64,000 nucleotides of DNA from Rhodanobacteraceae bacterium ZG21-1 (GTDB taxonomy: Bacteria; Pseudomonadota; Gammaproteobacteria; Xanthomonadales; Rhodanobacteraceae), in assembly GCA_021390615.1 (NCBI GenBank), contig JAJEJU010000025.1, positions 1,612,001 through 1,676,000 on the forward strand. The letters are read 5' to 3'. Positions 1 through 64,000 of the stretch are shown here, piece by piece (within the stretch, counting starts at the first letter, position 1; each line of letters starts with the position of its first letter). The position numbers and the translations under genes were made by a program. The notes under the pieces are model-generated. The model had not been told where the DNA came from. It did no database searches and was given only the letters and a program-made list of their open reading frames with translations.

Positions 1-444
1 GCCTTCGAGCAGGATCAGCAGGCGCCGCGGCAGCTTCACCCGCTGCAGCACGGCGCGCGCGGAAATGGCGTCCGGTGGCGAGACGATGGCACCCAGCGCC
101 GTGCAGGCGGCCCATGGCAGCGTCGGGAACAGAGCATGCGCCACCAGCGCAACCACCAGAGTAGTGAAGAACACCGCGCCGACCGCGAGCGAGATGATGC
201 CGATCAAGTGCCGGCGCAGATGTCCCAGCGCGATGAACCAGGCGCCGTCCATCAGCAGCGGCGGCAGGAAGATCACCAGCACCAGGCCCGGGTCGAGCGA
301 GATCGCCGGCAGGCCGGGCAGGAAGGCGAACAGCACGCCGCCGGCGAGCAGCGCCAGGGACGGCGGCAGGCTGAGCCTGGCGGCGGCGTAGTGCAAAGCG
401 ATGATCGCCAGCAGCATGGCGATCGCCAGTTCGAATAACTGCAT
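1..444 (-). CDS. Na+/H+ antiporter, CPA1 family (partial, N-terminal part)
   Basis: Only the first 148 codons are present; the gene continues beyond base 1. The start codon is the ATG at 444-442. The protein begins with a hydrophobic helix (MQLFELAIAMLLAIIALHYA) and continues through several membrane segments. It contains FLPPLLMDGAW and then ALGAIVSPPDAISA, a conserved transmembrane segment of CPA1 cation/proton antiporters (NhaP/NHE type) that carries the ion-binding Asp. Family members exchange Na+ or K+ for H+ across the inner membrane for pH and sodium homeostasis. Whether it prefers Na+ or K+ cannot be judged from this fragment. About 260 bases separate it from the next gene, and I see nothing coding there. 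Confidence 0.85.
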   Translation of the reverse strand, partial: MQLFELAIAMLLAIIALHYAAARLSLPPSLALLAGGVLFAFLPGLPAISLDPGLVLVIFLPPLLMDGAWFIALGHLRRHLIGIISLAVGAVFFTTLVVALVAHALFPTLPWAACTALGAIVSPPDAISARAVLQRVKLPRRLLILLEG

Positions 445-706
445 CGGTCTCTGGGTTCCTGGTGCCGATGGGGCCGCCCCTGCATCTCGGGCAGGCGATG
501 CTCATGACTGACGACATCGCCTGCAACAGGAATGTATCGGGACGGCGCGGGCGCGGGAAGCATGCAGCCGCTGGCCACAGGCAACGGCAGCACGCCAACC
601 GGCGCATCACGCCGGCATCGGGCGTTCGATGGCCCGCTGCCGGAAAACCGGCCCGGCTGAAGCGGCTGGTTTCCGGCCATCGGCGAGGCGCACCGGCGAT
701 CCATGC

Positions 707-1471
707 TCAAGCGCGCGTGATCGACACCCCGCCGTCGACCCGCAGCGCCGTGCCGGTGACGAAGCTGGCGGCATCCGAGGCCAGGTAGAGCGCCGAGCGA
801 GCGATCTCCTGCGGCGCCGCCAGCCGCTTCAGCGCATGCAGGCCCTCGACGAAGGCGCGCGCCTCGGGCGTAGGCGCCGCAGCGCGCCCCATCGGCGTGT
901 CGGTGCCGCCAGGCAACAGCGCGTTGGCACGTATGCCGCGTCCGCCGTATTCGGCGGCGATCACCTGGGTCAGGCCGATCAAGCCGGCCTTGCTGGCGGC
1001 ATAAGCGCCCATGCCCGGGAAACCCACCGTGTGGCCGACGAAGGTGGAGGTGAAAATGATCGAGCCGCCGCCGCGCGCCAGCATCGCCGGGATCTGCTGA
1101 CGTGCGCCAAGGAAGGCGCTGGTCAGATTGATCTCGAGGAGGTCGCGCCAGGCCTGCGGCGAGAGGTCGGGCACGGGCAGCGCTTCGCCGATCGCGCCGG
1201 CGTTGTTGAAGGCGATGTCCAGCCCTCCGAAGCGATCCAGCGCAGTCTCCACCAGCACCTGCGCCAGGCTCTCGTCCCTTACGTCGCCAGGCACGGCGAT
1301 CGCTTCGCCTCCGTCCCGCGCGATCGCCGTGACCAGCGCGTCCAGCTCGGTCCGTCGACGCGCCGAAACCACGAGCTTCGCGCCTTCGCGCGCGAACAGC
1401 GCCGCCGACGCATGGCCGATCCCCGAACTGGCCCCGGTAACGATGGCCACCTTTCCCGCCAACTGCTGCAT
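707..1471 (-). CDS. SDR family oxidoreductase
   Basis: A 254-residue classical short-chain dehydrogenase/reductase. It shows the NAD(P)-binding TGASSGIG motif at residues 12-19, NNAG at 89-92, and the catalytic YxxxK as YAASK at 157-161. SxxASRRR after beta-2 (about residues 36-40) is compatible with NADP(H). The C-terminus VTGTALRVDGG is typical of the family. The ATG at 1471 follows a good ribosome site (AGGAG) at proper spacing; an in-frame extension upstream has no such site. Substrate unknown. It stands alone, separated from the desaturase by a terminator of that gene. Confidence 0.9.
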   Translation of the reverse strand: MQQLAGKVAIVTGASSGIGHASAALFAREGAKLVVSARRRTELDALVTAIARDGGEAIAVPGDVRDESLAQVLVETALDRFGGLDIAFNNAGAIGEALPVPDLSPQAWRDLLEINLTSAFLGARQQIPAMLARGGGSIIFTSTFVGHTVGFPGMGAYAASKAGLIGLTQVIAAEYGGRGIRANALLPGGTDTPMGRAAAPTPEARAFVEGLHALKRLAAPQEIARSALYLASDAASFVTGTALRVDGGVSITRA

Positions 1472-1618
1472 CTTGCCGCTCCTGCCGTTCGCCGACTCAT
1501 CGGCCCAGGCCGCCATGATTCGCGGCGACGCGAGCAGGCGGCCATCCGTTTCTTGCGGCCACGGAGAGACACGGCATCGCGGAGAGAGATGGCATCCGGC
1601 GAACTCCGGAAGGCAAAC

Positions 1619-1645
1619 GAAAAACGGCCCGCGCAAGGCGGGCCG
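1619..1645 (-). terminator. Rho-independent terminator of the desaturase gene
   Basis: A perfect 8-bp stem (CGGCCCGC / GCGGGCCG) at 1625-1632 and 1638-1645 with a 5-base loop. Read on the minus strand it is followed by a T run (plus-strand A run at 1620-1624). It lies just past the stop of the minus-strand desaturase. Confidence 0.85.
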
Positions 1646-1672
1646 CTTCGAGTCGATCGGGACAGCAGCCGG

Positions 1673-2866
1673 TCAGGCCGCGGTCAACGCATAGCTCTTC
1701 AGGCGCTGAGCGAAGTTCTGCAGGGCCTGGATGCCGCTCTGCTCGGCCTCGTGGATCCACTGCTGCAGGCCCTTCAGCGCCTGCTCGGCGCCGCGCTGCT
1801 CCAGCAGGGCGGCCAGGCGGGCGCGGTATTCGCACACGGTGACCAGGGTGGGACGCTTGGCCATCACGGCCTGCATACGGTCGCGCCCTTCGCTGTCCAG
1901 CCAGCGGCCGCCGTCGGCCAGCGCGCGGCGCAGCCGGCGCGGCATCGACTTGAGGCTGTCGCCGGCGTGGCCGGCTTCCTCGCGCACGGTAGGCACGATC
2001 ACGTTGCGGTAGTAGTCGGTCATCGCCTGGAAGCGATGGGTCAGCACCGCCTTCAGGGTCTCGGCGTCGGGCAGGTGCACGTTCGGGCGCACGTCCAGGG
2101 TAGGCGCCACGCGCAGCACCTTGGCCAGGCCCACCGCGCGCAGCGCGCAGATCGCCGCCCAGCCGATGTCGAATTCCCACTTGCGCAGGGCGAACTTGGC
2201 CGAGCTGGGGAAGGCATGATGGTTGTTGTGCAGCTCTTCGCCGCCAATCCAGATGCCCCACGGCACCAGGTTGGTGGCGGTGTCGGCGCTCTCGAAGTTG
2301 CGGTAGCCCCACCAGTGGCCGACGCCGTTGACGAAGCCGGCGGCCCAGAACGGGATCCAGGCCATCTGCACCGCCCACACCGCCGCGCCGATCACGCCGA
2401 ACAGGGCCAGGTTGATGACCAGCATCAGCGCCGGACCCCAGTACGGGTGGCCGGTGTACAGCTTGCGCTCGATCCAGTCCTCCGGCGTGCCGCGGCCGTA
2501 CTTCTCGAGGTCTTCCTTCACGTAGCTGGCGTCGCGGTACAGCGACACGCCGTCCCAGAACACCTTCTTGATGCCGTAGATCTGCGGGCTGTGCGGATCT
2601 TCGGCGGTCTCCACCTTGGCGTGGTGCTTGCGGTGCACCGCCACCCACTCCTTGGTGACCATGCCGGTGGTGAGCCAGTTCCAGAAGCGGAAGAAGTGCG
2701 AGATCGACGGATGCAGGTCGACGCCGCGATGGGTCTGGCAGCGATGCAGGTACAGGGTGACCGTGAAGATGGTCAGCTGGGTGACCACCAGCACGTAGAC
2801 CAGCATGCCGACCCAGCTGAAATGGGCCAGTCCGTAGGACAGGAAATTCAAGACGGCATCGAGCAT
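1673..2866 (-). CDS. Membrane fatty acid desaturase (acyl-CoA/acyl-lipid delta-9 type)
   Basis: A 397-residue integral membrane di-iron desaturase. The three histidine boxes are visible: HRCQTH near residue 41, HRKHH near 78, and HNNHH near residue 222. Hydrophobic segments precede and follow the first two boxes. The family inserts a cis double bond, usually at delta-9, into saturated acyl chains, adjusting membrane fluidity; electrons come from a ferredoxin or reductase not encoded nearby. The ATG at 2866 was chosen; an in-frame TTG at 2878 would add four residues. A poorly characterised C-terminal extension of about 120 residues follows the third box. A strong terminator lies immediately downstream. 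It diverges from the ABC exporter operon. Confidence 0.92.
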   Translation of the reverse strand: MLDAVLNFLSYGLAHFSWVGMLVYVLVVTQLTIFTVTLYLHRCQTHRGVDLHPSISHFFRFWNWLTTGMVTKEWVAVHRKHHAKVETAEDPHSPQIYGIKKVFWDGVSLYRDASYVKEDLEKYGRGTPEDWIERKLYTGHPYWGPALMLVINLALFGVIGAAVWAVQMAWIPFWAAGFVNGVGHWWGYRNFESADTATNLVPWGIWIGGEELHNNHHAFPSSAKFALRKWEFDIGWAAICALRAVGLAKVLRVAPTLDVRPNVHLPDAETLKAVLTHRFQAMTDYYRNVIVPTVREEAGHAGDSLKSMPRRLRRALADGGRWLDSEGRDRMQAVMAKRPTLVTVCEYRARLAALLEQRGAEQALKGLQQWIHEAEQSGIQALQNFAQRLKSYALTAA

Positions 2867-2976
2867 GAGAAGTACCAAGGGGTTGAAAACTGAGTCTAAT
2901 TGAGGCAGTCCATACCTGCCAGCATGGTCGAAACGGCGGTCACCGTGCGTTCGGTCGCTCCGCCGAGAAGATTCTG

Positions 2977-3005
2977 TTGTCTATCCATGATGGCGCCATG
3001 ACAAT
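2977..3005 (+). promoter_or_regulatory. Candidate promoter of the ABC exporter operon, leaderless geometry
   Basis: TTGTCT at 2977-2982, a 17-base spacer and GACAAT at 3000-3005, followed after exactly six bases by the ATG of the ATPase gene. No Shine-Dalgarno sequence precedes this ATG. If the hexamers are real, transcription starts at or next to the initiation codon. Confidence 0.5.
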
Positions 3006-3011
3006 CTTGCA

Positions 3012-3803
3012 ATGATCGCGCCCACTGCCGACGCCGGCTCTTCCGCTCCGCCCCCCGCCTCCCAGCCGCCCCTGCTGCAACTGCAGGGGCTGGGCCGACG
3101 CCGCGCCGGCCGCCAGGCCGTCAGCGAACTGACGCTCAGCCTGCAGCGCGGCGAAATCCTCGGCCTGCTGGGCGTGAACGGCGCCGGCAAGTCCACTACC
3201 TTGTCGATGATCGCCGGCGCGCTGAAACCCGATCGCGGCACGATCCGGCTGGACGGCCAGGATTTCGCCGAGCATCCCGAACTGGCGCGGCGGCTGATCG
3301 GCTGGCTGCCTGAACGTGCCCCGCTGTGGCAGGAACTGACCGTCTCCGAACATCTAGAAGCGCACGGCCGCCTGCGCGGCCTGAGCGGCGCCGCGCTGCG
3401 CCAGGCGCGCGACGCGGCGCTGGCGCGGCTGGAGCTGGGCGACCTGGCTCGCCGCCTGGCCGGCGTGCTGTCGCAGGGACAGCGCCAGCGCCTGGGCCTG
3501 GCCTGCGCCCTGCTGCACCGCCCGCCCCTGCTGGTGCTGGACGAGCCGGCGAACGCGCTCGACCCGGTGCAGGTGGCCGCCCTGCGCCGGATCATCCGCG
3601 AGGAGGCCGCGGCCGGCGCCGCGGTGATCCTGTCCACCCATGTACTGACCGAAGTCACTGCGGTGTGCGGGCGCGTGGCGATCCTGCACGAGGGCACGCT
3701 GCGCTACGCCAGCGCCCTGGACGACGCCGACCGCGCGGCGCTGGAGCGGCGCTTCTTCGAGATCGCGCTGCAGGGCGCCAAGCCGGGCAAGGCCGCCGCA
3801 TGA
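3012..3803 (+). CDS. ABC transporter ATP-binding protein (GldA-like)
   Basis: A 263-residue ATPase subunit of an ABC-2 type exporter. Walker A GVNGAGKST is at about 54-62, the signature LSQGQRQ at 153-159 and Walker B LLVLDEPA at 173-180; the switch His is in STHV near residue 212. The sequence is closest in style to GldA/CcmA-type ATPases. It is the first of four genes that overlap by ATGA or TGATG junctions (permease, GldG-like and DUF4340-like), so it is certainly translated with them as one exporter. Substrate unknown; in Bacteroidetes the homologous GldAFG set supports gliding, but no gliding function is implied here. Confidence 0.92.
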   Translation: MIAPTADAGSSAPPPASQPPLLQLQGLGRRRAGRQAVSELTLSLQRGEILGLLGVNGAGKSTTLSMIAGALKPDRGTIRLDGQDFAEHPELARRLIGWLPERAPLWQELTVSEHLEAHGRLRGLSGAALRQARDAALARLELGDLARRLAGVLSQGQRQRLGLACALLHRPPLLVLDEPANALDPVQVAALRRIIREEAAAGAAVILSTHVLTEVTAVCGRVAILHEGTLRYASALDDADRAALERRFFEIALQGAKPGKAAA

Positions 3804-4588
3804 GCATGCCCGCGGTGATGCGGCTGGAGTTGCGCCGCCTGTTCGTGCGCCCGCTGGCCTGGGTGCTGGCCGCGCTGACCCTGGCCGAACTGGCCTGGCG
3901 CTTCGTGCTGCTGCTGGGCGCGTTCCTGGCCAACGAGGTGAAGCTGGCCGCGCTGCCGGGCGGTCCGGGCTACACCGACCTGGTCGCCCTGCCGACGCTG
4001 AGCAATATGCTGACCGGCAGCGGCGCGCTGCCGTTCGGGCTGGCCGAGCTGGCCCTGCTGGTGGTGCCGCTGCTGACCATGTCGACCCTGGCGGGCGAGC
4101 GCGGCAACGGCACCTTGCCGCTGCTGTCGTCCACCGGACTGACGCCGGCGCAGATCGTGCTCGGCAAGTACCTGGCCGTGCTGGCCTGGCTGCTGCTGTG
4201 GCTGCTGCTGACCCTGGCGATGCCGCTGAGCCTGGCCCATGCCACCCACCCTGACTGGGGCAAGCTCGCCGCGGCGACGCTGGGGCTGGCCCTGGCGCTG
4301 GCGACGCTGGCGGCGATCGGCGTGGCCTGCTCCGCCTTCGCGTCACATCCCGCGGTCGCCGCGGCGCTGAGCCTGGCGGTCGGGCTGGCGCTGTGGATGG
4401 TGAACCTGGGCGCTGCGTTGGCCGGCGTCGACAACGGCGTGGTGAACTGGCTGGCGATGAGCAGCCATCTGGAGGATCTGTTGCGCGGACTGGTCTCGAG
4501 CGCGGACCTGCTGTGGTTCGTGCTGGTCACCGCGGTGGCGCTGGCCCTGGCGATGCGCCGGCTGGCGGTCGAACGGGAGCGCGGCTGA
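3800..4588 (+). CDS. ABC-2 type permease (GldF-like)
   Basis: A 262-residue polytopic membrane protein. It has about six hydrophobic segments, including one near residues 19-40 and a Leu/Trp-rich one near 130-145, and a cytosolic elbow GERGNGTLPLLSSTGLTPAQIVLGK typical of ABC-2 permeases (shown here by its parts GERGNGTLP and LSSTGLTPAQI). The start overlaps the ATPase stop as ATGA. It forms the membrane channel for the ATPase encoded just upstream. Confidence 0.9.
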   Translation: MSMPAVMRLELRRLFVRPLAWVLAALTLAELAWRFVLLLGAFLANEVKLAALPGGPGYTDLVALPTLSNMLTGSGALPFGLAELALLVVPLLTMSTLAGERGNGTLPLLSSTGLTPAQIVLGKYLAVLAWLLLWLLLTLAMPLSLAHATHPDWGKLAAATLGLALALATLAAIGVACSAFASHPAVAAALSLAVGLALWMVNLGAALAGVDNGVVNWLAMSSHLEDLLRGLVSSADLLWFVLVTAVALALAMRRLAVERERG

Positions 4589-5958
4589 TGCGCGGCGCCG
4601 GTGGATCGCGCCTGCGCGGCCGTCTGGACGGCTGGCTGTTCGCCCTGCTGCTGCTCGGCGGCGCCGGCGCGCTGGGCTATCTCAGCCAGCGCCATGCCGT
4701 GGTCGCCGACTGGAGCGCTGGCGCGCGCGCCAGCCTGTCGCCGGAAAGCCGCGCCGTGCTGGCCAAGCTGGACGGTCCGGTGGAAATCGTCAGCTACGCC
4801 AGCCCGCAGGGCGACCTGCGCCGCACCATCGCTGGGTTCCTGGAGCGCTACCAGCGCGAGAAGCGCGACCTCAGCCTGCGCTTCGTCGATCCGCAGCAGG
4901 ATCCGGCCAAGATGCGCGAGCTGGGCATCAGCGTCGACGGCGCGCTGATCGTGCACTACCGCGATCGCCAGCAGGAACTGGACGAGCTCGACGAGCACAG
5001 CCTGACCAACGGGCTGGAGCGGCTGGCCCGCGGCGGCGAGCGCATCGTCGCCTTCGTCACCGGCGACGGCGAGCGGCGCGCCGACGGCGAGGCCAACGCC
5101 GACCTCGGCACCTTCATCAAGCAGCTCGAGCAGCGCGGCATGCGCGCGGTGCCGCTGAACTTCAGCCAGGCCACGGCGGTGCCGGGGCATACCGACCTGG
5201 TGGTGCTGGCCAGCCCCTCGCTGGCGCTGCCGCCCGGCGCCAGCAAGGCGCTTGCCGACTACATCGACGGCGGCGGCAACCTGCTGTGGCTGAGCGAGCC
5301 CGGCAATGACGACCTGGGCCTGAAGCCGATCGCCGACGCGCTCGGCGTGCGCGTGCTGCCCGGCGTGCTGGTGGACGGCCAGGGCTCGGCCCTGGGCCTG
5401 AAGGATCCGCGCAACATCGCGCTGGGCGACTATCCGCCGCAGGCCATCGTGCGCGGCTTCAGCCTGGCCACGCTGTTCCCGCAGGTGTCGGCGCTGGCCC
5501 AGCTGAGCGGCAAGGACTGGACGGCCGCTTCGTTCCTGCGCTCCAGCGCGCAGAGCTGGACCGAGTTCAAGCCGATCGACAACGAGCATCCGTCGGACAT
5601 CCGCTACGACGCCGGCGCGGGCGAGCTGCGCGGCCCGCTGGACTTCGGCCTCGCCCTGCACCGGCTGTCGCCCAGCCCCGACAAGAGCGAGCAGCGCGCG
5701 GTGGTGATCGGCGACGGCGACTTCCTCTCCAACAGCTTCCTCGGCAACGGCGGCAACCGCGCGCTGGGCGAGCGCATCTTCGACTGGCTGCTCGGCGACG
5801 ACGCCCTGGTCAACCTGCCGCCGCGCGGCGCGCCGGACCGGCTGCTGCGTATCGACCAGGACCAGCTGAATGCGCTGAGCTTCGGCTTCCTGCTCGGCCT
5901 GCCCCTGCTGCTGCTGCTCTGCGGCGGCGCGATCGCCTGGCGCAGGCGTCGCCGATGA
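4588..5958 (+). CDS. GldG-like ABC auxiliary protein
   Basis: A 456-residue protein with an N-terminal membrane anchor (residues 14-32), a large periplasmic region and a C-terminal membrane helix (FLLGLPLLLLLCGGAIAW) followed by a basic tail. It has the architecture of GldG / ABC_transp_aux proteins: the early motif SLSPESRAVLAKLDGPVEI matches the 'SxxTxxxLxxL' opening of that family, and VVLASPSLALPPGA with LADYIDGGGNLLWLSEPG matches its Rossmann-like core. It overlaps the permease by one base (TGATG). It is presumed to work with the exporter, perhaps by handling substrate at the periplasmic face. Confidence 0.85.
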   Translation: MRGAGGSRLRGRLDGWLFALLLLGGAGALGYLSQRHAVVADWSAGARASLSPESRAVLAKLDGPVEIVSYASPQGDLRRTIAGFLERYQREKRDLSLRFVDPQQDPAKMRELGISVDGALIVHYRDRQQELDELDEHSLTNGLERLARGGERIVAFVTGDGERRADGEANADLGTFIKQLEQRGMRAVPLNFSQATAVPGHTDLVVLASPSLALPPGASKALADYIDGGGNLLWLSEPGNDDLGLKPIADALGVRVLPGVLVDGQGSALGLKDPRNIALGDYPPQAIVRGFSLATLFPQVSALAQLSGKDWTAASFLRSSAQSWTEFKPIDNEHPSDIRYDAGAGELRGPLDFGLALHRLSPSPDKSEQRAVVIGDGDFLSNSFLGNGGNRALGERIFDWLLGDDALVNLPPRGAPDRLLRIDQDQLNALSFGFLLGLPLLLLLCGGAIAWRRRRR

Positions 5959-6449
5959 AGCGCGCCACGCGCCGCCGGCTCGGCCTGTCGCTCGGGGTCG
6001 CCGCCCTGCTCGCGCTGGCCGGCTGGCAATGGCAGAGCGATTTGCGCGCCGCGCCCGGCACCTTGCTGGCGACGCTGCCGGCATCGATCGGCCGCATCGA
6101 GCTGCGCCTGGGCACCGCCCCGCTGCAGCGCTTCGAACGGCGCGCCGACGGCCACTGGCAGCGCGCCGACGACGCCTCGGCGCACGCCGACGACCAGTGG
6201 CTGGACGGCCTGGCCGACACCGCGGCGGCGCCGGTGCTGCGCTGGCTCCCGAGCGGCGAGCTCGACCCCGCTAGGATCGGCCTGCAGCCGCCGCGCGCCG
6301 TGCTGAGCCTGGACGGCCAGGCGCTGGAATTCGGCGAGGTCTCCGCCACCGGCCCGCAGGCCTATGTGCGGGTGGGCGAACGCATCGCCCTGGTGCCGCT
6401 GCGCTATCTGCCGCGGCCGGCGCAGGCCGACGCTCTTCACGCCCGCTGA
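5955..6449 (+). CDS. DUF4340-like exported protein of the ABC operon
   Basis: A 164-residue protein with an N-terminal signal anchor (about residues 9-25) and a small soluble domain. The region [11 protein letters not shown] followed by [19 protein letters not shown] and [14 protein letters not shown] resembles DUF4340 proteins, which commonly sit beside GldG-like genes. It overlaps the preceding stop as ATGA. Full-length DUF4340 proteins are about twice as long, so this is a short form. Function unknown. Confidence 0.75.
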
Positions 6450-6516
6450 AGCCGGCGGCTTGCACCCTGCGCAGGATTCCCCCATATGCTGGGGACCCTT
6501 GGAACGGAGCAGCGTG

Positions 6517-7926
6517 ATGAGCCAGCAAGCAATCGGCGTGGTCGGCATGGCCGTGATGGGCCGCAACCTGGCGTTGAACATCGAGAGCCGCGGGCACGCG
6601 GTGTCGATCTACAACCGCAGCCGCGAAAAGACCGACGAGGTGATCGCCGAGCACGGCGACAAGCGGCTGGTGCCGACCTACACGCTGCAGGAATTCGTCG
6701 ACTCGCTGGAAAAGCCGCGGCGCATCCTGCTGATGGTCAAGGCCGGCGAGCCGACCGACGACACCATCGCGCAGCTCAAGCCGCTGCTGGACAAGGGTGA
6801 CATCCTGATCGACGGCGGCAACACCTTCTTCCAGGACACCATCCGGCGCAACCAGGAACTGGCCAAGGCCGGCCTGCACTTCATCGGCACCGGCGTTTCC
6901 GGCGGCGAGGAAGGCGCGCTGCACGGCCCCTCGATCATGCCGGGCGGTCCGCGCGACGCCTACGACCTGGTGGCGCCGATCCTCACCGAGATCGCCGCAC
7001 GCGCCAAGGACGGCAAGCCCTGCGTCACCTATATCGGCCCGGACGGCGCCGGCCACTACGTGAAGATGGTGCACAACGGCATCGAGTACGGCGACATGCA
7101 GCTGATCGCCGAGAGCTATGCGGTGCTCAAGCAGGTGCTCGGCCTGTCCAACGCCGAGCTGGCCAAGGTCTACACCGACTGGAACCAGGGCGAACTGGAC
7201 AGCTACCTGATCGAGATCACCGCGAAGATCTTCGGCAAAAAGGACGACGAGAGCGGCCAGGCATTGGTCGACGTGATCCTCGACCGCGCCGCGCAGAAGG
7301 GCACCGGCAAGTGGACCAGCCAGAGCGCGCTCGACCTCGGCGTGCCGCTGCCGCTGATCACCGAATCGGTGTTCGCGCGCGTGCTGTCCTCGCTGAAGGA
7401 GCAGCGCGTCGCCGCCAGCAAGCAGTTGCCCGGTCCCGCCGCCAAGCCGTTCGCCGGCGACCGTAAGGCCTTCGTCGATGCGGTGAGCAAGGCGCTCTAC
7501 CTCAGCAAGATCGTGTCCTACGCGCAGGGCTTCGCCCAGCTGCGTGCGGCCTCCGACGAGTACGGCTGGGACCTGGACTACGGCGCCATCGCGCAGATCT
7601 GGCGCGGCGGCTGCATCATCCGCGCACGCTTCCTGCAGGCGATCACCGACGCCTACGCACAGGACGGCAAGCTGGCCAACCTGCTGCTGGCGCCGTATTT
7701 CCGCGAGATCGCCGAGCGCTACCAGTCGGCGCTGCGCGAGGTGGTGAGCACGGCCGTGCAGGCCGGCGTGCCGGTGCCCTGCTTCGCCTCCGCGATCGCC
7801 TACTACGACGGCTATCGCAGCGAGCGGCTGCCGGCGAACCTGATCCAGGCGCAGCGCGATTTCTTCGGCGCGCACACCTTCGAGCGCATCGACCGCCCGG
7901 GCAGCTTCCACGCGCAATGGGAATGA
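6517..7926 (+). CDS. gnd: 6-phosphogluconate dehydrogenase, decarboxylating
   Basis: A 469-residue enzyme of the pentose phosphate pathway that oxidises and decarboxylates 6-phosphogluconate to ribulose 5-phosphate with NADP+. The N-terminal dinucleotide fold begins [19 protein letters not shown]. The catalytic block [20 protein letters not shown] carries the conserved Lys and the His-Asn pair. The Arg-rich C-terminus and length match the long (E. coli type) family. The ATG at 6517 is preceded by GGAACGGAG; the GTG three bases earlier is the only close alternative. It is monocistronic. Confidence 0.97.
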
Positions 7927-7994
7927 GCCGCGTCATCTCTGCTGACAGGAACTGACAGCGGCCATGGCTAGGCTGGCTTCCGACCTCACTGCGG

Positions 7995-8375
7995 ATGCCA
8001 GCCATGCCAAGCCCGAACCTGATCATCTTGTACGTCGACAGCCCTGCCGCCAGTGCGGCGTTCTACGCGGATCTGCTCGGACGCGAGCCGCTGGAAAGCT
8101 CGTCCACCTTCGCCATGCTCGCCTTCGATAGCGGACTGGGTCTGGGCCTGTGGTCGCGGCATACGGCAGCGCCGGCGGCACAGGCGGCCGGCGGTGGCGG
8201 TGAACTGGTCTTTGCCGTGGCCACGCCGGAGCAGGTCGATGAACGGCATGCCGAGTGGCGGCAGCGCGGTCTGTCGATCGCGCAGGCGCCGACCGACCTG
8301 GATTTCGGCCGCAGCTTCGTGGCGCTCGATCCCGACGGCCATCGCCTGCGTGTGTACTGCCCGTATCCCGACTGA
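7995..8375 (+). CDS. VOC family protein (glyoxalase/dioxygenase fold)
   Basis: A 126-residue single-domain vicinal-oxygen-chelate protein. It begins PNLIILYVDSPAASAAFYADLLG and ends FVALDPDGHRLRVYCP, the usual first and last strands of a phenazine/bleomycin-resistance-like VOC monomer. No metal-binding pattern is clear, so it may be a binding protein rather than an enzyme. A second Met at codon 4 (8004) could also start it; neither has a strong ribosome site. Lone gene between gnd and mutM. Confidence 0.8.
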   Translation: MPAMPSPNLIILYVDSPAASAAFYADLLGREPLESSSTFAMLAFDSGLGLGLWSRHTAAPAAQAAGGGGELVFAVATPEQVDERHAEWRQRGLSIAQAPTDLDFGRSFVALDPDGHRLRVYCPYPD

Positions 8376-8566
8376 GCCCGACTTGTGCAGGCCGAAGCGA
8401 TAGCCGTCTGCGCGTTTCGCGAGCGTGCGGTCGTCTACGCCGCTAGTACATGCGCATGCACATGAGGATCGACGCGGCTGCGCTCGATCGAAGCCTGTAG
8501 CAGCATGCAACGCAAAACTCCGCCTGCGCACGCAAGCAAGCCTGTCGCCGACCGCACCATCCTCCC

Positions 8567-8572
8567 TAGAAT
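8567..8572 (+). promoter_or_regulatory. Candidate -10 (TAGAAT) of mutM, leaderless geometry
   Basis: TAGAAT ends exactly six bases before the mutM ATG and there is no ribosome site between them. No clear -35 is visible. The same spacing recurs before plsB, ubiE and the ABC exporter operon. Confidence 0.45.
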
Positions 8573-8578
8573 CCGTCC

Positions 8579-9406
8579 ATGCCCGAACTTCCCGAAGTCG
8601 AGACCACCCGCCGCGGCATCGCCCCGCACCTGATCGGCCGTCGCGTCGAAAAGGTGCTGTTGCGCCGGCCGGACCTGCGCTGGCCGATTCCGCCCGAGAT
8701 CACCGAGTGGCTGCCCGGGCAGCGCATCGACGCGGTGGAGCGCCGCGCCAAATACCTGCTGCTGCACACCAGCGCCGGCAGCGCCCTGCTGCACCTGGGC
8801 ATGACCGGCGTGCTGCGCGTGCTGCCGCCGGATATCCCGGCCGGCAAGCACGATCACGTCGACATCCTGCTGGAAGGCACGGCCAAGCAGCCGGCGCGCC
8901 TGCTGCGCTTCACCGATGCGCGCCGCTTCGGCTGCCTGCTGTGGCAGGCGCCCGGCGAGACCCACGAGCTGCTCGCCGCGCTAGGCCCCGAACCGCTCAC
9001 CGAGGCCTTCGACGGCGACCTGCTGTGGCATCTTTCGCGCGGCCGCAGCGCGGCGGTGAAGCTGTTCCTGATGGACAACGCGGTGGTGGTCGGGGTGGGC
9101 AACATCTACGCCAGCGAGGCCTTGTTCGCCGCCGGCATCGATCCGCGCCGCGCTGCCGGCGCCGTGTCGCGCGCGCGCTACGCGCGGCTCGCCGCCGAGG
9201 TGAAGCGCATCCTGGCCTGGGCGATCGAGCGCGGCGGCACCACCTTGCGCGACTTCATCAATCCCGACGGCGCACCGGGCTATTTCTTCCGCGAGCTCAA
9301 CGTCTACGGCCGCGAAGGCGAAGCCTGCAAGGTGTGCGGCAGCGCGATCCGGCAGGCCGTGCTGGGCCAGCGCTCCACCTTCTGGTGTCCGCGCTGCCAG
9401 AAATAA
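8579..9406 (+). CDS. mutM: Formamidopyrimidine-DNA glycosylase
   Basis: A 275-residue base-excision repair enzyme that removes 8-oxoguanine and formamidopyrimidines and nicks at the abasic site. The mature N-terminus [12 protein letters not shown] gives the catalytic Pro2 and Glu3; Lys58 (RRAKYLLLH) is conserved. The C-terminal zinc finger has Cys250, Cys253, Cys270 and Cys273, with the DNA-contacting Arg265. All catalytic features are intact. It is a single gene with a possible leaderless start. Confidence 0.98.
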
Positions 9407-9467
9407 GCGGCGCTCACCTAGTGCCTCTGGATCGACGCCGGCAGGCAGCCGCCCGATGGCCGTCGGC

Positions 9468-10340
9468 TCAGTTCGCCGGTTCGCAGAAAGAAATCTTGTC
9501 CGCCAGCTTCTTGCCCGCGGCGGACGCTTCCCCGCCCGCATCGAGCCGCACTGTCACGCGGCTTTCGGTGGTCTTGCTGGCGGGCTCGTTGCCCGGCCAG
9601 TGCGATTCCTTCCAGGTGGCGATCCAGTCCCATTGCGACGGCGACGATGCCGACGGCGCGAACCGCAGCCGCAAGGCACCCTCGAATTCCTCGTGGCAAT
9701 GGGGCGAATCCTTGTAGTCCTGTTCGGAGAAGCAGGCGCGGATCGACTTGCTGCAGGCGAACGGAAGCCCCGCCAGGCGCGGCTTCGCCGCATGTCGCCC
9801 AGCCGGCTGGATCTCGACGATGTCGGCCTTGTCCCAGTGGCCGCCGCCGCCCGAATACATTTCGTTCCAGCCGGCCACGATGGCCACGCCCCAGCGCCGC
9901 GGACCCAGCGGATAGAAGGCCGGATAGAGTTCCAGCGGCGGCGTCTCGCCGTCGCCCTCGACCGGCTGCAAGGGCTGGTAGTCGGAAAAGTCCCACTGCT
10001 GCTGCTTCTGCCAGCCCTGCGCCGGCCGGTAGGCGAGCTGGATCAGCTGCGGTCCCGGCAGGATCACGTAGTACGCGCCTTGCGGATCGCCCTTGGCCCG
10101 ATACAGCCTCGGCGCCTGCGCCGGATCCTTGGCTATCTCAGCCGCATCGGCGCAGGCGATGCCAGCAAGGGCGCACACATGCCGCTGCCAGTCCGGATCG
10201 GGCAGCGTCGTTCCCTTCAGTTCCTGGAACGGCACGGCCTGCGGTGCGGCGGCGTCGGCCGCACGGGCGGAACCGCCCCAGCCTATCGCCAGGGCCATCG
10301 CCCATGTCATCGCACCGCGGACCTTGCGTGGCGCACTCAT
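9468..10340 (-). CDS. Exported protein of unknown function
   Basis: A 290-residue protein with a signal peptide (basic MSAPRKVRG, then hydrophobic MTWAMALAIGWG and an ARAADA cleavage region). The mature part is rich in Trp and has motifs such as YYVILPGPQLIQLAY and GGHWDKADIVEIQ. A late Cys pair (FACSKSIRACF) could form a disulfide. I recognise no domain. The ATG at 10340 lies behind a GGGG-type ribosome site; longer in-frame forms run back into the next gene. It is probably periplasmic. Confidence 0.7.
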   Translation of the reverse strand: MSAPRKVRGAMTWAMALAIGWGGSARAADAAAPQAVPFQELKGTTLPDPDWQRHVCALAGIACADAAEIAKDPAQAPRLYRAKGDPQGAYYVILPGPQLIQLAYRPAQGWQKQQQWDFSDYQPLQPVEGDGETPPLELYPAFYPLGPRRWGVAIVAGWNEMYSGGGGHWDKADIVEIQPAGRHAAKPRLAGLPFACSKSIRACFSEQDYKDSPHCHEEFEGALRLRFAPSASSPSQWDWIATWKESHWPGNEPASKTTESRVTVRLDAGGEASAAGKKLADKISFCEPAN

Positions 10341-10411
10341 ACGGCTACCCCCTGAATCCATGTCCTTTGAATCCATGCGGCGCGGATCAGCATCCGGCCG
10401 CACTGCGTCGG

Positions 10412-11179
10412 CTACTCCGGCCAGCGGAAACGCACGAAGCTGTTGTTGAAGTGCGGGTCTTCCAGGCTGCCTTCCAGGCTCGCGACCAGCTGGCCTTCGC
10501 CGCCGTCGAGATCGATCTGCTGGCCGTCCTCGAAATGCGCGCCCAGCGCCTCCAGCTCGACCAGCCGCTCGCACAGCAGGCCGCCGCGGTCGACCACCTC
10601 GTCCGGGATGTGCTCGAGCAGGATGTCGGGACGGCCGAGCTTGCGCATGCCGCGGGTGCGCACGCGCGAATAGCCCTGCGCCTCGTCGTGCTCGCGCAGG
10701 ATCAGCAGGTGATTGCGGATCGGCGCGCCGTCGCGCAGCAGGTAACGACGGCGCCAGGTGTCGGCGTCGAACAGCGTGAGGATCTGCGGATCGAGCACGG
10801 CCACGCCGCCGGTGTCGAGCAGGGCCGCCAGGGTGGCCAGGGTGTCACGCAGGTAGCCAGTGTCGGGGCTGTCCTTGATGCGTCCGCGCAGCAGCAGCAC
10901 GTGGGGGGCGTCCACCGCCTGCTGATAGGCCTCGGGCGCGTCCTCCTTCAGCATGCGGCCGAACGAACCCTTGAGCGGATAGCCTTCCCAGGCGCGCAAC
11001 GCCGCATGATCGTGGCTGCTCAGCTCGATCCCGGCCGGCAGGCCGGTGCTGCCGTAGGCTTCCAGCGGCGGACGGCCGCCCTGGAATTTCCCGAACACGT
11101 AGAACTGCAGCACGATCTCCTCGTCGCTGGGCTGCCAGTGCGGTCGCTGCCAGGCGGGGATCTTGATCGGTTGGCTCAT
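10412..11179 (-). CDS. Conserved protein of unknown function
   Basis: A 255-residue soluble protein without signal peptide or membrane segment. A central stretch with GGVAVLDPQILTLFDADTW and a later RTRGMRKLGRPDI give a faint resemblance to DUF4261-type proteins, which I cannot confirm. The ATG at 11179 follows AAGGAAAATCC, a good ribosome site. It lies 30 bases downstream of tdk on the same strand and is likely cotranscribed with it. Confidence 0.7.
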   Translation of the reverse strand: MSQPIKIPAWQRPHWQPSDEEIVLQFYVFGKFQGGRPPLEAYGSTGLPAGIELSSHDHAALRAWEGYPLKGSFGRMLKEDAPEAYQQAVDAPHVLLLRGRIKDSPDTGYLRDTLATLAALLDTGGVAVLDPQILTLFDADTWRRRYLLRDGAPIRNHLLILREHDEAQGYSRVRTRGMRKLGRPDILLEHIPDEVVDRGGLLCERLVELEALGAHFEDGQQIDLDGGEGQLVASLEGSLEDPHFNNSFVRFRWPE

Positions 11180-11209
11180 GGATTTTCCTTGTGGATGACG
11201 GCAAGAGCC

Positions 11210-11842
11210 TTACAGGCCTTCGCCCAGCGGCAACATCGGCTGCTGCAGTTCGATGCGCCCGCGCCCTTCGGTGATGTGTTTGAATTCGGCGCGACTCACC
11301 GAGACATAGCGGTCGTTGCCGCCGATCTCAACCTGCGGCCCCTCGGTGACGGCACGGCCCTGTTCATCCACGCGCACCACCATGGTGGCCTTGCGCCCGG
11401 AGTGGCAAATCGTCTTGATCTCCTCCAAGTTGTCGGCCCAGGCCAGCAGATAGCGGCTGCCCTCGAACAGCTCGCCACGGAAATCGGTGCGCAAGCCGTA
11501 GGCCAGCACCGGGATGTTCAACCGGTCGACCACGTCGCTGAGTTGCCACACCTGGGCCTTGCTGAGGAACTGCGCCTCGTCGACGAACACGCAGTGCAGC
11601 GGGCCGCGCGCGGCGATATCCGCCTCGACCAGGCCAAGCAGGTCGTCGCTGCCGGCGAAGCGCCGCGCGTTCGCCTTGAGGCCGATGCGCGAGGCCACCA
11701 CGCCCTCGCCATAGCGGTTGTCCAGCGCCGGCGTCATGATCAAGGTGCGCATGCCGCGCTCGTGATAGTTGTAGGCGCTCTGCAGCAAGGTGGTGGTCTT
11801 GCCGGCATTCATCGCCGAATAGTAGAAATAGAGCTTGGCCAT
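11210..11842 (-). CDS. tdk: Thymidine kinase (type II)
   Basis: A 210-residue kinase that phosphorylates thymidine to dTMP in pyrimidine salvage. The P-loop SAMNAGKTT is at about residues 9-17, the Walker B/catalytic segment is VFVDEAQFL near 86-94, and the lasso region has [11 protein letters not shown]. Type II kinases normally hold a structural zinc through four Cys/His ligands in the C-terminal lobe. Here the first site reads ICHSGRKA with a single Cys, and the second reads SVSRAEF, so at least three of the four ligands are absent. Start ATG at 11842 matches family N-termini. Confidence 0.93.
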
Positions 11843-11897
11843 GGCCGCTGCGCTGGGATCGGACCCCACATGTTACTGCGCCATGACGCCCAGCAGC

Positions 11898-12776
11898 TCA
11901 GCGGTTGTCCTCCTGCGCGGCAGGCTGCTGGGCAGGAGCCGCCAGGGCCGGCGGCACCTGCAGCACCTGCAGCGGCCCGACTTCGACGCGCCCACCGCCC
12001 AGCGGCGAATTCAGGTGCCACTGCACATCCTTCATGTGCTCGTATTTCACCGGATTCCACAGGGCCGAGCCGTACATCCGGTTGAAATCGACCCTGTCGG
12101 CCAGCGGCCCCTGCGTGGGCAGCAGCGAAATGCCGTTGCCCTGCCAGCCGGTATGGCTGCCGGTGACTTTGCTCAAGCCGAGCGAGAACTTCAGATTGAG
12201 CCGATCCAGACCGGCCGCGTCGTTGTATTCGGCATACACCTGCTGGCCGATCTCCAGCGCCTGCTTGCGCTCGTCCTCGCTGAGCTTGCTCCAGTAGAGC
12301 TCGCGCTGCACCAGCAGGTCGCGGTAGCCGCGACTGGCCGCCAGATCCATCCAGGCATAGGCGCGCGGGCGATCGACCGGCGTGCCCTCGCCGTTCCAAT
12401 ACATCATCGCCACCATCGCTTCGGACAGCTTGTCGGCATAGCGCGAGGCCTGCAGGAAGTCGCGCAGGGCGCTCGCCTTGTCGCCGTCCCGATAGGCCTC
12501 CAGGCCCACGGTCTGGTAGGCCTGATCGGGATGATAGAAGTAGGACACCTTGTACAGCATGCCCTGGATGGCCTTGAACTCCTTCATGTCGGCCTTGCTG
12601 ACGCCGCTGGCGGCGTCAGCGTCGGCAACCGGTTCCGCCGCATGCGCGCCGCATGCCAGCGCCAGCGCAATGGCGCATGCCATCAAGGGCCTGGCGGCCA
12701 CGCGTCCGATCGCGTTCTGGCACCGTCGCGCGCCCAAAAACCCATTCACCACGGGTTCGTTCCGTTTCGCAGGCAT
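11898..12776 (-). CDS. Exported Sel1-like repeat protein (paralogue 2)
   Basis: A 292-residue protein with a long basic leader followed by a hydrophobic signal (LMACAIALALACGAHAA). The mature region carries one clear Sel1-like unit with AMVAMMYWNGEGTPVDRPRA and AWMDLAASRGY. A GLEAYRDGDKASALRDFLQAS stretch before it looks like a further TPR/Sel1 helix pair. The C-terminus is Pro/Ala/Gln-rich. The ribosome site GGGGAG precedes the ATG at 12776. It is a tandem paralogue of the next gene upstream, 13 bases away, and shares its core almost word for word. Sel1 proteins act as protein-binding scaffolds; the partner is unknown. Confidence 0.82.
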   Translation of the reverse strand: MPAKRNEPVVNGFLGARRCQNAIGRVAARPLMACAIALALACGAHAAEPVADADAASGVSKADMKEFKAIQGMLYKVSYFYHPDQAYQTVGLEAYRDGDKASALRDFLQASRYADKLSEAMVAMMYWNGEGTPVDRPRAYAWMDLAASRGYRDLLVQRELYWSKLSEDERKQALEIGQQVYAEYNDAAGLDRLNLKFSLGLSKVTGSHTGWQGNGISLLPTQGPLADRVDFNRMYGSALWNPVKYEHMKDVQWHLNSPLGGGRVEVGPLQVLQVPPALAAPAQQPAAQEDNR

Positions 12777-12789
12777 GTCTCGCTCCCCG

Positions 12790-13596
12790 TCAGTGCGACG
12801 CAGACGCGTTCGACGTGCCCGCCGGGTGCACGACCTGCAGGTCGCCCACTTCGACATGGCCGGTCGCGAGCGTCCACTCGATGTCCTTCAGGCGCGCGTA
12901 CTGCTTGGCGTCCCAAACCTGTGACGCATAACGCTGGCTGTTGTCGACCACGGTGCCGCTTGAGCCTTCCATGATGCTCTGGAAAGAGCGATTCGGGTCC
13001 ATGCGGCGGCCGTTGTTGATGCCGCTTTCAAACAAGGTGTTGCCGTCGCCCTGGAAACCCGCATGGCTGCCGGTGACCCGTGCCGCCACGGCGCTCAGCT
13101 TCTGCTGCAGACGGTCCAAGCTGCGCTTGTCGCCGTACTCGTCGTAGACGCCGCGCCCCACATCGAGCGCCTGCTTGCGCTCGGCTTCGCTGAGCTGGCT
13201 CCAGTAGCGCTCCCGCTGGACCAGCAGATCGTGATACCCGCGATCCGCCGCCAGGTCCATCCAGGCATAGGCACGCGGACGGTCGACCGGCGTGCCCTCG
13301 CCGTTCCAGTACATCATCGCCACCATCGCCTGCGACAGCTTGTCGGCGTAGCTGGACGACTTCAGCAGCATCTGCAGGGCGCGCTGCTTGTCGCCGTCCT
13401 GGTAGGCCTCTATGCCCAGGTTGCGGTAGTACACGTCGGGGTGCTGATCCGCGATGGTCGGGATCTCCATCATGGAGCGCAGCAGGGCCACCTGCTTGAG
13501 ATCTTCCGAGGTCGCCTGATCGGTGGACACCGAGCCCTGCGCCAGCGCCGAACCGGCCAGGGCCAGGCCCACGGCCATCATTATCGCCTTAGACAT
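12790..13596 (-). CDS. Exported Sel1-like repeat protein (paralogue 1)
   Basis: A 268-residue protein with a short signal peptide (MSKAIMMAVGLALAGSALAQ). It contains IEAYQDGDKQRALQMLLKSS, AMVAMMYWNGEGTPVDRPRA and a following AWMDLAADRGY, the same layout as the downstream paralogue. Both proteins also share VTGSH(A/T)G(F/W)QG(D/N)G and an ending in EVG(D/P)LQV. The pair is therefore a tandem duplication with diverged termini, probably one transcript. Likely periplasmic; function unknown. Confidence 0.83.
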   Translation of the reverse strand: MSKAIMMAVGLALAGSALAQGSVSTDQATSEDLKQVALLRSMMEIPTIADQHPDVYYRNLGIEAYQDGDKQRALQMLLKSSSYADKLSQAMVAMMYWNGEGTPVDRPRAYAWMDLAADRGYHDLLVQRERYWSQLSEAERKQALDVGRGVYDEYGDKRSLDRLQQKLSAVAARVTGSHAGFQGDGNTLFESGINNGRRMDPNRSFQSIMEGSSGTVVDNSQRYASQVWDAKQYARLKDIEWTLATGHVEVGDLQVVHPAGTSNASASH

Positions 13597-13684
13597 AACG
13601 CCTCCTTACGATACGTGCTTACGACATGACCTCCCGTCCCGGCTGCCAACGTTATGCCTGTGCGCGGGCCGCGTCCAGGGCCGG

Positions 13685-15025
13685 CTAGGCGTCGTCCAGC
13701 GGGGTGGTGCCCCCGGTGAACTGCAGGCGGGCCTGGGCCATCCGATACTCGTGCTCGCTGCGCGCGCGCTTCCAGTCGCGCAGGGCGAAGAACCGGTAGA
13801 CCAGCTTGAACAAGCGCAGTTTACGCAGCACCTTCGGCGTATCGAACAGATCGCCGGCCAGCATCGAGATCACCCCCTGCTCGAGCTGCCAGATGTTCTT
13901 CGGCGAGCGGAACATCTGCCGCATCACCGGCCCGTTGAAGCGGTAGATGAAGAAGGAGAAGCGGCGCATGCCGGCGCGCTGGCGCTTTTCCAGCCGGCGC
14001 AGCAGCGCCCGTTCGCGCTGCGGCTCGCGCAGGGCCTGATCGACCACGGCCACCGCCTGCTCCGCGCCGCTCATCGCCAGGTACACGCCGGAGGAGAACA
14101 CCGGGTCGAGGAAGGCGAAGGCATCGCCGATCAGCACCCAGCCCGGACCGCCCATGCAGTCGGAGTCGTAGGAGTAGTTGCCGGTGACGCGCACCTCGTC
14201 GCCGATCAGCTCGGCGCCCTGCAGGCGCTGCCATAGCGCGGGACTCTGCTGCAGGGTTTCCTGCAGGAAATCCCGTGCGCTGCCCTTGCGCTGCTTCAGG
14301 TATTCGGGCCGGCACACCGCGCCCACGCTCATCACCCCGTCCGGTAGCGGGATCATCCACATCCAGCCATAGGCGAAGTTGTAGATGCTGATGTTGCCGG
14401 CATCGTCGCCGGGCCGCCGTTCGGCGCCGCGGTAGTGGCCGAAGATGGCCGCGCTCTGGTGCTCCATGTTCTTGCGCTTCAGCTTGCGCTTGCGCGCCAG
14501 GAAGGCGTCGCGGCCGCTGGCGTCGACCACGTAGCGCGCCTGGATGCGATAGCTGCGGCCGTCGTCGGAGCTCACGTCCAGCCAGGATTCGCGCGGATTG
14601 GCTTGCTCGACCTGCTTCACCTCGTGGCCTTCGCGCGCATCCGCGCCGCTTTCGCGCGCGTGCTGGTACAGCATGCGGTCGAAGTCCTGGCGCCACACCT
14701 GGTAGGCGTGCGGCGGGCTGTTGCCGATCGCGCGGGCGAACGCATAGGTGTTGTAGCCGCGCTCGTTGTCGGCCTCGAAATCGGCGCCGGGCTTGAACAC
14801 GCCCATCGCGCGCACCTTGTCCAACACGCCCAGCCGCTCGAAGATCGGCAGGTTCATCGGCAACAGCGACTCGCCGATATGGAACCGCGGGTGATGCGCC
14901 TTCTCCAGTGCGATCACCTTGTAGCCGCGCCGCGCCAGCAAGGTCGCCGCGGTGCTTCCCGCGGGTCCGCCGCCGATCACCGCGACGTCGCAAACCTCGA
15001 CCTCAGCCCTTGGCTGTTCGCTCAT
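13685..15025 (-). CDS. FAD-dependent oxidoreductase, flavin-dependent halogenase-like
   Basis: A 446-residue flavoprotein. The FAD-binding GGGPAG is at residues 18-23 and FHIGESLLP at about 49-57. It has both hallmarks of flavin-dependent halogenases: a Lys in the KPG context (Lys78) and the WxWxIP motif as WMWMIP at 221-226. A DPVFSSGVYLAM segment closes the FAD site. Halogenases use FADH2, oxygen and chloride to make HOCl held by the lysine. Related oxidoreductases with the same motifs are not all halogenases, so activity is not certain. The ATG at 15025 follows a very strong GAGGGGGAAGG site. No biosynthetic cluster surrounds it. Confidence 0.85.
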   Translation of the reverse strand: MSEQPRAEVEVCDVAVIGGGPAGSTAATLLARRGYKVIALEKAHHPRFHIGESLLPMNLPIFERLGVLDKVRAMGVFKPGADFEADNERGYNTYAFARAIGNSPPHAYQVWRQDFDRMLYQHARESGADAREGHEVKQVEQANPRESWLDVSSDDGRSYRIQARYVVDASGRDAFLARKRKLKRKNMEHQSAAIFGHYRGAERRPGDDAGNISIYNFAYGWMWMIPLPDGVMSVGAVCRPEYLKQRKGSARDFLQETLQQSPALWQRLQGAELIGDEVRVTGNYSYDSDCMGGPGWVLIGDAFAFLDPVFSSGVYLAMSGAEQAVAVVDQALREPQRERALLRRLEKRQRAGMRRFSFFIYRFNGPVMRQMFRSPKNIWQLEQGVISMLAGDLFDTPKVLRKLRLFKLVYRFFALRDWKRARSEHEYRMAQARLQFTGGTTPLDDA

Positions 15026-15176
15026 GCCTTCCCCCTCAATGGATGTCCCGGTGTCCAAGCAACGGATTATGGCCGACTCGCGCCGTCGGCACAGAGGTCC
15101 CCGGCTCCTCTGCTACCATCGTGCGCCGCCCGGACGACCGCCCCCTGCGGGGCGACGAAGACAGGCTTTATAAATC

Positions 15177-17159
15177 ATGCTCAATCCGCAACAACAGGCC
15201 GCCGTCGAGCACTGCGACAGTGCGCTGCTGGTGCTCGCCGGCGCCGGTTCCGGCAAGACCTCGGTGATCACCCAGAAGATCGCCCATCTGATCCAGCGCC
15301 GCAAGCTCGCGGCCGCGAAGATCGCCGCCATCACCTTCACCAACAAGGCTGCGCGCGAGATGCGCGAGCGCGTGGGCAAGCTCATCAGCGCGGACGACGC
15401 GCAGGCGCTCACCGTGTGCACCTTCCATGCGCTGGGCCTGAAATTCCTGCAGATCGAGCATGCGCGCGCCGGGCTGCGCCGCGGCTTCTCGGTGCTCGAC
15501 GCGGACGACAGCGAAGGCATCGTCAAGGAGCTGGCGCCGAAAGGCGCCAAGCCCGACGTGCTGTTCGGCATCCGCAACCTGCTCGGCCGCGCCAAGAACG
15601 CCGGCCTCTCGCCGGAAGAGGCGCTGGCCGCCGCGCGCAGCCCGCGCGAGCTGGAAGCCGCGACGATCTACGAGCTGTACCAGCAGCGCCTGGCCGCCTT
15701 CAATGCGGTGGACTTCGACGACCTGATCCGGCTGCCGCTGCGCATCCTGGAAGCCGACACCGAGTGCCGCGACGCCTGGCGCGAGCGCCTGCGCTACCTG
15801 CTGGTGGACGAATACCAGGATACCAACGACGCCCAGTACCGCCTGCTCAAGGTGCTGGCCGGCGAGCGCGGCCGCATCACCTGCGTGGGCGACGACGACC
15901 AGTCGATCTACGCCTGGCGCGGTGCCAATCCGGAGAACATCGACCAGCTCGGCCGCGACTGGCCCGACCTGCGCGTGATCAAGCTGGAGCAGAACTACCG
16001 CTGCGGCAAGCGCATCCTGCGCGCGGCCAACCGGCTGATCGCCAACAACCCGCACCTGCACGAAAAGAAACTGTGGAGCGAGCACCCCGAGGGCGCGCCG
16101 ATCCGCGTGCTGGAGTGCAAGGAAGCCGAGCACGAGGCCGAGCGCGTGGCCGCCATCGCCACCACCCTGGCCGAAAAGCACAAGGCGCGCTGGCACGACA
16201 TCGCGATCCTGTATCGCGGCAATTTCCAGGCCCGTCCGCTGGAAAAGGCCCTGCGGCTGGCGCGCATTCCCTATCACCTCACCGGCGCGCTGAGCTTCCT
16301 CGACCGCGCCGAGGTGAAGGACCTGCTGTGCTATCTGCGCCTGCTCACGAACCCCACCGACGACGCCGCCTTCCTGCGCGTGGTGAACGTGCCCAAGCGC
16401 GAGATAGGCGCCACCACGCTGGAGAAGCTGGGCCAGCTGGCCCAGTCGCGGCACAGCTCGCTGCTCGAGGCCACCCGCAGCGACGGCGTGCTGCGCCAGC
16501 TCAGCCCACGGCCTGCCGCAGCGCTGGCCGGCTTTTCCGAGCTGCTCGACGAACTGCGCAGCAACTCGCTGCACCAGAGCGCGGCCGACCTGGTCGAGAC
16601 CATTCTCAAGCGCACCGGCTATGCCGCGCAGATCGCCGCGAGCACGCCGGACACCGCCACGCGCGAGCGCAAACTGGGCAACCTGCGCGAGCTGGCGGAC
16701 TGGTTCCGCGCGATGCAGCGCGACGGCAGCAGCGGCGGCGATCTGGCCGCCCAGCTGGCCCTGCTCAGTCATGCCGACCGCGACGAACCGGGCAACGCCG
16801 TGCGCATGATGACCCTGCATGCGGCCAAGGGCCTGGAATTCCGCTTCGTCTTCATCGTCGGCTGCGAGGAAGGCACCCTGCCGCACGAGGGCGCCATGGA
16901 CGAAGGCCGCGTCGACGAGGAGCGCCGCCTGATGTACGTGGGCATCACCCGCGCCAAGGAACTGCTCACCCTGTCCTGGTCGGCGCGCACCAAGCGCTAC
17001 GGCGAGATCCACACCAATCAGCCCAGCCGCTTCCTGCACGAACTGCCGCAGGACGACCTGCATTGGCAGGGCAAGGATCCCGAGGCGGACAAGGAAGTGG
17101 TGCGCGAGACCGCCGAGTCGCACATGGCGAAGATCGCCGCGATGCTGGCCGGCCGCTGA
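15177..17159 (+). CDS. rep: ATP-dependent DNA helicase Rep
   Basis: A 660-residue superfamily 1A 3'-5' helicase that clears proteins ahead of the replication fork. Walker A GAGSGKTS is at about 22-29, motif Ia AAITFTNKAAREM near 53-65, motif II LLVDEYQDTND, motif III VGDDDQSIYAWRGA, motif V TLHAAKGLEF and motif VI RRLMYVGITRAKE are all present. Its length and opening (MLNPQQQAAVEH) match Rep rather than UvrD. It diverges from the halogenase-like gene and converges on the TonB receptor. Confidence 0.96.
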   Translation: MLNPQQQAAVEHCDSALLVLAGAGSGKTSVITQKIAHLIQRRKLAAAKIAAITFTNKAAREMRERVGKLISADDAQALTVCTFHALGLKFLQIEHARAGLRRGFSVLDADDSEGIVKELAPKGAKPDVLFGIRNLLGRAKNAGLSPEEALAAARSPRELEAATIYELYQQRLAAFNAVDFDDLIRLPLRILEADTECRDAWRERLRYLLVDEYQDTNDAQYRLLKVLAGERGRITCVGDDDQSIYAWRGANPENIDQLGRDWPDLRVIKLEQNYRCGKRILRAANRLIANNPHLHEKKLWSEHPEGAPIRVLECKEAEHEAERVAAIATTLAEKHKARWHDIAILYRGNFQARPLEKALRLARIPYHLTGALSFLDRAEVKDLLCYLRLLTNPTDDAAFLRVVNVPKREIGATTLEKLGQLAQSRHSSLLEATRSDGVLRQLSPRPAAALAGFSELLDELRSNSLHQSAADLVETILKRTGYAAQIAASTPDTATRERKLGNLRELADWFRAMQRDGSSGGDLAAQLALLSHADRDEPGNAVRMMTLHAAKGLEFRFVFIVGCEEGTLPHEGAMDEGRVDEERRLMYVGITRAKELLTLSWSARTKRYGEIHTNQPSRFLHELPQDDLHWQGKDPEADKEVVRETAESHMAKIAAMLAGR

Positions 17160-17173
17160 GGCCGGCCTCGCGA

Positions 17174-17220
17174 GCGCCGCATGCGGCGCCCGCGCGAGTG
17201 CGACCCGGCCGCATGCCGGG
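17174..17220. terminator. Two hairpins between convergent rep and TonB-receptor genes
   Basis: A 16-base perfect palindrome (GCGCCGCATGCGGCGC, 17174-17189) is followed by a CCCGGC/GCCGGG stem at 17204-17220. They fill the 72-base gap between two convergent stops. There is no T run, so intrinsic termination is likely but unproven. Confidence 0.45.
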
Positions 17221-17231
17221 CCGCGCGTCGC

Positions 17232-20135
17232 TCAGCCGTCCTTGCCGAACTTGTAGTTCGCTTCCAGATAGATGGCGCGTCCGTACACGTTGTAGTTGGT
17301 GGGGTCGTACGGCATCGAGGAGGTGCCCGGGTAGGTGTGGTCCACCGGCGGCATCTTGTTGAACAAGTTGTTCACCAGCAGCGACAGGCCGAGGTTCTTC
17401 ATCGGATTGTAGGTGACGCTGGCATTCCACAGGATCCACGGCGGCAGCTTGGCCGCACCGTCGCTGGTGTAGTTGTTGGCGACTTCGGCGGCGTAGTTCG
17501 GCGCGCTGCCGTAGCGGTTGACGTACAGCGTCGTGCTCCAGCGGTCCTTGCTCCAGGTGACCGAGGCATTCGCCTTGCTCTTGAAGTCCGAGCTCTCGCC
17601 CGGATTGGTCAGCAGGTCGATTTCCGGATCGTTCGCGTAGGGCTTGTAGGTGTGCTTGAGCAGATCCGAGTACGAGGCCGCGAAGCTCAGGCGGCCCAAA
17701 TAGCCGATGTCCTGCACGTAGTTGAAGCTGGCCGACAAGGCGTTGACCGACTCCTTGGCGATGTTGAGCTTGGGCCGCAGCACGCTGTTGATGACGCCGA
17801 GCAGGGGCACGCCGCTGTCGCTGGTGGTGCCCGGCCCGCGCTGGGCCAGTTCGAAGGCCTGCTGACAGGTGCCCGAACTGGGATCGAGCGAACCGATTTC
17901 GCACTGGTACTGGGTCTTCGACAGCTGGTCCGCGGTGAGCTGGGCGACTTCGTTGCGGATGTCCCAGTGCAGATAGTCGAGCGCCACCGACATGCGCTCG
18001 AGCGGCGCCCACACCACCCCGTAGCTCCACACCTTGGCGGTGATCGGCTTCAGCGCGGTGTTGCCGTAGGTGGTGCCTACGTATTGCTCGCTGTTGTACG
18101 GCGCCGGGCACTTCACTTCGTTGGCGCCCTGGAAGCCGAGCCGTGCGCAGTTCAGGTAGTCGTAGACACTGCTGTAGGTGGTGCTCGATCGCTGGAATTC
18201 GTCGGCCAGGGTGGGCGCCTTGAACGCGGTGCCGTAGCGGCCGCGCAGCAGCAGGCTATCGAACGGCCGGTACTCCAGGCCGATGTTGTAGGTGGGATGG
18301 CTGACGTCCTTGCCGCCCACGTGGTAGCTGTCGTAGCGACCGGATACGTCCAAAGTCAGCTGCTGCAGCAGCGGGAACTTCAGCTCGGTGGTGGCCGCGT
18401 AGCGCGAACGGTGGCCCGCGCCTGGACGCGCGCTGGAGCCCCAGAAATACGGCGCGGTGGCGCCGTTGAACAGCTTGGTGGTCTGCAGGTAGCGCGGATC
18501 GGGCGAGGAATCCCAGCCCTCGTTGCCGCCTTCCAGCACCACCGCCACGCCGGCGTCGCCGCCCGGCAGGCTGAACAGCGAAGGATTGGTCAGCTGGCCG
18601 CGCAACAGGTTGTCCCAGGTCTTGGAACGGTTGGTCGCGTAAGTGGTGAAGCTGGCGAACTGCTCCGGCGTGAGCGGGGTGTACAGCGCCGCGTAGTTCG
18701 GCTGGTAGATCGGGAAGCTGCCGTGCATGCCGAGCTGCGGGCCCATCACGTGATCGGCGAAGAACTGCTCCATCGCGCCGGACAGCTTGACGAAGTTGCG
18801 GTCCTCGAGCTGGTCGTCCGAGTGGGTGAAGCCCAGATCGTATTCCCAGCTGGACTGGCCGAAGCCGCCGCGCACGCCCAGGTTGAGCATGTAGGCGTTC
18901 TCGGTCTCCTTGTTCATGATGTGGTCGTAGCCGCCCACTTCCTCGGGCGAGAAGGCGTGCTGCAGCTGCATCTGCGAACCGCCGCCGTAGACCGGGTCCC
19001 AGAAATACTGGCCGCCGTTGGAGTCGTACACGCTGCTGCCCCAGTAGGTGGTGCCGGAGCCGTTGACGAACTTGGTTTCCTTGTAGTTGTAGAGCAGGTC
19101 GCCGTACAGCTGCACGTTGTCGCTGAGGTCGAAGGTGTTGTGCGTGTAGAGGTTGGCGGTCTTGCTGCCATTGGCCAGGGTGCCGGAGCCCGGGGTGTAC
19201 AGCGATCCGCAGTAGTAGCCGCTGCCTGGCCGGTACTGCTTGCCCTCGGTGCCGTGCCACTGACCGGCCAGGCCGGCGCATTGGTTGGGATCGAGCAGCT
19301 TGTAGCCCTTGGGCGTGCCGTCGGTGGAACGGTTGTCGACCACCAGGTAGTCGCGCGAGGCCAGCGCCGGGCTGGTGCCCTTGTCGTAGTACTGCCGGGT
19401 CAGCGCGCGGTCGCTGCGCCACATCGGCTGGATGCTCTCGAACTGCACGCCCACCAGGGAATTCCAGCGGCCCAGGTTGAAGCTGTCGGCGAAGCTGATG
19501 CGCCGGTCGGCGCCGCCGCCGTCGGAGTACCAGCCGTAGCGCACGTCCACGATCGGCGCGTCGACATGCTTCTTCAGCACGATGTTGATCACGCCGGCGA
19601 TCGCGTCCGAACCGTACAGCGAAGACTGGCCGCCCGGCAGGATGTCGATGTGATCGACCATGTCGGCCGGGATGCCGCTGATGTTGTTGAACGCCTGGCT
19701 GCCGTTGTACAGGCCAGGGAAGTTGCCCATCGGGCGGCCGTCGATCAGGTACTTGGTGAAGCCCACCGGCAGGCCGAACATGCTCAGCGACTGCGCCGCG
19801 GGAGTGATCGAGTTGGTGCTCTGCGCGCCCAGCACCGAGCCGGTCGCGAACGAGGACTGCTGCAGCGCCTCGGCCACGGTGGCGAAGCCGCGCTGCTTCA
19901 TCTGCTCGCTGGTGATCGTATAGACCGGCTGCGCCGTCTCGATCTGGGTCTGCGGAATCAGCGAGCCGGTCACGGTGACCGCCTCCAGCTTCTTGGCCTT
20001 CTTCTGGTCGGCCGCGGTGTCCGCCTGCGCCTGGTCGGCGTTCTGCGCGTCTTGCGGCGCGGCGGCCGCATGAATCATCGGGCAAGCGCCCACCAGGGCC
20101 GCCCATACGGCGACCGTCAGTTTGGACTTCGTCAT
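17232..20135 (-). CDS. TonB-dependent outer membrane receptor
   Basis: A 967-residue outer membrane beta-barrel receptor. A signal peptide (MTKSKLTVAVWAALVGACPMIHA) precedes a spacer rich in Ala, Asp and Gln. A TonB-box-like EAVTVTG is at 51-57. The plug domain follows with VYTITSEQMKQRGFATVAEAL and RYLIDGRPMGNF-like segments, and the barrel ends on aromatic residues (AIYLEANYKFGKDG) as expected for BAM recognition (final Phe/Tyr strand). Substrate cannot be read from sequence; the Asn/Tyr/Gly-rich barrel suits the large 'peptide or glycan' receptors common in Xanthomonadales. It is monocistronic, with a 347-base upstream gap. Confidence 0.93.
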   Translation of the reverse strand: MTKSKLTVAVWAALVGACPMIHAAAAPQDAQNADQAQADTAADQKKAKKLEAVTVTGSLIPQTQIETAQPVYTITSEQMKQRGFATVAEALQQSSFATGSVLGAQSTNSITPAAQSLSMFGLPVGFTKYLIDGRPMGNFPGLYNGSQAFNNISGIPADMVDHIDILPGGQSSLYGSDAIAGVINIVLKKHVDAPIVDVRYGWYSDGGGADRRISFADSFNLGRWNSLVGVQFESIQPMWRSDRALTRQYYDKGTSPALASRDYLVVDNRSTDGTPKGYKLLDPNQCAGLAGQWHGTEGKQYRPGSGYYCGSLYTPGSGTLANGSKTANLYTHNTFDLSDNVQLYGDLLYNYKETKFVNGSGTTYWGSSVYDSNGGQYFWDPVYGGGSQMQLQHAFSPEEVGGYDHIMNKETENAYMLNLGVRGGFGQSSWEYDLGFTHSDDQLEDRNFVKLSGAMEQFFADHVMGPQLGMHGSFPIYQPNYAALYTPLTPEQFASFTTYATNRSKTWDNLLRGQLTNPSLFSLPGGDAGVAVVLEGGNEGWDSSPDPRYLQTTKLFNGATAPYFWGSSARPGAGHRSRYAATTELKFPLLQQLTLDVSGRYDSYHVGGKDVSHPTYNIGLEYRPFDSLLLRGRYGTAFKAPTLADEFQRSSTTYSSVYDYLNCARLGFQGANEVKCPAPYNSEQYVGTTYGNTALKPITAKVWSYGVVWAPLERMSVALDYLHWDIRNEVAQLTADQLSKTQYQCEIGSLDPSSGTCQQAFELAQRGPGTTSDSGVPLLGVINSVLRPKLNIAKESVNALSASFNYVQDIGYLGRLSFAASYSDLLKHTYKPYANDPEIDLLTNPGESSDFKSKANASVTWSKDRWSTTLYVNRYGSAPNYAAEVANNYTSDGAAKLPPWILWNASVTYNPMKNLGLSLLVNNLFNKMPPVDHTYPGTSSMPYDPTNYNVYGRAIYLEANYKFGKDG

Positions 20136-20482
20136 CGAATTTCCCCTACACCATCCAGATCAACGAGCGGCTATCACCTGGGGTACGCCGCGGCGACCGA
20201 CAAGAATTTACGCAGTGCTCACAAAGGCGTCACATATTCGTAATTTCTTGCCGAATCGAATGTGTAACACGTTTATCTTTTGCATGTAAACAGTGGTACA
20301 TCCTTGATGCGCGACGTGAGGCAGGCAGACGCAATATCTTGCCGCCCAGCAGCGTGATTCGATCGGCCTGCCGCGCACGCTTGTTCGAGCGCGGCAGGCA
20401 GGTCCACGGCTGTCGACATCGGCAAGGCAGACTGGCCCACGCCCCCATTGCGGCGGCGCGGCGGCGGCTTCGGCGGGAAAGC
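20136..20482. other. Gene-free stretch upstream of the TonB receptor
   Basis: It holds the receptor's promoter region, which is AT-richer around 20200-20300. A GGGGAAATTC ribosome site lies directly before the receptor start. I see no coding sequence or convincing operator. The left part of the stretch abuts the 3' end of the permease gene. Confidence 0.5.
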
Positions 20483-21511
20483 TCAGATCAGGCCGTGCTG
20501 CTCCAGCTCGCTCTTCAGATAGGCGTAGTAGATCGGCGCCGCGATCAGGCCGGGCAGGCCGAACATCGCTTCCACCACCAGCATCGCCAGCAGCAGTTCC
20601 CAAGCACGCGCGCGGATCTGCGTGCCGACGATGCGCGCGTTGAGGAAATACTCCAGCTTGTGGATCACGATCAGGAAGCCCAGCGCCGCCACGCCCACCC
20701 CCAGCGACACCGACAGCCCGGCGACGGTGATCGCCGTGTTGGAGATCAGATTGCCGATCACCGGCAGCAGGCCGACCACGAAGGTGACCACCACCAGGGT
20801 CTTGGCCAGCGGCACGTGGATGCCCATCAAGGGCAGCACGCCGAGCAGGAACACCCCGGTCAGCGCGGTGTTGAACAGCGAGATCTTGATCTGCGCGAAC
20901 ACGATGTTGTGGAACGCCTCGACCAGCTTCTGGCAGCGCGCGCTCAGCGCCGCGGCCAGCGACCCCATCTGGTGAGTCGGGCGGGTGCGACTGAGCGCCA
21001 CGATCGCGCCCAGCACCAGGCCGATCAGGATGTGCACCAGCGCCCGCGCAGTCTGCTTGCCGGCCAGCTGCAGGCTGGCGGCGTGCTTGCGGGTCAGGTC
21101 CATCGCCATCACGCGCAGATCGTCCACGCTGTCGGGCAGCCAGGCCACCAGCGAAGGCGGCAGCTGCTGGCGCGCCCTATCCACCAGGGGCATCAGCTGC
21201 TGTTGCCAGAGCAGTTCGGGGTTGCCGATCTCGTTGCGGAAAAAGCTGATCGCGCCCAGCGTAAGCAGGATCAGCAGGCTGGCCACCAGCACGCCCAGCA
21301 CGGCCACCACCAGCACGCGCGCGCGGTCGCTGGGCATGTGCTTGCCGAACAGCGGTGCGATGGCGTGCACCAGGGTGTAGACCAGCAGCCCCGCCAGCAG
21401 GGCCGGCAGCAGCTGCAGGCGCAGGATCAGCCACAGGGCCACACCCATCAGCACGTAGCTGGCGAGCGGCACGTAGCGCGGCGGCGGCGGAGAAGAAACA
21501 GTCGTTTCCAT
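20483..21511 (-). CDS. AI-2E/PerM (UPF0118) family membrane permease
   Basis: A 342-residue polytopic inner membrane protein with about eight hydrophobic segments, arranged as in the TqsA/YhhT/PerM family. The conserved middle block is FNTALTGVFLLGVLPLMGI and the later VGLLPVIGNLISNT, both strongly typical. The central soluble loop (about residues 95-150) is also a family trait. Members are linked to AI-2 export or Na+/H+ antiport; the substrate here is unknown. The start at 21511 was chosen because it precedes the first membrane segment closely; longer forms have no ribosome site. Confidence 0.88.
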   Translation of the reverse strand: METTVSSPPPPRYVPLASYVLMGVALWLILRLQLLPALLAGLLVYTLVHAIAPLFGKHMPSDRARVLVVAVLGVLVASLLILLTLGAISFFRNEIGNPELLWQQQLMPLVDRARQQLPPSLVAWLPDSVDDLRVMAMDLTRKHAASLQLAGKQTARALVHILIGLVLGAIVALSRTRPTHQMGSLAAALSARCQKLVEAFHNIVFAQIKISLFNTALTGVFLLGVLPLMGIHVPLAKTLVVVTFVVGLLPVIGNLISNTAITVAGLSVSLGVGVAALGFLIVIHKLEYFLNARIVGTQIRARAWELLLAMLVVEAMFGLPGLIAAPIYYAYLKSELEQHGLI

Positions 21512-21652
21512 GCGAAAGCAGCCTGATGGTGAGCCCGGCAGCCTCGCCGGGACGGGAACGGAGCAAGCAATGTACGCCAGCCGACGCCGATCGAGGCCGC
21601 CGGCCGTCGCCGGTGTAGACGTCAACACCCGACGATAACGGACACTTGGGGG

Positions 21653-21678
21653 CACCGGCCGGGTTTGCCATGCCGGTG
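21653..21678. other. Hairpin in the divergent perM-phosphatase intergenic region
   Basis: CACCGGC at 21653-21659 pairs with GCCGGTG at 21672-21678 across a 12-base loop. It lies about 50 bases upstream of the phosphatase start, in the shared promoter region. Role unknown. Confidence 0.35.
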
Positions 21679-21729
21679 TCGTAAACTTTGGCGAAGCTTC
21701 CGTCTCGTTTGTGTCATTCAGGGGTCCCC

Positions 21730-22650
21730 ATGTCCAGATATCTGCCGGCGTCGCTCGCCGCCTTCGCCTTGCTCGCCGGCTGCGCCGCCGCGCCGGCCAG
21801 CCACACCGCGTCGACGACCGCCTCCGCGGCTGCGCCGGCCGCCCCGGCGAGCGCGACCGCCCCGGTCGCCGCCGCCACGCCCGCCGATGACAACCTCAAT
21901 GCCACGGCGTGGACGCAAACCGCGCTGGAGCACGACCTGATCTATGTGCAGACCTACCGCGACGCCCAGGCGCACCTGCTGGCCGCCCTGAAGGACCCGC
22001 GCTGGGACGCCCTGCCCAAGGAAGACCGCACCACCCCGCTGAAGGGGCTCAAGCCGGCCGTGGTGCTGGACATCGACGAGACCGTGCTGGACAACTCGCC
22101 CTACCAGGCGCGCCTGGTGCGCAGCGGCGGCGAGTTCAACGAGGCCGACTGGGCCGCGTGGTGCAAGGAAGAAAAGGCGCGCGCCCTGCCCGGCGCGGTC
22201 GAGTTCGCCCAGTTCGCGGCCAAGCACGGCGTGGCGGTGATCTACCTGTCCAACCGCGCCAAGGACCTCGACCAGGCCACCTTGTCCAACCTGCGCAAGG
22301 TCGGCATGCCGGTGGCCGGGCCGGACGCCTTCCTCGGCCTGGGCACTTTCGTCGAGGGTTGCGAGCAAGCCGGCAGCGAGAAGAACTGCCGCCGCCAGCG
22401 GGTCGGCCAGCACTACCGCGTGCTGATGCAGATGGGCGACCAGCTCGGCGACTTCATCAGCATCTACGGCAATACCGCCGCCGCACGCGAGAAGGCCATG
22501 GCGCCTTACGAGTCGTGGATCGGCACGCGCTGGTTCGTGCTGCCCAACCCCACCTACGGCGCCTGGGAGTCGGCCTTGTTCAACAGCGACTACACGGCCC
22601 CGCGCGAGCAGCGCCGCAAGCAGAAGATCGATGCCTTGCGCATCGATTGA
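21730..22650 (+). CDS. Class C acid phosphatase, 5'-nucleotidase lipoprotein e(P4) family
   Basis: A 306-residue outer-membrane-type lipoprotein. The lipobox LAGC gives Cys18 as the lipidated residue, followed by an Ala/Pro-rich linker to about residue 55. The HAD catalytic motif DIDET is at 114-118 (nucleophile Asp114) and FLGLGTFVEGCEQ and YGNTAA motifs follow in the later domain. The family dephosphorylates nucleotides and related phosphomonoesters at the cell surface. The ATG at 21730 is preferred over an upstream ATG because it starts the signal peptide. Confidence 0.93.
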   Translation: MSRYLPASLAAFALLAGCAAAPASHTASTTASAAAPAAPASATAPVAAATPADDNLNATAWTQTALEHDLIYVQTYRDAQAHLLAALKDPRWDALPKEDRTTPLKGLKPAVVLDIDETVLDNSPYQARLVRSGGEFNEADWAAWCKEEKARALPGAVEFAQFAAKHGVAVIYLSNRAKDLDQATLSNLRKVGMPVAGPDAFLGLGTFVEGCEQAGSEKNCRRQRVGQHYRVLMQMGDQLGDFISIYGNTAAAREKAMAPYESWIGTRWFVLPNPTYGAWESALFNSDYTAPREQRRKQKIDALRID

Positions 22651-22720
22651 TATTGTTACAAATCAATCATTTAAATAATCAAGCAAAAGTGTTGCCTTAG
22701 ATTTAACGAGGAAGTAAGAT
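22651..22720. other. AT-rich patch after the phosphatase gene
   Basis: About 70 bases immediately downstream of the stop are markedly AT-rich (runs such as ATTTAAATAATC), in sharp contrast to their high-GC surroundings. There is no reading frame. It may act as an insulator, a protein-binding site or a remnant of foreign DNA. Confidence 0.4.
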
Positions 22721-22789
22721 GCCTCCGCCAACCCTGCTGACCTTCCAAAGCGCAGGCAAGGCCATTTCCCTTCCGGCCCTGCCGGATTT

Positions 22790-22826
22790 CCCCGTGCGGC
22801 CTGCCGGCCCGCGGGGTTTTCTTTTT
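22790..22826 (+). terminator. Rho-independent terminator before plsB
   Basis: A GC-rich hairpin beginning CCCCG at 22790 and closing CGGGG at 22816 is followed by TTTTCTTTTT (22817-22826). It would stop transcription from the phosphatase gene. Its T run also overlaps the place where a plsB -35 would be expected. Confidence 0.8.
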
Positions 22827-22845
22827 CAGGGGTGCGCACGCGCCC

Positions 22846-22851
22846 TACAAT
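22846..22851 (+). promoter_or_regulatory. Candidate -10 (TACAAT) of plsB, leaderless geometry
   Basis: TACAAT ends six bases before the plsB ATG and no Shine-Dalgarno sequence is present. A poor -35 (TTTTCA) could be formed 17 bases upstream by the end of the terminator T run. Confidence 0.5.
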
Positions 22852-22857
22852 GACCGC

Positions 22858-25527
22858 ATGCCGAATATTCCGACCGCGGACCCCGCCGCCCGTAGCCGTG
22901 CCCCCTGGTGGTTCAACCTGAGCGGACACCTGCTCGAGCCGTGGGTGCGCATCCGCCGCGACCCGGCCGAGCCGGCGACCCTGCTCAAACCGGACACGCC
23001 GGCCTGCTACGTGATCGAGCGCGACGGCCTGTCCGACCAGCTGATCCTGGAGCGCGCCTGCCGCGAGGCCGGCCTGCCCAGCCCGATGCAGCCGCTGCCC
23101 GGCACCCGCCGCCGCCGCTCGCTGTTCGCGCTGGCACGGCGCGACGGCCGCCTGCTCGGACGCGACCGCAGCCGCCCGCCGCACGAGCTGCTGAGCCAAC
23201 TGGCGCGCCTGCTGGAAACCGATCCGGAACGCGACGTCCAACTGGTGCCGGTGTCGATCTACGTGGGCCGCGCGCCGAACCGCGACAGCGGCTGGTTCCG
23301 CGTGCTGTTCTCGGAAAACTGGGTGATGGTGGGCCGCTTCCGCCGCATGCTGGCGCTGCTGCTCAACGGGCGCGACACGGTGGTGCACTTCTCCGCGCCG
23401 ATCTCGCTGCGCCAGGTGCTGGCCGAGAACGCCGGCGCCCCGCCCGAGCGCTTCGCGCGCAAGATCGCGCGAGTGCTGCGCACCCACTTCCGGCGCATCC
23501 GCGCGGCGGTGATCGGGCCGGACCTGTCGCACCGGCGCACCATGGTCGACGCCGTGCTCAACGCCGAGCCGGTACGCGCGGCGATCGCCTCCACCGCGAC
23601 CAAGGACGGCATCAGCTACGCCAAGGCCTGGCAGCGCGCGCACAAGATGGTGCTGGAGATCTCCGCCGACTACTCGCACCCGGTGGTGCGCTCGCTGTCG
23701 TTCCTGCTGGCCAACTTCTGGAACAAGCTGTACGACGGCATCGCCATGCACCACTTCGACAAGGCGCGCGCCGCGACGCCCGGCTACGAAGTGGTCTACG
23801 TGCCCAGCCACCGCAGTCACGCCGACTACCTGCTGCTCAGCTACCAGCTGCACATTTCCGGCGTGGTGGTGCCGCACATCGCCGCCGGCGTGAACCTCAA
23901 CCTGCCGGGGGTAGGGCCGATCCTGCGCCGCGGCGGCGCGTTCTTTCTGCGCCGCAGCTTCACCGGCAACCCGCTGTACTCGGTGGTGTTCAAGGAATAC
24001 CTGGCGCAGCTGATCGACCGCGGCGTGCCGATCGAATACTTCATCGAGGGCGGCCGCTCGCGCACCGGGCGCCTGCTGGCGCCGCGCGCCGGCATGCTGG
24101 CGATGACCGTGCGCGCCTTCCTGCGCGCGCCGCGCCGGCCGGTGCTGTTCCAGCCGGTCTACATCGGCTACGAGAAGCTGATGGAGGGCAAGTCCTATAC
24201 CGGCGAGCTGAGCGGCAAGCCGAAGGAAAAGGAATCCCTGCTCGGCCTGCTGCGCGGCCTGAAAGTGCTGCGCCAGCGCTACGGCCACGTGGCACTGAAC
24301 TTCGGCGAGCCGATCGCGCTGACTCCGCTGCTCGACGCCGCCAGCGCCGACTGGCGCAGCGAGGCAGCCGACCCGGAGGCCAAGCCGGAATGGCTGCGCC
24401 AGATGGTCGACAAGCTGTCCGAGCAGATCCAGGTCAACATCAACCGCGCCGCCGACGTGAACCCGATCAACCTGCTTGCACTGGCCCTGCTGGCCACGCC
24501 CAAGCACGCGATGGCGGAACAGGACCTGCTGGCCCAGCTGGAGCTGTCCAAGGCGCTGGTCGAGGAACTGCCCTACTCCGACCGCGTCACCCTGACCCCG
24601 ATGAATCCCGCGGCAATCGTCGCCTACGGCGAGCAGATGGGCTGGATCCGCCGCGTGCGGCATCCGCTCGGCGACGTGCTGGTGGCCGACGACGAGCAGG
24701 CCGTGCTGCTCAGCTACTTCCGCAACAACGTGCTGCACCTCACCGCCACCGCGGCCTGGGTGGCCTGCTGCTTCCTCAACAACCGGCGCATGACGCGCGC
24801 CTCGGTGGTGCGACTGGGCCGCATCATCTACCCGTTCATCCAGGGCGAGCTGTTCCTGCCCTGGGACGACGAGGGCTTCGCTGCGCAGGTGCAGGCCGCC
24901 ATCGACTTCTACGTGCGCCGCGGCCTGCTCGAATCGCTCAACGATGGCCGCGTGCTGGAACGCAGCGCGGGCCAGGAAGACGGCGCCTACCAGCTCAAGG
25001 TGATCGCGCGCAGCCTGATCCAGGCCTTCGAGCGCTACTACATCACCCTGGCCACGCTGGCCAAGCACGGGCCGCACACGATCACCGCCGCCGAGCTGGA
25101 GAACGCCTGCGCGCTGACCGCGCAGCGGTTGAGCCTGCTCGACGAGCTGTCCGCGCCGGAGTTCTTCGACAAGGCGCTGTTCCGCGGCTTCATCCAGAAA
25201 CTACGCGAGCGCCAGGTGGTGTGGACCGACGACGACGGCAAGCTGGACTACCAGCCGGCGCTGGAAGACATGGTGCGCGACGCCAGGGTGATCCTGGCCC
25301 GCGAGGTGCGCCACTCGATCCTCAAGATCACCGGCGGCGACGGCGACAAGGAACCGCGCGCCGAGGCAGTGCCACCCACGCCCATGCCCGTCGAAGCGAC
25401 GCCGGCCCAGCCCGAACCGGCCACGGCAACGGCCGAGCCGAATACCAGCGAAGAGCTGCACGAGCGCCACGTCGCCGCCGAGCACCACGAGCACGAACAC
25501 GCGCCGGGCAGCCATCGGCAGGACTGA
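22858..25527 (+). CDS. plsB: Glycerol-3-phosphate 1-O-acyltransferase
   Basis: An 889-residue inner-membrane enzyme that acylates glycerol 3-phosphate at sn-1, the first step of phospholipid synthesis. The catalytic motif I is HRSHAD at residues 318-323, motif II FFLRRSF follows near 362, and motif III FIEGGRSRTGR near 397. It is longer than E. coli PlsB (about 807 residues): the excess is mostly a low-complexity Glu/Pro/His-rich C-terminal tail from about residue 833, ending in a His-rich EHHEHEH stretch. Lone gene. Confidence 0.96.
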   Translation: MPNIPTADPAARSRAPWWFNLSGHLLEPWVRIRRDPAEPATLLKPDTPACYVIERDGLSDQLILERACREAGLPSPMQPLPGTRRRRSLFALARRDGRLLGRDRSRPPHELLSQLARLLETDPERDVQLVPVSIYVGRAPNRDSGWFRVLFSENWVMVGRFRRMLALLLNGRDTVVHFSAPISLRQVLAENAGAPPERFARKIARVLRTHFRRIRAAVIGPDLSHRRTMVDAVLNAEPVRAAIASTATKDGISYAKAWQRAHKMVLEISADYSHPVVRSLSFLLANFWNKLYDGIAMHHFDKARAATPGYEVVYVPSHRSHADYLLLSYQLHISGVVVPHIAAGVNLNLPGVGPILRRGGAFFLRRSFTGNPLYSVVFKEYLAQLIDRGVPIEYFIEGGRSRTGRLLAPRAGMLAMTVRAFLRAPRRPVLFQPVYIGYEKLMEGKSYTGELSGKPKEKESLLGLLRGLKVLRQRYGHVALNFGEPIALTPLLDAASADWRSEAADPEAKPEWLRQMVDKLSEQIQVNINRAADVNPINLLALALLATPKHAMAEQDLLAQLELSKALVEELPYSDRVTLTPMNPAAIVAYGEQMGWIRRVRHPLGDVLVADDEQAVLLSYFRNNVLHLTATAAWVACCFLNNRRMTRASVVRLGRIIYPFIQGELFLPWDDEGFAAQVQAAIDFYVRRGLLESLNDGRVLERSAGQEDGAYQLKVIARSLIQAFERYYITLATLAKHGPHTITAAELENACALTAQRLSLLDELSAPEFFDKALFRGFIQKLRERQVVWTDDDGKLDYQPALEDMVRDARVILAREVRHSILKITGGDGDKEPRAEAVPPTPMPVEATPAQPEPATATAEPNTSEELHERHVAAEHHEHEHAPGSHRQD

Positions 25528-25573
25528 GCACACTCGAACCCGGCTGGAGCCTGCTCACGATCTCCAGGCGCTT

Positions 25574-25698
25574 CGTGCCAGAAGGGCAGCCTGTGCCAGA
25601 AGGGCACCCTGTGCCAAAACAGGCACCTCATGCAAGAACGGGCACCTTGTGCCAGCACAGGCACTCTGCGCCAGAACGGGCACCTTGCGCCGGAAGCG
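25574..25698. repeat. Array of six to seven 18-19-bp imperfect repeats
   Basis: Head-to-tail units close to TGTGCCAGAACGGGCACC begin at 25574, 25592, 25610, 25628, 25647 and 25666, with a decayed seventh at 25685. Each unit is itself a small inverted repeat (GTGCC near one end, GGCAC near the other). There is no spacer, so it is not a CRISPR array. Confidence 0.85.
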
Positions 25699-25838
25699 GT
25701 TTGCGCGCAGGCCAAGGAAGATCGAAAGGGTAGCCGTCGATCCACGGCGGAAATGACCTTGGGAGGCGCGCAAGCCGACCGGACCCGACGGGTCGCCATC
25801 GAGTGATCGCCATCACGGCCACGCGCGGTTTGACCTGA
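25692..25838 (-). repeat. Dispersed intergenic repeat, copy A
   Basis: On the minus strand this stretch matches 38020-38167 (plus). Shared blocks include ATGGCGACCC, CCGCC-TGGATCGACG, CTTCCT and CCTGCGC..AAACCG in the same order. The last ~60 bases are the best conserved. Neither copy lies in a recognisable gene. Confidence 0.65.
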
Positions 25839-25920
25839 CTACTCGTCAGGCTGGCGCCGCGCAAAACCACTCCCGGTCACGCCATGACAACGCGAACTGC
25901 CTGCGGATCGCGAGCAGGCT

Positions 25921-26847
25921 CTAAACGCCGTCCGCCGGCGCCACGCCGGCGCCGATCGCCTCGATCACGCACTGGCGAAACCACGCGTGGGCCGGATCGG
26001 CATCGGTCGATTCGTGCCAGTAGGCCAGGATCGGGAACGACTTCAGGTGGATCGGCAGCGGCCGCACCGCGATCGGCAGCAGGGCGGCCAGGTGCAGCGC
26101 GTAGGAACGCGGCACGGTCAGCAGCAGGTCGGTGGCGGCGGCGATCTGGCAGGCCGAGAAATAGTGCTGGCAGACCAGCTGCACCTGGCGAAAGATCCCG
26201 CTCTGTCCCAGCAGCAGGTCCAGCGCATTGGGCTCGCCCAGCGCCGACACCGCGACATGTCGCGCCGCCAGGTAGTCGCCGCGGCGCAACGCAGCGGCCA
26301 GCGGATGGGCCTGGCGCATCACCACCGCCAGCGACTCGTCGGCCAGCCGCCGGCGCAGGATCTGCGGGCCGGCCGACAGCGGACGATCGACCACCAGGTC
26401 CAGCGTGCCCGCGCGCAGCTCGCGCTCCACCTCGCCGGCGGCGATGCGATGGCTGGCCACGCGCACCCGCGGCGCCTCGCGGCCGATCCGAGCGAGCAGG
26501 GCCGGCAAGGCGATCGATTCGAGAATGTCGCGGAAGCCGACGGTGAACTGCAGCTCCAGCTGCGCCGGCTCCAGCTGCGGCTGGGTGTGCAGGCTGGCAT
26601 GCAGCCCCTCCAGGTGGGCGCGCACCGACGGCATCATCGCGCGCGTCTTGGCGGTGGGCAGCAGGCGGTTGCCCTGGCGCACGAACAGCGGGTCGCCGAG
26701 CAGGTCGCGCAGCCGCCGCAGCGCATGCGTCACCGCCGGCTGGGTGAGATGCAGCGCGCGCGCCGCCGCGCTGACCCCGCCGTAGGCGTGGATCGCGTGC
26801 AGCACGCGGAACAGGTTGAGGTCGATGCGCTGCTCGAGGCGATCCAT
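25921..26847 (-). CDS. LysR family transcriptional regulator
   Basis: A 308-residue regulator. The N-terminal winged helix-turn-helix reads FRVLHAIHAYGGVSAAARAL and then TQPAVTHALRRLRD, followed by a substrate-binding domain (FTVGFRDILESIALPAL). The ATG at 26847 has GGAGACGC as ribosome site. It diverges from the acyl-CoA dehydrogenase operon, separated by 129 bases that include an AT-rich patch. By the usual LysR arrangement it probably controls that operon in response to a fatty-acid-derived inducer. Confidence 0.92.
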   Translation of the reverse strand: MDRLEQRIDLNLFRVLHAIHAYGGVSAAARALHLTQPAVTHALRRLRDLLGDPLFVRQGNRLLPTAKTRAMMPSVRAHLEGLHASLHTQPQLEPAQLELQFTVGFRDILESIALPALLARIGREAPRVRVASHRIAAGEVERELRAGTLDLVVDRPLSAGPQILRRRLADESLAVVMRQAHPLAAALRRGDYLAARHVAVSALGEPNALDLLLGQSGIFRQVQLVCQHYFSACQIAAATDLLLTVPRSYALHLAALLPIAVRPLPIHLKSFPILAYWHESTDADPAHAWFRQCVIEAIGAGVAPADGV

Positions 26848-26879
26848 GGTGCGTCTCCGGGATGCCCGCAGGATAGGCG

Positions 26880-26940
26880 ATCCCATGCATCACAGTAATG
26901 ACCCGCCATAAAGCATATTCATTTCAATAATTGCCCGAGG
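26880..26940. promoter_or_regulatory. AT-rich divergent promoter/operator region, LysR - acyl-CoA dehydrogenase
   Basis: The region is AT-rich in a GC-rich setting. It contains ATTCATTTCAATAAT (26917-26931), whose ends form a weak dyad and fit the T-N11-A rule of LysR sites. It lies about 45 bases upstream of the acyl-CoA dehydrogenase start. Confidence 0.4.
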
Positions 26941-26976
26941 TGGGCGTAGGCTGGCCGGAGCCACCCGGAGCGCGCC

Positions 26977-28206
26977 ATGGACTTTGCCCCTTCCGAACGT
27001 ACCCGCGAGCTGTCCGAACGGCTGGCGCGCTTCATGCGCGAGGAGGTGTTGCCGGCCGAACTCGCCTATGCCGCGGCGCTGAGCGGCAGCAGCGACCATC
27101 GCGCCTGGCGCCAGCCGCCGATCATGGAGACGCTGAAGGCGAAGGCGCGCGCGGCCGGACTGTGGAACCTGTTCCTGCCCGACGCCGAGCACGGCGCCGG
27201 CCTCGACAACGTGGACTACGCGCCGCTGGCCGAGCTGATGGGGCACTCCTTCATCGCGCCGGAAGTGTTCAACTGCAGCGCGCCGGACAGCGGCAACATG
27301 GAAGTGCTGCACCGTTACGGCACGCCGGCGCAGCGCGAGCGCTGGTTGGCGCCGCTGCTGGCCGGCGAGATCCGCTCCGGCTTCGGCATGACCGAGCCCG
27401 ACGTCGCCTCCTCCGACGCCACCAACATGCAGGCCAGCGCGCGCATCGAGGGCGACCAGGTGGTGCTGAACGGGCGCAAGTGGTGGACCACCGGCGCCGG
27501 CCATCCGCACTGCCGCTTCGTGATCTTCATGGGCCTCAGCGACGCGCAGGCCGAGCCGCATCGGCGGCACACCATGGTGATCTGCCCGCTCGATGCGCCC
27601 GGCGTGCGCATCGAACGCATGCTGCCGGTGTTCCATCACTACGACGAGCCCTCCGGCCACGGTGAGCTGAGCTTCACCGACGTGCGCCTGCCACTCGATC
27701 ACGTGATTCTCGGCGCCGGACGCGGCTTCGAGATCGCCCAGGGCCGGCTGGGGCCGGGGCGCATCCATCACTGCATGCGCGCCATCGGCGCGGCCGAGCG
27801 CGCACTCAGCCTGCTGTGCAAGCGTGCCCGCACGCGCGTGGCGTTTGGACGTCCGTTGGCCGAGCTGGGCGGCAATCCCGACCTGGTGGCCAACCTGCGC
27901 ATGGCGATCGAGCAGGCGCGCCTGCTGATCCTGAAAACCGCCTGGGTGCTGGACAAGGAAGGACCGAAGGCCGCGCTGAGCCTGATCTCGCAGATCAAGG
28001 TGGTGGCGCCGGCGGTGGCCCAGCAGGCGGCGGATGCGGCGATCCAGATCCACGGCGGCGCCGGCCTTTCCGACGATTTCCCGCTGACCCAGCTGTACGC
28101 CTACGCCCGCGTGCTGCGCCTGGCCGACGGGCCGGACGAGGTGCACCGCGGCGTGGTCGCGCGGCTGGAAGCCAAGGCCCAGGCCGGCATGGAGGACGCA
28201 CGATGA
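26977..28206 (+). CDS. Acyl-CoA dehydrogenase, ACAD10/11-LvaC type
   Basis: A 409-residue flavoprotein. The FAD-binding segment GFGMTEPDVASSDATN is near residues 139-154 and GRKWWTTGA near 168-176. At the site of the usual catalytic Glu of medium-chain dehydrogenases (YEGTSQ) it has ADGPDEVH, with Asp384. This ADGPDEVH motif is that of the ACAD10/ACAD11 subgroup as I recall it, whose bacterial relative LvaC handles a phosphorylated 4-hydroxyacyl-CoA. First gene of a six-gene operon; its stop overlaps the start of the kinase-like gene (ATGA). A GGAG site precedes the start. Confidence 0.9.
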   Translation: MDFAPSERTRELSERLARFMREEVLPAELAYAAALSGSSDHRAWRQPPIMETLKAKARAAGLWNLFLPDAEHGAGLDNVDYAPLAELMGHSFIAPEVFNCSAPDSGNMEVLHRYGTPAQRERWLAPLLAGEIRSGFGMTEPDVASSDATNMQASARIEGDQVVLNGRKWWTTGAGHPHCRFVIFMGLSDAQAEPHRRHTMVICPLDAPGVRIERMLPVFHHYDEPSGHGELSFTDVRLPLDHVILGAGRGFEIAQGRLGPGRIHHCMRAIGAAERALSLLCKRARTRVAFGRPLAELGGNPDLVANLRMAIEQARLLILKTAWVLDKEGPKAALSLISQIKVVAPAVAQQAADAAIQIHGGAGLSDDFPLTQLYAYARVLRLADGPDEVHRGVVARLEAKAQAGMEDAR

Positions 28207-29273
28207 GCGAGCTGCTGGACCAGGCCCGCGCGCTGCGCGACGAAGACGCCTTCGACCTCGCCCGCGTCGACGCCTTCTTGAAGCAGCGCATCGACGGGCT
28301 GCACGGCGCGCCCAGCGTGGCGCAGTTCCCCGGCGGCGCCTCCAACCTCACCTACCTGCTGAGTTACCCCGAGCGCGAACTGGTGTTGCGCCGCCCGCCG
28401 GCCGGAGCCAAGGCGAAGTCGGCGCACGACATGCTGCGCGAGGCGCAGGTGATGGCTGCGCTGAAACCGCACTACCCCTACGTGCCAGCGATCCTCGCCG
28501 TCGGCGACGATGAGAACGTGCTCGGCCAGCCTTTCTACGTGATGGAGCGCTTGCGCGGCAGCATCCTGCGCCGCGACCTGCCGGCCGAACTGGGATTGGA
28601 CGCCACGGCCACCGGCGAACTGTGCCGCGGCTTTATCGACCGCCTGGTCGAGCTGCACCAGGTCGACGCCAGCCAGCCGGCGCTGCAGCCGATCGGCAAG
28701 GGCGAGGGCTATATCGCGCGGCAGGTGTCGGGCTGGAGCGAGCGCTGGCGCCAGGCCGCCACCGAAGGCACCGACCCCTGCGAGGACGTGCTGGCTTGGC
28801 TGGCGCAGAAACAGCCGCCGCGCGACAACGCCACCTGCGTGATCCACAACGACTACCGCTTCGACAACGTGGTGCTCGATCCGGCCCGGCCGCTGCACAT
28901 CATCGGCGTGCTGGACTGGGAGATGGCGACACTGGGCGATCCGCTGATGGATCTGGGCGGTTCGCTGGCCTACTGGGTGCAGGCGGATGACGACGCCACC
29001 TTCCAGTCGTTCCGCCGCCAGCCCACCAATGCGCCCGGCATGCTCAGCCGGCGCGAGGTGATCGACTACTACGGCCGTCGCAGCGGCCACGCGGTGGACA
29101 ACTTCGACTTCTACGAAGTGTTCGGGCTGTTTCGGCTGATGGTGATCGTGCAGCAGATCTACCGCCGCTACGCGCTGGGCCAGACCACCAACCCGCAGTT
29201 CGCCGGCTTCGGCGAGGCCGCCCGCTATATGGGCAAACGCTGCCGCCGCATCATCGCGGGTTCGAAGGCATGA
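28203..29273 (+). CDS. APH-family kinase (ACAD10/11 N-terminal-like, LvaA-like)
   Basis: A 356-residue phosphotransferase of the aminoglycoside/choline kinase fold. The ATP-lobe motif LVLRRPP is near residues 60-66, the catalytic loop is HNDYRFDN (His215, Asp217, Asn222), and the metal-binding DWE begins at Asp238. Human ACAD10 and ACAD11 carry this kinase domain fused to an acyl-CoA dehydrogenase, and LvaA of Pseudomonas phosphorylates 4-hydroxyvaleryl-CoA. Here the two parts are separate genes joined by an ATGA overlap. A role as 4-hydroxyacyl-CoA kinase is inference from family and context. Confidence 0.88.
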   Translation: MSELLDQARALRDEDAFDLARVDAFLKQRIDGLHGAPSVAQFPGGASNLTYLLSYPERELVLRRPPAGAKAKSAHDMLREAQVMAALKPHYPYVPAILAVGDDENVLGQPFYVMERLRGSILRRDLPAELGLDATATGELCRGFIDRLVELHQVDASQPALQPIGKGEGYIARQVSGWSERWRQAATEGTDPCEDVLAWLAQKQPPRDNATCVIHNDYRFDNVVLDPARPLHIIGVLDWEMATLGDPLMDLGGSLAYWVQADDDATFQSFRRQPTNAPGMLSRREVIDYYGRRSGHAVDNFDFYEVFGLFRLMVIVQQIYRRYALGQTTNPQFAGFGEAARYMGKRCRRIIAGSKA

Positions 29274-29546
29274 GGGGCTGCTCCGGCAAGCTGCAGTGTT
29301 TGCATCGCGCTGCCACCGCACCGCGTCGGTCGCCGTCAGTCCTGGCGATACGGGAACGCATGATGGCCGCCGCAATCCACACCACCGATGCAAGCATGAC
29401 AGGGATGCCTGCGGATGCGACCACGCCTGCGCGCCACGGCCCGCACGCGCTCACATGCTTCGACATAGATGGCTTCACGCTCACCGATTACGCGCATCGG
29501 CCGCGCCCGGCATGCGCCACGCAAGCCATCGCAAGCGGCCTCGCCC

Positions 29547-30236
29547 ATGCGTAGCCTGCTGCTGATCCGCCATGCCCAGGCCAGCTTCCGCTCGGCCGAC
29601 TACGATCGCCTGTCCGAGCTAGGCGAGGAGCAGTCGCGCCGCCTCGGCGCCTGGTTCGCCGCCTGCGGCAATGCGCCGGACCTGGTGGCGATCGGTCCGC
29701 GCCGGCGCCACCGGCAGACCGCCGAACTTTGCCTGGCTGCCGCAGGGCTGACACGCCCGCTGCTGCAGCTCGACGGCCTGGACGAACTCGACCACCAGGA
29801 ACTGCTGGCGCGGCTGCGCCCGGATCTGGCCGCTCCCGAGGACCTGCATCGCGCCCTGAAGCAGACGCCGGACCCGCACCGCGCCTTCCAGGCGCTGTTC
29901 GCCGAGGCGGTGGCGCGCTGGACCGACGGCGACCATGACGCCGACTACACGCAGAGCTGGCCACGCTTCCGCGAGCAGGTGCTGCTGGCGCTGCGCATGC
30001 TGGCCGAACACGACGCCGAGACGATCTGGGCGTTCACTTCCGGCGGCCCGATCGCGGTGGTGAGCAACCATGTGACCGAGGCACCGGTCGCGCAGACCTT
30101 CAAGCTGAGCTGGCCGCTGGTGAACACCGGCCTGACCCGTTTACGGCTGGGTCGCGGCGGTCCTTCATTGGTCACCTACAACGCCTGGCCGCACCTGGAG
30201 CGCCGCGAAGACCAGCCCTTGTTGAGCCTGCGCTGA
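29547..30236 (+). CDS. Histidine phosphatase family protein (phosphoglycerate-mutase-like)
   Basis: A 229-residue protein opening MRSLLLIRHAQASF, where RHA contains the phospho-accepting His (RHG/RHA motif). A later Arg (GPRRRHRQTAE) and the FTSGGPIAVV segment, in place of the usual SHGG, complete the fold; the second catalytic His appears replaced by Ser-Gly in this place, though a different His may serve. The ATG at 29547 follows a 273-base gap after the kinase gene. It lies in the same direction as the flanking catabolic genes. Confidence 0.83.
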   Translation: MRSLLLIRHAQASFRSADYDRLSELGEEQSRRLGAWFAACGNAPDLVAIGPRRRHRQTAELCLAAAGLTRPLLQLDGLDELDHQELLARLRPDLAAPEDLHRALKQTPDPHRAFQALFAEAVARWTDGDHDADYTQSWPRFREQVLLALRMLAEHDAETIWAFTSGGPIAVVSNHVTEAPVAQTFKLSWPLVNTGLTRLRLGRGGPSLVTYNAWPHLERREDQPLLSLR

Positions 30237-30314
30237 GCGCCGGTTCGATCGCCGTCGACAGCAGACTTCCGCCCACTACTCTCCTGCCACTCACCCTTGC
30301 CGAGCCACGCCGCC

Positions 30315-31085
30315 ATGACCCAGTCCTCGCCCTTCGACCTCCACGGCAAGATCGCCATCGTCACCGGCGCCAGCCGCGGCATCGGCGCCGAGATCGCCCG
30401 CCTGCTCGGTGCGCATGGCGCGCACGTGATCGTGTCCAGCCGCAAGCAGGCCGACTGCCAGACCGTCGCCGACGAGATCGTCGCCGCGGGCGGCTCGGCC
30501 GAAGCCATCGCCTGCCACATCGGCGAGATGGAACAGATCGAGGCGCTGTTCGGCGAGGTCGCGCAGCGCCACGGCCGGCTCGACATCCTCATCAACAACG
30601 CGGCCACCAATCCGTTCTTCGGCCACATCCTGGACACCGAGCCCTCGGTGTTCCAGAAGACCGTGGACGTGAACATCCGCGGCTATTTCTACATGTCCAC
30701 CCACGGCGCGCGACTGATGAGCAAGAGCGGCGGCGGCGCCATCGTCAACGTGGCCTCGGTCAACGGCGTGGTGCCGGGCTACCAGCAAGGCATCTACTCG
30801 ATCACCAAGGCCGCGGTGATCTCGATGACCAAAGCCTTCGCGGTGGAATGCGCCGAGGCCGGCGTGCGCTGCAACGCGCTGCTGCCGGGGCTGACCGACA
30901 CCAAGTTCGCCTCGGTGCTGGTCAACACGCCGGCCATCCTCAAGCAGGCGCTGGCGCATGTGCCGCTGCGCCGCGTGGCGCAGCCCTCCGAGATGGCGGG
31001 CGCGGCGCTCTACCTCGCCTCCGACGCCGCCTCCTACACCACCGGCGCGGTGCTGAACGTGGACGGCGGCTACCTCAGCGTCTGA
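30315..31085 (+). CDS. SDR family oxidoreductase (3-hydroxyacyl-CoA/hydroxyacid type)
   Basis: A 256-residue classical SDR. TGASRGIG is at about 20-27, NNAATNPFFG near 97-106, the catalytic YSITK near 162-166, and the ending is YTTGAVLNVDGGYL. The Thr/Asn-rich loop after NNA is typical of the DHRS4-like reductases. It lies in the acyl-CoA dehydrogenase operon, 45 bases before a second SDR, and probably oxidises a hydroxy intermediate. Confidence 0.9.
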   Translation: MTQSSPFDLHGKIAIVTGASRGIGAEIARLLGAHGAHVIVSSRKQADCQTVADEIVAAGGSAEAIACHIGEMEQIEALFGEVAQRHGRLDILINNAATNPFFGHILDTEPSVFQKTVDVNIRGYFYMSTHGARLMSKSGGGAIVNVASVNGVVPGYQQGIYSITKAAVISMTKAFAVECAEAGVRCNALLPGLTDTKFASVLVNTPAILKQALAHVPLRRVAQPSEMAGAALYLASDAASYTTGAVLNVDGGYLSV

Positions 31086-31129
31086 GCACTTCTGCCCATG
31101 CGATTCCCTTCCCTTCACCAAGGAACCCC

Positions 31130-31918
31130 ATGACCGAAATTTCCGGACAGCGCGTCGCCGGCAAGCGCGCCTTCATCACCGGCGCGGCCGGCGGCCTCGG
31201 CGCCGCCACCGCGCACATGCTGGCGCGCCACGGCGCCAAGGTCTTCCTCACCGACATCGACGCTGCCGGCGTGGATGCCGTGGCGGCCGCGATCAACCGC
31301 GAGCTCGGCGCCACGGTCGCGTGGTCCGCCGCGCAGGACGTGCGCGACGAAGCCGCCTGGCAGCGCCTGCTCGCCGAAGCCGCGACGACCATGGGCGGCC
31401 TGTCGGTGCTGGTGAACAACGCCGGCATCGGCTCGCTGGGCAGCATCGAGCAGATCCAGACCAAGGAATGGCGGCGCGTGATGGAGGTGAACGTCGAGAG
31501 CGTCATGCTCGGCTGCAAGTACGCCCTGCCGCTGCTGCGCGCGCAGCAGCCGGCCTCGATCGTGAACATCTCCTCGCTGGCCGCGTTCAAGGTCAATCCC
31601 GACTACTCCGCCTACAACACCTCCAAGGCCGCGGTGGCCATGCTGACCAAGTCGGTGGCGATGGAATGCACGCGGCAGAAGATCGACGTACGCTGCAACT
31701 CGGTGCATCCAGCCTTCATCCGCACCGGCATCGTGGCGCCGTTCTTCGACGCGCTGGGCGAGGAGGAAGCCGTGCGCAAGCTCACCCACGGCATTCCGAT
31801 GCGGCGCCTGGGCGAGCCGGACGACATCGCCTTCGCTGTGCTTTACCTGGCCTCCGACGAGAGCCGCTACGTCACCGCCGCCGAGCTGGTGGTCGACGGC
31901 GGCGCCTGCGCCATCTGA
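31130..31918 (+). CDS. SDR family oxidoreductase (hydroxysteroid/cyclohexanol dehydrogenase-like)
   Basis: A 262-residue classical SDR with TGAAGGLG at about 17-24, LVNNAGIGSLGS near 93-104, YNTSK near 161-165 and the ending YVTAAELVVDGG. The Asp-Ile-Asp after beta-2 (FLTDIDAAG) points to NAD+ as cofactor. A ribosome site (AAGGAA) precedes the ATG at 31130. It differs well from the preceding SDR, so the two are not a recent duplication. Confidence 0.9.
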   Translation: MTEISGQRVAGKRAFITGAAGGLGAATAHMLARHGAKVFLTDIDAAGVDAVAAAINRELGATVAWSAAQDVRDEAAWQRLLAEAATTMGGLSVLVNNAGIGSLGSIEQIQTKEWRRVMEVNVESVMLGCKYALPLLRAQQPASIVNISSLAAFKVNPDYSAYNTSKAAVAMLTKSVAMECTRQKIDVRCNSVHPAFIRTGIVAPFFDALGEEEAVRKLTHGIPMRRLGEPDDIAFAVLYLASDESRYVTAAELVVDGGACAI

Positions 31919-31946
31919 TCCCCTTCCCCTGCCACGGACTTTCCCC

Positions 31947-32966
31947 ATGTCGCTAATCAACCGCCAACTGCGCCTGAAGACCCGCCCCCAGGGCCTGGTC
32001 AAACGCGAGGATTTCGAACTAGTGCAGCAGCCGGTACCCGAGCTGAAGGACGGCGAATTCCTGCTGCGCGTGCTGTACCTGTCGATGGACCCGACCAACC
32101 GCGTGTGGATGAGCGACATCCCGCAATACATGCCGCCGGTGGCGATCGGCGAGGTGATGCGCGGGCTTGGCCTAGGTCGCGTGGTCGCCTCGAAATCCGC
32201 GCACTACGCCGAAGGCGACCTGGTGCAGGGACTCACCGGCTGGCAGGACTACGCGGTGATCGACGAGCGCCGCCGCAAGGACTACGCCAAGCTGCCGGCG
32301 CAGACCACGATGCCGCTGCCCACCCTGCTCGGCGCCTGCGGCTTCAGCGGCATCACCGCCTATTACGGCCTCACCGAGATCGCCCCGGTGCAGCCCGGCG
32401 AAACCCTGGTGGTCTCCGCCGCAGCCGGCTCGGTCGGCTCGATCGCCGGGCAGATCGGCAAGCTGCACGGCGCGCGCGTGGTCGGCATCGCCGGCGGCCC
32501 GGACAAATGCCGCTATCTGGTCGAACGGCTGGGCTTCGACGCCGCCGTCGACTACAAGGCGGAAAACTGGAAGCAGGCGCTGGCCGAGGCCACGCCCGAC
32601 GGCGTGCACGTGAACTTCGAGAACGTCGGCGGCGCGGTGATGCGCGCGGTGCTGGGACGCATGGTCAACGGCGGCCGCGTGGCGCTGTGCGGGCTGATCG
32701 CCAACTACGCCAGCGGCGAACGCCCCAGCGACGACTACAGCGTCATCATCGTCAAGCGGCTCAACGTGCGCGGCTTCCTCGCCTTCGACTACGCCGACAC
32801 TCACAAGGCAGTGCACGAACTGGTCAGCTGGGTGCAGAGCGGCCGCATCAAGGCCGAGGAAACCATCGAAGACGGCCTGGAAAACGCGCCGCAAGTGCTG
32901 AACCAGCTGTTCGACGGCAGCCACCGTGGCAAGCTGCTGCTGCGGGTGAGCGACGAGAACGTTTGA
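31947..32966 (+). CDS. NADP-dependent oxidoreductase, prostaglandin-reductase-like MDR
   Basis: A 339-residue zinc-free medium-chain reductase. It opens MSLINRQLRLKTRPQG, and the cofactor motif is AAGSVGS at 158-164, followed by GIAGGPDKCRYL, all characteristic of the leukotriene B4 dehydrogenase / prostaglandin reductase group. The group reduces the carbon-carbon double bond of enones and alkenals such as 4-hydroxynonenal with NADPH. As last gene of the ACAD10/11-like operon this specificity would fit lipid-peroxide-derived substrates. Confidence 0.9.
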   Translation: MSLINRQLRLKTRPQGLVKREDFELVQQPVPELKDGEFLLRVLYLSMDPTNRVWMSDIPQYMPPVAIGEVMRGLGLGRVVASKSAHYAEGDLVQGLTGWQDYAVIDERRRKDYAKLPAQTTMPLPTLLGACGFSGITAYYGLTEIAPVQPGETLVVSAAAGSVGSIAGQIGKLHGARVVGIAGGPDKCRYLVERLGFDAAVDYKAENWKQALAEATPDGVHVNFENVGGAVMRAVLGRMVNGGRVALCGLIANYASGERPSDDYSVIIVKRLNVRGFLAFDYADTHKAVHELVSWVQSGRIKAEETIEDGLENAPQVLNQLFDGSHRGKLLLRVSDENV

Positions 32967-33291
32967 CCATACGCCGGCAGGAAAGTCGAAGGCTAAATCC
33001 TGCCGGTCCGCGATCGGACTCGCCAGTAGCTGCGGGCAGTGCTGGCGAGCCGAGGGCTTTCGCATGCTTTTCGGTGCGCATGCCTAAAGTATGCGAAGGC
33101 CTCAGGCCAGGCCTTACACCTGCCCATCACTTGCTCCCAAGATTCTCGTATGAAACCGCTTGAGCGGTGATTCTGGTCCATGGTTTCGACTCCATCTCTG
33201 ATCCCATGGAGTACCTGATGAAAATCGGACGATCCCATGCATCGCGAAACACCACGGCACCGCTCACGCTGGCGGAGCAAACGGAGATGAG
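32967..33291. other. Gene-free stretch with a long hairpin after the MDR gene
   Basis: Contains an imperfect 12-base inverted repeat (33059-33070 with 33086-33097, one mismatch) and falls in GC content toward the GNAT gene. I see no coding sequence. Confidence 0.5.
33059..33097. terminator. Hairpin downstream of the catabolic operon
   Basis: TTCGCATGCTTT pairs with AAAGTATGCGAA with one mismatch over a 15-base loop. It lacks a strong T run. It could attenuate or end the operon transcript. Confidence 0.4.
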
Positions 33292-33756
33292 ATGCGCCAC
33301 CCATTTGTCGTGCGGACGGCCCAGGCATCGGACGCAGATCGGCTTACGCAACTGGCGCGCCTGTCGAAGGGACATTGGGGATATCCGAAGGAATGGCTCG
33401 ACTTGTGGGAAAGCGATCTGGAGATCAAGCCCGAAATGATCGAACAGGCCATCGGCTATGTCGCCGAGTCCGAAGGGAAGCTTGTCGGCTTCTGGATCAG
33501 AGCATCAATGCAATCGGATCAACCGACGCCAGGATGGTTGTTCGTTCACCCCGATCACATGGGTCGAGGCGTCGCTGGCGCGCTGTGGTCGGCGATCCGG
33601 GAGCAAGCAATCGCGAGAGGGATCCGAAGCTTTGTGATCGAGGCCGATCCACATGCGGTTGCGTTCTACCAGACACTGGGAGCGGAGAAAATCGGCGAAA
33701 AGGAATCTACCGTTATCCCTGGTCGATTCATTCCAATCCTGCGCATTCCCATCTGA
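33292..33756 (+). CDS. GNAT family N-acetyltransferase
   Basis: A 154-residue acetyltransferase. The acetyl-CoA binding segment is VHPDHMGRGVAGALW (the Q/RxxGxG/A loop), and the protein ends with AVAFYQTLGAEKIGE, the usual final GNAT helix-strand. Codons are richer in A/T than in neighbouring genes, which suggests recent transfer. GGAG stands six bases before the ATG. Substrate unknown; no partner gene nearby. Confidence 0.87.
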   Translation: MRHPFVVRTAQASDADRLTQLARLSKGHWGYPKEWLDLWESDLEIKPEMIEQAIGYVAESEGKLVGFWIRASMQSDQPTPGWLFVHPDHMGRGVAGALWSAIREQAIARGIRSFVIEADPHAVAFYQTLGAEKIGEKESTVIPGRFIPILRIPI

Positions 33757-34090
33757 AGCAGCGAGTACCGGATTCACCCAGCCCGCGTCACGCCTCGGCC
33801 TCGAGCGAGAATCCATGGAACACGCAAAGCGCCTGTCGATGTCCGCCTGTATGTAACCCAGGGGAAGCTACCTGCTGCTTTTCGCTTTAGACGCTCGAAC
33901 GCAAAGTGTCTCGTCAGCCAGATGAAGAGGCTTGTCTGAGCGAATCCAGCGATCACCTGCTTTCATTCGGCAAAGCGGGACTCGTGCCCGGACAAAAAAT
34001 CGAAACACATCCCATGACGACTTCTCGCATGCGCAGCTGGATTCGAGCCGCCAAAGTTTCGGAAGCGGCTCCGCTTCCATTCAAAACAAC
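33757..34090. other. Gene-free, lower-GC stretch after the GNAT gene
   Basis: About 330 bases of lower GC than the rest of the window, with short runs of in-frame codons but no supported gene. Together with the GNAT gene it looks like a small acquired patch. Confidence 0.45.
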
Positions 34091-35014
34091 TCAGCGCGCC
34101 GACGTACCCTGCCCCAGTAACTGCCCGTTGACCGTGGTGCCGTACAGCGAGTCCGGCGTGTCGTGATAGGCGGTGCGCGTGGCCGGAATCGAGCCGTTGA
34201 AGCGCGGGTCCTGCGGGCGTTCGTGCGCATCCATGAAATAGGCTACGTCCCAGGCGTCCTGGTCGCTCAGCGTGTCGCCTTTGCCCAGCGGCATATTGGC
34301 CTTGATGAAGCCGGCGGCGTTGCCGACCTGTTCCATACCGGCGCCCCAGTTGAACGACTGCGGCCCCCATAGCGGCGGGAACACGGTGCGCCCGGCCGCC
34401 TGCTGGCCCTGGCCGTCGCCGCCGTGGCATAGCGCGCAGTCGCGCTTGAACACCAGCTCGCCGCGCGCGTAGTCGGGCACGGACGCGGGCTTGGCCAGCC
34501 TGGGGTAGCCGCGGCCGGGCAAGGCGGTGCCGATCGGCGCGCCCTTCGACATCCAGTAGGCATAGCTTTCCAGCGCGACCAGCACCGGGTCGCCCAGCGG
34601 CGGCGCCTTGCCGTTCATGCTGTAGTTGAAGCAGCCCTGCAACCGCTCGGCGAAGCTGTTCACGCGATGATTCTTGCTGCGGTAGGCCGGGTACATCGGA
34701 TACGCGCCCCATAACGGCGCAGAGCGTGCCAGGCGGCCCGCGTCGAGATGGCAGTTCTCGCAGCTGAGCTGGTTGCCTACGTAGGCCTTGGCGTAGCGAC
34801 CCGGATCCAGAAAGATCTGCCGTCCCAGCGCCACCTGCTTGCCGAACTCGTCGGCAGGGATCGCCGTGTCGGGTGGCGGCACAAAGGCTGCAGCTGGCGG
34901 CGCGGCGGAGACTGCAGGCGCCGTCTTCGCTGCAGCCTGCGGCGCGGCACCGGGTTTGCCGCAGGCCGCCAGGCAGAGCACCGCCGACAGCAAAACGACG
35001 TGCCTGGGATTCAT
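34091..35014 (-). CDS. tsdA: Dihaem cytochrome c, TsdA-like thiosulfate dehydrogenase
   Basis: A 307-residue lipoprotein cytochrome. The lipobox LAAC gives Cys18, followed by an Ala/Pro linker. Haem sites are CENCH (85-89) and CALCH (193-197). Cys128 in GCFNYSMNG aligns in position and context with the cysteine that ligates the catalytic haem iron in TsdA, and Met241 or Lys238 may ligate the second. TsdA joins two thiosulfates to tetrathionate and feeds two electrons to a cytochrome c. Its start overlaps the stop of the c4-type cytochrome gene (ATGA), the TsdB-TsdA arrangement. Confidence 0.83.
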   Translation of the reverse strand: MNPRHVVLLSAVLCLAACGKPGAAPQAAAKTAPAVSAAPPAAAFVPPPDTAIPADEFGKQVALGRQIFLDPGRYAKAYVGNQLSCENCHLDAGRLARSAPLWGAYPMYPAYRSKNHRVNSFAERLQGCFNYSMNGKAPPLGDPVLVALESYAYWMSKGAPIGTALPGRGYPRLAKPASVPDYARGELVFKRDCALCHGGDGQGQQAAGRTVFPPLWGPQSFNWGAGMEQVGNAAGFIKANMPLGKGDTLSDQDAWDVAYFMDAHERPQDPRFNGSIPATRTAYHDTPDSLYGTTVNGQLLGQGTSAR

Positions 35015-35715
35015 GGCGCTGTCTCCTTGGCCGGCGTCGCCGGTTGCGCGGCGTACCAGGCGCCGAGTGCGGCGATGTCGGCCTCGTCGAGCTTGGCCGC
35101 CACGCGCTGCATCAGCTGCATGGGATCGTTGTGGCGTCGACCCTGTTGCCAGGCATGCAGCTGATTGGCCATATAGACGGCCGAATGCGCCGCCAGTGGC
35201 GGAAAGTGCTCACCCACGCCGATGCCGCCCAGCCCATGGCACTGCTCGCAGGCCGGCAGGCCCGCCGACCAGCGTCCGCGCGTGGCCAGCAGTTGCGCAC
35301 GCTGCGCAGCCTCGCCGGTCGGCGGCGCAGGCGCTACGGCGGACGGTGGCGGCAGCCGGCTGTAGTACGCCGCCATCGCGTCGCGCTCGGCCTCGCTCAA
35401 GGCGCTGGCCACCGGCCGCATGGTCGGATCGGCGCGCGAGCCGTCGGCAAAATCGTCCAGCTGCTTACGCAGATAGGCCTGCGGCAGGCCGGCCAGGCGC
35501 GGAAAACCGGCCGCCGACATGCCGCCACCATCAGCCGCGTGGCAAGCCATGCACGGCGCCACGCCATGCCCATTGCCTTGGTGCGCGATGGTGGCGCCAT
35601 CGGGCGGCGAATCCGCCCAGGCGACCGTCGCACGCGACAGGCCGAACAGCGCGATCAGGCAGGCGATAAATCGGGCCGCAGCGAGGCGATGGCGCTTGTC
35701 GGTGACGACGGCCAT
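35011..35715 (-). CDS. Dihaem cytochrome c4-like (TsdB-like electron acceptor)
   Basis: A 234-residue protein with a signal peptide (FIACLIALFGLSRATVAWA) and two CxxCH sites, CMACH at 55-59 and CEQCH at 156-160, each followed by a Met-containing segment. The two-domain layout (FPRLAGLPQAYLRKQLDDF and later FPPLAAHSAVYMANQL) is that of cytochrome c4. In TsdBA pairs this protein takes electrons from TsdA. The ATG at 35715 has a GAGGTG ribosome site. A 131-base gap of degenerate repeats separates it from the upstream binding-protein gene. Confidence 0.87.
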   Translation of the reverse strand: MAVVTDKRHRLAAARFIACLIALFGLSRATVAWADSPPDGATIAHQGNGHGVAPCMACHAADGGGMSAAGFPRLAGLPQAYLRKQLDDFADGSRADPTMRPVASALSEAERDAMAAYYSRLPPPSAVAPAPPTGEAAQRAQLLATRGRWSAGLPACEQCHGLGGIGVGEHFPPLAAHSAVYMANQLHAWQQGRRHNDPMQLMQRVAAKLDEADIAALGAWYAAQPATPAKETAP

Positions 35716-35846
35716 GACACCTCGTATATCCGCCTCGTGGATGCTCCTGCTCGAAACATCCATGTGGTGCACACGCTCACTTGCGACATGGGTGGCATCT
35801 GGCCATCCGTATGCAGCAGCCGTTCTCGCATTCGCAGACCCGCTGC

Positions 35847-37235
35847 TCACGGCGCCGATCCATCCATCGAGGGCGACCGTTCCTGTGCATCGGATACCGG
35901 CTTCGTGGACGCCTCGACTTGGGATGTCCGCGGCACTTGTCCATCCATGGACGGCGGCCGCTCTAACGCATCCAGCGTTCGCGGCACTTGTCCATCCATG
36001 GACGGCGGCCGCTCCAACGCATCCAGCGTTCGCGGCACTTGTCCATCCATGGACGGCGGCCGCTCCAACGCATCCAGCGTTCGCGGCACTTGTCCATCCA
36101 TGGACGGCGCCTGGAAGGCGTATTTGCGGTAGATGGCTTGTGCCTGCGGCGAGCGCATAAAGGCGAGGAAGTCGCGAGCGGCCTGTGCGTGCGGCGCGCC
36201 CTTCATGCGTGCGGCGGTATAGGTGGCCACGGCGTTCTGCGCCGCGGGGATCGCCACCGTCTCCACCGGGCGATGCAGGATCGCCTGCTGGAAATACGCC
36301 TCGGTGGCCCATACCGGCGCCGCGTCCGAACTGCCGTCGAGCACGCGCAGAGGCGACTGGCGGTGATGGATCTGGGTGAGGAAAGTGCTGCCGTCATGCA
36401 CCTTGTCCTGCATGATGCGCTGGTCCAGCGCCTCGCCGCCGGCCTTGCGGTAGCTGGCCTCGATCTGTTTTGCGACGCCTTCCCATTGCGGATTGGGCAT
36501 GCTCACGCGCACGTCGGCGCGACCGAGGTCGGCCAGCCCGCGAATGTGCTTGGGATTGCCCTTGGCCACCAGGATCGCCAGCGGGTTGCGCGCGTAGTCG
36601 TAGCTCTCGGCGATCCAGCCCTGCTGCTGGCGCTGTTCGATCTCGTTCTTGCCGGCAGTGAACACGTCCGGCTTCAGTTCGATCTTGAGGTTGCCCATCA
36701 CCAGCGAGCCGGTTTCGATCTGCCTGGCCAGGATGCCCGGCGGCAAAGTCTCGGCGTAGATGCGCGTGTATTGCGGATAGGCCCGGCGGAACGCGGCCAG
36801 CAAGTCGTGCACCACCATGAACTGGTTGCCGGCGAAGAACACCGTCAGCTGCGGATCGACGATGTCGCCGTGCAGGTCGGCGATCGCGTCCACCGGCGGC
36901 ACCGCGAAGGACACGCCGCCAGCCGGCGGCGGGTTCCACGGTGGCAGATAGTCCGGCTGCGCAGCCGCCCCTGCGGACTGCGGCGCGGATGTGCCCGGCA
37001 CTTGTCCATCGGTGGACGCCGACCGCTCTGATGCATCCTGCGCCAGCTTTATCGGTGCCCCTTCTTGGGGTGTCTGCTGTGTAGACACCCCCTCTTGGGG
37101 CGCCGGCTTTATCGGTGCCCCTTGTTGGGGCGTTTGCGATGCTTGTCCATCCATGGACGACGGCCGCTCTGTCGCAAACACGCTGCCGCATGCGACCACC
37201 GTCAACGCCAGCGACAGCGCGAGACGGCGGCTCAT
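35847..37235 (-). CDS. Periplasmic substrate-binding protein with SMDG repeat modules
   Basis: A 462-residue exported protein. After the signal (LALSLALTVVACGSVFA), residues ~22-85 contain two degenerate SMDGQ units and TPQ(Q/E)GAPIK words. The core (~100-375) is a type 2 periplasmic-binding fold of the ModA/SBP_bac_11 kind, with LTVFFAGNQFMVVHDLLAAF and ARNPLAILVAKGNP. From ~376 the protein is a tandem of the 17-residue unit SMDGQVPRTLDALERPP, three complete and then degenerate units, ending SPSMDGSAP. The repeats lie outside the folded core at both ends. The ligand is unknown; the operon with a DsrE-like protein and TsdBA suggests an oxidised or reduced sulfur anion. Start overlaps the DsrE-like stop. 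Confidence 0.82.
   Translation of the reverse strand: MSRRLALSLALTVVACGSVFATERPSSMDGQASQTPQQGAPIKPAPQEGVSTQQTPQEGAPIKLAQDASERSASTDGQVPGTSAPQSAGAAAQPDYLPPWNPPPAGGVSFAVPPVDAIADLHGDIVDPQLTVFFAGNQFMVVHDLLAAFRRAYPQYTRIYAETLPPGILARQIETGSLVMGNLKIELKPDVFTAGKNEIEQRQQQGWIAESYDYARNPLAILVAKGNPKHIRGLADLGRADVRVSMPNPQWEGVAKQIEASYRKAGGEALDQRIMQDKVHDGSTFLTQIHHRQSPLRVLDGSSDAAPVWATEAYFQQAILHRPVETVAIPAAQNAVATYTAARMKGAPHAQAARDFLAFMRSPQAQAIYRKYAFQAPSMDGQVPRTLDALERPPSMDGQVPRTLDALERPPSMDGQVPRTLDALERPPSMDGQVPRTSQVEASTKPVSDAQERSPSMDGSAP
35932..36109 (-). repeat. Tandem 51-bp repeat inside the binding-protein gene
   Basis: Three full 51-base units begin at 35932, 35983 and 36034 and a partial fourth at 36085-36109. 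They differ by a single C/T base. Each contains TCCATCCATGGA and GCGGCCGC. Because 51 is a multiple of three, each adds 17 residues without changing the frame. Confidence 0.97.
36997..37176 (-). repeat. Degenerate copies of the same repeat near the 5' end of the gene
   Basis: GGCACTTGTCCATCGGTGGA with a following CCGCTCTGATGCATCC at 36997 onward, and GCTTGTCCATCCATGGACGA at about 37141 onward, match the 51-base unit. Between them a CTTTATCGGTGCCCCTT word occurs twice, encoding the GAPIK repeats. Confidence 0.8.
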
Positions 37236-37762
37236 AGCGGCATCAGGCCATAGCCCTGCTGTTCCAGCTCGGTGATGGTGGTGAGCGCGGACAAGGCCAG
37301 GGTGACGTCCTTCGCCACCCAGTCGTTCTGGTAGTGATGTTCGGCCACGGCCTGGCCGCACACCGCCACGTCCACGCCAGCCTTGCGCAGCTGGGCGATC
37401 ACCGGCAGGTTCGGGTTGGCCACGCCGAACTGGGCGCGATAGTGCGCATCGTCCAGCGCCAGCGGGGTAGCCGGGCCATAGGCGACGGCGACAAACTTCA
37501 GGTGATCCAGCGGCACGCCGGAGGCCGCATACAGGTTCACCGTGCGCGCGAGCCGTTCCAGCCCCGGGTTCACCGCCGACGGCTTGTCGCTGTCCTTGCT
37601 CAGCGCGAACACCACCTTGTAGGTCGCCGCGCGGTCCGGCTGGTAGGCCGCCTGCGGCAGCGGATGAAAGGCGCCGGCGGCGCTGATCGGCGCATCGGCG
37701 GCCAGCGCGTTGGCACCGGCCAGCAGGCCAAGGGCACAGCAAAACAGGATCGGACGTAGCAC
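37232..37762 (-). CDS. DsrE/F-like exported protein
   Basis: A 176-residue protein that starts with a GTG at 37762, eight bases after GGGAGA, giving a good signal peptide (LRPILFCCALGLLAGANALAA). No ATG in a sensible place is available. The mature region has the DsrE-like core with YKVVFALSKD, VNLYAASGVPLDHLKFVAV, and VDVAVCGQAVA, where Cys is at the usual sulfur-carrying place. DsrE-type proteins bind or relay sulfane sulfur. First gene of the sulfur operon; its stop overlaps the binding-protein start (ATGA). Confidence 0.78.
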   Translation of the reverse strand: MLRPILFCCALGLLAGANALAADAPISAAGAFHPLPQAAYQPDRAATYKVVFALSKDSDKPSAVNPGLERLARTVNLYAASGVPLDHLKFVAVAYGPATPLALDDAHYRAQFGVANPNLPVIAQLRKAGVDVAVCGQAVAEHHYQNDWVAKDVTLALSALTTITELEQQGYGLMPL

Positions 37763-38236
37763 GAGGGTTTCTCCCGGTGGCAGCGCCCGGCGGCGCCATG
37801 CGTGCACGCTACCGCCGATCGGGACATCAGACAATTTCATGTTGCGTATGGACCGGATAAGCCGGCCTTATCTGCATGACGCCGCGCCGCAGCGCACACG
37901 CGCTGCCGCATGGGACATCGACGGAAAGCACGATCCAGAAGCCTGTTCTCGATGTCCAGGCGCCTCGCGATGTCATCGATCAGCGGTCAGATCGTCATGC
38001 GTGGCAGCAGCCCACGCGCGGTCAGACCACGCCGCGCGCAGCCGCATGGCGACCCCGCGATGACCACCCACCAGGCCGAGCTGGCTTTGCCGCATCCTCG
38101 CGTGGGCATTCCGCCATGGATCGACGCCCGCCGCTTCGTGCTTCCTCGACCTGCGCAAACCGTTCCCTACACGAAGTATCTGGAGATCGCGAACAGGTTC
38201 TAAGATGCAGGCTTCGCCATGGGGAACTCGCGCATC
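37763..38236. other. Gene-free stretch between the sulfur operon and the amidohydrolase
   Basis: It holds the divergent promoters and one copy of the dispersed repeat (38020-38167). A short frame ending at 38203 lies over the repeat and is not supported as a gene. Confidence 0.5.
38020..38167 (+). repeat. Dispersed intergenic repeat, copy B
   Basis: Matches 25692-25838 on the opposite strand; see copy A. The best block reads CCGCCATGGATCGACG here and CCGCCGTGGATCGACG there. In one frame both encode a PPWID word followed by an aromatic-Leu-Pro-rich stretch. Confidence 0.65.
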
Positions 38237-39622
38237 ATGACTGCCTCCTCTGTGTCCCGCCGCCTGCTCGCGCTGCTGATCGCCTCGACGCTGTCGACGG
38301 CGCTTCCCGCCGATACCGCGCCCGCCGGCGGGCCTGCCGCTGCATCCAGCGTCGAGGTAGTGCACTGCGCGCACCTGCTCGATCCTGCCGCAGGCAAGCT
38401 GCTCGGCGAGTCCACCCTGGTGGTGGAGAACGGGCGCATCAAGGAACTGCGCGACGGCGCCGTCGATCCCAAGCCCTATGCGGACGCAGCCAGCACCGCG
38501 GGCGCCAGCTTTCGCTACGTCAATCTGCTGCAGCAGACCTGCATGCCGGGCCTGATCGACACGCACACCCATCTCACCAACGAGACCAGCCCCACCCTGT
38601 ACAGCGACCAGTTCCGCTGGAACGAGGCCGACTATGCGATCCGCTCCACCGTCTACGCGCGGCGCACCCTGCTGGCCGGCTTCACCAGCGTGCGCAATGT
38701 CGGTGACAACGCCTACGACTCGGTGGCTCTGCGCAATGCGATCAATGCCGGCGTCGTGCCCGGCCCGCGCATCTTCAGCGCCGGCGTGCCGATCGGCACC
38801 ACCGGCGGCCACGCCGATCCCACCGACGGCTACCGCAGCGACCTGGCCGGCCATCCCGGACCGGACGACGGCATCATCAACAGCCCGGAAGACGCCTGGA
38901 AGGCGGTGCGCCAGCACTACAAGAACGGCGTCGACCTGATCAAGATCATGCCCTCGGGCGGCGTGCTGGACGAAAGCGCCAGCGCCGACAACGCGCAGAT
39001 GACCATCGAGGAGATCAAGGCAGTGGTCGCCGCCGCGCACGACTACGGCTTCACCGTGGCCGCGCACGCGCACGGTGCCGAGGCAATCCGCCGCGCGGTG
39101 CTGGGCGGGGTCGACTCGATCGAGCACGGCACCTTCATGGACGACGCCGACATGAAGCTGATGAAGGAGCACGGCACCTGGTACGTGCCCACCATCATCG
39201 CCGGCAAGTACGTGCAGGAAATGGCCGGGAAGCCGGGCTACTACCCGCCGCAGGTGGCGGCCAAGGCCAAGCTGGTCGGGCCGATCATCCAGGCCACCGC
39301 CGGCAAGGCCTACCGCGCCGGGGTGAAGATCGCCTTCGGCACCGACGCGGCGGTGTACCCGCACGGCCAGAACGCCAAGGAATTCGAATACATGGTGCAG
39401 GCCGGCATGCCGCCGATGTTCGCCCTGCAGGCGGCCACCACGCATGCCGCCGAGCTGCTGCACAAGCCGGACGAGCTGGGCCGGATCGCGGTGGGCCGCC
39501 GGGCCGACGTGATCGCGGTGCCCGGCAACCCGCTGGACGACATCACCGCCATGCAGCGGGTCAGCTTCGTGATGAAGGACGGCGTGGTCTACAAGTTCGA
39601 CGGCCAGCCGGAACACCTGTAG
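38237..39622 (+). CDS. Exported metal-dependent amidohydrolase (Xaa-Pro/Arg dipeptidase-like)
   Basis: A 461-residue periplasmic hydrolase. It has a signal peptide (RRLLALLIASTLSTALP). Metal ligands are the HTH pair in DTHTHL (~His110, His112), a Lys in LIKIMPSGG that is normally carboxylated, HAHG, the EHGT His and the final Asp in FGTDAA. This pattern is that of the amidohydrolase group with L-Xaa-L-Arg/Lys dipeptidases and prolidase-like enzymes. ATG 38237 follows GGGGAA; an ATG at 38219 would add six residues. Monocistronic, divergent from the sulfur operon. Confidence 0.9.
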   Translation: MTASSVSRRLLALLIASTLSTALPADTAPAGGPAAASSVEVVHCAHLLDPAAGKLLGESTLVVENGRIKELRDGAVDPKPYADAASTAGASFRYVNLLQQTCMPGLIDTHTHLTNETSPTLYSDQFRWNEADYAIRSTVYARRTLLAGFTSVRNVGDNAYDSVALRNAINAGVVPGPRIFSAGVPIGTTGGHADPTDGYRSDLAGHPGPDDGIINSPEDAWKAVRQHYKNGVDLIKIMPSGGVLDESASADNAQMTIEEIKAVVAAAHDYGFTVAAHAHGAEAIRRAVLGGVDSIEHGTFMDDADMKLMKEHGTWYVPTIIAGKYVQEMAGKPGYYPPQVAAKAKLVGPIIQATAGKAYRAGVKIAFGTDAAVYPHGQNAKEFEYMVQAGMPPMFALQAATTHAAELLHKPDELGRIAVGRRADVIAVPGNPLDDITAMQRVSFVMKDGVVYKFDGQPEHL

Positions 39623-39645
39623 CAGCCCCGTCGCCGGCGATCCTG

Positions 39646-39651
39646 TAGCAT
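39646..39651 (+). promoter_or_regulatory. Candidate -10 (TAGCAT) of ubiE, leaderless geometry
   Basis: TAGCAT ends six bases before the ubiE ATG with no ribosome site between. The spacing is the same as before mutM, plsB and the ABC operon. Confidence 0.4.
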
Positions 39652-39657
39652 GCGCGC

Positions 39658-40425
39658 ATGAACGAAGAACAGCCCACCCCGTCGGCGGGGACCACTCACT
39701 TCGGCTTCCGCGACGTCCCGGTCGGCGACAAGCAGAAGCTGGTCGGTCAGGTATTCACCTCGGTCGCGCGCAGCTACGACCTGATGAACGACCTGATGTC
39801 GTTCGGCATCCACCGCCTGTGGAAGCGCCATTTCGTGGCGGTCAGCGGCGTGCGCCGCGGCGATCGCGTGCTGGATCTGGCCGGCGGCACCGGCGACATC
39901 GCCGCCCTGCTCAAGCCGGTGGTGGGCGAGGCCGGCGAAGTGGTGGTGGGCGACATCAACGCGGCCATGCTCGGCGTGGGCCGCGACCGCCTCACCGACC
40001 GCGGCCTGGTCGGCGGCCTGCGCTGGGCCCAGCTCAACGCCGAATGCCTGCCTTTCCCCGACGCCAGCTTCGATGCGGTGACCATGGCCTTCGGCCTGCG
40101 CAACGTCACCGACAAGGACAAGGCGCTGGCCGACATCCAGCGCGTGCTCAAGCCCGGCGGCCGCGCCCTGGTGCTGGAGTTCTCGCGGGTGCAGAGCGAG
40201 CTGTTCGGCAAGCTGTACGACTTCCACTCCTTCAAGGTGCTGCCCAAGCTGGGCCAGCTGTTCGCCGGCGACGCCGACAGCTACCAGTACCTGGCCGAGT
40301 CGATCCGCAAGCATCCGGATCAGGAAACCCTCAAGGGCATGATGGAGCGCGCCGGCTTCGGCCGCGTGGAAGTGCGCAACCTCAGCAACGGCATCGTGGC
40401 GATCCACCGGGCCTACAAGCTGTAA
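39658..40425 (+). CDS. ubiE: Ubiquinone/menaquinone biosynthesis C-methyltransferase
   Basis: A 255-residue SAM-dependent enzyme that methylates 2-polyprenyl-6-methoxy-benzoquinol (and demethylmenaquinol). Hallmarks are [19 protein letters not shown] near 32-50, the SAM motif [10 protein letters not shown] near 70-79, [12 protein letters not shown] near 140, and a C-terminal [17 protein letters not shown]. All are diagnostic. It begins a group with an SDR-DoxX fusion and a DUF2269 protein. Confidence 0.97.
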
Positions 40426-40434
40426 TCCCGCGCC

Positions 40435-41730
40435 ATGCGCGTGCTGGTCACCGGCGCCTACGGCTTTATCGGCGCGTCTATCGTCGCCGCCCTGCTCGCC
40501 GCGGGTCATGAGGTGGTCTGCGCGGTGCGCGGCGCCCGCATCGACCAACGCTTTCCCACGCTGCGCGCGGTGGCCTGCGACATGGCGCGCGACCTGCGCA
40601 GCGAGGACTGGCTGCCGCGGCTGGACGGCATCGAGGCGGTGGTGAACTGCGCCGGCATCCTGCGCGAGCGCGGCACCGAGCGCTTCGAGGCAGTGCACGT
40701 GCAGGCGCCGCTCGCGCTGTACCGGGCCTGTGCGCAGCGCGGCGTGCAGCGGGTAGTGCAGATCTCCGCGCTGGGCAGCGAACGCGACGGCCTCTTCATC
40801 GCCTCCAAGCATCGCGGCGACGCCGAGCTGCTCGCGCTGCCGCTGACGGCGACGATCCTGCGGCCCTCGCTGGTCTACAGCGCGCGAGGCTCCTACGGCG
40901 GCACCTCGCTGCTGCGCGCGATGGCGGCCCTGCCCTGGCTGATCACCGTGCCGCGCAGCGCCCTGCGGCCTTGCGTGCAGCCGATCGCGGCCGAGGACGT
41001 GGCGCTGGCCGTAGTCGCGGCATTGGCCAGGCCGACGCAGCACAGCCAGGTGCTCGAACTGGTCGGCCCGCAGGCGATGGGCCTGGGCGACTACCTGCAG
41101 CGCTGGCGCCGCTGGCTCGATCTGCCTCCTGCGCGGCTGTGGCCGGTGCCGGACGGACCGGTGCGGCTGGCCAGCCGCGTGGGCGAAGCACTGGGCCGCG
41201 GCCCGCTGGGCGAGACCATGCGGCGCATGCTGGAGCACGGCAACCTCGGCCAGACCGATGCGCTGACCCGCATGCAGGAAGCGCTCAGCCTGGCGCCACG
41301 CTCGCTGGAACAAGCCCTGGCCGAAGCGCCCAGCCAGGAGCAGGACCGCTGGCATGCGCGGCTCTATCTCGCGCTGCCGCTGCTGCGCCTGAGCCTGGCC
41401 CTGCTGTGGCTGGCCTCCGGCGTGGTCGGCTGGCTGCTGCCGGCGTCCGCGGTGGTTGCCGCCGGCGCGGGCGGTCCGCTGGCCACGGCGCCGATGCTCG
41501 CGTTGGCGCGCGCGACGGCAAGCCTGGACCTGCTGCTGGGCGCGCTGTGCCTGCTGCGCTGGCGGCCACGCTGGGTGCTTGCCGCGATGCTCGCGATGCT
41601 GCTCGGCTACACCGTCGGCATCGGCCTGCTGTGGCCGCAGCACTGGCTGGATCCGTTCGGCGGCCTGCTGAAGAACCTGCCGCTGCTGGCGGCGCTGATC
41701 GCCTTGCTGGCGGTGGAACCGCGCCGATGA
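40435..41730 (+). CDS. NAD(P)-binding SDR fused to a DoxX-like membrane domain
   Basis: A 431-residue two-part protein. Residues 1-~290 form an extended/atypical SDR (NmrA-like) with the cofactor loop TGAYGFIGA at 7-15, VVNCAGILRERG near 72 and ASKHRGDAEL. Residues ~300-431 contain four hydrophobic segments resembling the DoxX-like family. Such fusions occur in proteobacteria with unknown role; a quinone or electron link is only suggested by the neighbouring ubiE. It starts nine bases after the ubiE stop and overlaps the DUF2269 gene by ATGA. Confidence 0.85.
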   Translation: MRVLVTGAYGFIGASIVAALLAAGHEVVCAVRGARIDQRFPTLRAVACDMARDLRSEDWLPRLDGIEAVVNCAGILRERGTERFEAVHVQAPLALYRACAQRGVQRVVQISALGSERDGLFIASKHRGDAELLALPLTATILRPSLVYSARGSYGGTSLLRAMAALPWLITVPRSALRPCVQPIAAEDVALAVVAALARPTQHSQVLELVGPQAMGLGDYLQRWRRWLDLPPARLWPVPDGPVRLASRVGEALGRGPLGETMRRMLEHGNLGQTDALTRMQEALSLAPRSLEQALAEAPSQEQDRWHARLYLALPLLRLSLALLWLASGVVGWLLPASAVVAAGAGGPLATAPMLALARATASLDLLLGALCLLRWRPRWVLAAMLAMLLGYTVGIGLLWPQHWLDPFGGLLKNLPLLAALIALLAVEPRR

Positions 41731-42206
41731 ACGTCTACGTCTTGCTCAAGCTGCTGCACATTCTTTCCTCCACCCTGCTGTTCGGCACCGGCCTGGGCAC
41801 CGCCTTCTTCATGTGGTTCACCTGGCGCAGCGGCAATCTCGCCGCCATCGCCACCGCGGCGCGGCTGACCGTGCGCGCCGACTGGCTGTTCACCACGCCG
41901 GCGGTGCTGCTGCAGCCGATCACCGGCGTCGCCCTGGTTCGCCTGATGGGCTTTCCCTGGCATACGCCGTGGCTGCTGGCGGCGATCGCGCTGTACCTGC
42001 TCACCGGCGCCTGCTGGCTGCCGGTGGTGTGGCTGCAGTTGCGCGTGCGCGACCTCGCAGTCGCCGCGCTGGCGGACGGCCAAACCTCGCCGCCACCGAT
42101 ATGCCAGCGCTATATGCGCCGCTGGTTCGCGCTCGGCTGGCCGGCCTTTCTCGCCGTGCTGGGCATCTTCTGGCTGATGGTGGCCAAGCCGCCGCTGTGG
42201 CAGTGA
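41727..42206 (+). CDS. DUF2269 family membrane protein
   Basis: A 159-residue protein with four predicted membrane helices. It opens MNVYVLLKLLHILSSTLLFG and contains TVRADWLFTTPAVLLQPITG, typical of DUF2269. Overlap with the SDR-DoxX stop (ATGA) shows coupling. DUF2269 proteins commonly accompany DoxX-like SDRs. Function unknown. Confidence 0.85.
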   Translation: MNVYVLLKLLHILSSTLLFGTGLGTAFFMWFTWRSGNLAAIATAARLTVRADWLFTTPAVLLQPITGVALVRLMGFPWHTPWLLAAIALYLLTGACWLPVVWLQLRVRDLAVAALADGQTSPPPICQRYMRRWFALGWPAFLAVLGIFWLMVAKPPLWQ

Positions 42207-42352
42207 GGCTGGCGCCTCGGACCGCACGCGCCAATGCTGCACCGGCTTCGATCACAGCCCAGTCACCTGACGACAAGGAGCCGACCCATGCATGCCGGCA
42301 TCTCATCCGTCCTTTAAGCTAGGTGCGAGCTCCCACCGGTTCGAGGCCATCG

Positions 42353-42841
42353 ATGAAAACGCTGCTGCCATGGATTGCGCTGTTGCTGCTGGCGACGACT
42401 GCACTCGCCGGTCCTGCCGAAAACTGGGTCGTGCTGCCGGGCAGTCAGGCTGCTCATGTACTGGCGCAGTGCTCCCGCGCGGCGCCGCCCCATATCGACG
42501 GCACGTGGGAGGTTTCACCCGCTGTCGCCAAACAGCTGGAAGCCGATCTGCCCAAGTTGGCAGCCGATCTGCCCAAGCTGACAGCCGCCGCCTCGAAGAG
42601 CTGCTGCACCATGGAAGACAGCCGCATGCGGCACCTGCTGGACTCCAGACGCCAGTACGTCGGCATCGTCATCCAGGGCCATCAATACGTGTATATCAAC
42701 GCCTTCCCGGATGAATTCGACACAGCCAAGTGGCGGACCAGTCCGGTCGGCGTGTGCGACGGCGGCCCCTCATTCTGGGGCGCCTTGTACGACCCGGCCA
42801 CGCACCGCTTCTCCGGGCTCGCCTTCAACGGGTACGCTTGA
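42353..42841 (+). CDS. Small exported protein of unknown function
   Basis: A 162-residue protein with a clean signal peptide (MKTLLPWIALLLLATTALAG). The mature part has Cys residues at QCSRAAP, SCCTMED and VCDGGPS that may form disulfides, and an aromatic QGHQYVYINAFP strand. A 21-base direct repeat (42542-42562 and 42563-42583) duplicates the word ADLPKL(A/T). I recognise no domain. Confidence 0.75.
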   Translation: MKTLLPWIALLLLATTALAGPAENWVVLPGSQAAHVLAQCSRAAPPHIDGTWEVSPAVAKQLEADLPKLAADLPKLTAAASKSCCTMEDSRMRHLLDSRRQYVGIVIQGHQYVYINAFPDEFDTAKWRTSPVGVCDGGPSFWGALYDPATHRFSGLAFNGYA

Positions 42842-42939
42842 GCGAGCGAATCGGCAGTCGCTAACGACCCGCCACTCGTTCCCGATCCTCGCCATGCGCC
42901 ACGAGCCAAGCTCCCACCGCACGATCACCGCGCCGTCAC

Positions 42940-43818
42940 TCACCGCGGCGCCGCGGCATCGAAGCGCACCGAGTCGATGATCGTGCGAATCTCGGCGAAA
43001 TCCTGGTAGAAACCCACGGTGTCGAAGGCCAGGCTGGTCTTGCCGTCCGATACCACCGCCATCAGGCACTCGCCGCCGGCTGCATGAAAGCCGGTCTCCT
43101 CGTCGGAGACGCCGCAGGTCTGGGTAGCCAGCATGCCCTTCCAGCCAGTGCCGCTGAGCATTTCGACTGGGCTGGGCGGATCCATGCCGGCCGTGCGCAT
43201 CCACACGCCATGCTCGTCCGGGCTGAAGATCAACTCATCCTGCGCCACCTTTTCGAGCAGCGCGCGTTTGCGGCAAATGTCGAGGGTGTATTCCTCATTG
43301 CTCTGCTTGTCGGGTGCGTCGAGCAGCACGCAGTCGTCCTTGCGATGCAGGCGCCACTCGGCGGGATAGCTGAAGCGCACGCCCATGCCGCGGAAGCTGG
43401 CATGCGGCTCGCGCGCACGTTCCTCCCAGGGCTTGCCGGCCAGCGTACGATCGGCACGGCAGGCAGCCAGCGGACGCGCCTTGGGATCCTTCACCGCGAT
43501 CACCTCCTGGCTGCTCGCATCCACCTTCATCGACAGACAGGCGCAGCCATAGCCGTACTGCCCGTTGGTGGCGACCCACTGGCCCGCCGCGAACACCGGC
43601 GACCAGTCGCCCTGGGCCTGATGCCCGCCCTGCGTGGCGATGATCCAGTCGCCGTCGCGATCGGTCAGGGTGGCGTTGGCCGGGGTGGGATTTTCAAACC
43701 AGCCGCAACGGCGCTGGAAGGCGGCGCCTTGATTGTCGGGAGCCGTCGCCGCGACGGCGGGTTCGGCCAGCAGCAGGCCGATCGCCAGCGCCAGGCCAAA
43801 TGCTTGAAAACGATGCAC
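42940..43818 (-). CDS. Exported DUF4087-containing protein
   Basis: A 292-residue periplasmic protein starting with a GTG at 43818 behind GGGAGG. The signal is FGLALAIGLLLAEPAVA. Residues ~33-110 match the DUF4087 pattern (RCGWFENPTPANATLTDRDG and GYGCACLSM). A second part from about 145 (GMGVRFSYPAEWRLH) has its own Cys-rich profile and resembles a lipoprotein-type 'PsbP-like' fold only vaguely. Fused DUF4087 plus a second domain is longer than the usual ~120-residue form. Function unknown. Confidence 0.78.
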   Translation of the reverse strand: MHRFQAFGLALAIGLLLAEPAVAATAPDNQGAAFQRRCGWFENPTPANATLTDRDGDWIIATQGGHQAQGDWSPVFAAGQWVATNGQYGYGCACLSMKVDASSQEVIAVKDPKARPLAACRADRTLAGKPWEERAREPHASFRGMGVRFSYPAEWRLHRKDDCVLLDAPDKQSNEEYTLDICRKRALLEKVAQDELIFSPDEHGVWMRTAGMDPPSPVEMLSGTGWKGMLATQTCGVSDEETGFHAAGGECLMAVVSDGKTSLAFDTVGFYQDFAEIRTIIDSVRFDAAAPR

Positions 43819-43916
43819 GGGCAGCCCTCCCTGAAACGCATGTGCGCAATGACTGTGATTGTTCCAGCGTCGCCGCGCCCGCGCCACGGGTCGGCTTTTG
43901 CGGCAAGATCGCCGCC

Positions 43917-44582
43917 ATGGAATCGCCTTCGTCCTTGCCCTATCGCACCCTCGCCGGCGCCGGCGCCCTGCTCGGCTGGCTTGCGCTGGCGTTGCAGCTG
44001 GGGCTGTCGATCCAGCTGACGGTCGCCAGCGGGCAAGGCGCATGGACCGGCGTGTGGCTGTACCTGGGCTACTTCACGATCTGGACCAACGTACTGGCCG
44101 CGCTGACCCTGGGCGCCGCGGCCGGCCTGCCGGGCGGCGCGTTCGGCCGCCTGCTGCGCCGCGCCGACGTGCACAGCGCCGTCGCCATGAGCATCGTGAT
44201 CGTCTGCGCGATCTACAACCTGCTGCTGCGCCAGCTGTGGCAGCCGCACGGCTGGCAGATCGTGGCCGACCGCATCCTGCACGACGTGATGCCGCCGCTG
44301 TTCCTGCTGCACTGGTGGCTGGCGGTGCCGAAGGCGGCGCTGCACTGGCGCCGCGTCTTGGTGTGGCAGGCCTATCCGGCCGCGTACTTCGCCGTCGCGA
44401 TGCTGCGCGGCGCCTTCGACGGCTGGTATCCGTATCCCTTCCTCGATGTCGGCACGCTGGGCTATCTGCGCGTGCTGCTGGACGCCTGCGCCGTGCTGCT
44501 GGTGTTCGTCGCCGTGGCCTTGCTGCTGGTGGCGCTGGGCCGCTGGCAGGTGCGCCGCTGCGAGCGCCTGCCGCAGTATTGA
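43917..44582 (+). CDS. Pr6Pr family membrane protein
   Basis: A 221-residue integral membrane protein with six predicted helices. The block GYFTIWTNVLAALTLGA, then NLLLRQLWQPHGWQ, and later HDVMPPLFLLHWWLAVPK and AYPAAYFAVAMLRGAFDGWYPYPF are diagnostic of the Pr6Pr (FAR-17a/AIG1-related) family. Function unknown. It diverges from the DUF4087 gene. Confidence 0.9.
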   Translation: MESPSSLPYRTLAGAGALLGWLALALQLGLSIQLTVASGQGAWTGVWLYLGYFTIWTNVLAALTLGAAAGLPGGAFGRLLRRADVHSAVAMSIVIVCAIYNLLLRQLWQPHGWQIVADRILHDVMPPLFLLHWWLAVPKAALHWRRVLVWQAYPAAYFAVAMLRGAFDGWYPYPFLDVGTLGYLRVLLDACAVLLVFVAVALLLVALGRWQVRRCERLPQY

Positions 44583-44592
44583 GCGACTGCGC

Positions 44593-45294
44593 TCAGCCGG
44601 CTGCGGCGCGCAAGTCCTGCAGCAGGCTGCCGCTGCGCGCCACCTCCACTTCGTGCGCCGGATCGCGCCAGGGTTCGCGCAAGGCCTCGTCGTACCAGCG
44701 GCGCATCGCCGGCAGTTCGCGCAAGCGCTGCGCATAGGCCGCGGCGGTCGCGTCGAGGGCAAGGCCATGGGTCTGCACGCGGAAGGCCACCGGCGCGAAG
44801 AAGGCGTCCACCGCGGTGAACGAGGCGCCGGCCAGATAGGGACCGCCGAAGCGCGCCAGCCCCTCGCCCCACAGTTCGTCCAGGCGCCGCAGGTCGGTGC
44901 GCAGGCTCGCCGAAATCGGCTCGGGCAGGCGCAGACGCAAGCCGCAGTTCATCGGGCACTGCGAACGCAGGGCACCGAAGCCGGCGTGCATCTCCGCGGC
45001 GGCGCAGCGCGCCCAGGCGCGGGCCGCGGCGTCCTGCGGCCACACGCCGGGATGGCGCTCGGCCAGGTATTCGACGATCGCCAGCGACTCCCACACCGCG
45101 GTCTCGCCGTCGTGCAGACAGGGCACCTTGCCGGCGGGCGCGAAGCGGCGGAACGCCTGCCAGCTGGCGCCGTCGCCGCCGTCCTCGAACAGCACCTGGC
45201 GTTCCTCGAATGGAATGCCCAGCGCACTCAGCAGCACCCACGGGCGCAGCGACCAGGAGGAGTAGTTCTTGTTGGCGATATACAAGGCGTACAT
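44593..45294 (-). CDS. Glutathione S-transferase family protein
   Basis: A 233-residue GST. The thioredoxin-like N-domain opens YIANKNYSSWSLRPWVLLS with the Ser/Tyr region that activates glutathione, the cis-Pro is in GKVPCL, and the ES pair that binds the gamma-glutamyl group is in AVWESLAIVEYLAERHP. The helical C-domain follows (FTAVDAFFAPVAFR). GGAGAG precedes the ATG. It lies 21 bases after the cupin gene on the same strand. Confidence 0.93.
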   Translation of the reverse strand: MYALYIANKNYSSWSLRPWVLLSALGIPFEERQVLFEDGGDGASWQAFRRFAPAGKVPCLHDGETAVWESLAIVEYLAERHPGVWPQDAAARAWARCAAAEMHAGFGALRSQCPMNCGLRLRLPEPISASLRTDLRRLDELWGEGLARFGGPYLAGASFTAVDAFFAPVAFRVQTHGLALDATAAAYAQRLRELPAMRRWYDEALREPWRDPAHEVEVARSGSLLQDLRAAAG

Positions 45295-45315
45295 GCAATC
45301 TCTCCGGCGAGTTCT

Positions 45316-45612
45316 TCAGACGTCGACGATGAGCAGGGTGCCGCGGCTGCCGGCAGCGACCGCGTGGGGCGTGCCGGCGGGCACCAGGTACAGCTCGCCC
45401 GCCCGCACCGGCACCACGCCTTCGTCCAGCTTCAGCTGCATCACGCCCTCAAGCACCAGCAGGCCTTCCTGGTCGTCGTGGCTTTCGATCGGATAGCTGT
45501 CGTCGTCCATGCGCAGCAGCTTCAGGCGGGCATCGCCGAAGCGCGCCAGCAGCTGCGACGACCAAGCCTGCGGCAGCGCCTGCGCCATCTCGGCCAGGCG
45601 AATCAGGCTCAC
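45316..45612 (-). CDS. Small cupin domain protein
   Basis: A 98-residue single cupin. The motif-1 region ESHDDQEGLLVLEG and motif-2 LVPAGTPHAV are both seen, with metal-binding His in each. It starts with GTG at 45612, overlapping the EamA-exporter stop by GTGA. Small cupins often bind a metal or small ligand. Coupled with an exporter, GST and cupin form a plausible small-molecule export/detoxification set. Confidence 0.83.
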   Translation of the reverse strand: MSLIRLAEMAQALPQAWSSQLLARFGDARLKLLRMDDDSYPIESHDDQEGLLVLEGVMQLKLDEGVVPVRAGELYLVPAGTPHAVAAGSRGTLLIVDV

Positions 45613-46553
45613 GGCTCGCCGCCCTGGCCCAGCACCACCGCCGGCGGCGCCGGCTGCGGCGCCGGCCTGCCACGACGCGCATTGGCCAGCGCCACGCCGC
45701 CCACGGTGATCGCGCCGCCCAGCAGGGTCAGCAGAGTAGGCTGCTCGTGCAGCCAGACCCAGCCGATCAGCACCGCGATCGGCGGCGAGAAATAGATGAA
45801 GCTGGACACCTGCGAGGCCGACGCGCGCTGCAGCGCGGCGTTCCACGCCAGGTAACCGATGAAGCTGGGCGCGATGCCCAGCCACAGCAGGGCGGCGATG
45901 CGCGGCCATAGCTGGGGCAGCGGCGTCGCCGCCAGCGTCTGCGGCAGCTGCCAGCCGAACGGCAGGGTGCCGAGCGTGCCCACGAAGAAGGTAAAGGCGG
46001 TCACCCCGATCACGCTGCTGCGCGCGAAGAACGGCTTCTGCCCCACGAAGAAGATCGCCGAGGCCAGCACGCTCAGCAGCACCAGCGCGGCCATCGGCTG
46101 GAAGCGCACCTGCTTGCCGCTGGTCAGCACCACCAGTACCACGCCGGCCAGCGCCACCAGCAGGCCGGCCAGCATGCGCGGGCTCAGCCGTTCGCCCAGC
46201 CACAGCGCCGACAGCGCAGCGGTGGTGGCCGGCACCAGCGAGATCAGGATCGCCGCGGTGCCGCTGGCGGTGCGTGTTTCGGCGTAGTTGAGGCACAGGT
46301 GGTAGACGCTGAGGCCGATCACCCCAAGCAGGGCCAGCCGCGGCCAGTCGCGGCGCGGCGGCAGGGCCACGCGCTTCACCGCGAGCAGCACGGCGAAGCA
46401 CAGCGCGCCGATCGCCAGCCGCGCCAGCGCCACCTCGCCGGGGCTGAAGGCGGCCAGCGCGTAGGCGATCGCGGCATAGGCTGACGACCAGGTGAGCAGG
46501 GCGATGGCGATGTACAGCAGCGCACGCCCGTCGAGGCGTTCGTGGGAAGTCAT
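45609..46553 (-). CDS. EamA/DMT family transporter
   Basis: A 314-residue inner membrane exporter with ten helices in two EamA repeats (the first opens LLYIAIALLTWSSAYA, the second AALVLLSVLASAIFFVG). Family members export amino acids, their derivatives or drugs. It diverges from an Lrp/AsnC-type gene (117 bases apart), which suggests amino-acid control. A short Pro/Ala-rich tail follows the last helix. Confidence 0.92.
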   Translation of the reverse strand: MTSHERLDGRALLYIAIALLTWSSAYAAIAYALAAFSPGEVALARLAIGALCFAVLLAVKRVALPPRRDWPRLALLGVIGLSVYHLCLNYAETRTASGTAAILISLVPATTAALSALWLGERLSPRMLAGLLVALAGVVLVVLTSGKQVRFQPMAALVLLSVLASAIFFVGQKPFFARSSVIGVTAFTFFVGTLGTLPFGWQLPQTLAATPLPQLWPRIAALLWLGIAPSFIGYLAWNAALQRASASQVSSFIYFSPPIAVLIGWVWLHEQPTLLTLLGGAITVGGVALANARRGRPAPQPAPPAVVLGQGGEP

Positions 46554-46670
46554 GGGGCGATTCACGCTCGGGGGACATGCGCATCGTAGTGACGACGGCG
46601 ATGCGCCGGAATCACGGAAACGCGTATATTCGGCGCCTTGCTCCGACGAATGCTCAGGCGAAATCCGCTT

Positions 46671-47171
46671 ATGGCCTTGGAATCGAAACCCGAACTGGAC
46701 GCCAAGGACTGGCAGCTGCTGGAAGCCCTGCAGCAGGACGCACGCCTGGGCTACGCCGAACTGGGCCGCAAGGTGCGCCTGTCCGCGCCGGCCGTGGCGG
46801 AGCGTGTGAAGCGGCTGGAAGAGGCCGGCGTGATCGCCGGCTACCGCGCGGTGATCGAGCCGAAGCGGCTGGGCTTCAGCATCGACGCGATGGTGCGCCT
46901 GCGCTGCGACGGCGGACTCTGCGCGCGCATCGGCAAGGTGGTGGCGGACATCCCCGAGGTGATCGACTGCCGTCGCCTGGCCGGCGAGGATTCCGCCCTG
47001 CTGCGCGTGGTGGCGATGTCGATCAGCCATCTCGAGACGGTGCTCGATCGCCTGCTGAAGATGCACGCCAGCGTCAGCACCACCACCCTGGTGGTGCTGC
47101 AGACGCCGCACGCCAATCGCGCGCTGACCCGTGCGATGTGGGATTCGGCGCGCGCGCTGTCGCAGGAATAG
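46671..47171 (+). CDS. Lrp/AsnC family transcriptional regulator
   Basis: A 166-residue regulator with an N-terminal winged helix (DWQLLEALQQDARLGYAELG, SAPAVAERVKRLEEAGVI) and a C-terminal RAM ligand-binding domain (~70-150). The ATG at 46671 starts at the expected distance from the helix-turn-helix. It diverges from the EamA exporter and likely controls it in response to an amino acid. Confidence 0.93.
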   Translation: MALESKPELDAKDWQLLEALQQDARLGYAELGRKVRLSAPAVAERVKRLEEAGVIAGYRAVIEPKRLGFSIDAMVRLRCDGGLCARIGKVVADIPEVIDCRRLAGEDSALLRVVAMSISHLETVLDRLLKMHASVSTTTLVVLQTPHANRALTRAMWDSARALSQE

Positions 47172-47635
47172 CGGCCCTCGCAGACTCGCGCGTTCGCACG
47201 CTCGAAGAGCGTGCGAAGAAATCCAGGCACCGGCCAGGCGTTGGACCCACCGCTTGCTTGGAGATCCACCCCGGCGTGAGCATCGCCGTCCTGATCCTGT
47301 TGCAGACCTTGCATGCAAGCTGTCTGTTGTCTGTTGACCTATGCGATGCGGTACTCGACAAACGCAGCCGCAGAAAATCGCCGCGCAGCAACTCGAAAAC
47401 CGCAGCAGGCGAGAGCGCGGTGGCACGCCGCAGGCACGCGGGAAGCGTCGTTTCCTTGCGATCAGCGAGCGCTGCCAACGCCAGCAGCACGCCGTGACTA
47501 AGCGCCGCAGGTTTTCGAGCCGCCTTACCGACGACGCGGCATCGCCGATCACCCAGTACTTTTGTCACAGTCGCCGCGCCGACGCGGCACGCATACTCGT
47601 CCTCTGCGTTTGACTCGATCCAAACAGGGGGTCGC
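47172..47635. other. Gene-free stretch between the Lrp gene and the S10 peptidases
   Basis: About 460 bases without a supported gene. It contains a perfect 11-base inverted repeat right after the Lrp gene and the promoter and ribosome site (AGGGGG) of the first peptidase. Confidence 0.55.
47193..47217. terminator. Perfect 11-bp hairpin after the Lrp/AsnC gene
   Basis: TTCGCACGCTC and GAGCGTGCGAA with a three-base GAA loop, 21 bases after the stop. The stem is very stable but lacks a T run. Confidence 0.5.
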
Positions 47636-49174
47636 ATGCGTCATCTGGTTACCCTGCTGCTCGCCGGCGCGCTCGCATGGGCACCGCTGGCGGCGCACGC
47701 CGAGCACCATCCCGACAAGGATGCCGACACCGCCGCCGAACACGAGCCGGTGCCCGACCACGAGACCGCCACGCGCACCAAGCACAGCGTGCGCATCGAC
47801 GGCCACAGCATCGACTACACCGCCACGGCCGGCACGCTGATCATCCGCGACGACAAGAATCAGCCGCAGGCCAGCGTGTTCTACGTGGCCTATACGGTGG
47901 AAGGCGGCAAGGCCGAGCGGCGGCCGGTGACCTTTCTCTACAACGGCGGCCCGGGCTCCTCCAGCATGTGGCTGCACATGGGCTCGTTCGCGCCGATGCG
48001 GGTGAAGACGGCCAGCCCCGAGGCCACCGCGCCGGCGCCCTACACGATGGTGCCCAACCCGGACAGCCTGCTCGACAAGACCGACCTGGTGTTCATCGAT
48101 GCCGTGGGCACCGGCTTCTCGCGCCCGCTCGGCAAGGCCACCGGCAAGGACTTCTGGGGCGTGGACCAGGACATCTCGGCCTTCGCCCGCGCGATCGAAC
48201 GCTACGTCAGCCTCAACAGCCGCTGGAACTCGCCGAAGTTCCTCTACGGCGAGAGCTACGGCACCACCCGCTCGGCCGCCCTGGTGGACTCGCTGCAGGA
48301 CCGCGGCATGCAGTTCAACGGCGTGATCCTGATGTCGTCGATCCTCAACTACGGGGTGCGCCTGCCGGGCTACGACGAACTCTACATCGGCTACCTGCCC
48401 AGCTACGCGGCCACCGCCTGGTACCACGACAAGATTCCGAACAAGCCGGCCGACCTGAAGAGCTTCCTCGATCAGGTGCGCGCCTTCGCGCGCGGGCCGT
48501 ACGCCGCCGCGCTGGCGCAGGGCCAGAACCTGGCGCCAGCGGAACAGGATGCGGTGGCACGGCAGCTGGCCGCCTATACCGGCCTGTCGGTGGACTACGT
48601 CAAGCAGGCCAACCTGCGCATCGACCTCGGCCGTTTCCGCAAGGAGCTGCTGCGCGACCAGCGCCGCACCGTGGGCCGCTTCGACAGCCGCTTCGAAGGC
48701 ATCGATGCCGACGCCGCCGGCGAGACGCCGGACTACGACGCCTCCGACACCGGCATCAGCGGCGCCTTCGTCACCGCCTTCCACGATTATCTGGACAGTG
48801 TGCTGAAGTACCCGAGCAAGCTGGACTACCGCCCCACCTTCGAAGACATCGGCAAGGACTGGGACTGGAAGCACAAGGCCGCCGGCGCGCGCCGGCCGCT
48901 GCCGACCGCCTACGTCGCCGGCGACCTCGCCCACGCGATGCGCACCAATCCGGACCTGAAGGTGCTTTCGGTCAACGGCTATTTCGACTTCGCCACGCCG
49001 TTCTTCATCACCGAATACGATCTGGCGCACATGAACCTGGACCCGTCGCTGCGCGGCAACGTGCAATTCCTGTACTACCCCTCGGGCCACATGATCTATC
49101 TCAACACCGACGCGCTGCACCAGCTCAAGGCCGACCTGGCGCGCTTCTACGACGCTGCCGCGCCGCGGCCCTGA
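47636..49174 (+). CDS. S10 family serine carboxypeptidase, exported (paralogue 1)
   Basis: A 512-residue alpha/beta-hydrolase-fold carboxypeptidase. The signal peptide is LVTLLLAGALAWAPLAAHA, then a charged His/Asp/Glu linker. The substrate-binding motif NGGPGSSSMW is near residue 103, the nucleophile is Ser207 in GESYG, and the final His is in YPSGHMIYL; the catalytic Asp is in NGYFDFATP. The family removes C-terminal residues from peptides in the periplasm or outside. The paralogue follows 14 bases downstream. Confidence 0.93.
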   Translation: MRHLVTLLLAGALAWAPLAAHAEHHPDKDADTAAEHEPVPDHETATRTKHSVRIDGHSIDYTATAGTLIIRDDKNQPQASVFYVAYTVEGGKAERRPVTFLYNGGPGSSSMWLHMGSFAPMRVKTASPEATAPAPYTMVPNPDSLLDKTDLVFIDAVGTGFSRPLGKATGKDFWGVDQDISAFARAIERYVSLNSRWNSPKFLYGESYGTTRSAALVDSLQDRGMQFNGVILMSSILNYGVRLPGYDELYIGYLPSYAATAWYHDKIPNKPADLKSFLDQVRAFARGPYAAALAQGQNLAPAEQDAVARQLAAYTGLSVDYVKQANLRIDLGRFRKELLRDQRRTVGRFDSRFEGIDADAAGETPDYDASDTGISGAFVTAFHDYLDSVLKYPSKLDYRPTFEDIGKDWDWKHKAAGARRPLPTAYVAGDLAHAMRTNPDLKVLSVNGYFDFATPFFITEYDLAHMNLDPSLRGNVQFLYYPSGHMIYLNTDALHQLKADLARFYDAAAPRP

Positions 49175-49188
49175 ACCCGGAGACTTCC

Positions 49189-50745
49189 ATGCGCAAGACA
49201 CTGCTCGGCCCACTCGCGCTCGCCCTGCTGCTCGCCCTCGGCAGCCCGGTGCACGCGGACGACGACACGCCCAAGGATGCCGACAAGGCGCAGGCCGACA
49301 AGGAGCACAAGAAGGACGAGGCGCCGGTGCCGCCGGAGCGCAGCGTGGTCAGCAAGCACAGCGTGCGCATCGACGGCCGCACAGTGAACTACAAGGCCAC
49401 CGCCGGCACCCTGCTGATCCGCGACGACAAGGACCAGCCCACGGTGAGCTTCTTCTACGTGGCCTACACCGTGGACGACGGCAAGCCGGGCAAGCGCCCG
49501 GTGACATTCCTCTACAACGGCGGCCCGGGCTCTTCCAGCATGTGGCTGCACATGGGCTCGGTGGGTCCGGTGCGGGTGGCCAACGACGGCGACAAGCCGG
49601 TGCCGCCGCCGCCCTATCGCACCGTGCCGAACGAGTACAGTCTGCTCGACAAGAGCGACCTGGTGTTCATCGACGCGCCCGGCACCGGTTATTCGCAGCT
49701 GGTCGGCAAGGCCGAGGGCAAGGATTTCTACGGCGTGGACCAGGACGGCGCCGCCTTCACCAAGTTCATCAGCCGCTACGTCAGCCTCAACCACCGCTGG
49801 AACTCGCCGAAGTTCCTGTTCGGCGAGAGCTACGGCACCACCCGCTCGGCGGTGCTGGTGAAGGATCTGCAGGACGAGGGCATGGAATTCAACGGCGTGA
49901 TCCTGATGTCGTCCATCCTCGATTTCGCGGTGGCCGCGCCCGGCATCGACCACGGCTACATGATGAACCTGCCCACCGAGGCGGCGATCGCCTGGTACCA
50001 CGACAAGATCCCGAACAAGCCCGCCGACCTGGCCGGCTTCCTCGACGAAGTGCGGCACTTCGCCAGCACCGACTACAGCGTGGCGCTGGCCAAGGGCGAT
50101 GCGATCGAGCCGGCCGAGGCCGACCGCATCGCCAACCAGCTCAGCCGCTACCTCGGCCTGTCGCCCGCCTACATCAAGGACGCCGACCTGCGCATCGATC
50201 CCAGCCGCTTCCGCAAGGAGCTGCTGCGCGACCAGCGGCGCACGGTCGGCCGTCTGGACGGCCGTTTCGAAGGCATCGATCCCGACGCCGCCGGCGAGAC
50301 GCCCGACGGCGACAGCGCCAGCGATGCGGTCACCGGCGCCTACGTGTCCGCGTTCAACCAGTACGCCGCCAGCGAGCTGAAGTTCACCGAAGACCGCCGC
50401 TACCTGCCGAACAACTACGGCGTGATCAACCGCGGCTGGGACTGGAAGCGCAAGGAGGATGGCGGCTGGACCCAGGCCACCTACGTCGGCGGCGACCTGG
50501 GCGACGCGATGCGCCGCAACCCGCACCTGAAGGTGTTCTCGGCGAACGGCTACTACGACCTGGCCACGCCGTTCTACGCCACCGAGTTCGACCTCGGCCA
50601 CCTGGGCCTGGAGCCCAGCCTGCGCAAGAACATCCAGTTCGGCTTCTATCCCTCGGGGCATATGATCTACCTCGACGTGGATGCGCTGAAGCAGGTCAAG
50701 GCCGATCTGTCGCGCTTCTACGACGAGGCCAGCGCCGGCCACTGA
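49189..50745 (+). CDS. S10 family serine carboxypeptidase, exported (paralogue 2)
   Basis: A 518-residue enzyme of the same layout: signal peptide (LLGPLALALLLALGSPVHA), Lys/Asp/Glu-rich linker, NGGPGSSSMW, Ser214 in GESYG, Asp in NGYYDLATP and His in YPSGHMIYL. Long stretches are identical to paralogue 1, including HDKIPNKPADL and RFRKELLRDQRRTVGR. CGGAGA is the ribosome site. The pair is a tandem duplication in one transcript and probably differs in substrate preference. Confidence 0.93.
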   Translation: MRKTLLGPLALALLLALGSPVHADDDTPKDADKAQADKEHKKDEAPVPPERSVVSKHSVRIDGRTVNYKATAGTLLIRDDKDQPTVSFFYVAYTVDDGKPGKRPVTFLYNGGPGSSSMWLHMGSVGPVRVANDGDKPVPPPPYRTVPNEYSLLDKSDLVFIDAPGTGYSQLVGKAEGKDFYGVDQDGAAFTKFISRYVSLNHRWNSPKFLFGESYGTTRSAVLVKDLQDEGMEFNGVILMSSILDFAVAAPGIDHGYMMNLPTEAAIAWYHDKIPNKPADLAGFLDEVRHFASTDYSVALAKGDAIEPAEADRIANQLSRYLGLSPAYIKDADLRIDPSRFRKELLRDQRRTVGRLDGRFEGIDPDAAGETPDGDSASDAVTGAYVSAFNQYAASELKFTEDRRYLPNNYGVINRGWDWKRKEDGGWTQATYVGGDLGDAMRRNPHLKVFSANGYYDLATPFYATEFDLGHLGLEPSLRKNIQFGFYPSGHMIYLDVDALKQVKADLSRFYDEASAGH

Positions 50746-50809
50746 AGCCGGCTTTCCTTCACCGCAGCGCGAGGGCGGCGCGCTGCCTTCGCCTGATGTA
50801 CGGCTTTCC

Positions 50810-52516
50810 ATGAAAAAGCACACCCCTGCACCGCCTGCCGATCCTTCCGACGCGCCCGTCGACCCGCAACGACGGCGCCTGCTCGGCGGCATGGCCGCGG
50901 CCGGCGCCGCGCTGGCCCTGGGCGGCGGCGAAGCAGCGCTGGCCGGCGACGGCAAGGCGCACGCGGTCCAGCCGACGACGGACGAGTCCACGCTGGACGC
51001 GCTGCTGGCCCGGCATATCCAGCACGTGGTGGTGATCTACGCCGAGAACCGCAGCTTCAACAATCTGTTCGCGAACTTCCCCGGCGTGGAAAAGCCGCTG
51101 TCCGCACTGACGCCGGAGGACTACCGCCAGCGCGACCGTGACGGCAAGCTGCTCGAACAGCTGCCGCCGATCTGGGGCGGCCTGGTGCCGAAGGCGCAGG
51201 TGGTCGAGCATCGCCGCTACCTGATCGCCGAGGCCGACATCCACGGCCTGCCGAATGCGCCCTTCGCGCTGCGCACGCCCGAGGGCGACCCGCTGCCGCA
51301 CGGCCTGGTCACCCATGACCTGTGGCACCAGTTCTACCAGAACCAGCTGCAGATCAACGGCGGCAAGAACGACGGCTTCGTGGCCTGGGGCAACACCGGC
51401 GCGCAGGTGATGGGCTATTACGCCGACAGCGCCTACAACCTGCGCCTGTGGCAGCTGGCGCGCCGTTACACGCTGTGCGACAACTTCTTCATGGGCGCCT
51501 TCGGCGGCTCCTTCCTCAATCATCAATACCTGGTCGCCGCGCAGCCGCCGTTCTATCCGCAGGCGGACCAGAGCCCGGCCAGCTACCAGATCGCCGTGCT
51601 GGACGGGAATGAACCGAGCGGCATCCGCCTCAAGCTGGCCGAGGACTCGCCGGCCAGCGCGATGCATGGACGTCCGAAGTTCGCTTCACGCGACGCGCTG
51701 ACCCCGGACTTCTGGGCGGTCAATACGATGGGCCCGGCCTACGCGCCCGCCTTCAGCAGCGACCCGGCGCATCCCGAGCGGGCCGATCCGAACAGCCCCA
51801 ACACCCTGGTGCCGCAGAGCCATGCGACCATCGGCGACAGGCTGTCGGCCAAGGGCATCGACTGGGCCTGGTATGCCGGCGGCTGGCAGGCCGCGCTGGA
51901 CGGCCACGGTGACGGCAGCGAGACCGAATTTCCGCCCACCCCGAATTTCCAGGCGCACCACCAGCCGCTGAACTATTTCGCGCAGTTCGCGCCGGGCACC
52001 GAGGCGCGGCGACGCCATCTGCGCGACGCCGGCACCGGCGAGAGCGCACGCAGCAACCGCTTCCTGGCTGACGTCGAGGCCGGCAAGCTGCCGCCGGTGA
52101 GCTTCTACAAGCCGCAGGGCGATCTGAACATGCACGCCGGCTATTCCGACGTGGCCGCCGGCGACCGCCACATCGCACGCGTGGTCGATGCGCTGCAGCG
52201 CAGCCCGCAATGGCCGGACATGCTGGTGCTCATCACCTTCGACGAGAACGGCGGCTGGTGGGACCACGTGGCGCCGCCCAAGGGCGACCGCTGGGGCCCG
52301 GGTTCGCGCATTCCCGCCCTGGTGGTGTCGCCGTTCGCGAAGCGAGGCCACGTCGACCACAGCATCTACGACACCGGCTCGATCGCACGCTTCCTCACCC
52401 GCCGCTTCGGCCTGGAGAAACTGCCCGGCCTGGCCATGCGCGAGCAGGCCATGCGCGAGGCCGGCGGCCCGGCGCCGGGCGACCTCACTGCCGCGCTGCA
52501 GTTCGAACACGCCTAG
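50810..52516 (+). CDS. Phospholipase C/AcpA-type acid phosphatase, Tat-exported
   Basis: A 568-residue phosphoesterase. The N-terminus has a Tat motif (RRRLLGGMAAAGAALALGG). The catalytic start VVIYAENRSFNNLFANFPG (Glu and Asn metal ligands) and the later TFDENGGWWDHV and the final LVVSPFAKRGHVDH (metal and His ligands) match the AcpA/PLC-N superfamily. It cleaves phosphomonoesters or phospholipids in the periplasm or outside. It lies 64 bases after the second S10 gene and may share its transcript. Confidence 0.93.
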   Translation: MKKHTPAPPADPSDAPVDPQRRRLLGGMAAAGAALALGGGEAALAGDGKAHAVQPTTDESTLDALLARHIQHVVVIYAENRSFNNLFANFPGVEKPLSALTPEDYRQRDRDGKLLEQLPPIWGGLVPKAQVVEHRRYLIAEADIHGLPNAPFALRTPEGDPLPHGLVTHDLWHQFYQNQLQINGGKNDGFVAWGNTGAQVMGYYADSAYNLRLWQLARRYTLCDNFFMGAFGGSFLNHQYLVAAQPPFYPQADQSPASYQIAVLDGNEPSGIRLKLAEDSPASAMHGRPKFASRDALTPDFWAVNTMGPAYAPAFSSDPAHPERADPNSPNTLVPQSHATIGDRLSAKGIDWAWYAGGWQAALDGHGDGSETEFPPTPNFQAHHQPLNYFAQFAPGTEARRRHLRDAGTGESARSNRFLADVEAGKLPPVSFYKPQGDLNMHAGYSDVAAGDRHIARVVDALQRSPQWPDMLVLITFDENGGWWDHVAPPKGDRWGPGSRIPALVVSPFAKRGHVDHSIYDTGSIARFLTRRFGLEKLPGLAMREQAMREAGGPAPGDLTAALQFEHA

Positions 52517-52608
52517 TTGACGGGCAGACGCGCCTCAAGTCGCCGTCTGAGATCGGCTTGGCCTACGCTTATGCCTGTCTTCATCGAAGCATCGAGTTCG
52601 CCTGCGCC

Positions 52609-54042
52609 ATGCCCCGCTATCTGAAGCAACGCTACTGGCACCACGCGCGGCGGCAACATCGCCAATACGTGGTCAACGATCTCTTTCTGCGCAGCTGGGG
52701 CGGCGAGCTGGGTAAGAGAGAAGCCACCGAGGCGCAACGCTTCGACAGCGATGCGGCCTTGCAGGCAGCGCTCGACGCGCTGGTCGCCGGATGGCTCGCC
52801 GAAGGCTTCGTGGAGCACACCGCGGATTACCGGGCGACGGTGCCACAACCGCAGCGATGGCGTGGACTGGCGGCATCCGACTACGCGCAACGCCTGAAGG
52901 CGCTGGGTTTCGAGCCCAGCCTCAAGGATTTCAGGCATACGCTGCGGCTATGGCCATGGGAGCCGCCCGAAGCCTTCGAGCTGTTCGTGGCGAGCGGCAT
53001 CCTCGGCACATCGAAGGCGCCGCACGGCCTGCTGCGCGAGGCCATCGACCACGGCACGCCGGCGATGGCGCTGGCCCTGCTGGATGCCTTGCCGGCGCAT
53101 GCGATGGACGCTGCGTATTTCTCGCGCCGCGTAATGATGGAAGCGGCGGGCGACGACTGTGCCTCGCCGGAGCTGGGCGAGCAATGGCGCACCCTGGTAT
53201 GGCGGCTGCTCGACCGCGTCGACGACATCGACGTGCCTTACATCTTCCGCACACCGCTGAACGGCGGCGTGGAAGAGTGGTTCACGCCCCTGCAGCGCGC
53301 GCTGGACATGCGCGACGCTGCGCTGGTGCAGGTCCTGCTGGCGCGCGGCGCCGACGTGCATCGCGCCTATCCGGACCACCGGCTGCTGGGCGGCACCGTG
53401 CTGCACTATCTGTGTGCGATGCGCGACCCGGATTCCACGGCGGCGCAGCACCTGCTGCAGGCAGGCGCACCGCTGGAAGCGCGCGACGACAAGGGCCGCA
53501 CCGCGCTGGGCGTGGCCTGCGCGAACCCGCACGGCGAAGCACAGGCGCTGGTGCAGTGCCTGATCCGCCACGGCGCCGAAGTGCGCGCGGCGCAGGATCC
53601 GAAAGACGACAGCACTGCGCTCACCCTGTGCCTGCGGCGCGGCTACTACGCCGTCGCCCACACCTTGCTGGACAGCGTCGAGGAGTGGCCGCGCACGCAG
53701 AGCGCCACCTGGTCGCCGCTGGCCCTGGCCATGCGCGACGGCCAGGAAGCGCTGGCGCGCAAGATTCATCGCAAGGGCGGCTATCGCCCGATGCTGGGCA
53801 TCGGCGGCAATCCGGACCCCGACGGCGGTCTGAAGGTGGACAGCGTGCGCGAGCACAGCGGCGCCGCGCTGGCCGGCCTGCGCCCCGGCGACCTGGTGCG
53901 CCGGGCGGAAGGCCAGCCGGTGGCTTCGGTGCAGGCGCTGGCCGCCCTGGTCTACGCCATGCCGCCGGGCCAGCCGCTGCGCCTGCTGGTCGAGTCCGAC
54001 GGCGCGTCACGCGAAGTCGTCGTACCGGTGGGCGCCTACTGA
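52609..54042 (+). CDS. WGR-like / ankyrin repeat / PDZ protein
   Basis: A 477-residue protein of unusual layout. Residues ~18-70 resemble a WGR domain (LFLRSWGGELGK, then a helix ending EGFVE). The middle (~210-370) has ankyrin-type helices such as TPLQRALDMRDAALVQVLLARGADV, ALGVACANPHGEAQALVQCL and ALTLCLRRGYYAVAHTLLDS. The C-terminus (~400-477) is a PDZ domain (MLGIGGN, VREHSGAALAGLRPGDLVRR). There is no signal peptide. ATG 52609 starts at the basic MPRYLKQRYW. Function unknown; a protein-binding scaffold is likely. Confidence 0.82.
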   Translation: MPRYLKQRYWHHARRQHRQYVVNDLFLRSWGGELGKREATEAQRFDSDAALQAALDALVAGWLAEGFVEHTADYRATVPQPQRWRGLAASDYAQRLKALGFEPSLKDFRHTLRLWPWEPPEAFELFVASGILGTSKAPHGLLREAIDHGTPAMALALLDALPAHAMDAAYFSRRVMMEAAGDDCASPELGEQWRTLVWRLLDRVDDIDVPYIFRTPLNGGVEEWFTPLQRALDMRDAALVQVLLARGADVHRAYPDHRLLGGTVLHYLCAMRDPDSTAAQHLLQAGAPLEARDDKGRTALGVACANPHGEAQALVQCLIRHGAEVRAAQDPKDDSTALTLCLRRGYYAVAHTLLDSVEEWPRTQSATWSPLALAMRDGQEALARKIHRKGGYRPMLGIGGNPDPDGGLKVDSVREHSGAALAGLRPGDLVRRAEGQPVASVQALAALVYAMPPGQPLRLLVESDGASREVVVPVGAY

Positions 54043-54481
54043 GGCATCGTGTTGCTATCGAGGCGCCAGACATCCCGCCGCATCGAACGCCAAACGCAAG
54101 CGTTGTCGACATAGCCAACCATTGCCGTGTCGAGAAACGCCTGCGCGGGCGCTTCGTTCGCTTCGATCGCTGCACGCCGCACAAAACGATTCGAGCTGGG
54201 GCAGCTTGGCCGAACCTCCATCTCGCCCACCCCGACGACATGCCGCGCGATGGGTGCGCGCCTCGCCCAAGACCCGCTTCAGCCGCATCGCCGCCGCGAC
54301 AGGCGATGGCTGCGCCGATGCGTTCGCTACGGCAGCTCGGCGGCGGCAACTCGGCGGCGAACGATGCGAATTCGCGCAAGCATGCGCGAGCTTTCGTCAG
54401 CCATCCATCTCGGCGGCCTTGCAGCGGGCTGCAGTGCGACATTGCAGCCCGCGCGAAACGCCACGCAGCCCTTGCATCAAG
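54043..54481. other. Gene-free stretch between the ankyrin/PDZ and DUF885 genes
   Basis: About 440 bases between convergent genes. Frames here are short and rich in Arg or Ser with no family likeness, so I call none. No intrinsic terminator is obvious. Confidence 0.55.
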
Positions 54482-56272
54482 CTAGGAGTGTTCCGCTGCG
54501 GCGCCGCTCTTGGTCGCGGCGATCCAGCGGTCCACCCGCGCCTCGAGCACGTCCATCGGCAAGGCGCCGTCGCCCAGGATTTCGTCGTGGAAGGCACGCA
54601 GGTCGAAGCGGTCGCCCAGCTCGCGCCGCGCCCGCTCGCGCAGCTCGAGGATCTTCAGCTGGCCCACCTTGTAGGCCAGCGCCTGTGCCGGCCACACGAT
54701 GTAGCGGTCGATCTCGTGCTGGATCGTGCTGTCGTCCTCGTCGGAGTGCGCTCGGAAATAGTCCACCATCTGCTGGCGCGTCCAGCGCTTGTAGTGGGCG
54801 CCGGTGTCCAGCACCAGCCGATCGGCGCGCCACAGCTCGCCTGACAGCCGGCCGTAGTCGGACAGCGGATCGCGGTAGAAGCCGATGTCCTTGCCCAGCT
54901 GCTCGGCATACAGCGCCCAACCCTCGATGTAGGCGGTGTAGTCGGCCTGCTGGCGGAACGGCGGCAGGTCGCGCAGCTCCTGCGCGATGGAGATCTGCAG
55001 ATGATGGCCGGGAATGCCTTCGTGATAGGCGATCGCCTCCATCGCCATGATGTTGCGGTGGGCGTAGTCGCCGGTGTTGACATAAAGCTGGCCCGGCCGC
55101 GAACCGTCCGGCGTGCCCTGCTCGTAGGTGGCGACCTGGAAGTCCTTCTCGCGGTAGGTTTCGACCGGCACCACCTTGAGCTGGGTCTTCGGCTGCAGGC
55201 CGAACAGCTTGGGCAGCTCGGGCTGCATCTGCGCGATGAAGCCGCGATAGCGCTCGAGCACTTCCTCGCGCGATTTCGGCTGCAGCTTCGGGTCGTTCTT
55301 CAGCGCCGCGCGGAAGCTGGCCAGGTCGCCATAGCCCTGCGCCTTGGCGATCACCAGCATCTGCGCCTCGATGCGCTGCACCTCGGCCAGGCCGAGCGCA
55401 TGGATCTGCGCCGGGCTTTCCGTGGTGGTAGTCATCTGCTCGATGTCGAAGCGATAAATCTCGTCACCGTGCGGCAGCTGCCACACGCCCGGCTCGCTGC
55501 GTCCGTGCGGCGCGTAGTCCTTGGCCACGAATTCGCCGAGCTTGCGGTAGGCCGGCCGCACCTGTTGGTCGATGGCGTCGACGATGGCCTTGCTCAGGCG
55601 CTCCCGCTCCGCCGCCGGCACGCTGTCCGGGAAATGCTTCAGCGGCCCCGCGAACACGTTGTCGGCTCCGGCCGGCTTGGCGATGCCGTCGATCTGGGTG
55701 ACGACTTTTTCCAGCAGGAAGCGGGGCGGCATCATGCCGTCGCGCTGCCCTTGCCGCGCCGCCGCCTCGGTCTGCGCCAGCACGGTCGGAATCGCCTTCA
55801 GGCGGGCCAGGTAGTCCTCGTACTGCTTGACGTTGTCGAACGGGATCGAACCGATCAGGGCCGGCAGCTGCAGGTGCTCGCCGTGGTACTGATCCAGCGG
55901 CATCTCGTAGAGTTTCAGGTCGATGCTGCGCAGGTTCTCCTTCAGCTCGCGCACCATCAGCTGCTGGTTGAGCTGCGCTTCGTCCGGCAAGCCGCGGGTG
56001 TCGAACGCCTCGAAGCGACGCAGGAAGTCCGCGGCGATCCGCCGCTCGCTATGCACGTGCGCCGGCGAGAGGTCGCGCCAGCGATCGTTGTAGCGCAGAT
56101 CGCCGAGCACGGTGGCGCCCTCGGGGTCCGCCTCCAGCTGATGCTGCCACTGCTCGGCCAGCAAGGCGTCGAAAGCCTTTACCCGCACCGAGACGTCCGC
56201 CGTCGGCGCCGGCGCCGCGCAGGCGCTGCCGCTCAACAGCAGTGCCGCCGCCAACCATCGTCCGCTCTTCAT
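54482..56272 (-). CDS. DUF885 family metallohydrolase, exported
   Basis: A 596-residue protein with a signal peptide (MKSGRWLAAALLLSGSACA), whose Cys may be lipidated. The zinc site is YHEGIPGHHL (His417, Glu418 and His423/424), followed by YIEGWALYAEQL, which supplies the distal Glu. These motifs are diagnostic of DUF885 proteins, which resemble M32-like gluzincins. The family is thought to be peptidases of the envelope. ATG 56272 was chosen for the signal peptide. Monocistronic. Confidence 0.9.
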   Translation of the reverse strand: MKSGRWLAAALLLSGSACAAPAPTADVSVRVKAFDALLAEQWQHQLEADPEGATVLGDLRYNDRWRDLSPAHVHSERRIAADFLRRFEAFDTRGLPDEAQLNQQLMVRELKENLRSIDLKLYEMPLDQYHGEHLQLPALIGSIPFDNVKQYEDYLARLKAIPTVLAQTEAAARQGQRDGMMPPRFLLEKVVTQIDGIAKPAGADNVFAGPLKHFPDSVPAAERERLSKAIVDAIDQQVRPAYRKLGEFVAKDYAPHGRSEPGVWQLPHGDEIYRFDIEQMTTTTESPAQIHALGLAEVQRIEAQMLVIAKAQGYGDLASFRAALKNDPKLQPKSREEVLERYRGFIAQMQPELPKLFGLQPKTQLKVVPVETYREKDFQVATYEQGTPDGSRPGQLYVNTGDYAHRNIMAMEAIAYHEGIPGHHLQISIAQELRDLPPFRQQADYTAYIEGWALYAEQLGKDIGFYRDPLSDYGRLSGELWRADRLVLDTGAHYKRWTRQQMVDYFRAHSDEDDSTIQHEIDRYIVWPAQALAYKVGQLKILELRERARRELGDRFDLRAFHDEILGDGALPMDVLEARVDRWIAATKSGAAAEHS

Positions 56273-56357
56273 CGCCTGCTCCAGATCTGAGGATTGCTGC
56301 CGTTGCATCGGTTCGCCGCGGCGCAAGCGCCGTCCGTTCGACGCTCGCGCCGGCGAA

Positions 56358-56855
56358 CTAGCTCTTGACGCGCTGCCATTCCGATACGGCGACCGTGTCG
56401 CTGCCGGGCTGGGGCGGCACCTGATAGCTCAACACGTCGCCGGTCAGGGTGTACGGCCGCACCTGCACGGTGCCGTTCCAGCGCTGGATGTAGGACAGCT
56501 CGATATGGAACGAGACGGTATGCGCCTGCGGATCGAGGCTGACCCGGCCGTAATGCGTGCTGGCCAGTTCGGACGGCTTGAAGTCCGTGCGCATGCCCTT
56601 CGCATCGACCCCGGAGGTGGGCTCGTTGCTGCGGAACACCTGCAGCGAGTAGCGGCCCTGCGTGTCGATCAGCAGGATACCCTGGGGCTGCGGGCCGAAA
56701 CCGTAGCTCTTGCTGCCGTCCTTGTGCAGGTCGTAGGCCGCCTTCAGGGTCCAGCTGCCGGCGAGCGAAGGCATCGTCATGTGGCCGCTGTCCGAGGCGG
56801 TGGCGGTGAAGCTGGCCAGCACGCCGGTCAGCAGAAGTCCGGATAGGAAACGCAT
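56358..56855 (-). CDS. Exported lipocalin-like domain protein (copy 1)
   Basis: A 165-residue protein with a signal peptide (RFLSGLLLTGVLASFTATA). The mature part is a lipocalin-like (Lipocalin_5) domain: LAGSWTLKAAYDLHKDGS, then GFGPQPQGILLIDTQGRYSLQ and HYGRVSLD. It is a paralogue of the protein at 58212-58790. These domains bind small hydrophobic ligands. It shares the direction of the neighbouring methyltransferase-like gene. Confidence 0.87.
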   Translation of the reverse strand: MRFLSGLLLTGVLASFTATASDSGHMTMPSLAGSWTLKAAYDLHKDGSKSYGFGPQPQGILLIDTQGRYSLQVFRSNEPTSGVDAKGMRTDFKPSELASTHYGRVSLDPQAHTVSFHIELSYIQRWNGTVQVRPYTLTGDVLSYQVPPQPGSDTVAVSEWQRVKS

Positions 56856-56971
56856 GGGTGGCTCCGTGGTTGGAGTGGCGGGGAATGGCAGTGCGGATGG
56901 CGTGGGGACGCCAGGTCGATCGAGAGCCGTGGCCGTGGGGCGCAAGCGCGCCCTTCAAAAGTCAGCACCCT

Positions 56972-57214
56972 TCAAGAGCGCTGAGTCGACGAGGGAGCGG
57001 CCGCCTCGCCATGCGGCTGTTGCAGGCGGCGCGCCCTGCTCCGGCGCGCCCACCACGCCAGCAGCTGCGTAGCGAAGCGCAAGGCCGCATCGGCGCCGGC
57101 CAGGGGCGATGCTTCGCACCACCATGGCCGCAGGCCTTGCGCGGCGTTGGGGTCCGGCGGCAGCCTCTGCTGATCCGGCGATTCCTGCGTCCGATGTCTT
57201 GAAAACGCAGCCAT
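56972..57214 (-). CDS. Possible small protein of unknown function
   Basis: An 80-residue frame with a proper ribosome site (GAGGA, nine bases before the ATG at 57214). It is Arg/Ala/Gln-rich and has a Trp-rich stretch (RFATQLLAWWARRSRARRL) that would be amphipathic. No homology recognised. It is kept because of the ribosome site, but the composition is close to that of chance frames in GC-rich DNA. Confidence 0.3.
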   Translation of the reverse strand: MAAFSRHRTQESPDQQRLPPDPNAAQGLRPWWCEASPLAGADAALRFATQLLAWWARRSRARRLQQPHGEAAAPSSTQRS

Positions 57215-57376
57215 GCCAGGTCCTCGTGAAAAAAGGTGGCGTCCCTGCCTGCCTAGCTCCATTACATGTCGAACTCCATCAAGCAGCCTCTTCTGTGGAG
57301 GCTTCGATCATGGTTCACCGCTCTGCCGACGCCGTCTTCGGTCGTTGCGGGGCCGCTTGGCGGCGCCGGTTCGGGC

Positions 57377-58159
57377 TCAGTGACGCGGCTTGCGGAACTT
57401 CAGTACGAACTTGTCGGTATGCCCCTTGATCGCAGGCGCGAACACGGTCTGGCTGTGATCGTCCTGCGGATTGGCGAGCAGGTCGCTGCGCGAGTCCAGC
57501 ACGAAGCCGGCCGCCTCGGCCTGCGCGATCACGGTGTCCGGATCGATGCGGTGCAGGGTCGAGGCGTTCTGTCCGCCCGAGCCGGGCTTGGCCGCATGGT
57601 CGACCACCACATAGACGCCGCCCGGCTTCAAGGCCTTGAACACGGCGGCGTCGAGCTTGGTCGCCTCGTCGGGGCCGCTGGTGCCGGCCACGGCGAACAC
57701 GCTGACCGCGCCGTAGACATCGTGGTAGTTCTGCGAGGTCCACACCACGTCGAGCGGTTCGCCGGCGCCGAGATTGTCATACGGCCCGACCACCAGCTTG
57801 GTGTTGGCATAGGCCGGATCGGCGGCCAGCGCCTTGATCGGGTCGAGCGCCTGCGGCCGCGCCTTGGCGATGCTCTCCGGCACCACCGCGTAGACATGGC
57901 CCTTCGGCCCCACCACCTTGCTGAAGATGCGCGTGAAATAACCGCCGCCCGGCATCAGGTCGACCACCTTGTCGCCCGGCTTGATGCCGGCGAAGGCGAT
58001 CAGCTCGCCCGGCTTGCGGTCCTGGTCGCGCGCCGTGTCGGCGGCAGGCCGTGCGCTGTCGGCGACCGCGGCGGCCACGTAGGCCGGCGGCGCCATGTCG
58101 GCATGTGCCCAGCCGCTGGCGGCGAGCAGGACCAGGACAACCATCGAGTGCTTTTTCAT
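57377..58159 (-). CDS. Exported class I SAM-methyltransferase-fold protein
   Basis: A 260-residue protein with a clear signal peptide (MVVLVLLAASGWAHADM). The fold is a Rossmann-like methyltransferase: KPGDKVVDLMPGGGYFTRIF (motif I), VVGPKGHVYAVVP, DVVWTSQNYHD, and AVFKALKPGGVYVVVDH. SAM is not known to be available in the periplasm, so a secreted protein of this fold is odd. Homologues with signal peptides do exist in proteobacteria. It stands between two lipocalin-like genes on the same strand. Confidence 0.85.
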   Translation of the reverse strand: MKKHSMVVLVLLAASGWAHADMAPPAYVAAAVADSARPAADTARDQDRKPGELIAFAGIKPGDKVVDLMPGGGYFTRIFSKVVGPKGHVYAVVPESIAKARPQALDPIKALAADPAYANTKLVVGPYDNLGAGEPLDVVWTSQNYHDVYGAVSVFAVAGTSGPDEATKLDAAVFKALKPGGVYVVVDHAAKPGSGGQNASTLHRIDPDTVIAQAEAAGFVLDSRSDLLANPQDDHSQTVFAPAIKGHTDKFVLKFRKPRH

Positions 58160-58211
58160 GGGGTGACTTCGCTCCGAACGGATGGGATGAATGGTGGCGG
58201 CGCGCATCGCC

Positions 58212-58790
58212 TCAGGGCAGCCGGCGCCATACCACTTCGCCGTGCGCGCCTTCGCTCGCGCCGCTGGAGGGCTTGGCGACCACATAGCTCAGCTCGTCGC
58301 CTTTCAGAGTGTAGGCCGAGCCACCGTCCTTGCCGTCCCAGTTCGGGAACGCGGCATGCTCGATATGCGTGTGCATGGTGCTGGCGTCCGCGCTGATGCG
58401 GCCGTAGTGGGCGTTGCTGTCCATCGCCGCCGCGCGGTATTCCTCGGCGCTGCCCTTGGATTTGTCGTTGGCGGCGAAGGGCGTGCGCTGGGCCCGCACC
58501 ATCTGCATCATGTAACGGCCCTGCGCATCGATGATCCACAGGCCCTGCGGATGCGGCCCGTACAGCTCCACGCGACGGCCGTCCGGATACACGTTGTCCA
58601 CGCGCTCCAGCGTCCAGGCGCCGACCAGGGCGGCCGGCACAGCCATCGAGCCGGCCGATTCACTGCTGCCGGCCGCGCTGTCGGCATGCTCGGTGGCGAG
58701 TTCGGATGGGGTGTGGGTGGCGCCGACCGGGGTCGCGCCGAGCAGCAGGGCAAGCCCGCCGAGGATGAAAAGGGATCGATGACGGTACAT
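58212..58790 (-). CDS. Exported lipocalin-like domain protein (copy 2)
   Basis: A 192-residue protein: signal peptide (MYRHRSLFILGGLALLLGA), a Ser/Ala-rich linker, then a lipocalin-like domain with LVGAWTLERVDNVYPDG, YGPHPQGLWIIDAQGRYMMQ and HYGRISADA. It matches copy 1 in these motifs. It diverges from a LysR gene and is probably its target; the methyltransferase-like gene follows 52 bases after. Confidence 0.87.
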   Translation of the reverse strand: MYRHRSLFILGGLALLLGATPVGATHTPSELATEHADSAAGSSESAGSMAVPAALVGAWTLERVDNVYPDGRRVELYGPHPQGLWIIDAQGRYMMQMVRAQRTPFAANDKSKGSAEEYRAAAMDSNAHYGRISADASTMHTHIEHAAFPNWDGKDGGSAYTLKGDELSYVVAKPSSGASEGAHGEVVWRRLP

Positions 58791-58855
58791 GGGGCAGGCC
58801 TGCGGGGAGCTGGGTGTGCGAAGCCTAGTTCGCTATGATGTATTGATAAATCCCG

Positions 58856-58874
58856 TTACTGGCTATTTCAGTAA
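58856..58874. promoter_or_regulatory. Perfect dyad TTACTG-N7-CAGTAA, candidate LysR operator
   Basis: A six-base perfect inverted repeat with a seven-base spacer lies 12 bases upstream of the LysR start and in the divergent gap with the lipocalin gene. The whole gap (58791-58886) is AT-rich toward the LysR side. The architecture (short dyad in the divergent promoter) is typical of an autoregulated LysR site, although the exact T-N11-A spacing is not met. Confidence 0.6.
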
Positions 58875-58886
58875 TTAAGAAAGCGT

Positions 58887-59753
58887 ATGACACATTCGAA
58901 CAAGGCCCTCGACCTCGACGCGGTGAAAGCCTTCGTGCTGACCGCTGATCTGCAGAGCTTCACCCGCGCCGCGGAAGCGCTCGACAGCACCCAGTCGGCG
59001 ATCAGCCTGAAGCTGCGACGGCTGGAGGAAGTGCTGGGCAGGCGCCTGCTCGAGCGCACGCCGCGCCAGGTGCGGCTGTCGGCCGAGGGCGCGGCCTTCC
59101 TCGACTCGGCGCGCGAACTGGTGGGCGCGCACGAACGCGCCATCGCTTCCTTCCAGGCCGAAAAGCGCCGGCTGGTGATCGGCATCAGCCATCAGATCGT
59201 CGGCGCCGAGCTGCCGGCGCTGCTGCGCCGGATGAACGAGCACGACCCGCATCTGCTGATCGAGCTGCGCGTGGCCGGCTCGCGCGATGTATCCCAGGCC
59301 TACGACGAAGGCGGGCTGGATGCCGCCCTGGTGCTGCAGCCGCCGGACCGGCGCCGCAACGGCGAGAAGCTGTTCGACGAAAGCTTCGCCTGGATCGCCG
59401 CCAGCGGCTGGAAGCCGCGCGCCGGCCAGCCGCTGCCGCTGTCCACCCAGGGCGAGAGCTGCAGCATCCGCAACGGCGCCGTGCGCGCGCTCGACCAGGC
59501 CGGCGTGCTCTGGACCGAGACCTTCATCGGCAAGGGCGCCGCCCTGGTCGGCGCCGCCGCGGCCGCCGGGCTCGCCGTCGCCGTGCTGGCGCGGCGCAGC
59601 GCGCCGGCCGGCACGGTCGACATCGGCCGCACGCTGTCGCTGCCCACGCTGCCCATGCAGGAGGTGGTGCTGTACAGCACGCTGCGCGACCGCCGCTCGC
59701 GCGACGCGCTGCGCACGCTGGGCACTGCGTTCAAGAGCCTGTCCAAGGCCTAG
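58887..59753 (+). CDS. LysR family transcriptional regulator
   Basis: A 288-residue regulator. The winged helix-turn-helix is LDAVKAFVLTADLQSFTRAA followed by STQSAISLKLRRLEEVLGRRL; the C-terminal binding domain begins LVIGISHQIVGAELPAL. The ribosome site is AAGAAAGC. It diverges from the lipocalin-methyltransferase group with a perfect dyad between. Confidence 0.92.
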   Translation: MTHSNKALDLDAVKAFVLTADLQSFTRAAEALDSTQSAISLKLRRLEEVLGRRLLERTPRQVRLSAEGAAFLDSARELVGAHERAIASFQAEKRRLVIGISHQIVGAELPALLRRMNEHDPHLLIELRVAGSRDVSQAYDEGGLDAALVLQPPDRRRNGEKLFDESFAWIAASGWKPRAGQPLPLSTQGESCSIRNGAVRALDQAGVLWTETFIGKGAALVGAAAAAGLAVAVLARRSAPAGTVDIGRTLSLPTLPMQEVVLYSTLRDRRSRDALRTLGTAFKSLSKA

Positions 59754-60013
59754 GCTTCGGCATGCCATCCGGTCGCGGCAGGCGATTGCCGCGACCGGCA
59801 AGATGGAAACATCACGACCGAACAGCGCGACTGAAACGCCGCGATTGCAAAGCGCGCTTTCTGAAATAAGCGCCGGCGGCTGCCGCCGTGGCGATCGCAG
59901 CGCTAGATTGAAGCGACCGCCTCGTTCGCTGCCCGCTGCCTCGTGCCTGGATCGAACACGCATCAAATCGAGCGATGCGCGTGCCGAAGCCACTTCCCGT
60001 GACGCCTGCCGCC

Positions 60014-60784
60014 ATGCCTATCGATCGCCGCGAATTTCTCCTGCTTGGCGCGAGCGCCGCCGCCCTGAGCGTTGCTCCGCTCGCGCTGCGCGCCCGCCCC
60101 CTGGCCAGGCACGGCATCCAGGCGATCCTGTTCGATGCCTTCCCGATCTTCGATACGCGCAGCATCACGGCGCTGGCCGAGCACCTGTTTCCCGACCAGG
60201 GCGCCGCACTGATCGCGGCCTGGCGCACACGGCAATTCGAATACCAGTGGCTGCGCGCGCTGTCGAACCGCTACGCGGATTTCTGGCAGCTCACCGGGGA
60301 CAGCCTGGCCTTCGCCTGCGCCTCGCTGCGGCTTGCATTGAATGACGATGCGCGCCGGCAGCTGATGGAAGCCCATCGCCGCCTCAAGGCCTGGCCCGAC
60401 GTGCCCGACGCATTGCAGACGCTGCGGCAGGCGGGCCTGCGGCTCGGCTTCCTCTCCAACATGACGCGCGACATGCTCGATGCCAATATCCGCAGCGCCG
60501 GACTCGAAGGCCAGTTCGAGCACGTGCTCAGCAGCGACCAGGTCGGCAGCTACAAACCCGATCCGCGGGCGTACAGGATCGGTCTCGATGCGCTCGGGCT
60601 GCAACGCTCGCAGATTCTCTTCGCCGCCTTCGCCGGCTGGGATGCAGCCGGGGCCAAGGCCTTCGGCTATCCCTGCTTCTGGGTCAACCGCATGCAGGCG
60701 CCTCGCGAGGAACTGGGCGTCACGCCCGACGCGACCGGCCATGACTTGAACGAGCTGGCGAGCTTCGTCATGCGTACCGGATAG
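60014..60784 (+). CDS. Tat-exported haloacid dehalogenase-like (HAD type II) protein
   Basis: A 256-residue protein with a Tat signal (DRREFLLLGASAAALS). The HAD fold is intact: LFDAFPIFDTRS with the nucleophile Asp, LGFLSNMTRDM (Ser-Asn), and SYKPDPRAY (Lys). L-2-haloacid dehalogenases carry SSNAWD at the next loop; here it reads AFAGWD, so the Ser and Asn that form the active site are lost while the Asp remains. It may be a phosphatase-like or non-dehalogenase relative. No partner gene nearby. Confidence 0.82.
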   Translation: MPIDRREFLLLGASAAALSVAPLALRARPLARHGIQAILFDAFPIFDTRSITALAEHLFPDQGAALIAAWRTRQFEYQWLRALSNRYADFWQLTGDSLAFACASLRLALNDDARRQLMEAHRRLKAWPDVPDALQTLRQAGLRLGFLSNMTRDMLDANIRSAGLEGQFEHVLSSDQVGSYKPDPRAYRIGLDALGLQRSQILFAAFAGWDAAGAKAFGYPCFWVNRMQAPREELGVTPDATGHDLNELASFVMRTG

Positions 60785-60940
60785 CGCCGGCGCGATCGCT
60801 TGCAGGCGGTATGACGCCCGCTGACGAAGCCACTGCCGCTCCATGGAAACTGCCTGGCCGCGGCGCCAATTCCATGTTGTTTCAGTACCCGATCAAGCCA
60901 GCCGGATGCAGCCTGAACTCGATCGCAGACGCATGCAGCG

Positions 60941-61408
60941 TCACTGCCAGTGGCAATGATCCCCTTCTTCCATCGCATCCATCGCCTGGATGAAGCCGTA
61001 GGTCTTGCCGCTCTTGCGGTTGCGATAGTCGAAATTGACGACGATCGCGCCCTGGTACGTCAACGTGTACTCGCCGGTGACTTCGCCCTTGAGCACCTCG
61101 ACCCAGACTTCGGTGTATTGCCACGGCCGCCCCTTGGCCAGCTCCTCGCCCTCGGACGACTTGAGCACCAGCGGGATCACCGACTTCGAGGAGCCATACC
61201 TGACGTAGGCGCCACGCCAGTCCGAATCGGTGTCGGAGAGCCAGTGGAATTCCAGCTGCGTCGGATGCGCGCCCACGCCTTTCAGGCAGAGGTAGTCGCC
61301 CTTGCTTGGCGTGGCCGCCAACGCCAGCGGAGCGGCGAACAGGCAGGCGATGGCGAGGGCAGCCTTGGCCGCGGTGCGATGCATGGCAGCAGATGCGCTG
61401 TGCCTCAT
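60941..61408 (-). CDS. Small exported protein coupled to the S9 peptidase
   Basis: A 155-residue protein. The start at 61408 overlaps the peptidase stop (ATGA); a Met eight codons later (61384) opens the signal peptide (TAAKAALAIACLFAAPLALA). The mature part has two Cys (YLCLKGVGA and DHCHW) that may pair, and beta-rich stretches such as GEYTLTYQGAIVVNFDYRN. No domain recognised. Coupling suggests it serves the peptidase or is cotranslated with it. Confidence 0.72.
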   Translation of the reverse strand: MRHSASAAMHRTAAKAALAIACLFAAPLALAATPSKGDYLCLKGVGAHPTQLEFHWLSDTDSDWRGAYVRYGSSKSVIPLVLKSSEGEELAKGRPWQYTEVWVEVLKGEVTGEYTLTYQGAIVVNFDYRNRKSGKTYGFIQAMDAMEEGDHCHWQ

Positions 61409-63732
61409 GGCGTCGGCGACGCCTTCATCGCGTACTCCTTCGGCGGCGTGTCGCCGGCCAGGTAGCGCACGAAGTAGTCCCAGCGCCGGCGCGCCATGTA
61501 CTGCGCGGCGGCGCCGTAACCGTGGTGCGCGTTGGGAATCATGATCAGGTCGAAATCCTTGTTCGCCTTGATCAGCGCATCGACCACCAGCAAGGTGTTG
61601 GACGGCGGCACGTTGTCGTCCATGGTGCCGTGCGCCAGCAGCAGATGACCCTTGAGGTTCTTGGCGTAGCTCGCGTTGGCCTGGCTGTCGTAGTTGCTGC
61701 TGCCGTCCGGCTGCTTCACCAGCAGGCCCTGCCACTTCTCCGCCCAGTCGTCCTCGTAGTTGCGGTTGTCGTGATTGCCGCTCTCGGCGATGCCGACCTT
61801 GAAGAAGTCCGGGTAGTGGAACAGCGCGCCCACGGTGGCGTTGCCGCCGCCGGAATGGCCCCAGATGCCGACGCGGTCGAGGTCGATCCACGCATAGCGC
61901 TGGCCCAGTTCTTTGATTGCAGCCACCTGGTCGGGCAGCGTGTTGTCGGCGATGTTCTTGAAATAGGCGTCGTGGAAAGCCTTGGAGCGCCACGGCGTGC
62001 CCATGCCGTCGATGGCCACCACGATGAAGCCCAGTTCGGCCAGCGCCTGGTTGTCGCCCTGCGCCGGCATGAACTCGAAGCCGCGCACCGAGCCGGTCTG
62101 CGGACCGGGATAGATGTAGTCGACGATCGGATACTTGCGCTTGGGATCGAACCGGGTCGGCTTGAACAGCAGGCCGTACAGGTCGGTCTTGCCGTCGCGC
62201 GCCTTCACCGTGATCTGCTGTGGCGGCTGCCAGCCGCTGGCACGCAGGCGCGACAGATCGCCCTTGGCCAGAGTCGCCGCGACGCGCCCGTCGTCCATGC
62301 CGCGCACCACCGCGATGGGCGCGGTGTCGCTGGTGGAATAGCGATCCGCGAACCAGCGTCCGTCCGGCGAGACGTCGACGTCGTGGTCGGCCGCCTCCGG
62401 GGTCAGCCGCACTGGCTGGCCGCCGTCGAAGCCGACCTTGTAGAACTGCTGGTAGTAGGGATGCACGCCTTGCTCGCGGCCGACGCCGCGAAACCACAGC
62501 GTGCGGCTTTTGTCGTCCACCCGCAGCACCTGGGTGACGTTGCCTTTGCCGCCGGTGATGGCACGCTTGAGCTTGCCGCTGCCGAGGTCGTAGAGGTAGA
62601 GCTGGCCCCAGCCGCTGCGCTCGCTGAACCAGATCACCTCGTTGGACTGCGGCAGGTACTGCCAGTTGACCTTGTCGTTGCCGCTCTCGAAATAGGTGGC
62701 GACTTTTTCGTCGAACACCTCGCGCACCGCGCCGCTGTCGGCATCGGCCACGCGGAACCATTCGTGGGTGTGGTCGCGCGAGGTGGAGACGAAGGCCAGC
62801 GTGCGTCCGTCAGGCGCCCACTGCACGTCGTCCCAGCCGCCGTCCGGGCCGCAGCTGACGTCGTCGCACAGGCTGGAGCGGTGTTGGTCAGGCGGCATCT
62901 TCAGGCGCAGCACGCGATGGCCGGCGACGTCGATGATCACGCGCTCGATCATGGTCACGTCCCGGTCGCCCACCAGCGGGTATTTCCAGATCTCCACCTT
63001 GGGATGGCCGACGTTGGTGCTGACCAGGGCCATCTCGCCGGTCTTGCGCTGGTCCTGCTGGAAGGTGGCGATGCGCTTCGAATCGGGCGACCACACCAGG
63101 ATCGCCTGGTCGGTGTGCTTCCAGCCGGCGTTGTCGGTGGCGTAGCCGTAGTTCTCCACGCCGTCGGTGGTGAGCTGGGTCTCCTGGCCGCTGGCGACGT
63201 CGCGCAGCCACAGGTTCCAGTGGCGGATGAAGGCTTCGCTGCGGCCATCCGGCGAGAGCACGCCGGGCTCGGCGTCCTGCTTGTCGCGCCGCTGGCAGAC
63301 GCCGGCGGCGTCGAGCCGGCAGACATAGTGGTCGTCGCCCTTGCCGGCGATCTGCCAGGCGCCGTCGGGAGCCTGCGCGATCTCGCTCAGCGGCAACTTG
63401 GCCGCGTCCACCGACTTGCCGCTGAGCTTGGCCAGCGCGGCGGCCAGCTTGGCCTGGTCGAACAGCGCCACGGCCTTGCCGCCGGCAACGTCCATGCGCA
63501 GGTAGTGGTCGCCGCCCGCATCGTGTTCGGCGTACCAGAGCTGATCCGGGGCCAGCCAGCCGAGTTTGGTGACGACGTGGTCGACCAGCGGCGCGGTGTT
63601 ATAGCCCATGAAGCGCTCGGCGCGCGCATAGTCTTCGGTGCTCAGCGTCGCGCCCTGCGCGGCCGCAACGCCGACATGCAGGGCCAGCGCGGCCACTGCC
63701 GATCGGAGCACGGCGCTCTTGGTCAGATTCAT
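61405..63732 (-). CDS. S9 family peptidase (dipeptidyl-peptidase IV type), exported
   Basis: A 775-residue periplasmic serine peptidase. A signal peptide (SAVLRSAVAALALHVGVAAA) precedes a beta-propeller domain (~40-510) with repeated VWSPDSKRI-type blades. The hydrolase domain follows, with nucleophile Ser627 in GHSGGG, the catalytic Asp in GTMDDNVPP, and His737 in AHHGYG. The DPP-IV subfamily removes X-Pro dipeptides. GGGAGC stands before the ATG at 63732. Confidence 0.94.
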   Translation of the reverse strand: MNLTKSAVLRSAVAALALHVGVAAAQGATLSTEDYARAERFMGYNTAPLVDHVVTKLGWLAPDQLWYAEHDAGGDHYLRMDVAGGKAVALFDQAKLAAALAKLSGKSVDAAKLPLSEIAQAPDGAWQIAGKGDDHYVCRLDAAGVCQRRDKQDAEPGVLSPDGRSEAFIRHWNLWLRDVASGQETQLTTDGVENYGYATDNAGWKHTDQAILVWSPDSKRIATFQQDQRKTGEMALVSTNVGHPKVEIWKYPLVGDRDVTMIERVIIDVAGHRVLRLKMPPDQHRSSLCDDVSCGPDGGWDDVQWAPDGRTLAFVSTSRDHTHEWFRVADADSGAVREVFDEKVATYFESGNDKVNWQYLPQSNEVIWFSERSGWGQLYLYDLGSGKLKRAITGGKGNVTQVLRVDDKSRTLWFRGVGREQGVHPYYQQFYKVGFDGGQPVRLTPEAADHDVDVSPDGRWFADRYSTSDTAPIAVVRGMDDGRVAATLAKGDLSRLRASGWQPPQQITVKARDGKTDLYGLLFKPTRFDPKRKYPIVDYIYPGPQTGSVRGFEFMPAQGDNQALAELGFIVVAIDGMGTPWRSKAFHDAYFKNIADNTLPDQVAAIKELGQRYAWIDLDRVGIWGHSGGGNATVGALFHYPDFFKVGIAESGNHDNRNYEDDWAEKWQGLLVKQPDGSSNYDSQANASYAKNLKGHLLLAHGTMDDNVPPSNTLLVVDALIKANKDFDLIMIPNAHHGYGAAAQYMARRRWDYFVRYLAGDTPPKEYAMKASPTP

Positions 63733-63893
63733 GCTTGCTCCCATCGTTGGTCAGGATCGGCTGCGCGCCGCGTGCGTGCGGCGGTCCACGGGAGATTTTA
63801 ACCGATGCGCCGCGCGCGACCGGCGGCCGGCCTGCTGCCAGACGCGCGCCGCTCTGCCATGCTTGCGCGCTTCCCCGCCCGCGATGCCATGCC

Positions 63894-64000
63894 ATGAAGC
63901 CAAGCACCCCCGAAGCCCGTCTGCTCGAGATGGTCTTTCCCGATCACGCCAACCATCTCGGCACCTTGTTCGGCGGCCAGGCGCTGGCGTGGATGGACAA
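63894..64000 (+). CDS. Acyl-CoA thioesterase, YciA-like hotdog fold (partial, N-terminal)
   Basis: Only the first ~35 codons are present. The segment LLEMVFPDHANHLGTLFGG followed by QALAWMD is diagnostic of the YciA/BACH-type thioesterases, including the catalytic-region NHLGTLFGG. The gene runs past the window end. ATG 63894 is one of several near ATGs; the MKPSTPEA start fits the family best. Confidence 0.85.
   Translation, partial: MKPSTPEARLLEMVFPDHANHLGTLFGGQALAWMD

Follow-up and report, generated by a model that had tools for sequence, protein, structure and literature searches.

The window, the whole 64,000-nt stretch of DNA that was analysed, covers positions 1612001-1676000 of its contig in a 5.5-Mb genome, which is the sole member of its genus among the genomes searched. 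The gene under study encodes a substrate-binding protein and is flanked by a DsrE-like gene and a cytochrome c gene. In window coordinates, used throughout, the two annotated genes are:

35847..37235, minus strand: substrate-binding protein gene (SBP_bac_11; sulfate/molybdate-type; Pfam PF13531, E 8.7e-44; core at about residues 120-375)
35011..35715, minus strand: cytochrome c gene, downstream (Pfam cytochrome c; spacing comparison)

The binding protein also has weak NCBIfam matches to CysP/sulfate/ModA models, and its nearest named orthologues are in Dyella and Rhodanobacter. We read the ends of about 40 proteobacterial orthologues; these have a signal peptide with the core directly after it, and end in ...YRKYGFQPPQP* or close to it. 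In the window protein, the signal peptide is followed by some 65 additional residues and the core by some 80, and neither tail is present in any of these ~40 orthologues. A comparison with orthologues had been preset as a test by an earlier interpretation made from the letters of the DNA (the sequence-only reading), and its outcome, that the tails are not shared at the same place, was in favour of that reading. A covariance model of the repeat described below (R1) likewise gave a convincing match at 0 of 43 orthologue loci of the binding-protein gene. AlphaFold, using an alignment of 23 sequences, returned a pLDDT of ~90 for residues ~120-375 and <50 almost throughout residues 1-119 and 381-459. 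Both tails are accordingly modelled outside the folded core, where the sequence-only reading had put the two repeat positions, and are predicted to be disordered.

Both ends of the gene carry copies of a 51-nt unit. In order, the unit consists of hairpin H1 (4 bp, loop ANGGAN), a spacer with AGUG at its end, and an outer stem, likewise of 4 bp, that bears hairpin H2 (loop AGGAY). Tandem Repeats Finder (TRF) reported a 51-bp unit in 3.5 copies at 35929-36109 with 99% matches, and the three full units differ by a single C/T. Units were placed using model R1 with filters off:

36060..36110, minus strand: full 51-nt unit 1 (H1 UCC-AUGGAU-GGA; H2 AACGC-UGGAU-GCGUU; R1 71.7 bits)
36009..36059, minus strand: full 51-nt unit 2 (R1 72.8 bits)
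35958..36008, minus strand: full 51-nt unit 3, one base different (R1 71.6 bits)
35928..35957, minus strand: partial unit with only H1 and the spacer (R1 35.7 bits, E 1.7e-7)
35820..35876, minus strand: decayed unit with the TGA stop of the gene at the unit's conserved CGA (R1 20.4 bits, E 3e-4; translation)
35773..35831, minus strand: decayed unit beyond the stop, in frame with the gene (RERLLHTDGQMPPMSQV; local alignment and peptide, modest support)
37112..37163, minus strand: unit near the gene's 5' end, with H1 preserved and the second half decayed (SSMDGQ; R1 21.6 bits, E 1.7e-4)
36965..37022, minus strand: other 5'-end unit, with the decayed H1 loop ACCGAU (STDGQ; R1 21.8 bits, E 1.5e-4)
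37025..37047, minus strand: lone H2 half-unit (GCAGGAUGC; R1 11.2 bits, E 0.027)
37040..37137, minus strand: 30-bp repeat in three copies (PQEGAPIK/PQEGVST; TRF)

Between them, the two methods confirm the array as first described, with three 51-bp units one C/T apart and partial and decayed units at both gene ends; the two decayed units that had been proposed near the 5' end are those that R1 places at 37112-37163 and 36965-37022. The motif TGTCCATCCATGGAC occurs 13 times in the window at ≤3 mismatches, against 1.3 expected, and 0 of 100 shuffles reached 13. As RNA, the array folds better than its shuffles (z -4.5). Every unit had been said to contain a GCGGCCGC site; this is correct for the three complete units, to which the site is confined, and incorrect for every other unit. 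The 30-bp PQEG repeats have a 63% ungapped match to 35894-35931, which by eye hints at kinship with the 51-nt unit, and resemble the array no more than shuffles do; at 37053-37105 they form hairpins of their own (CCCC-AAGAA-GGGG type; GGTGTCT-ACACAGC-AGACACC). Elsewhere in the window, at 25575-25695, there is a separate array of 6.5 copies of a ~19-bp imperfect palindrome (GTGCCAGAACGGGCACCCT), with no frame of clear coding composition.

The 3' array runs up to the end of the gene and appears to continue past it. Downstream of the stop and in frame, the peptide RERLLHTDGQMPPMSQV mirrors LERPPSMDGQVPRTSQV, and the DNA there is co-linear with the array (29 of 1000 shuffles were as good). From the binding-protein stop to the CxxCH haem motif of the cytochrome is 293 nt in the window; of 30 orthologues checked, most have 115-146 nt, two have 175 and 205 nt, and a few were not reliably readable. 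The array thus appears to have filled the old gene junction and pushed the cytochrome gene away. Together, peptide, co-linearity and spacing lend modest support to the claim that decayed units extend beyond the stop. Since the TGA aligns with the unit's conserved CGA, the stop itself is probably a mutated unit codon. In the orthologue of highest identity (87%; Dyella silvatica, L007 1007-2029), the last codons of the binding-protein gene are gone and the frame runs out of register into the cytochrome gene; this is either an assembly error or a deletion that hit precisely the junction at which the window has the array.

An exact-motif search found the unit nowhere else in its own genome. Single 12-mer matches at two other places (L090, L091) were rejected on their unrelated flanks. 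A search with the tail peptide, however, recovered a second locus at E 3.6e-5 and 54% identity: hrpA (DUF3418, E 8.9e-103) contains a diverged pair of 51-bp units in frame. The palindrome letters of this pair read ACCAAGGAGGGT where the window array has TCCATGGATGGA. A pattern built from both loci matched only these two in the genome, and had 0 control matches. Outside the binding-protein gene and its junction, then, this genome has the unit as the diverged hrpA pair and not in any letter-for-letter copy. Because there are only two loci, the case for mobility within this genome is weak.

Related units also occur beyond this genome. A three-row profile gave matches in 62 of 197 genomes of the family, and model R1 in 65 of the 197 with 1-19 matches each; across the whole order, at a cut-off of E ≤ 1e-4, R1 matched 84 of 398 genomes and 33 of 99 genera. 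These results bear on the notion that the array arose wholly locally, as a tandem repeat produced by slippage within the binding-protein gene and without relation to any other locus. That the exact unit occurs in its own genome only at this gene would fit such an origin, and slippage would explain the near-identical units. But the hrpA pair and the matches in 84 genomes imply a common ancestral unit, and slippage hardly yields two separate positions in one gene. We consider a local origin very improbable, and as the source of the unit slippage is refuted by the hrpA pair and the 84 genomes; it likely remains the mode of tandem growth.

At hrpA, occupied and empty sites can be compared directly. 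One locus (L174) is empty at site 1 (AFPAVLEIP-PQRYKLEY), and another (L163) has 17 more residues exactly at that point. At site 2, eight genomes are empty, with GDI(D/E)(S/A)xxDFVRAN, and two have a unit, for a net gain of 16 residues. Occupied sites are thus longer than empty ones by 51 or 48 nt, and arrays at site 1 grow by 51-nt steps (L154 has three units). In two genomes (G149, G018) the site-1 copy lies about four codons further upstream. The simplest reading is more than one insertion near one hot region, the alternative being shared ancestry followed by later change.

The sites were then classified by host gene, frame and strand. Of 98 loci, 69 passed an automatic test, a heuristic on codon-position GC, that asks whether an open coding frame encloses the unit on both sides, with both strands represented; inspection by eye added about a dozen genic loci, and the remainder look intergenic. 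Coding copies were favoured early in the sampling, because the alignment that seeded R1 came from a protein profile and its seed was a coding copy. Hosts include hrpA (three sites), uvrA, uvrD, engB, hmgA, prmA, dihydrolipoamide acyltransferase, ribF, a metX-like gene and a hutH-like lyase, as well as dnaE, a type I methylase, a GH31 gene and a merR gene (ten were recognised by Pfam once the unit was removed, the others by eye). The automatic count was 51 sense and 18 antisense; two of the loci called sense (L158, L171) seem, when inspected, to lie antisense to ribF. The unit occupies one codon position of prmA in both orientations (L201, L203, L204, L227, L233 and L245 versus L228), and likewise one of hmgA (L230 and L235 versus L232 and L225), a pattern suggestive of in-place inversion or of repeated insertion at a hot spot. 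Outside the order, a 51-nt unit 99% identical to the query unit lies antisense in the primase gene of an 11-kb plasmid of Lonsdalea populi (Enterobacterales; NZ_CP072857.1 3584-3639, L296 2501-2556). Viral contigs (searched with the exact pattern), phage records and E. coli genomes gave no match. Two further copies in the same order (L290 895-946 and L295 126-177, family f8) sit in like flanks that by eye resemble an IS91-type transposase gene.

The distribution also bears on an explanation at the protein level, in which the peptide SMDGQVPR.LDALER would be a module that is shuffled as a domain and selected because it serves secreted proteins as a linker or binding motif. The window gene, hrpA site 1 and engB do share one frame with a recognisable peptide. 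However, the unit is read in another frame in uvrA, hmgA, uvrD, the hutH-like lyase, the metX-like gene and hrpA site 2, and copies are antisense in ribF, prmA, a kynurenine-monooxygenase-like gene and the primase. There are also intergenic copies, conservation tracks base pairing, and the window peptide is predicted by AlphaFold to be disordered. We rejected a protein domain on the distribution of frames and strands, and give a selected module hardly any credence. Several frames, both orientations, intergenic copies and the plasmid primase of the Enterobacterales argue instead for a nucleic-acid element. With copies in unrelated genes, the unit is not confined to one gene family at the protein level, and the sequence-only reading was apt in seeing not a domain but a repeat at the nucleic-acid level that keeps the frame and can be likened in kind to the Rickettsia palindromic elements.

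What is conserved is a fold. It was first drawn by eye on 43 units, which were aligned without gaps, and RNAalifold returned the same structure. Among the 43 units, 8 of 12 pairs have changes on both sides, and 98.3% of cells pair compared with 85.9% in shuffles. The covariation score was 0.388, against 0.143+/-0.012 for shuffled alignments (0/500), and sliding the partners destroyed the covariation (slid controls ≤0.119). When the set was widened to 98 distinct units, Watson-Crick pairs filled 1144 of 1176 stem cells; the H1 loop has ANGGA in 94 units, and the H2 loop has GGA in 92. The H1 stems of this set include GCC/GGC, TCC/GGA, GGC/GCC, GAC/GTC, ACC/GGT and TAC/GTA; H2 is GCGC-AGGAY-GCGC, with GCAC/GTGC and other variants; and the outer stem swaps between CC/GG, TC/GA and CT/AG. 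The H2 of the window has a double change of its own (AACGC/GCGTT). The conserved object is therefore a fold with fixed loops and stems that change by compensation. The palindrome TCCATGGA, which had been taken for the hallmark of the unit, is not that object: its stem letters vary with compensation, whilst the ANGGAN and AGGAY loops and the spacer are kept.

Very probably, then, the repeat is a member of a family of structured elements, ~51 nt long and interspersed, that is found across the order and spreads at the level of DNA. During spread such elements would act as DNA, and would form RNA hairpins wherever they are transcribed. Spread may occur by copying of a hairpin-forming single strand, in a REP-like or replication-associated manner. 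The reading frame is kept where a site is occupied: one hrpA site has a net gain of 51 nt and the other of 48 nt, and tandem arrays step by 51 nt. Written as tandem dimers, 66 of the 98 units are free of stops in all six frames, compared with 20% of shuffled units; because the period is divisible by three and about two thirds of units lack stops, a copy can persist as a harmless flexible linker in any frame, and the tails would be close to neutral. In this genome, one lineage presumably inserted close to each end of the binding-protein gene. Tandem growth of the 3' copies by slippage or unequal exchange would have followed, recently in the case of the three near-identical units, and the array would have crossed the gene end towards the cytochrome gene. 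A change of CGA to TGA in one unit probably gave the present stop, leaving decayed units downstream. The occupancy of hrpA, engB, prmA and hmgA across several genera could partly reflect old vertical inheritance.

Several known repeat systems invite comparison. Rickettsia palindromic elements are palindromes that are inserted in frame in many unrelated genes and translated as an extra segment. The present family is like them in entering many unrelated genes in frame without destroying them; it differs, as far as a comparison by description goes, in belonging to another bacterial class, and in its several frames, both strands and tandem expansion. PARCEL elements, 25-residue amphipathic coding repeats that are thought to spread by transfer, are likewise tandem coding repeats with dyad symmetry in the DNA (PMC2996958), whereas here the units have 17 codons, are read in several frames and have a predicted disordered product. 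REPs are short hairpin DNA repeats that are mobilised by RAYT transposases and also occur, singly or grouped and some in frame, inside ORFs of uvrA, uvrD, DNA polymerase and RNA helicase (PMC3733652).

Could the family then be a classical REP mobilised by a RAYT (Y1/HUH) transposase? The hairpin, the grouping of repeats and the sites in uvrA, uvrD, DNA polymerase and RNA helicase genes are shared with REPs (PMC3733652). However, a REP is a single stem-loop of 20-40 bp, often in many copies and mainly intergenic, whereas here there is a two-part 51-nt fold, with a low copy number (1-19 per family genome) and 69 of 98 loci in open frames. REPs are defined by an unpaired terminal tag of four bases, GTAG or CGTC (PMC3733652), and none is conserved among the 98 units; it is the GGA loop that is conserved here, not the foot. 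A classical REP is therefore improbable, although by analogy the family resembles intragenic REP and RPE elements, and REP with RAYT would be the nearest precedent. We found no description of the hairpin family in the open-licence literature (most subscription journals were outside the search).

The conserved loops raise a further possibility, that the unit is a dispersed CsrA/RsmA binding module. Here, the ANGGA and CAGGAU(G) loops, ~24 nt apart, would bind RsmA dimers when transcribed, the arrays would serve as decoys or regulators of host mRNAs, and the loops would be kept for that reason. The loop and stem layout fits the published consensus sequences RUACARGGAUGU, CANGGAYG and AUGGAUG (PMC7705225), and mRNA-derived RsmA-binding RNAs with GGA motifs exist in Xanthomonas (RsmU, PMC7694677). 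Fixed loops on varying stems in the 98 units, and the excess of sense over antisense copies in the automatic call, point the same way. But about one third of distinct sites are antisense, the stem mismatches of the 98 units are G-U and A-C about equally often (14 versus 11 cells), giving no sign of strand-specific selection on the RNA, the first loop base of the window H2 is U, and Rfam reported nothing in the window. On balance we regard a binding module as unlikely, though by no means negligible. A little less likely again is the fuller proposal, drawn from the sequences, that an order-wide element with paired CsrA/RsmA-type hairpins enters coding sequence without breaking it, so that mRNAs such as those of hrpA, uvrA, engB and the window gene may become RNAs that bind or titrate RsmA. 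Like CsrB/RsmZ-type RNAs and RsmU (PMC7694677), the family has several GGA motifs, placed in hairpin loops here and in many CsrA-binding RNAs; unlike CsrB/RsmZ-type RNAs, it is an interspersed repeat mostly inside coding sequence, and in the window it has no Rfam match.

Intragenic palindromic repeats are already known; what is unusual here is the combination of compensating stems and fixed GGA loops with a majority of sampled copies in open coding frames. The host genes are conserved ones, and the unit is read in them in several frames and both orientations. The binding-protein gene puts near-identical units, decaying units and a probably unit-derived stop side by side, and so offers a view, within one gene, of how disordered tails or linkers may be born from DNA repeats. 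With occupied and empty hrpA sites present within one family, the insertion step is open to comparison between strains.

A motif search in relatives also brought up intergenic hairpin arrays in a genome of the same order and another family (G040), which were rejected as a different repeat. In two of these arrays the Rfam RsmV/RsmW models scored below cut-off (best E 1.1e-6). The hairpins of the whole set of arrays (L119, L124, L126, L128, L129 and L130) have GGA loops (GGCACAAGGATGTGCC, CGTCCATGGATGGACG).
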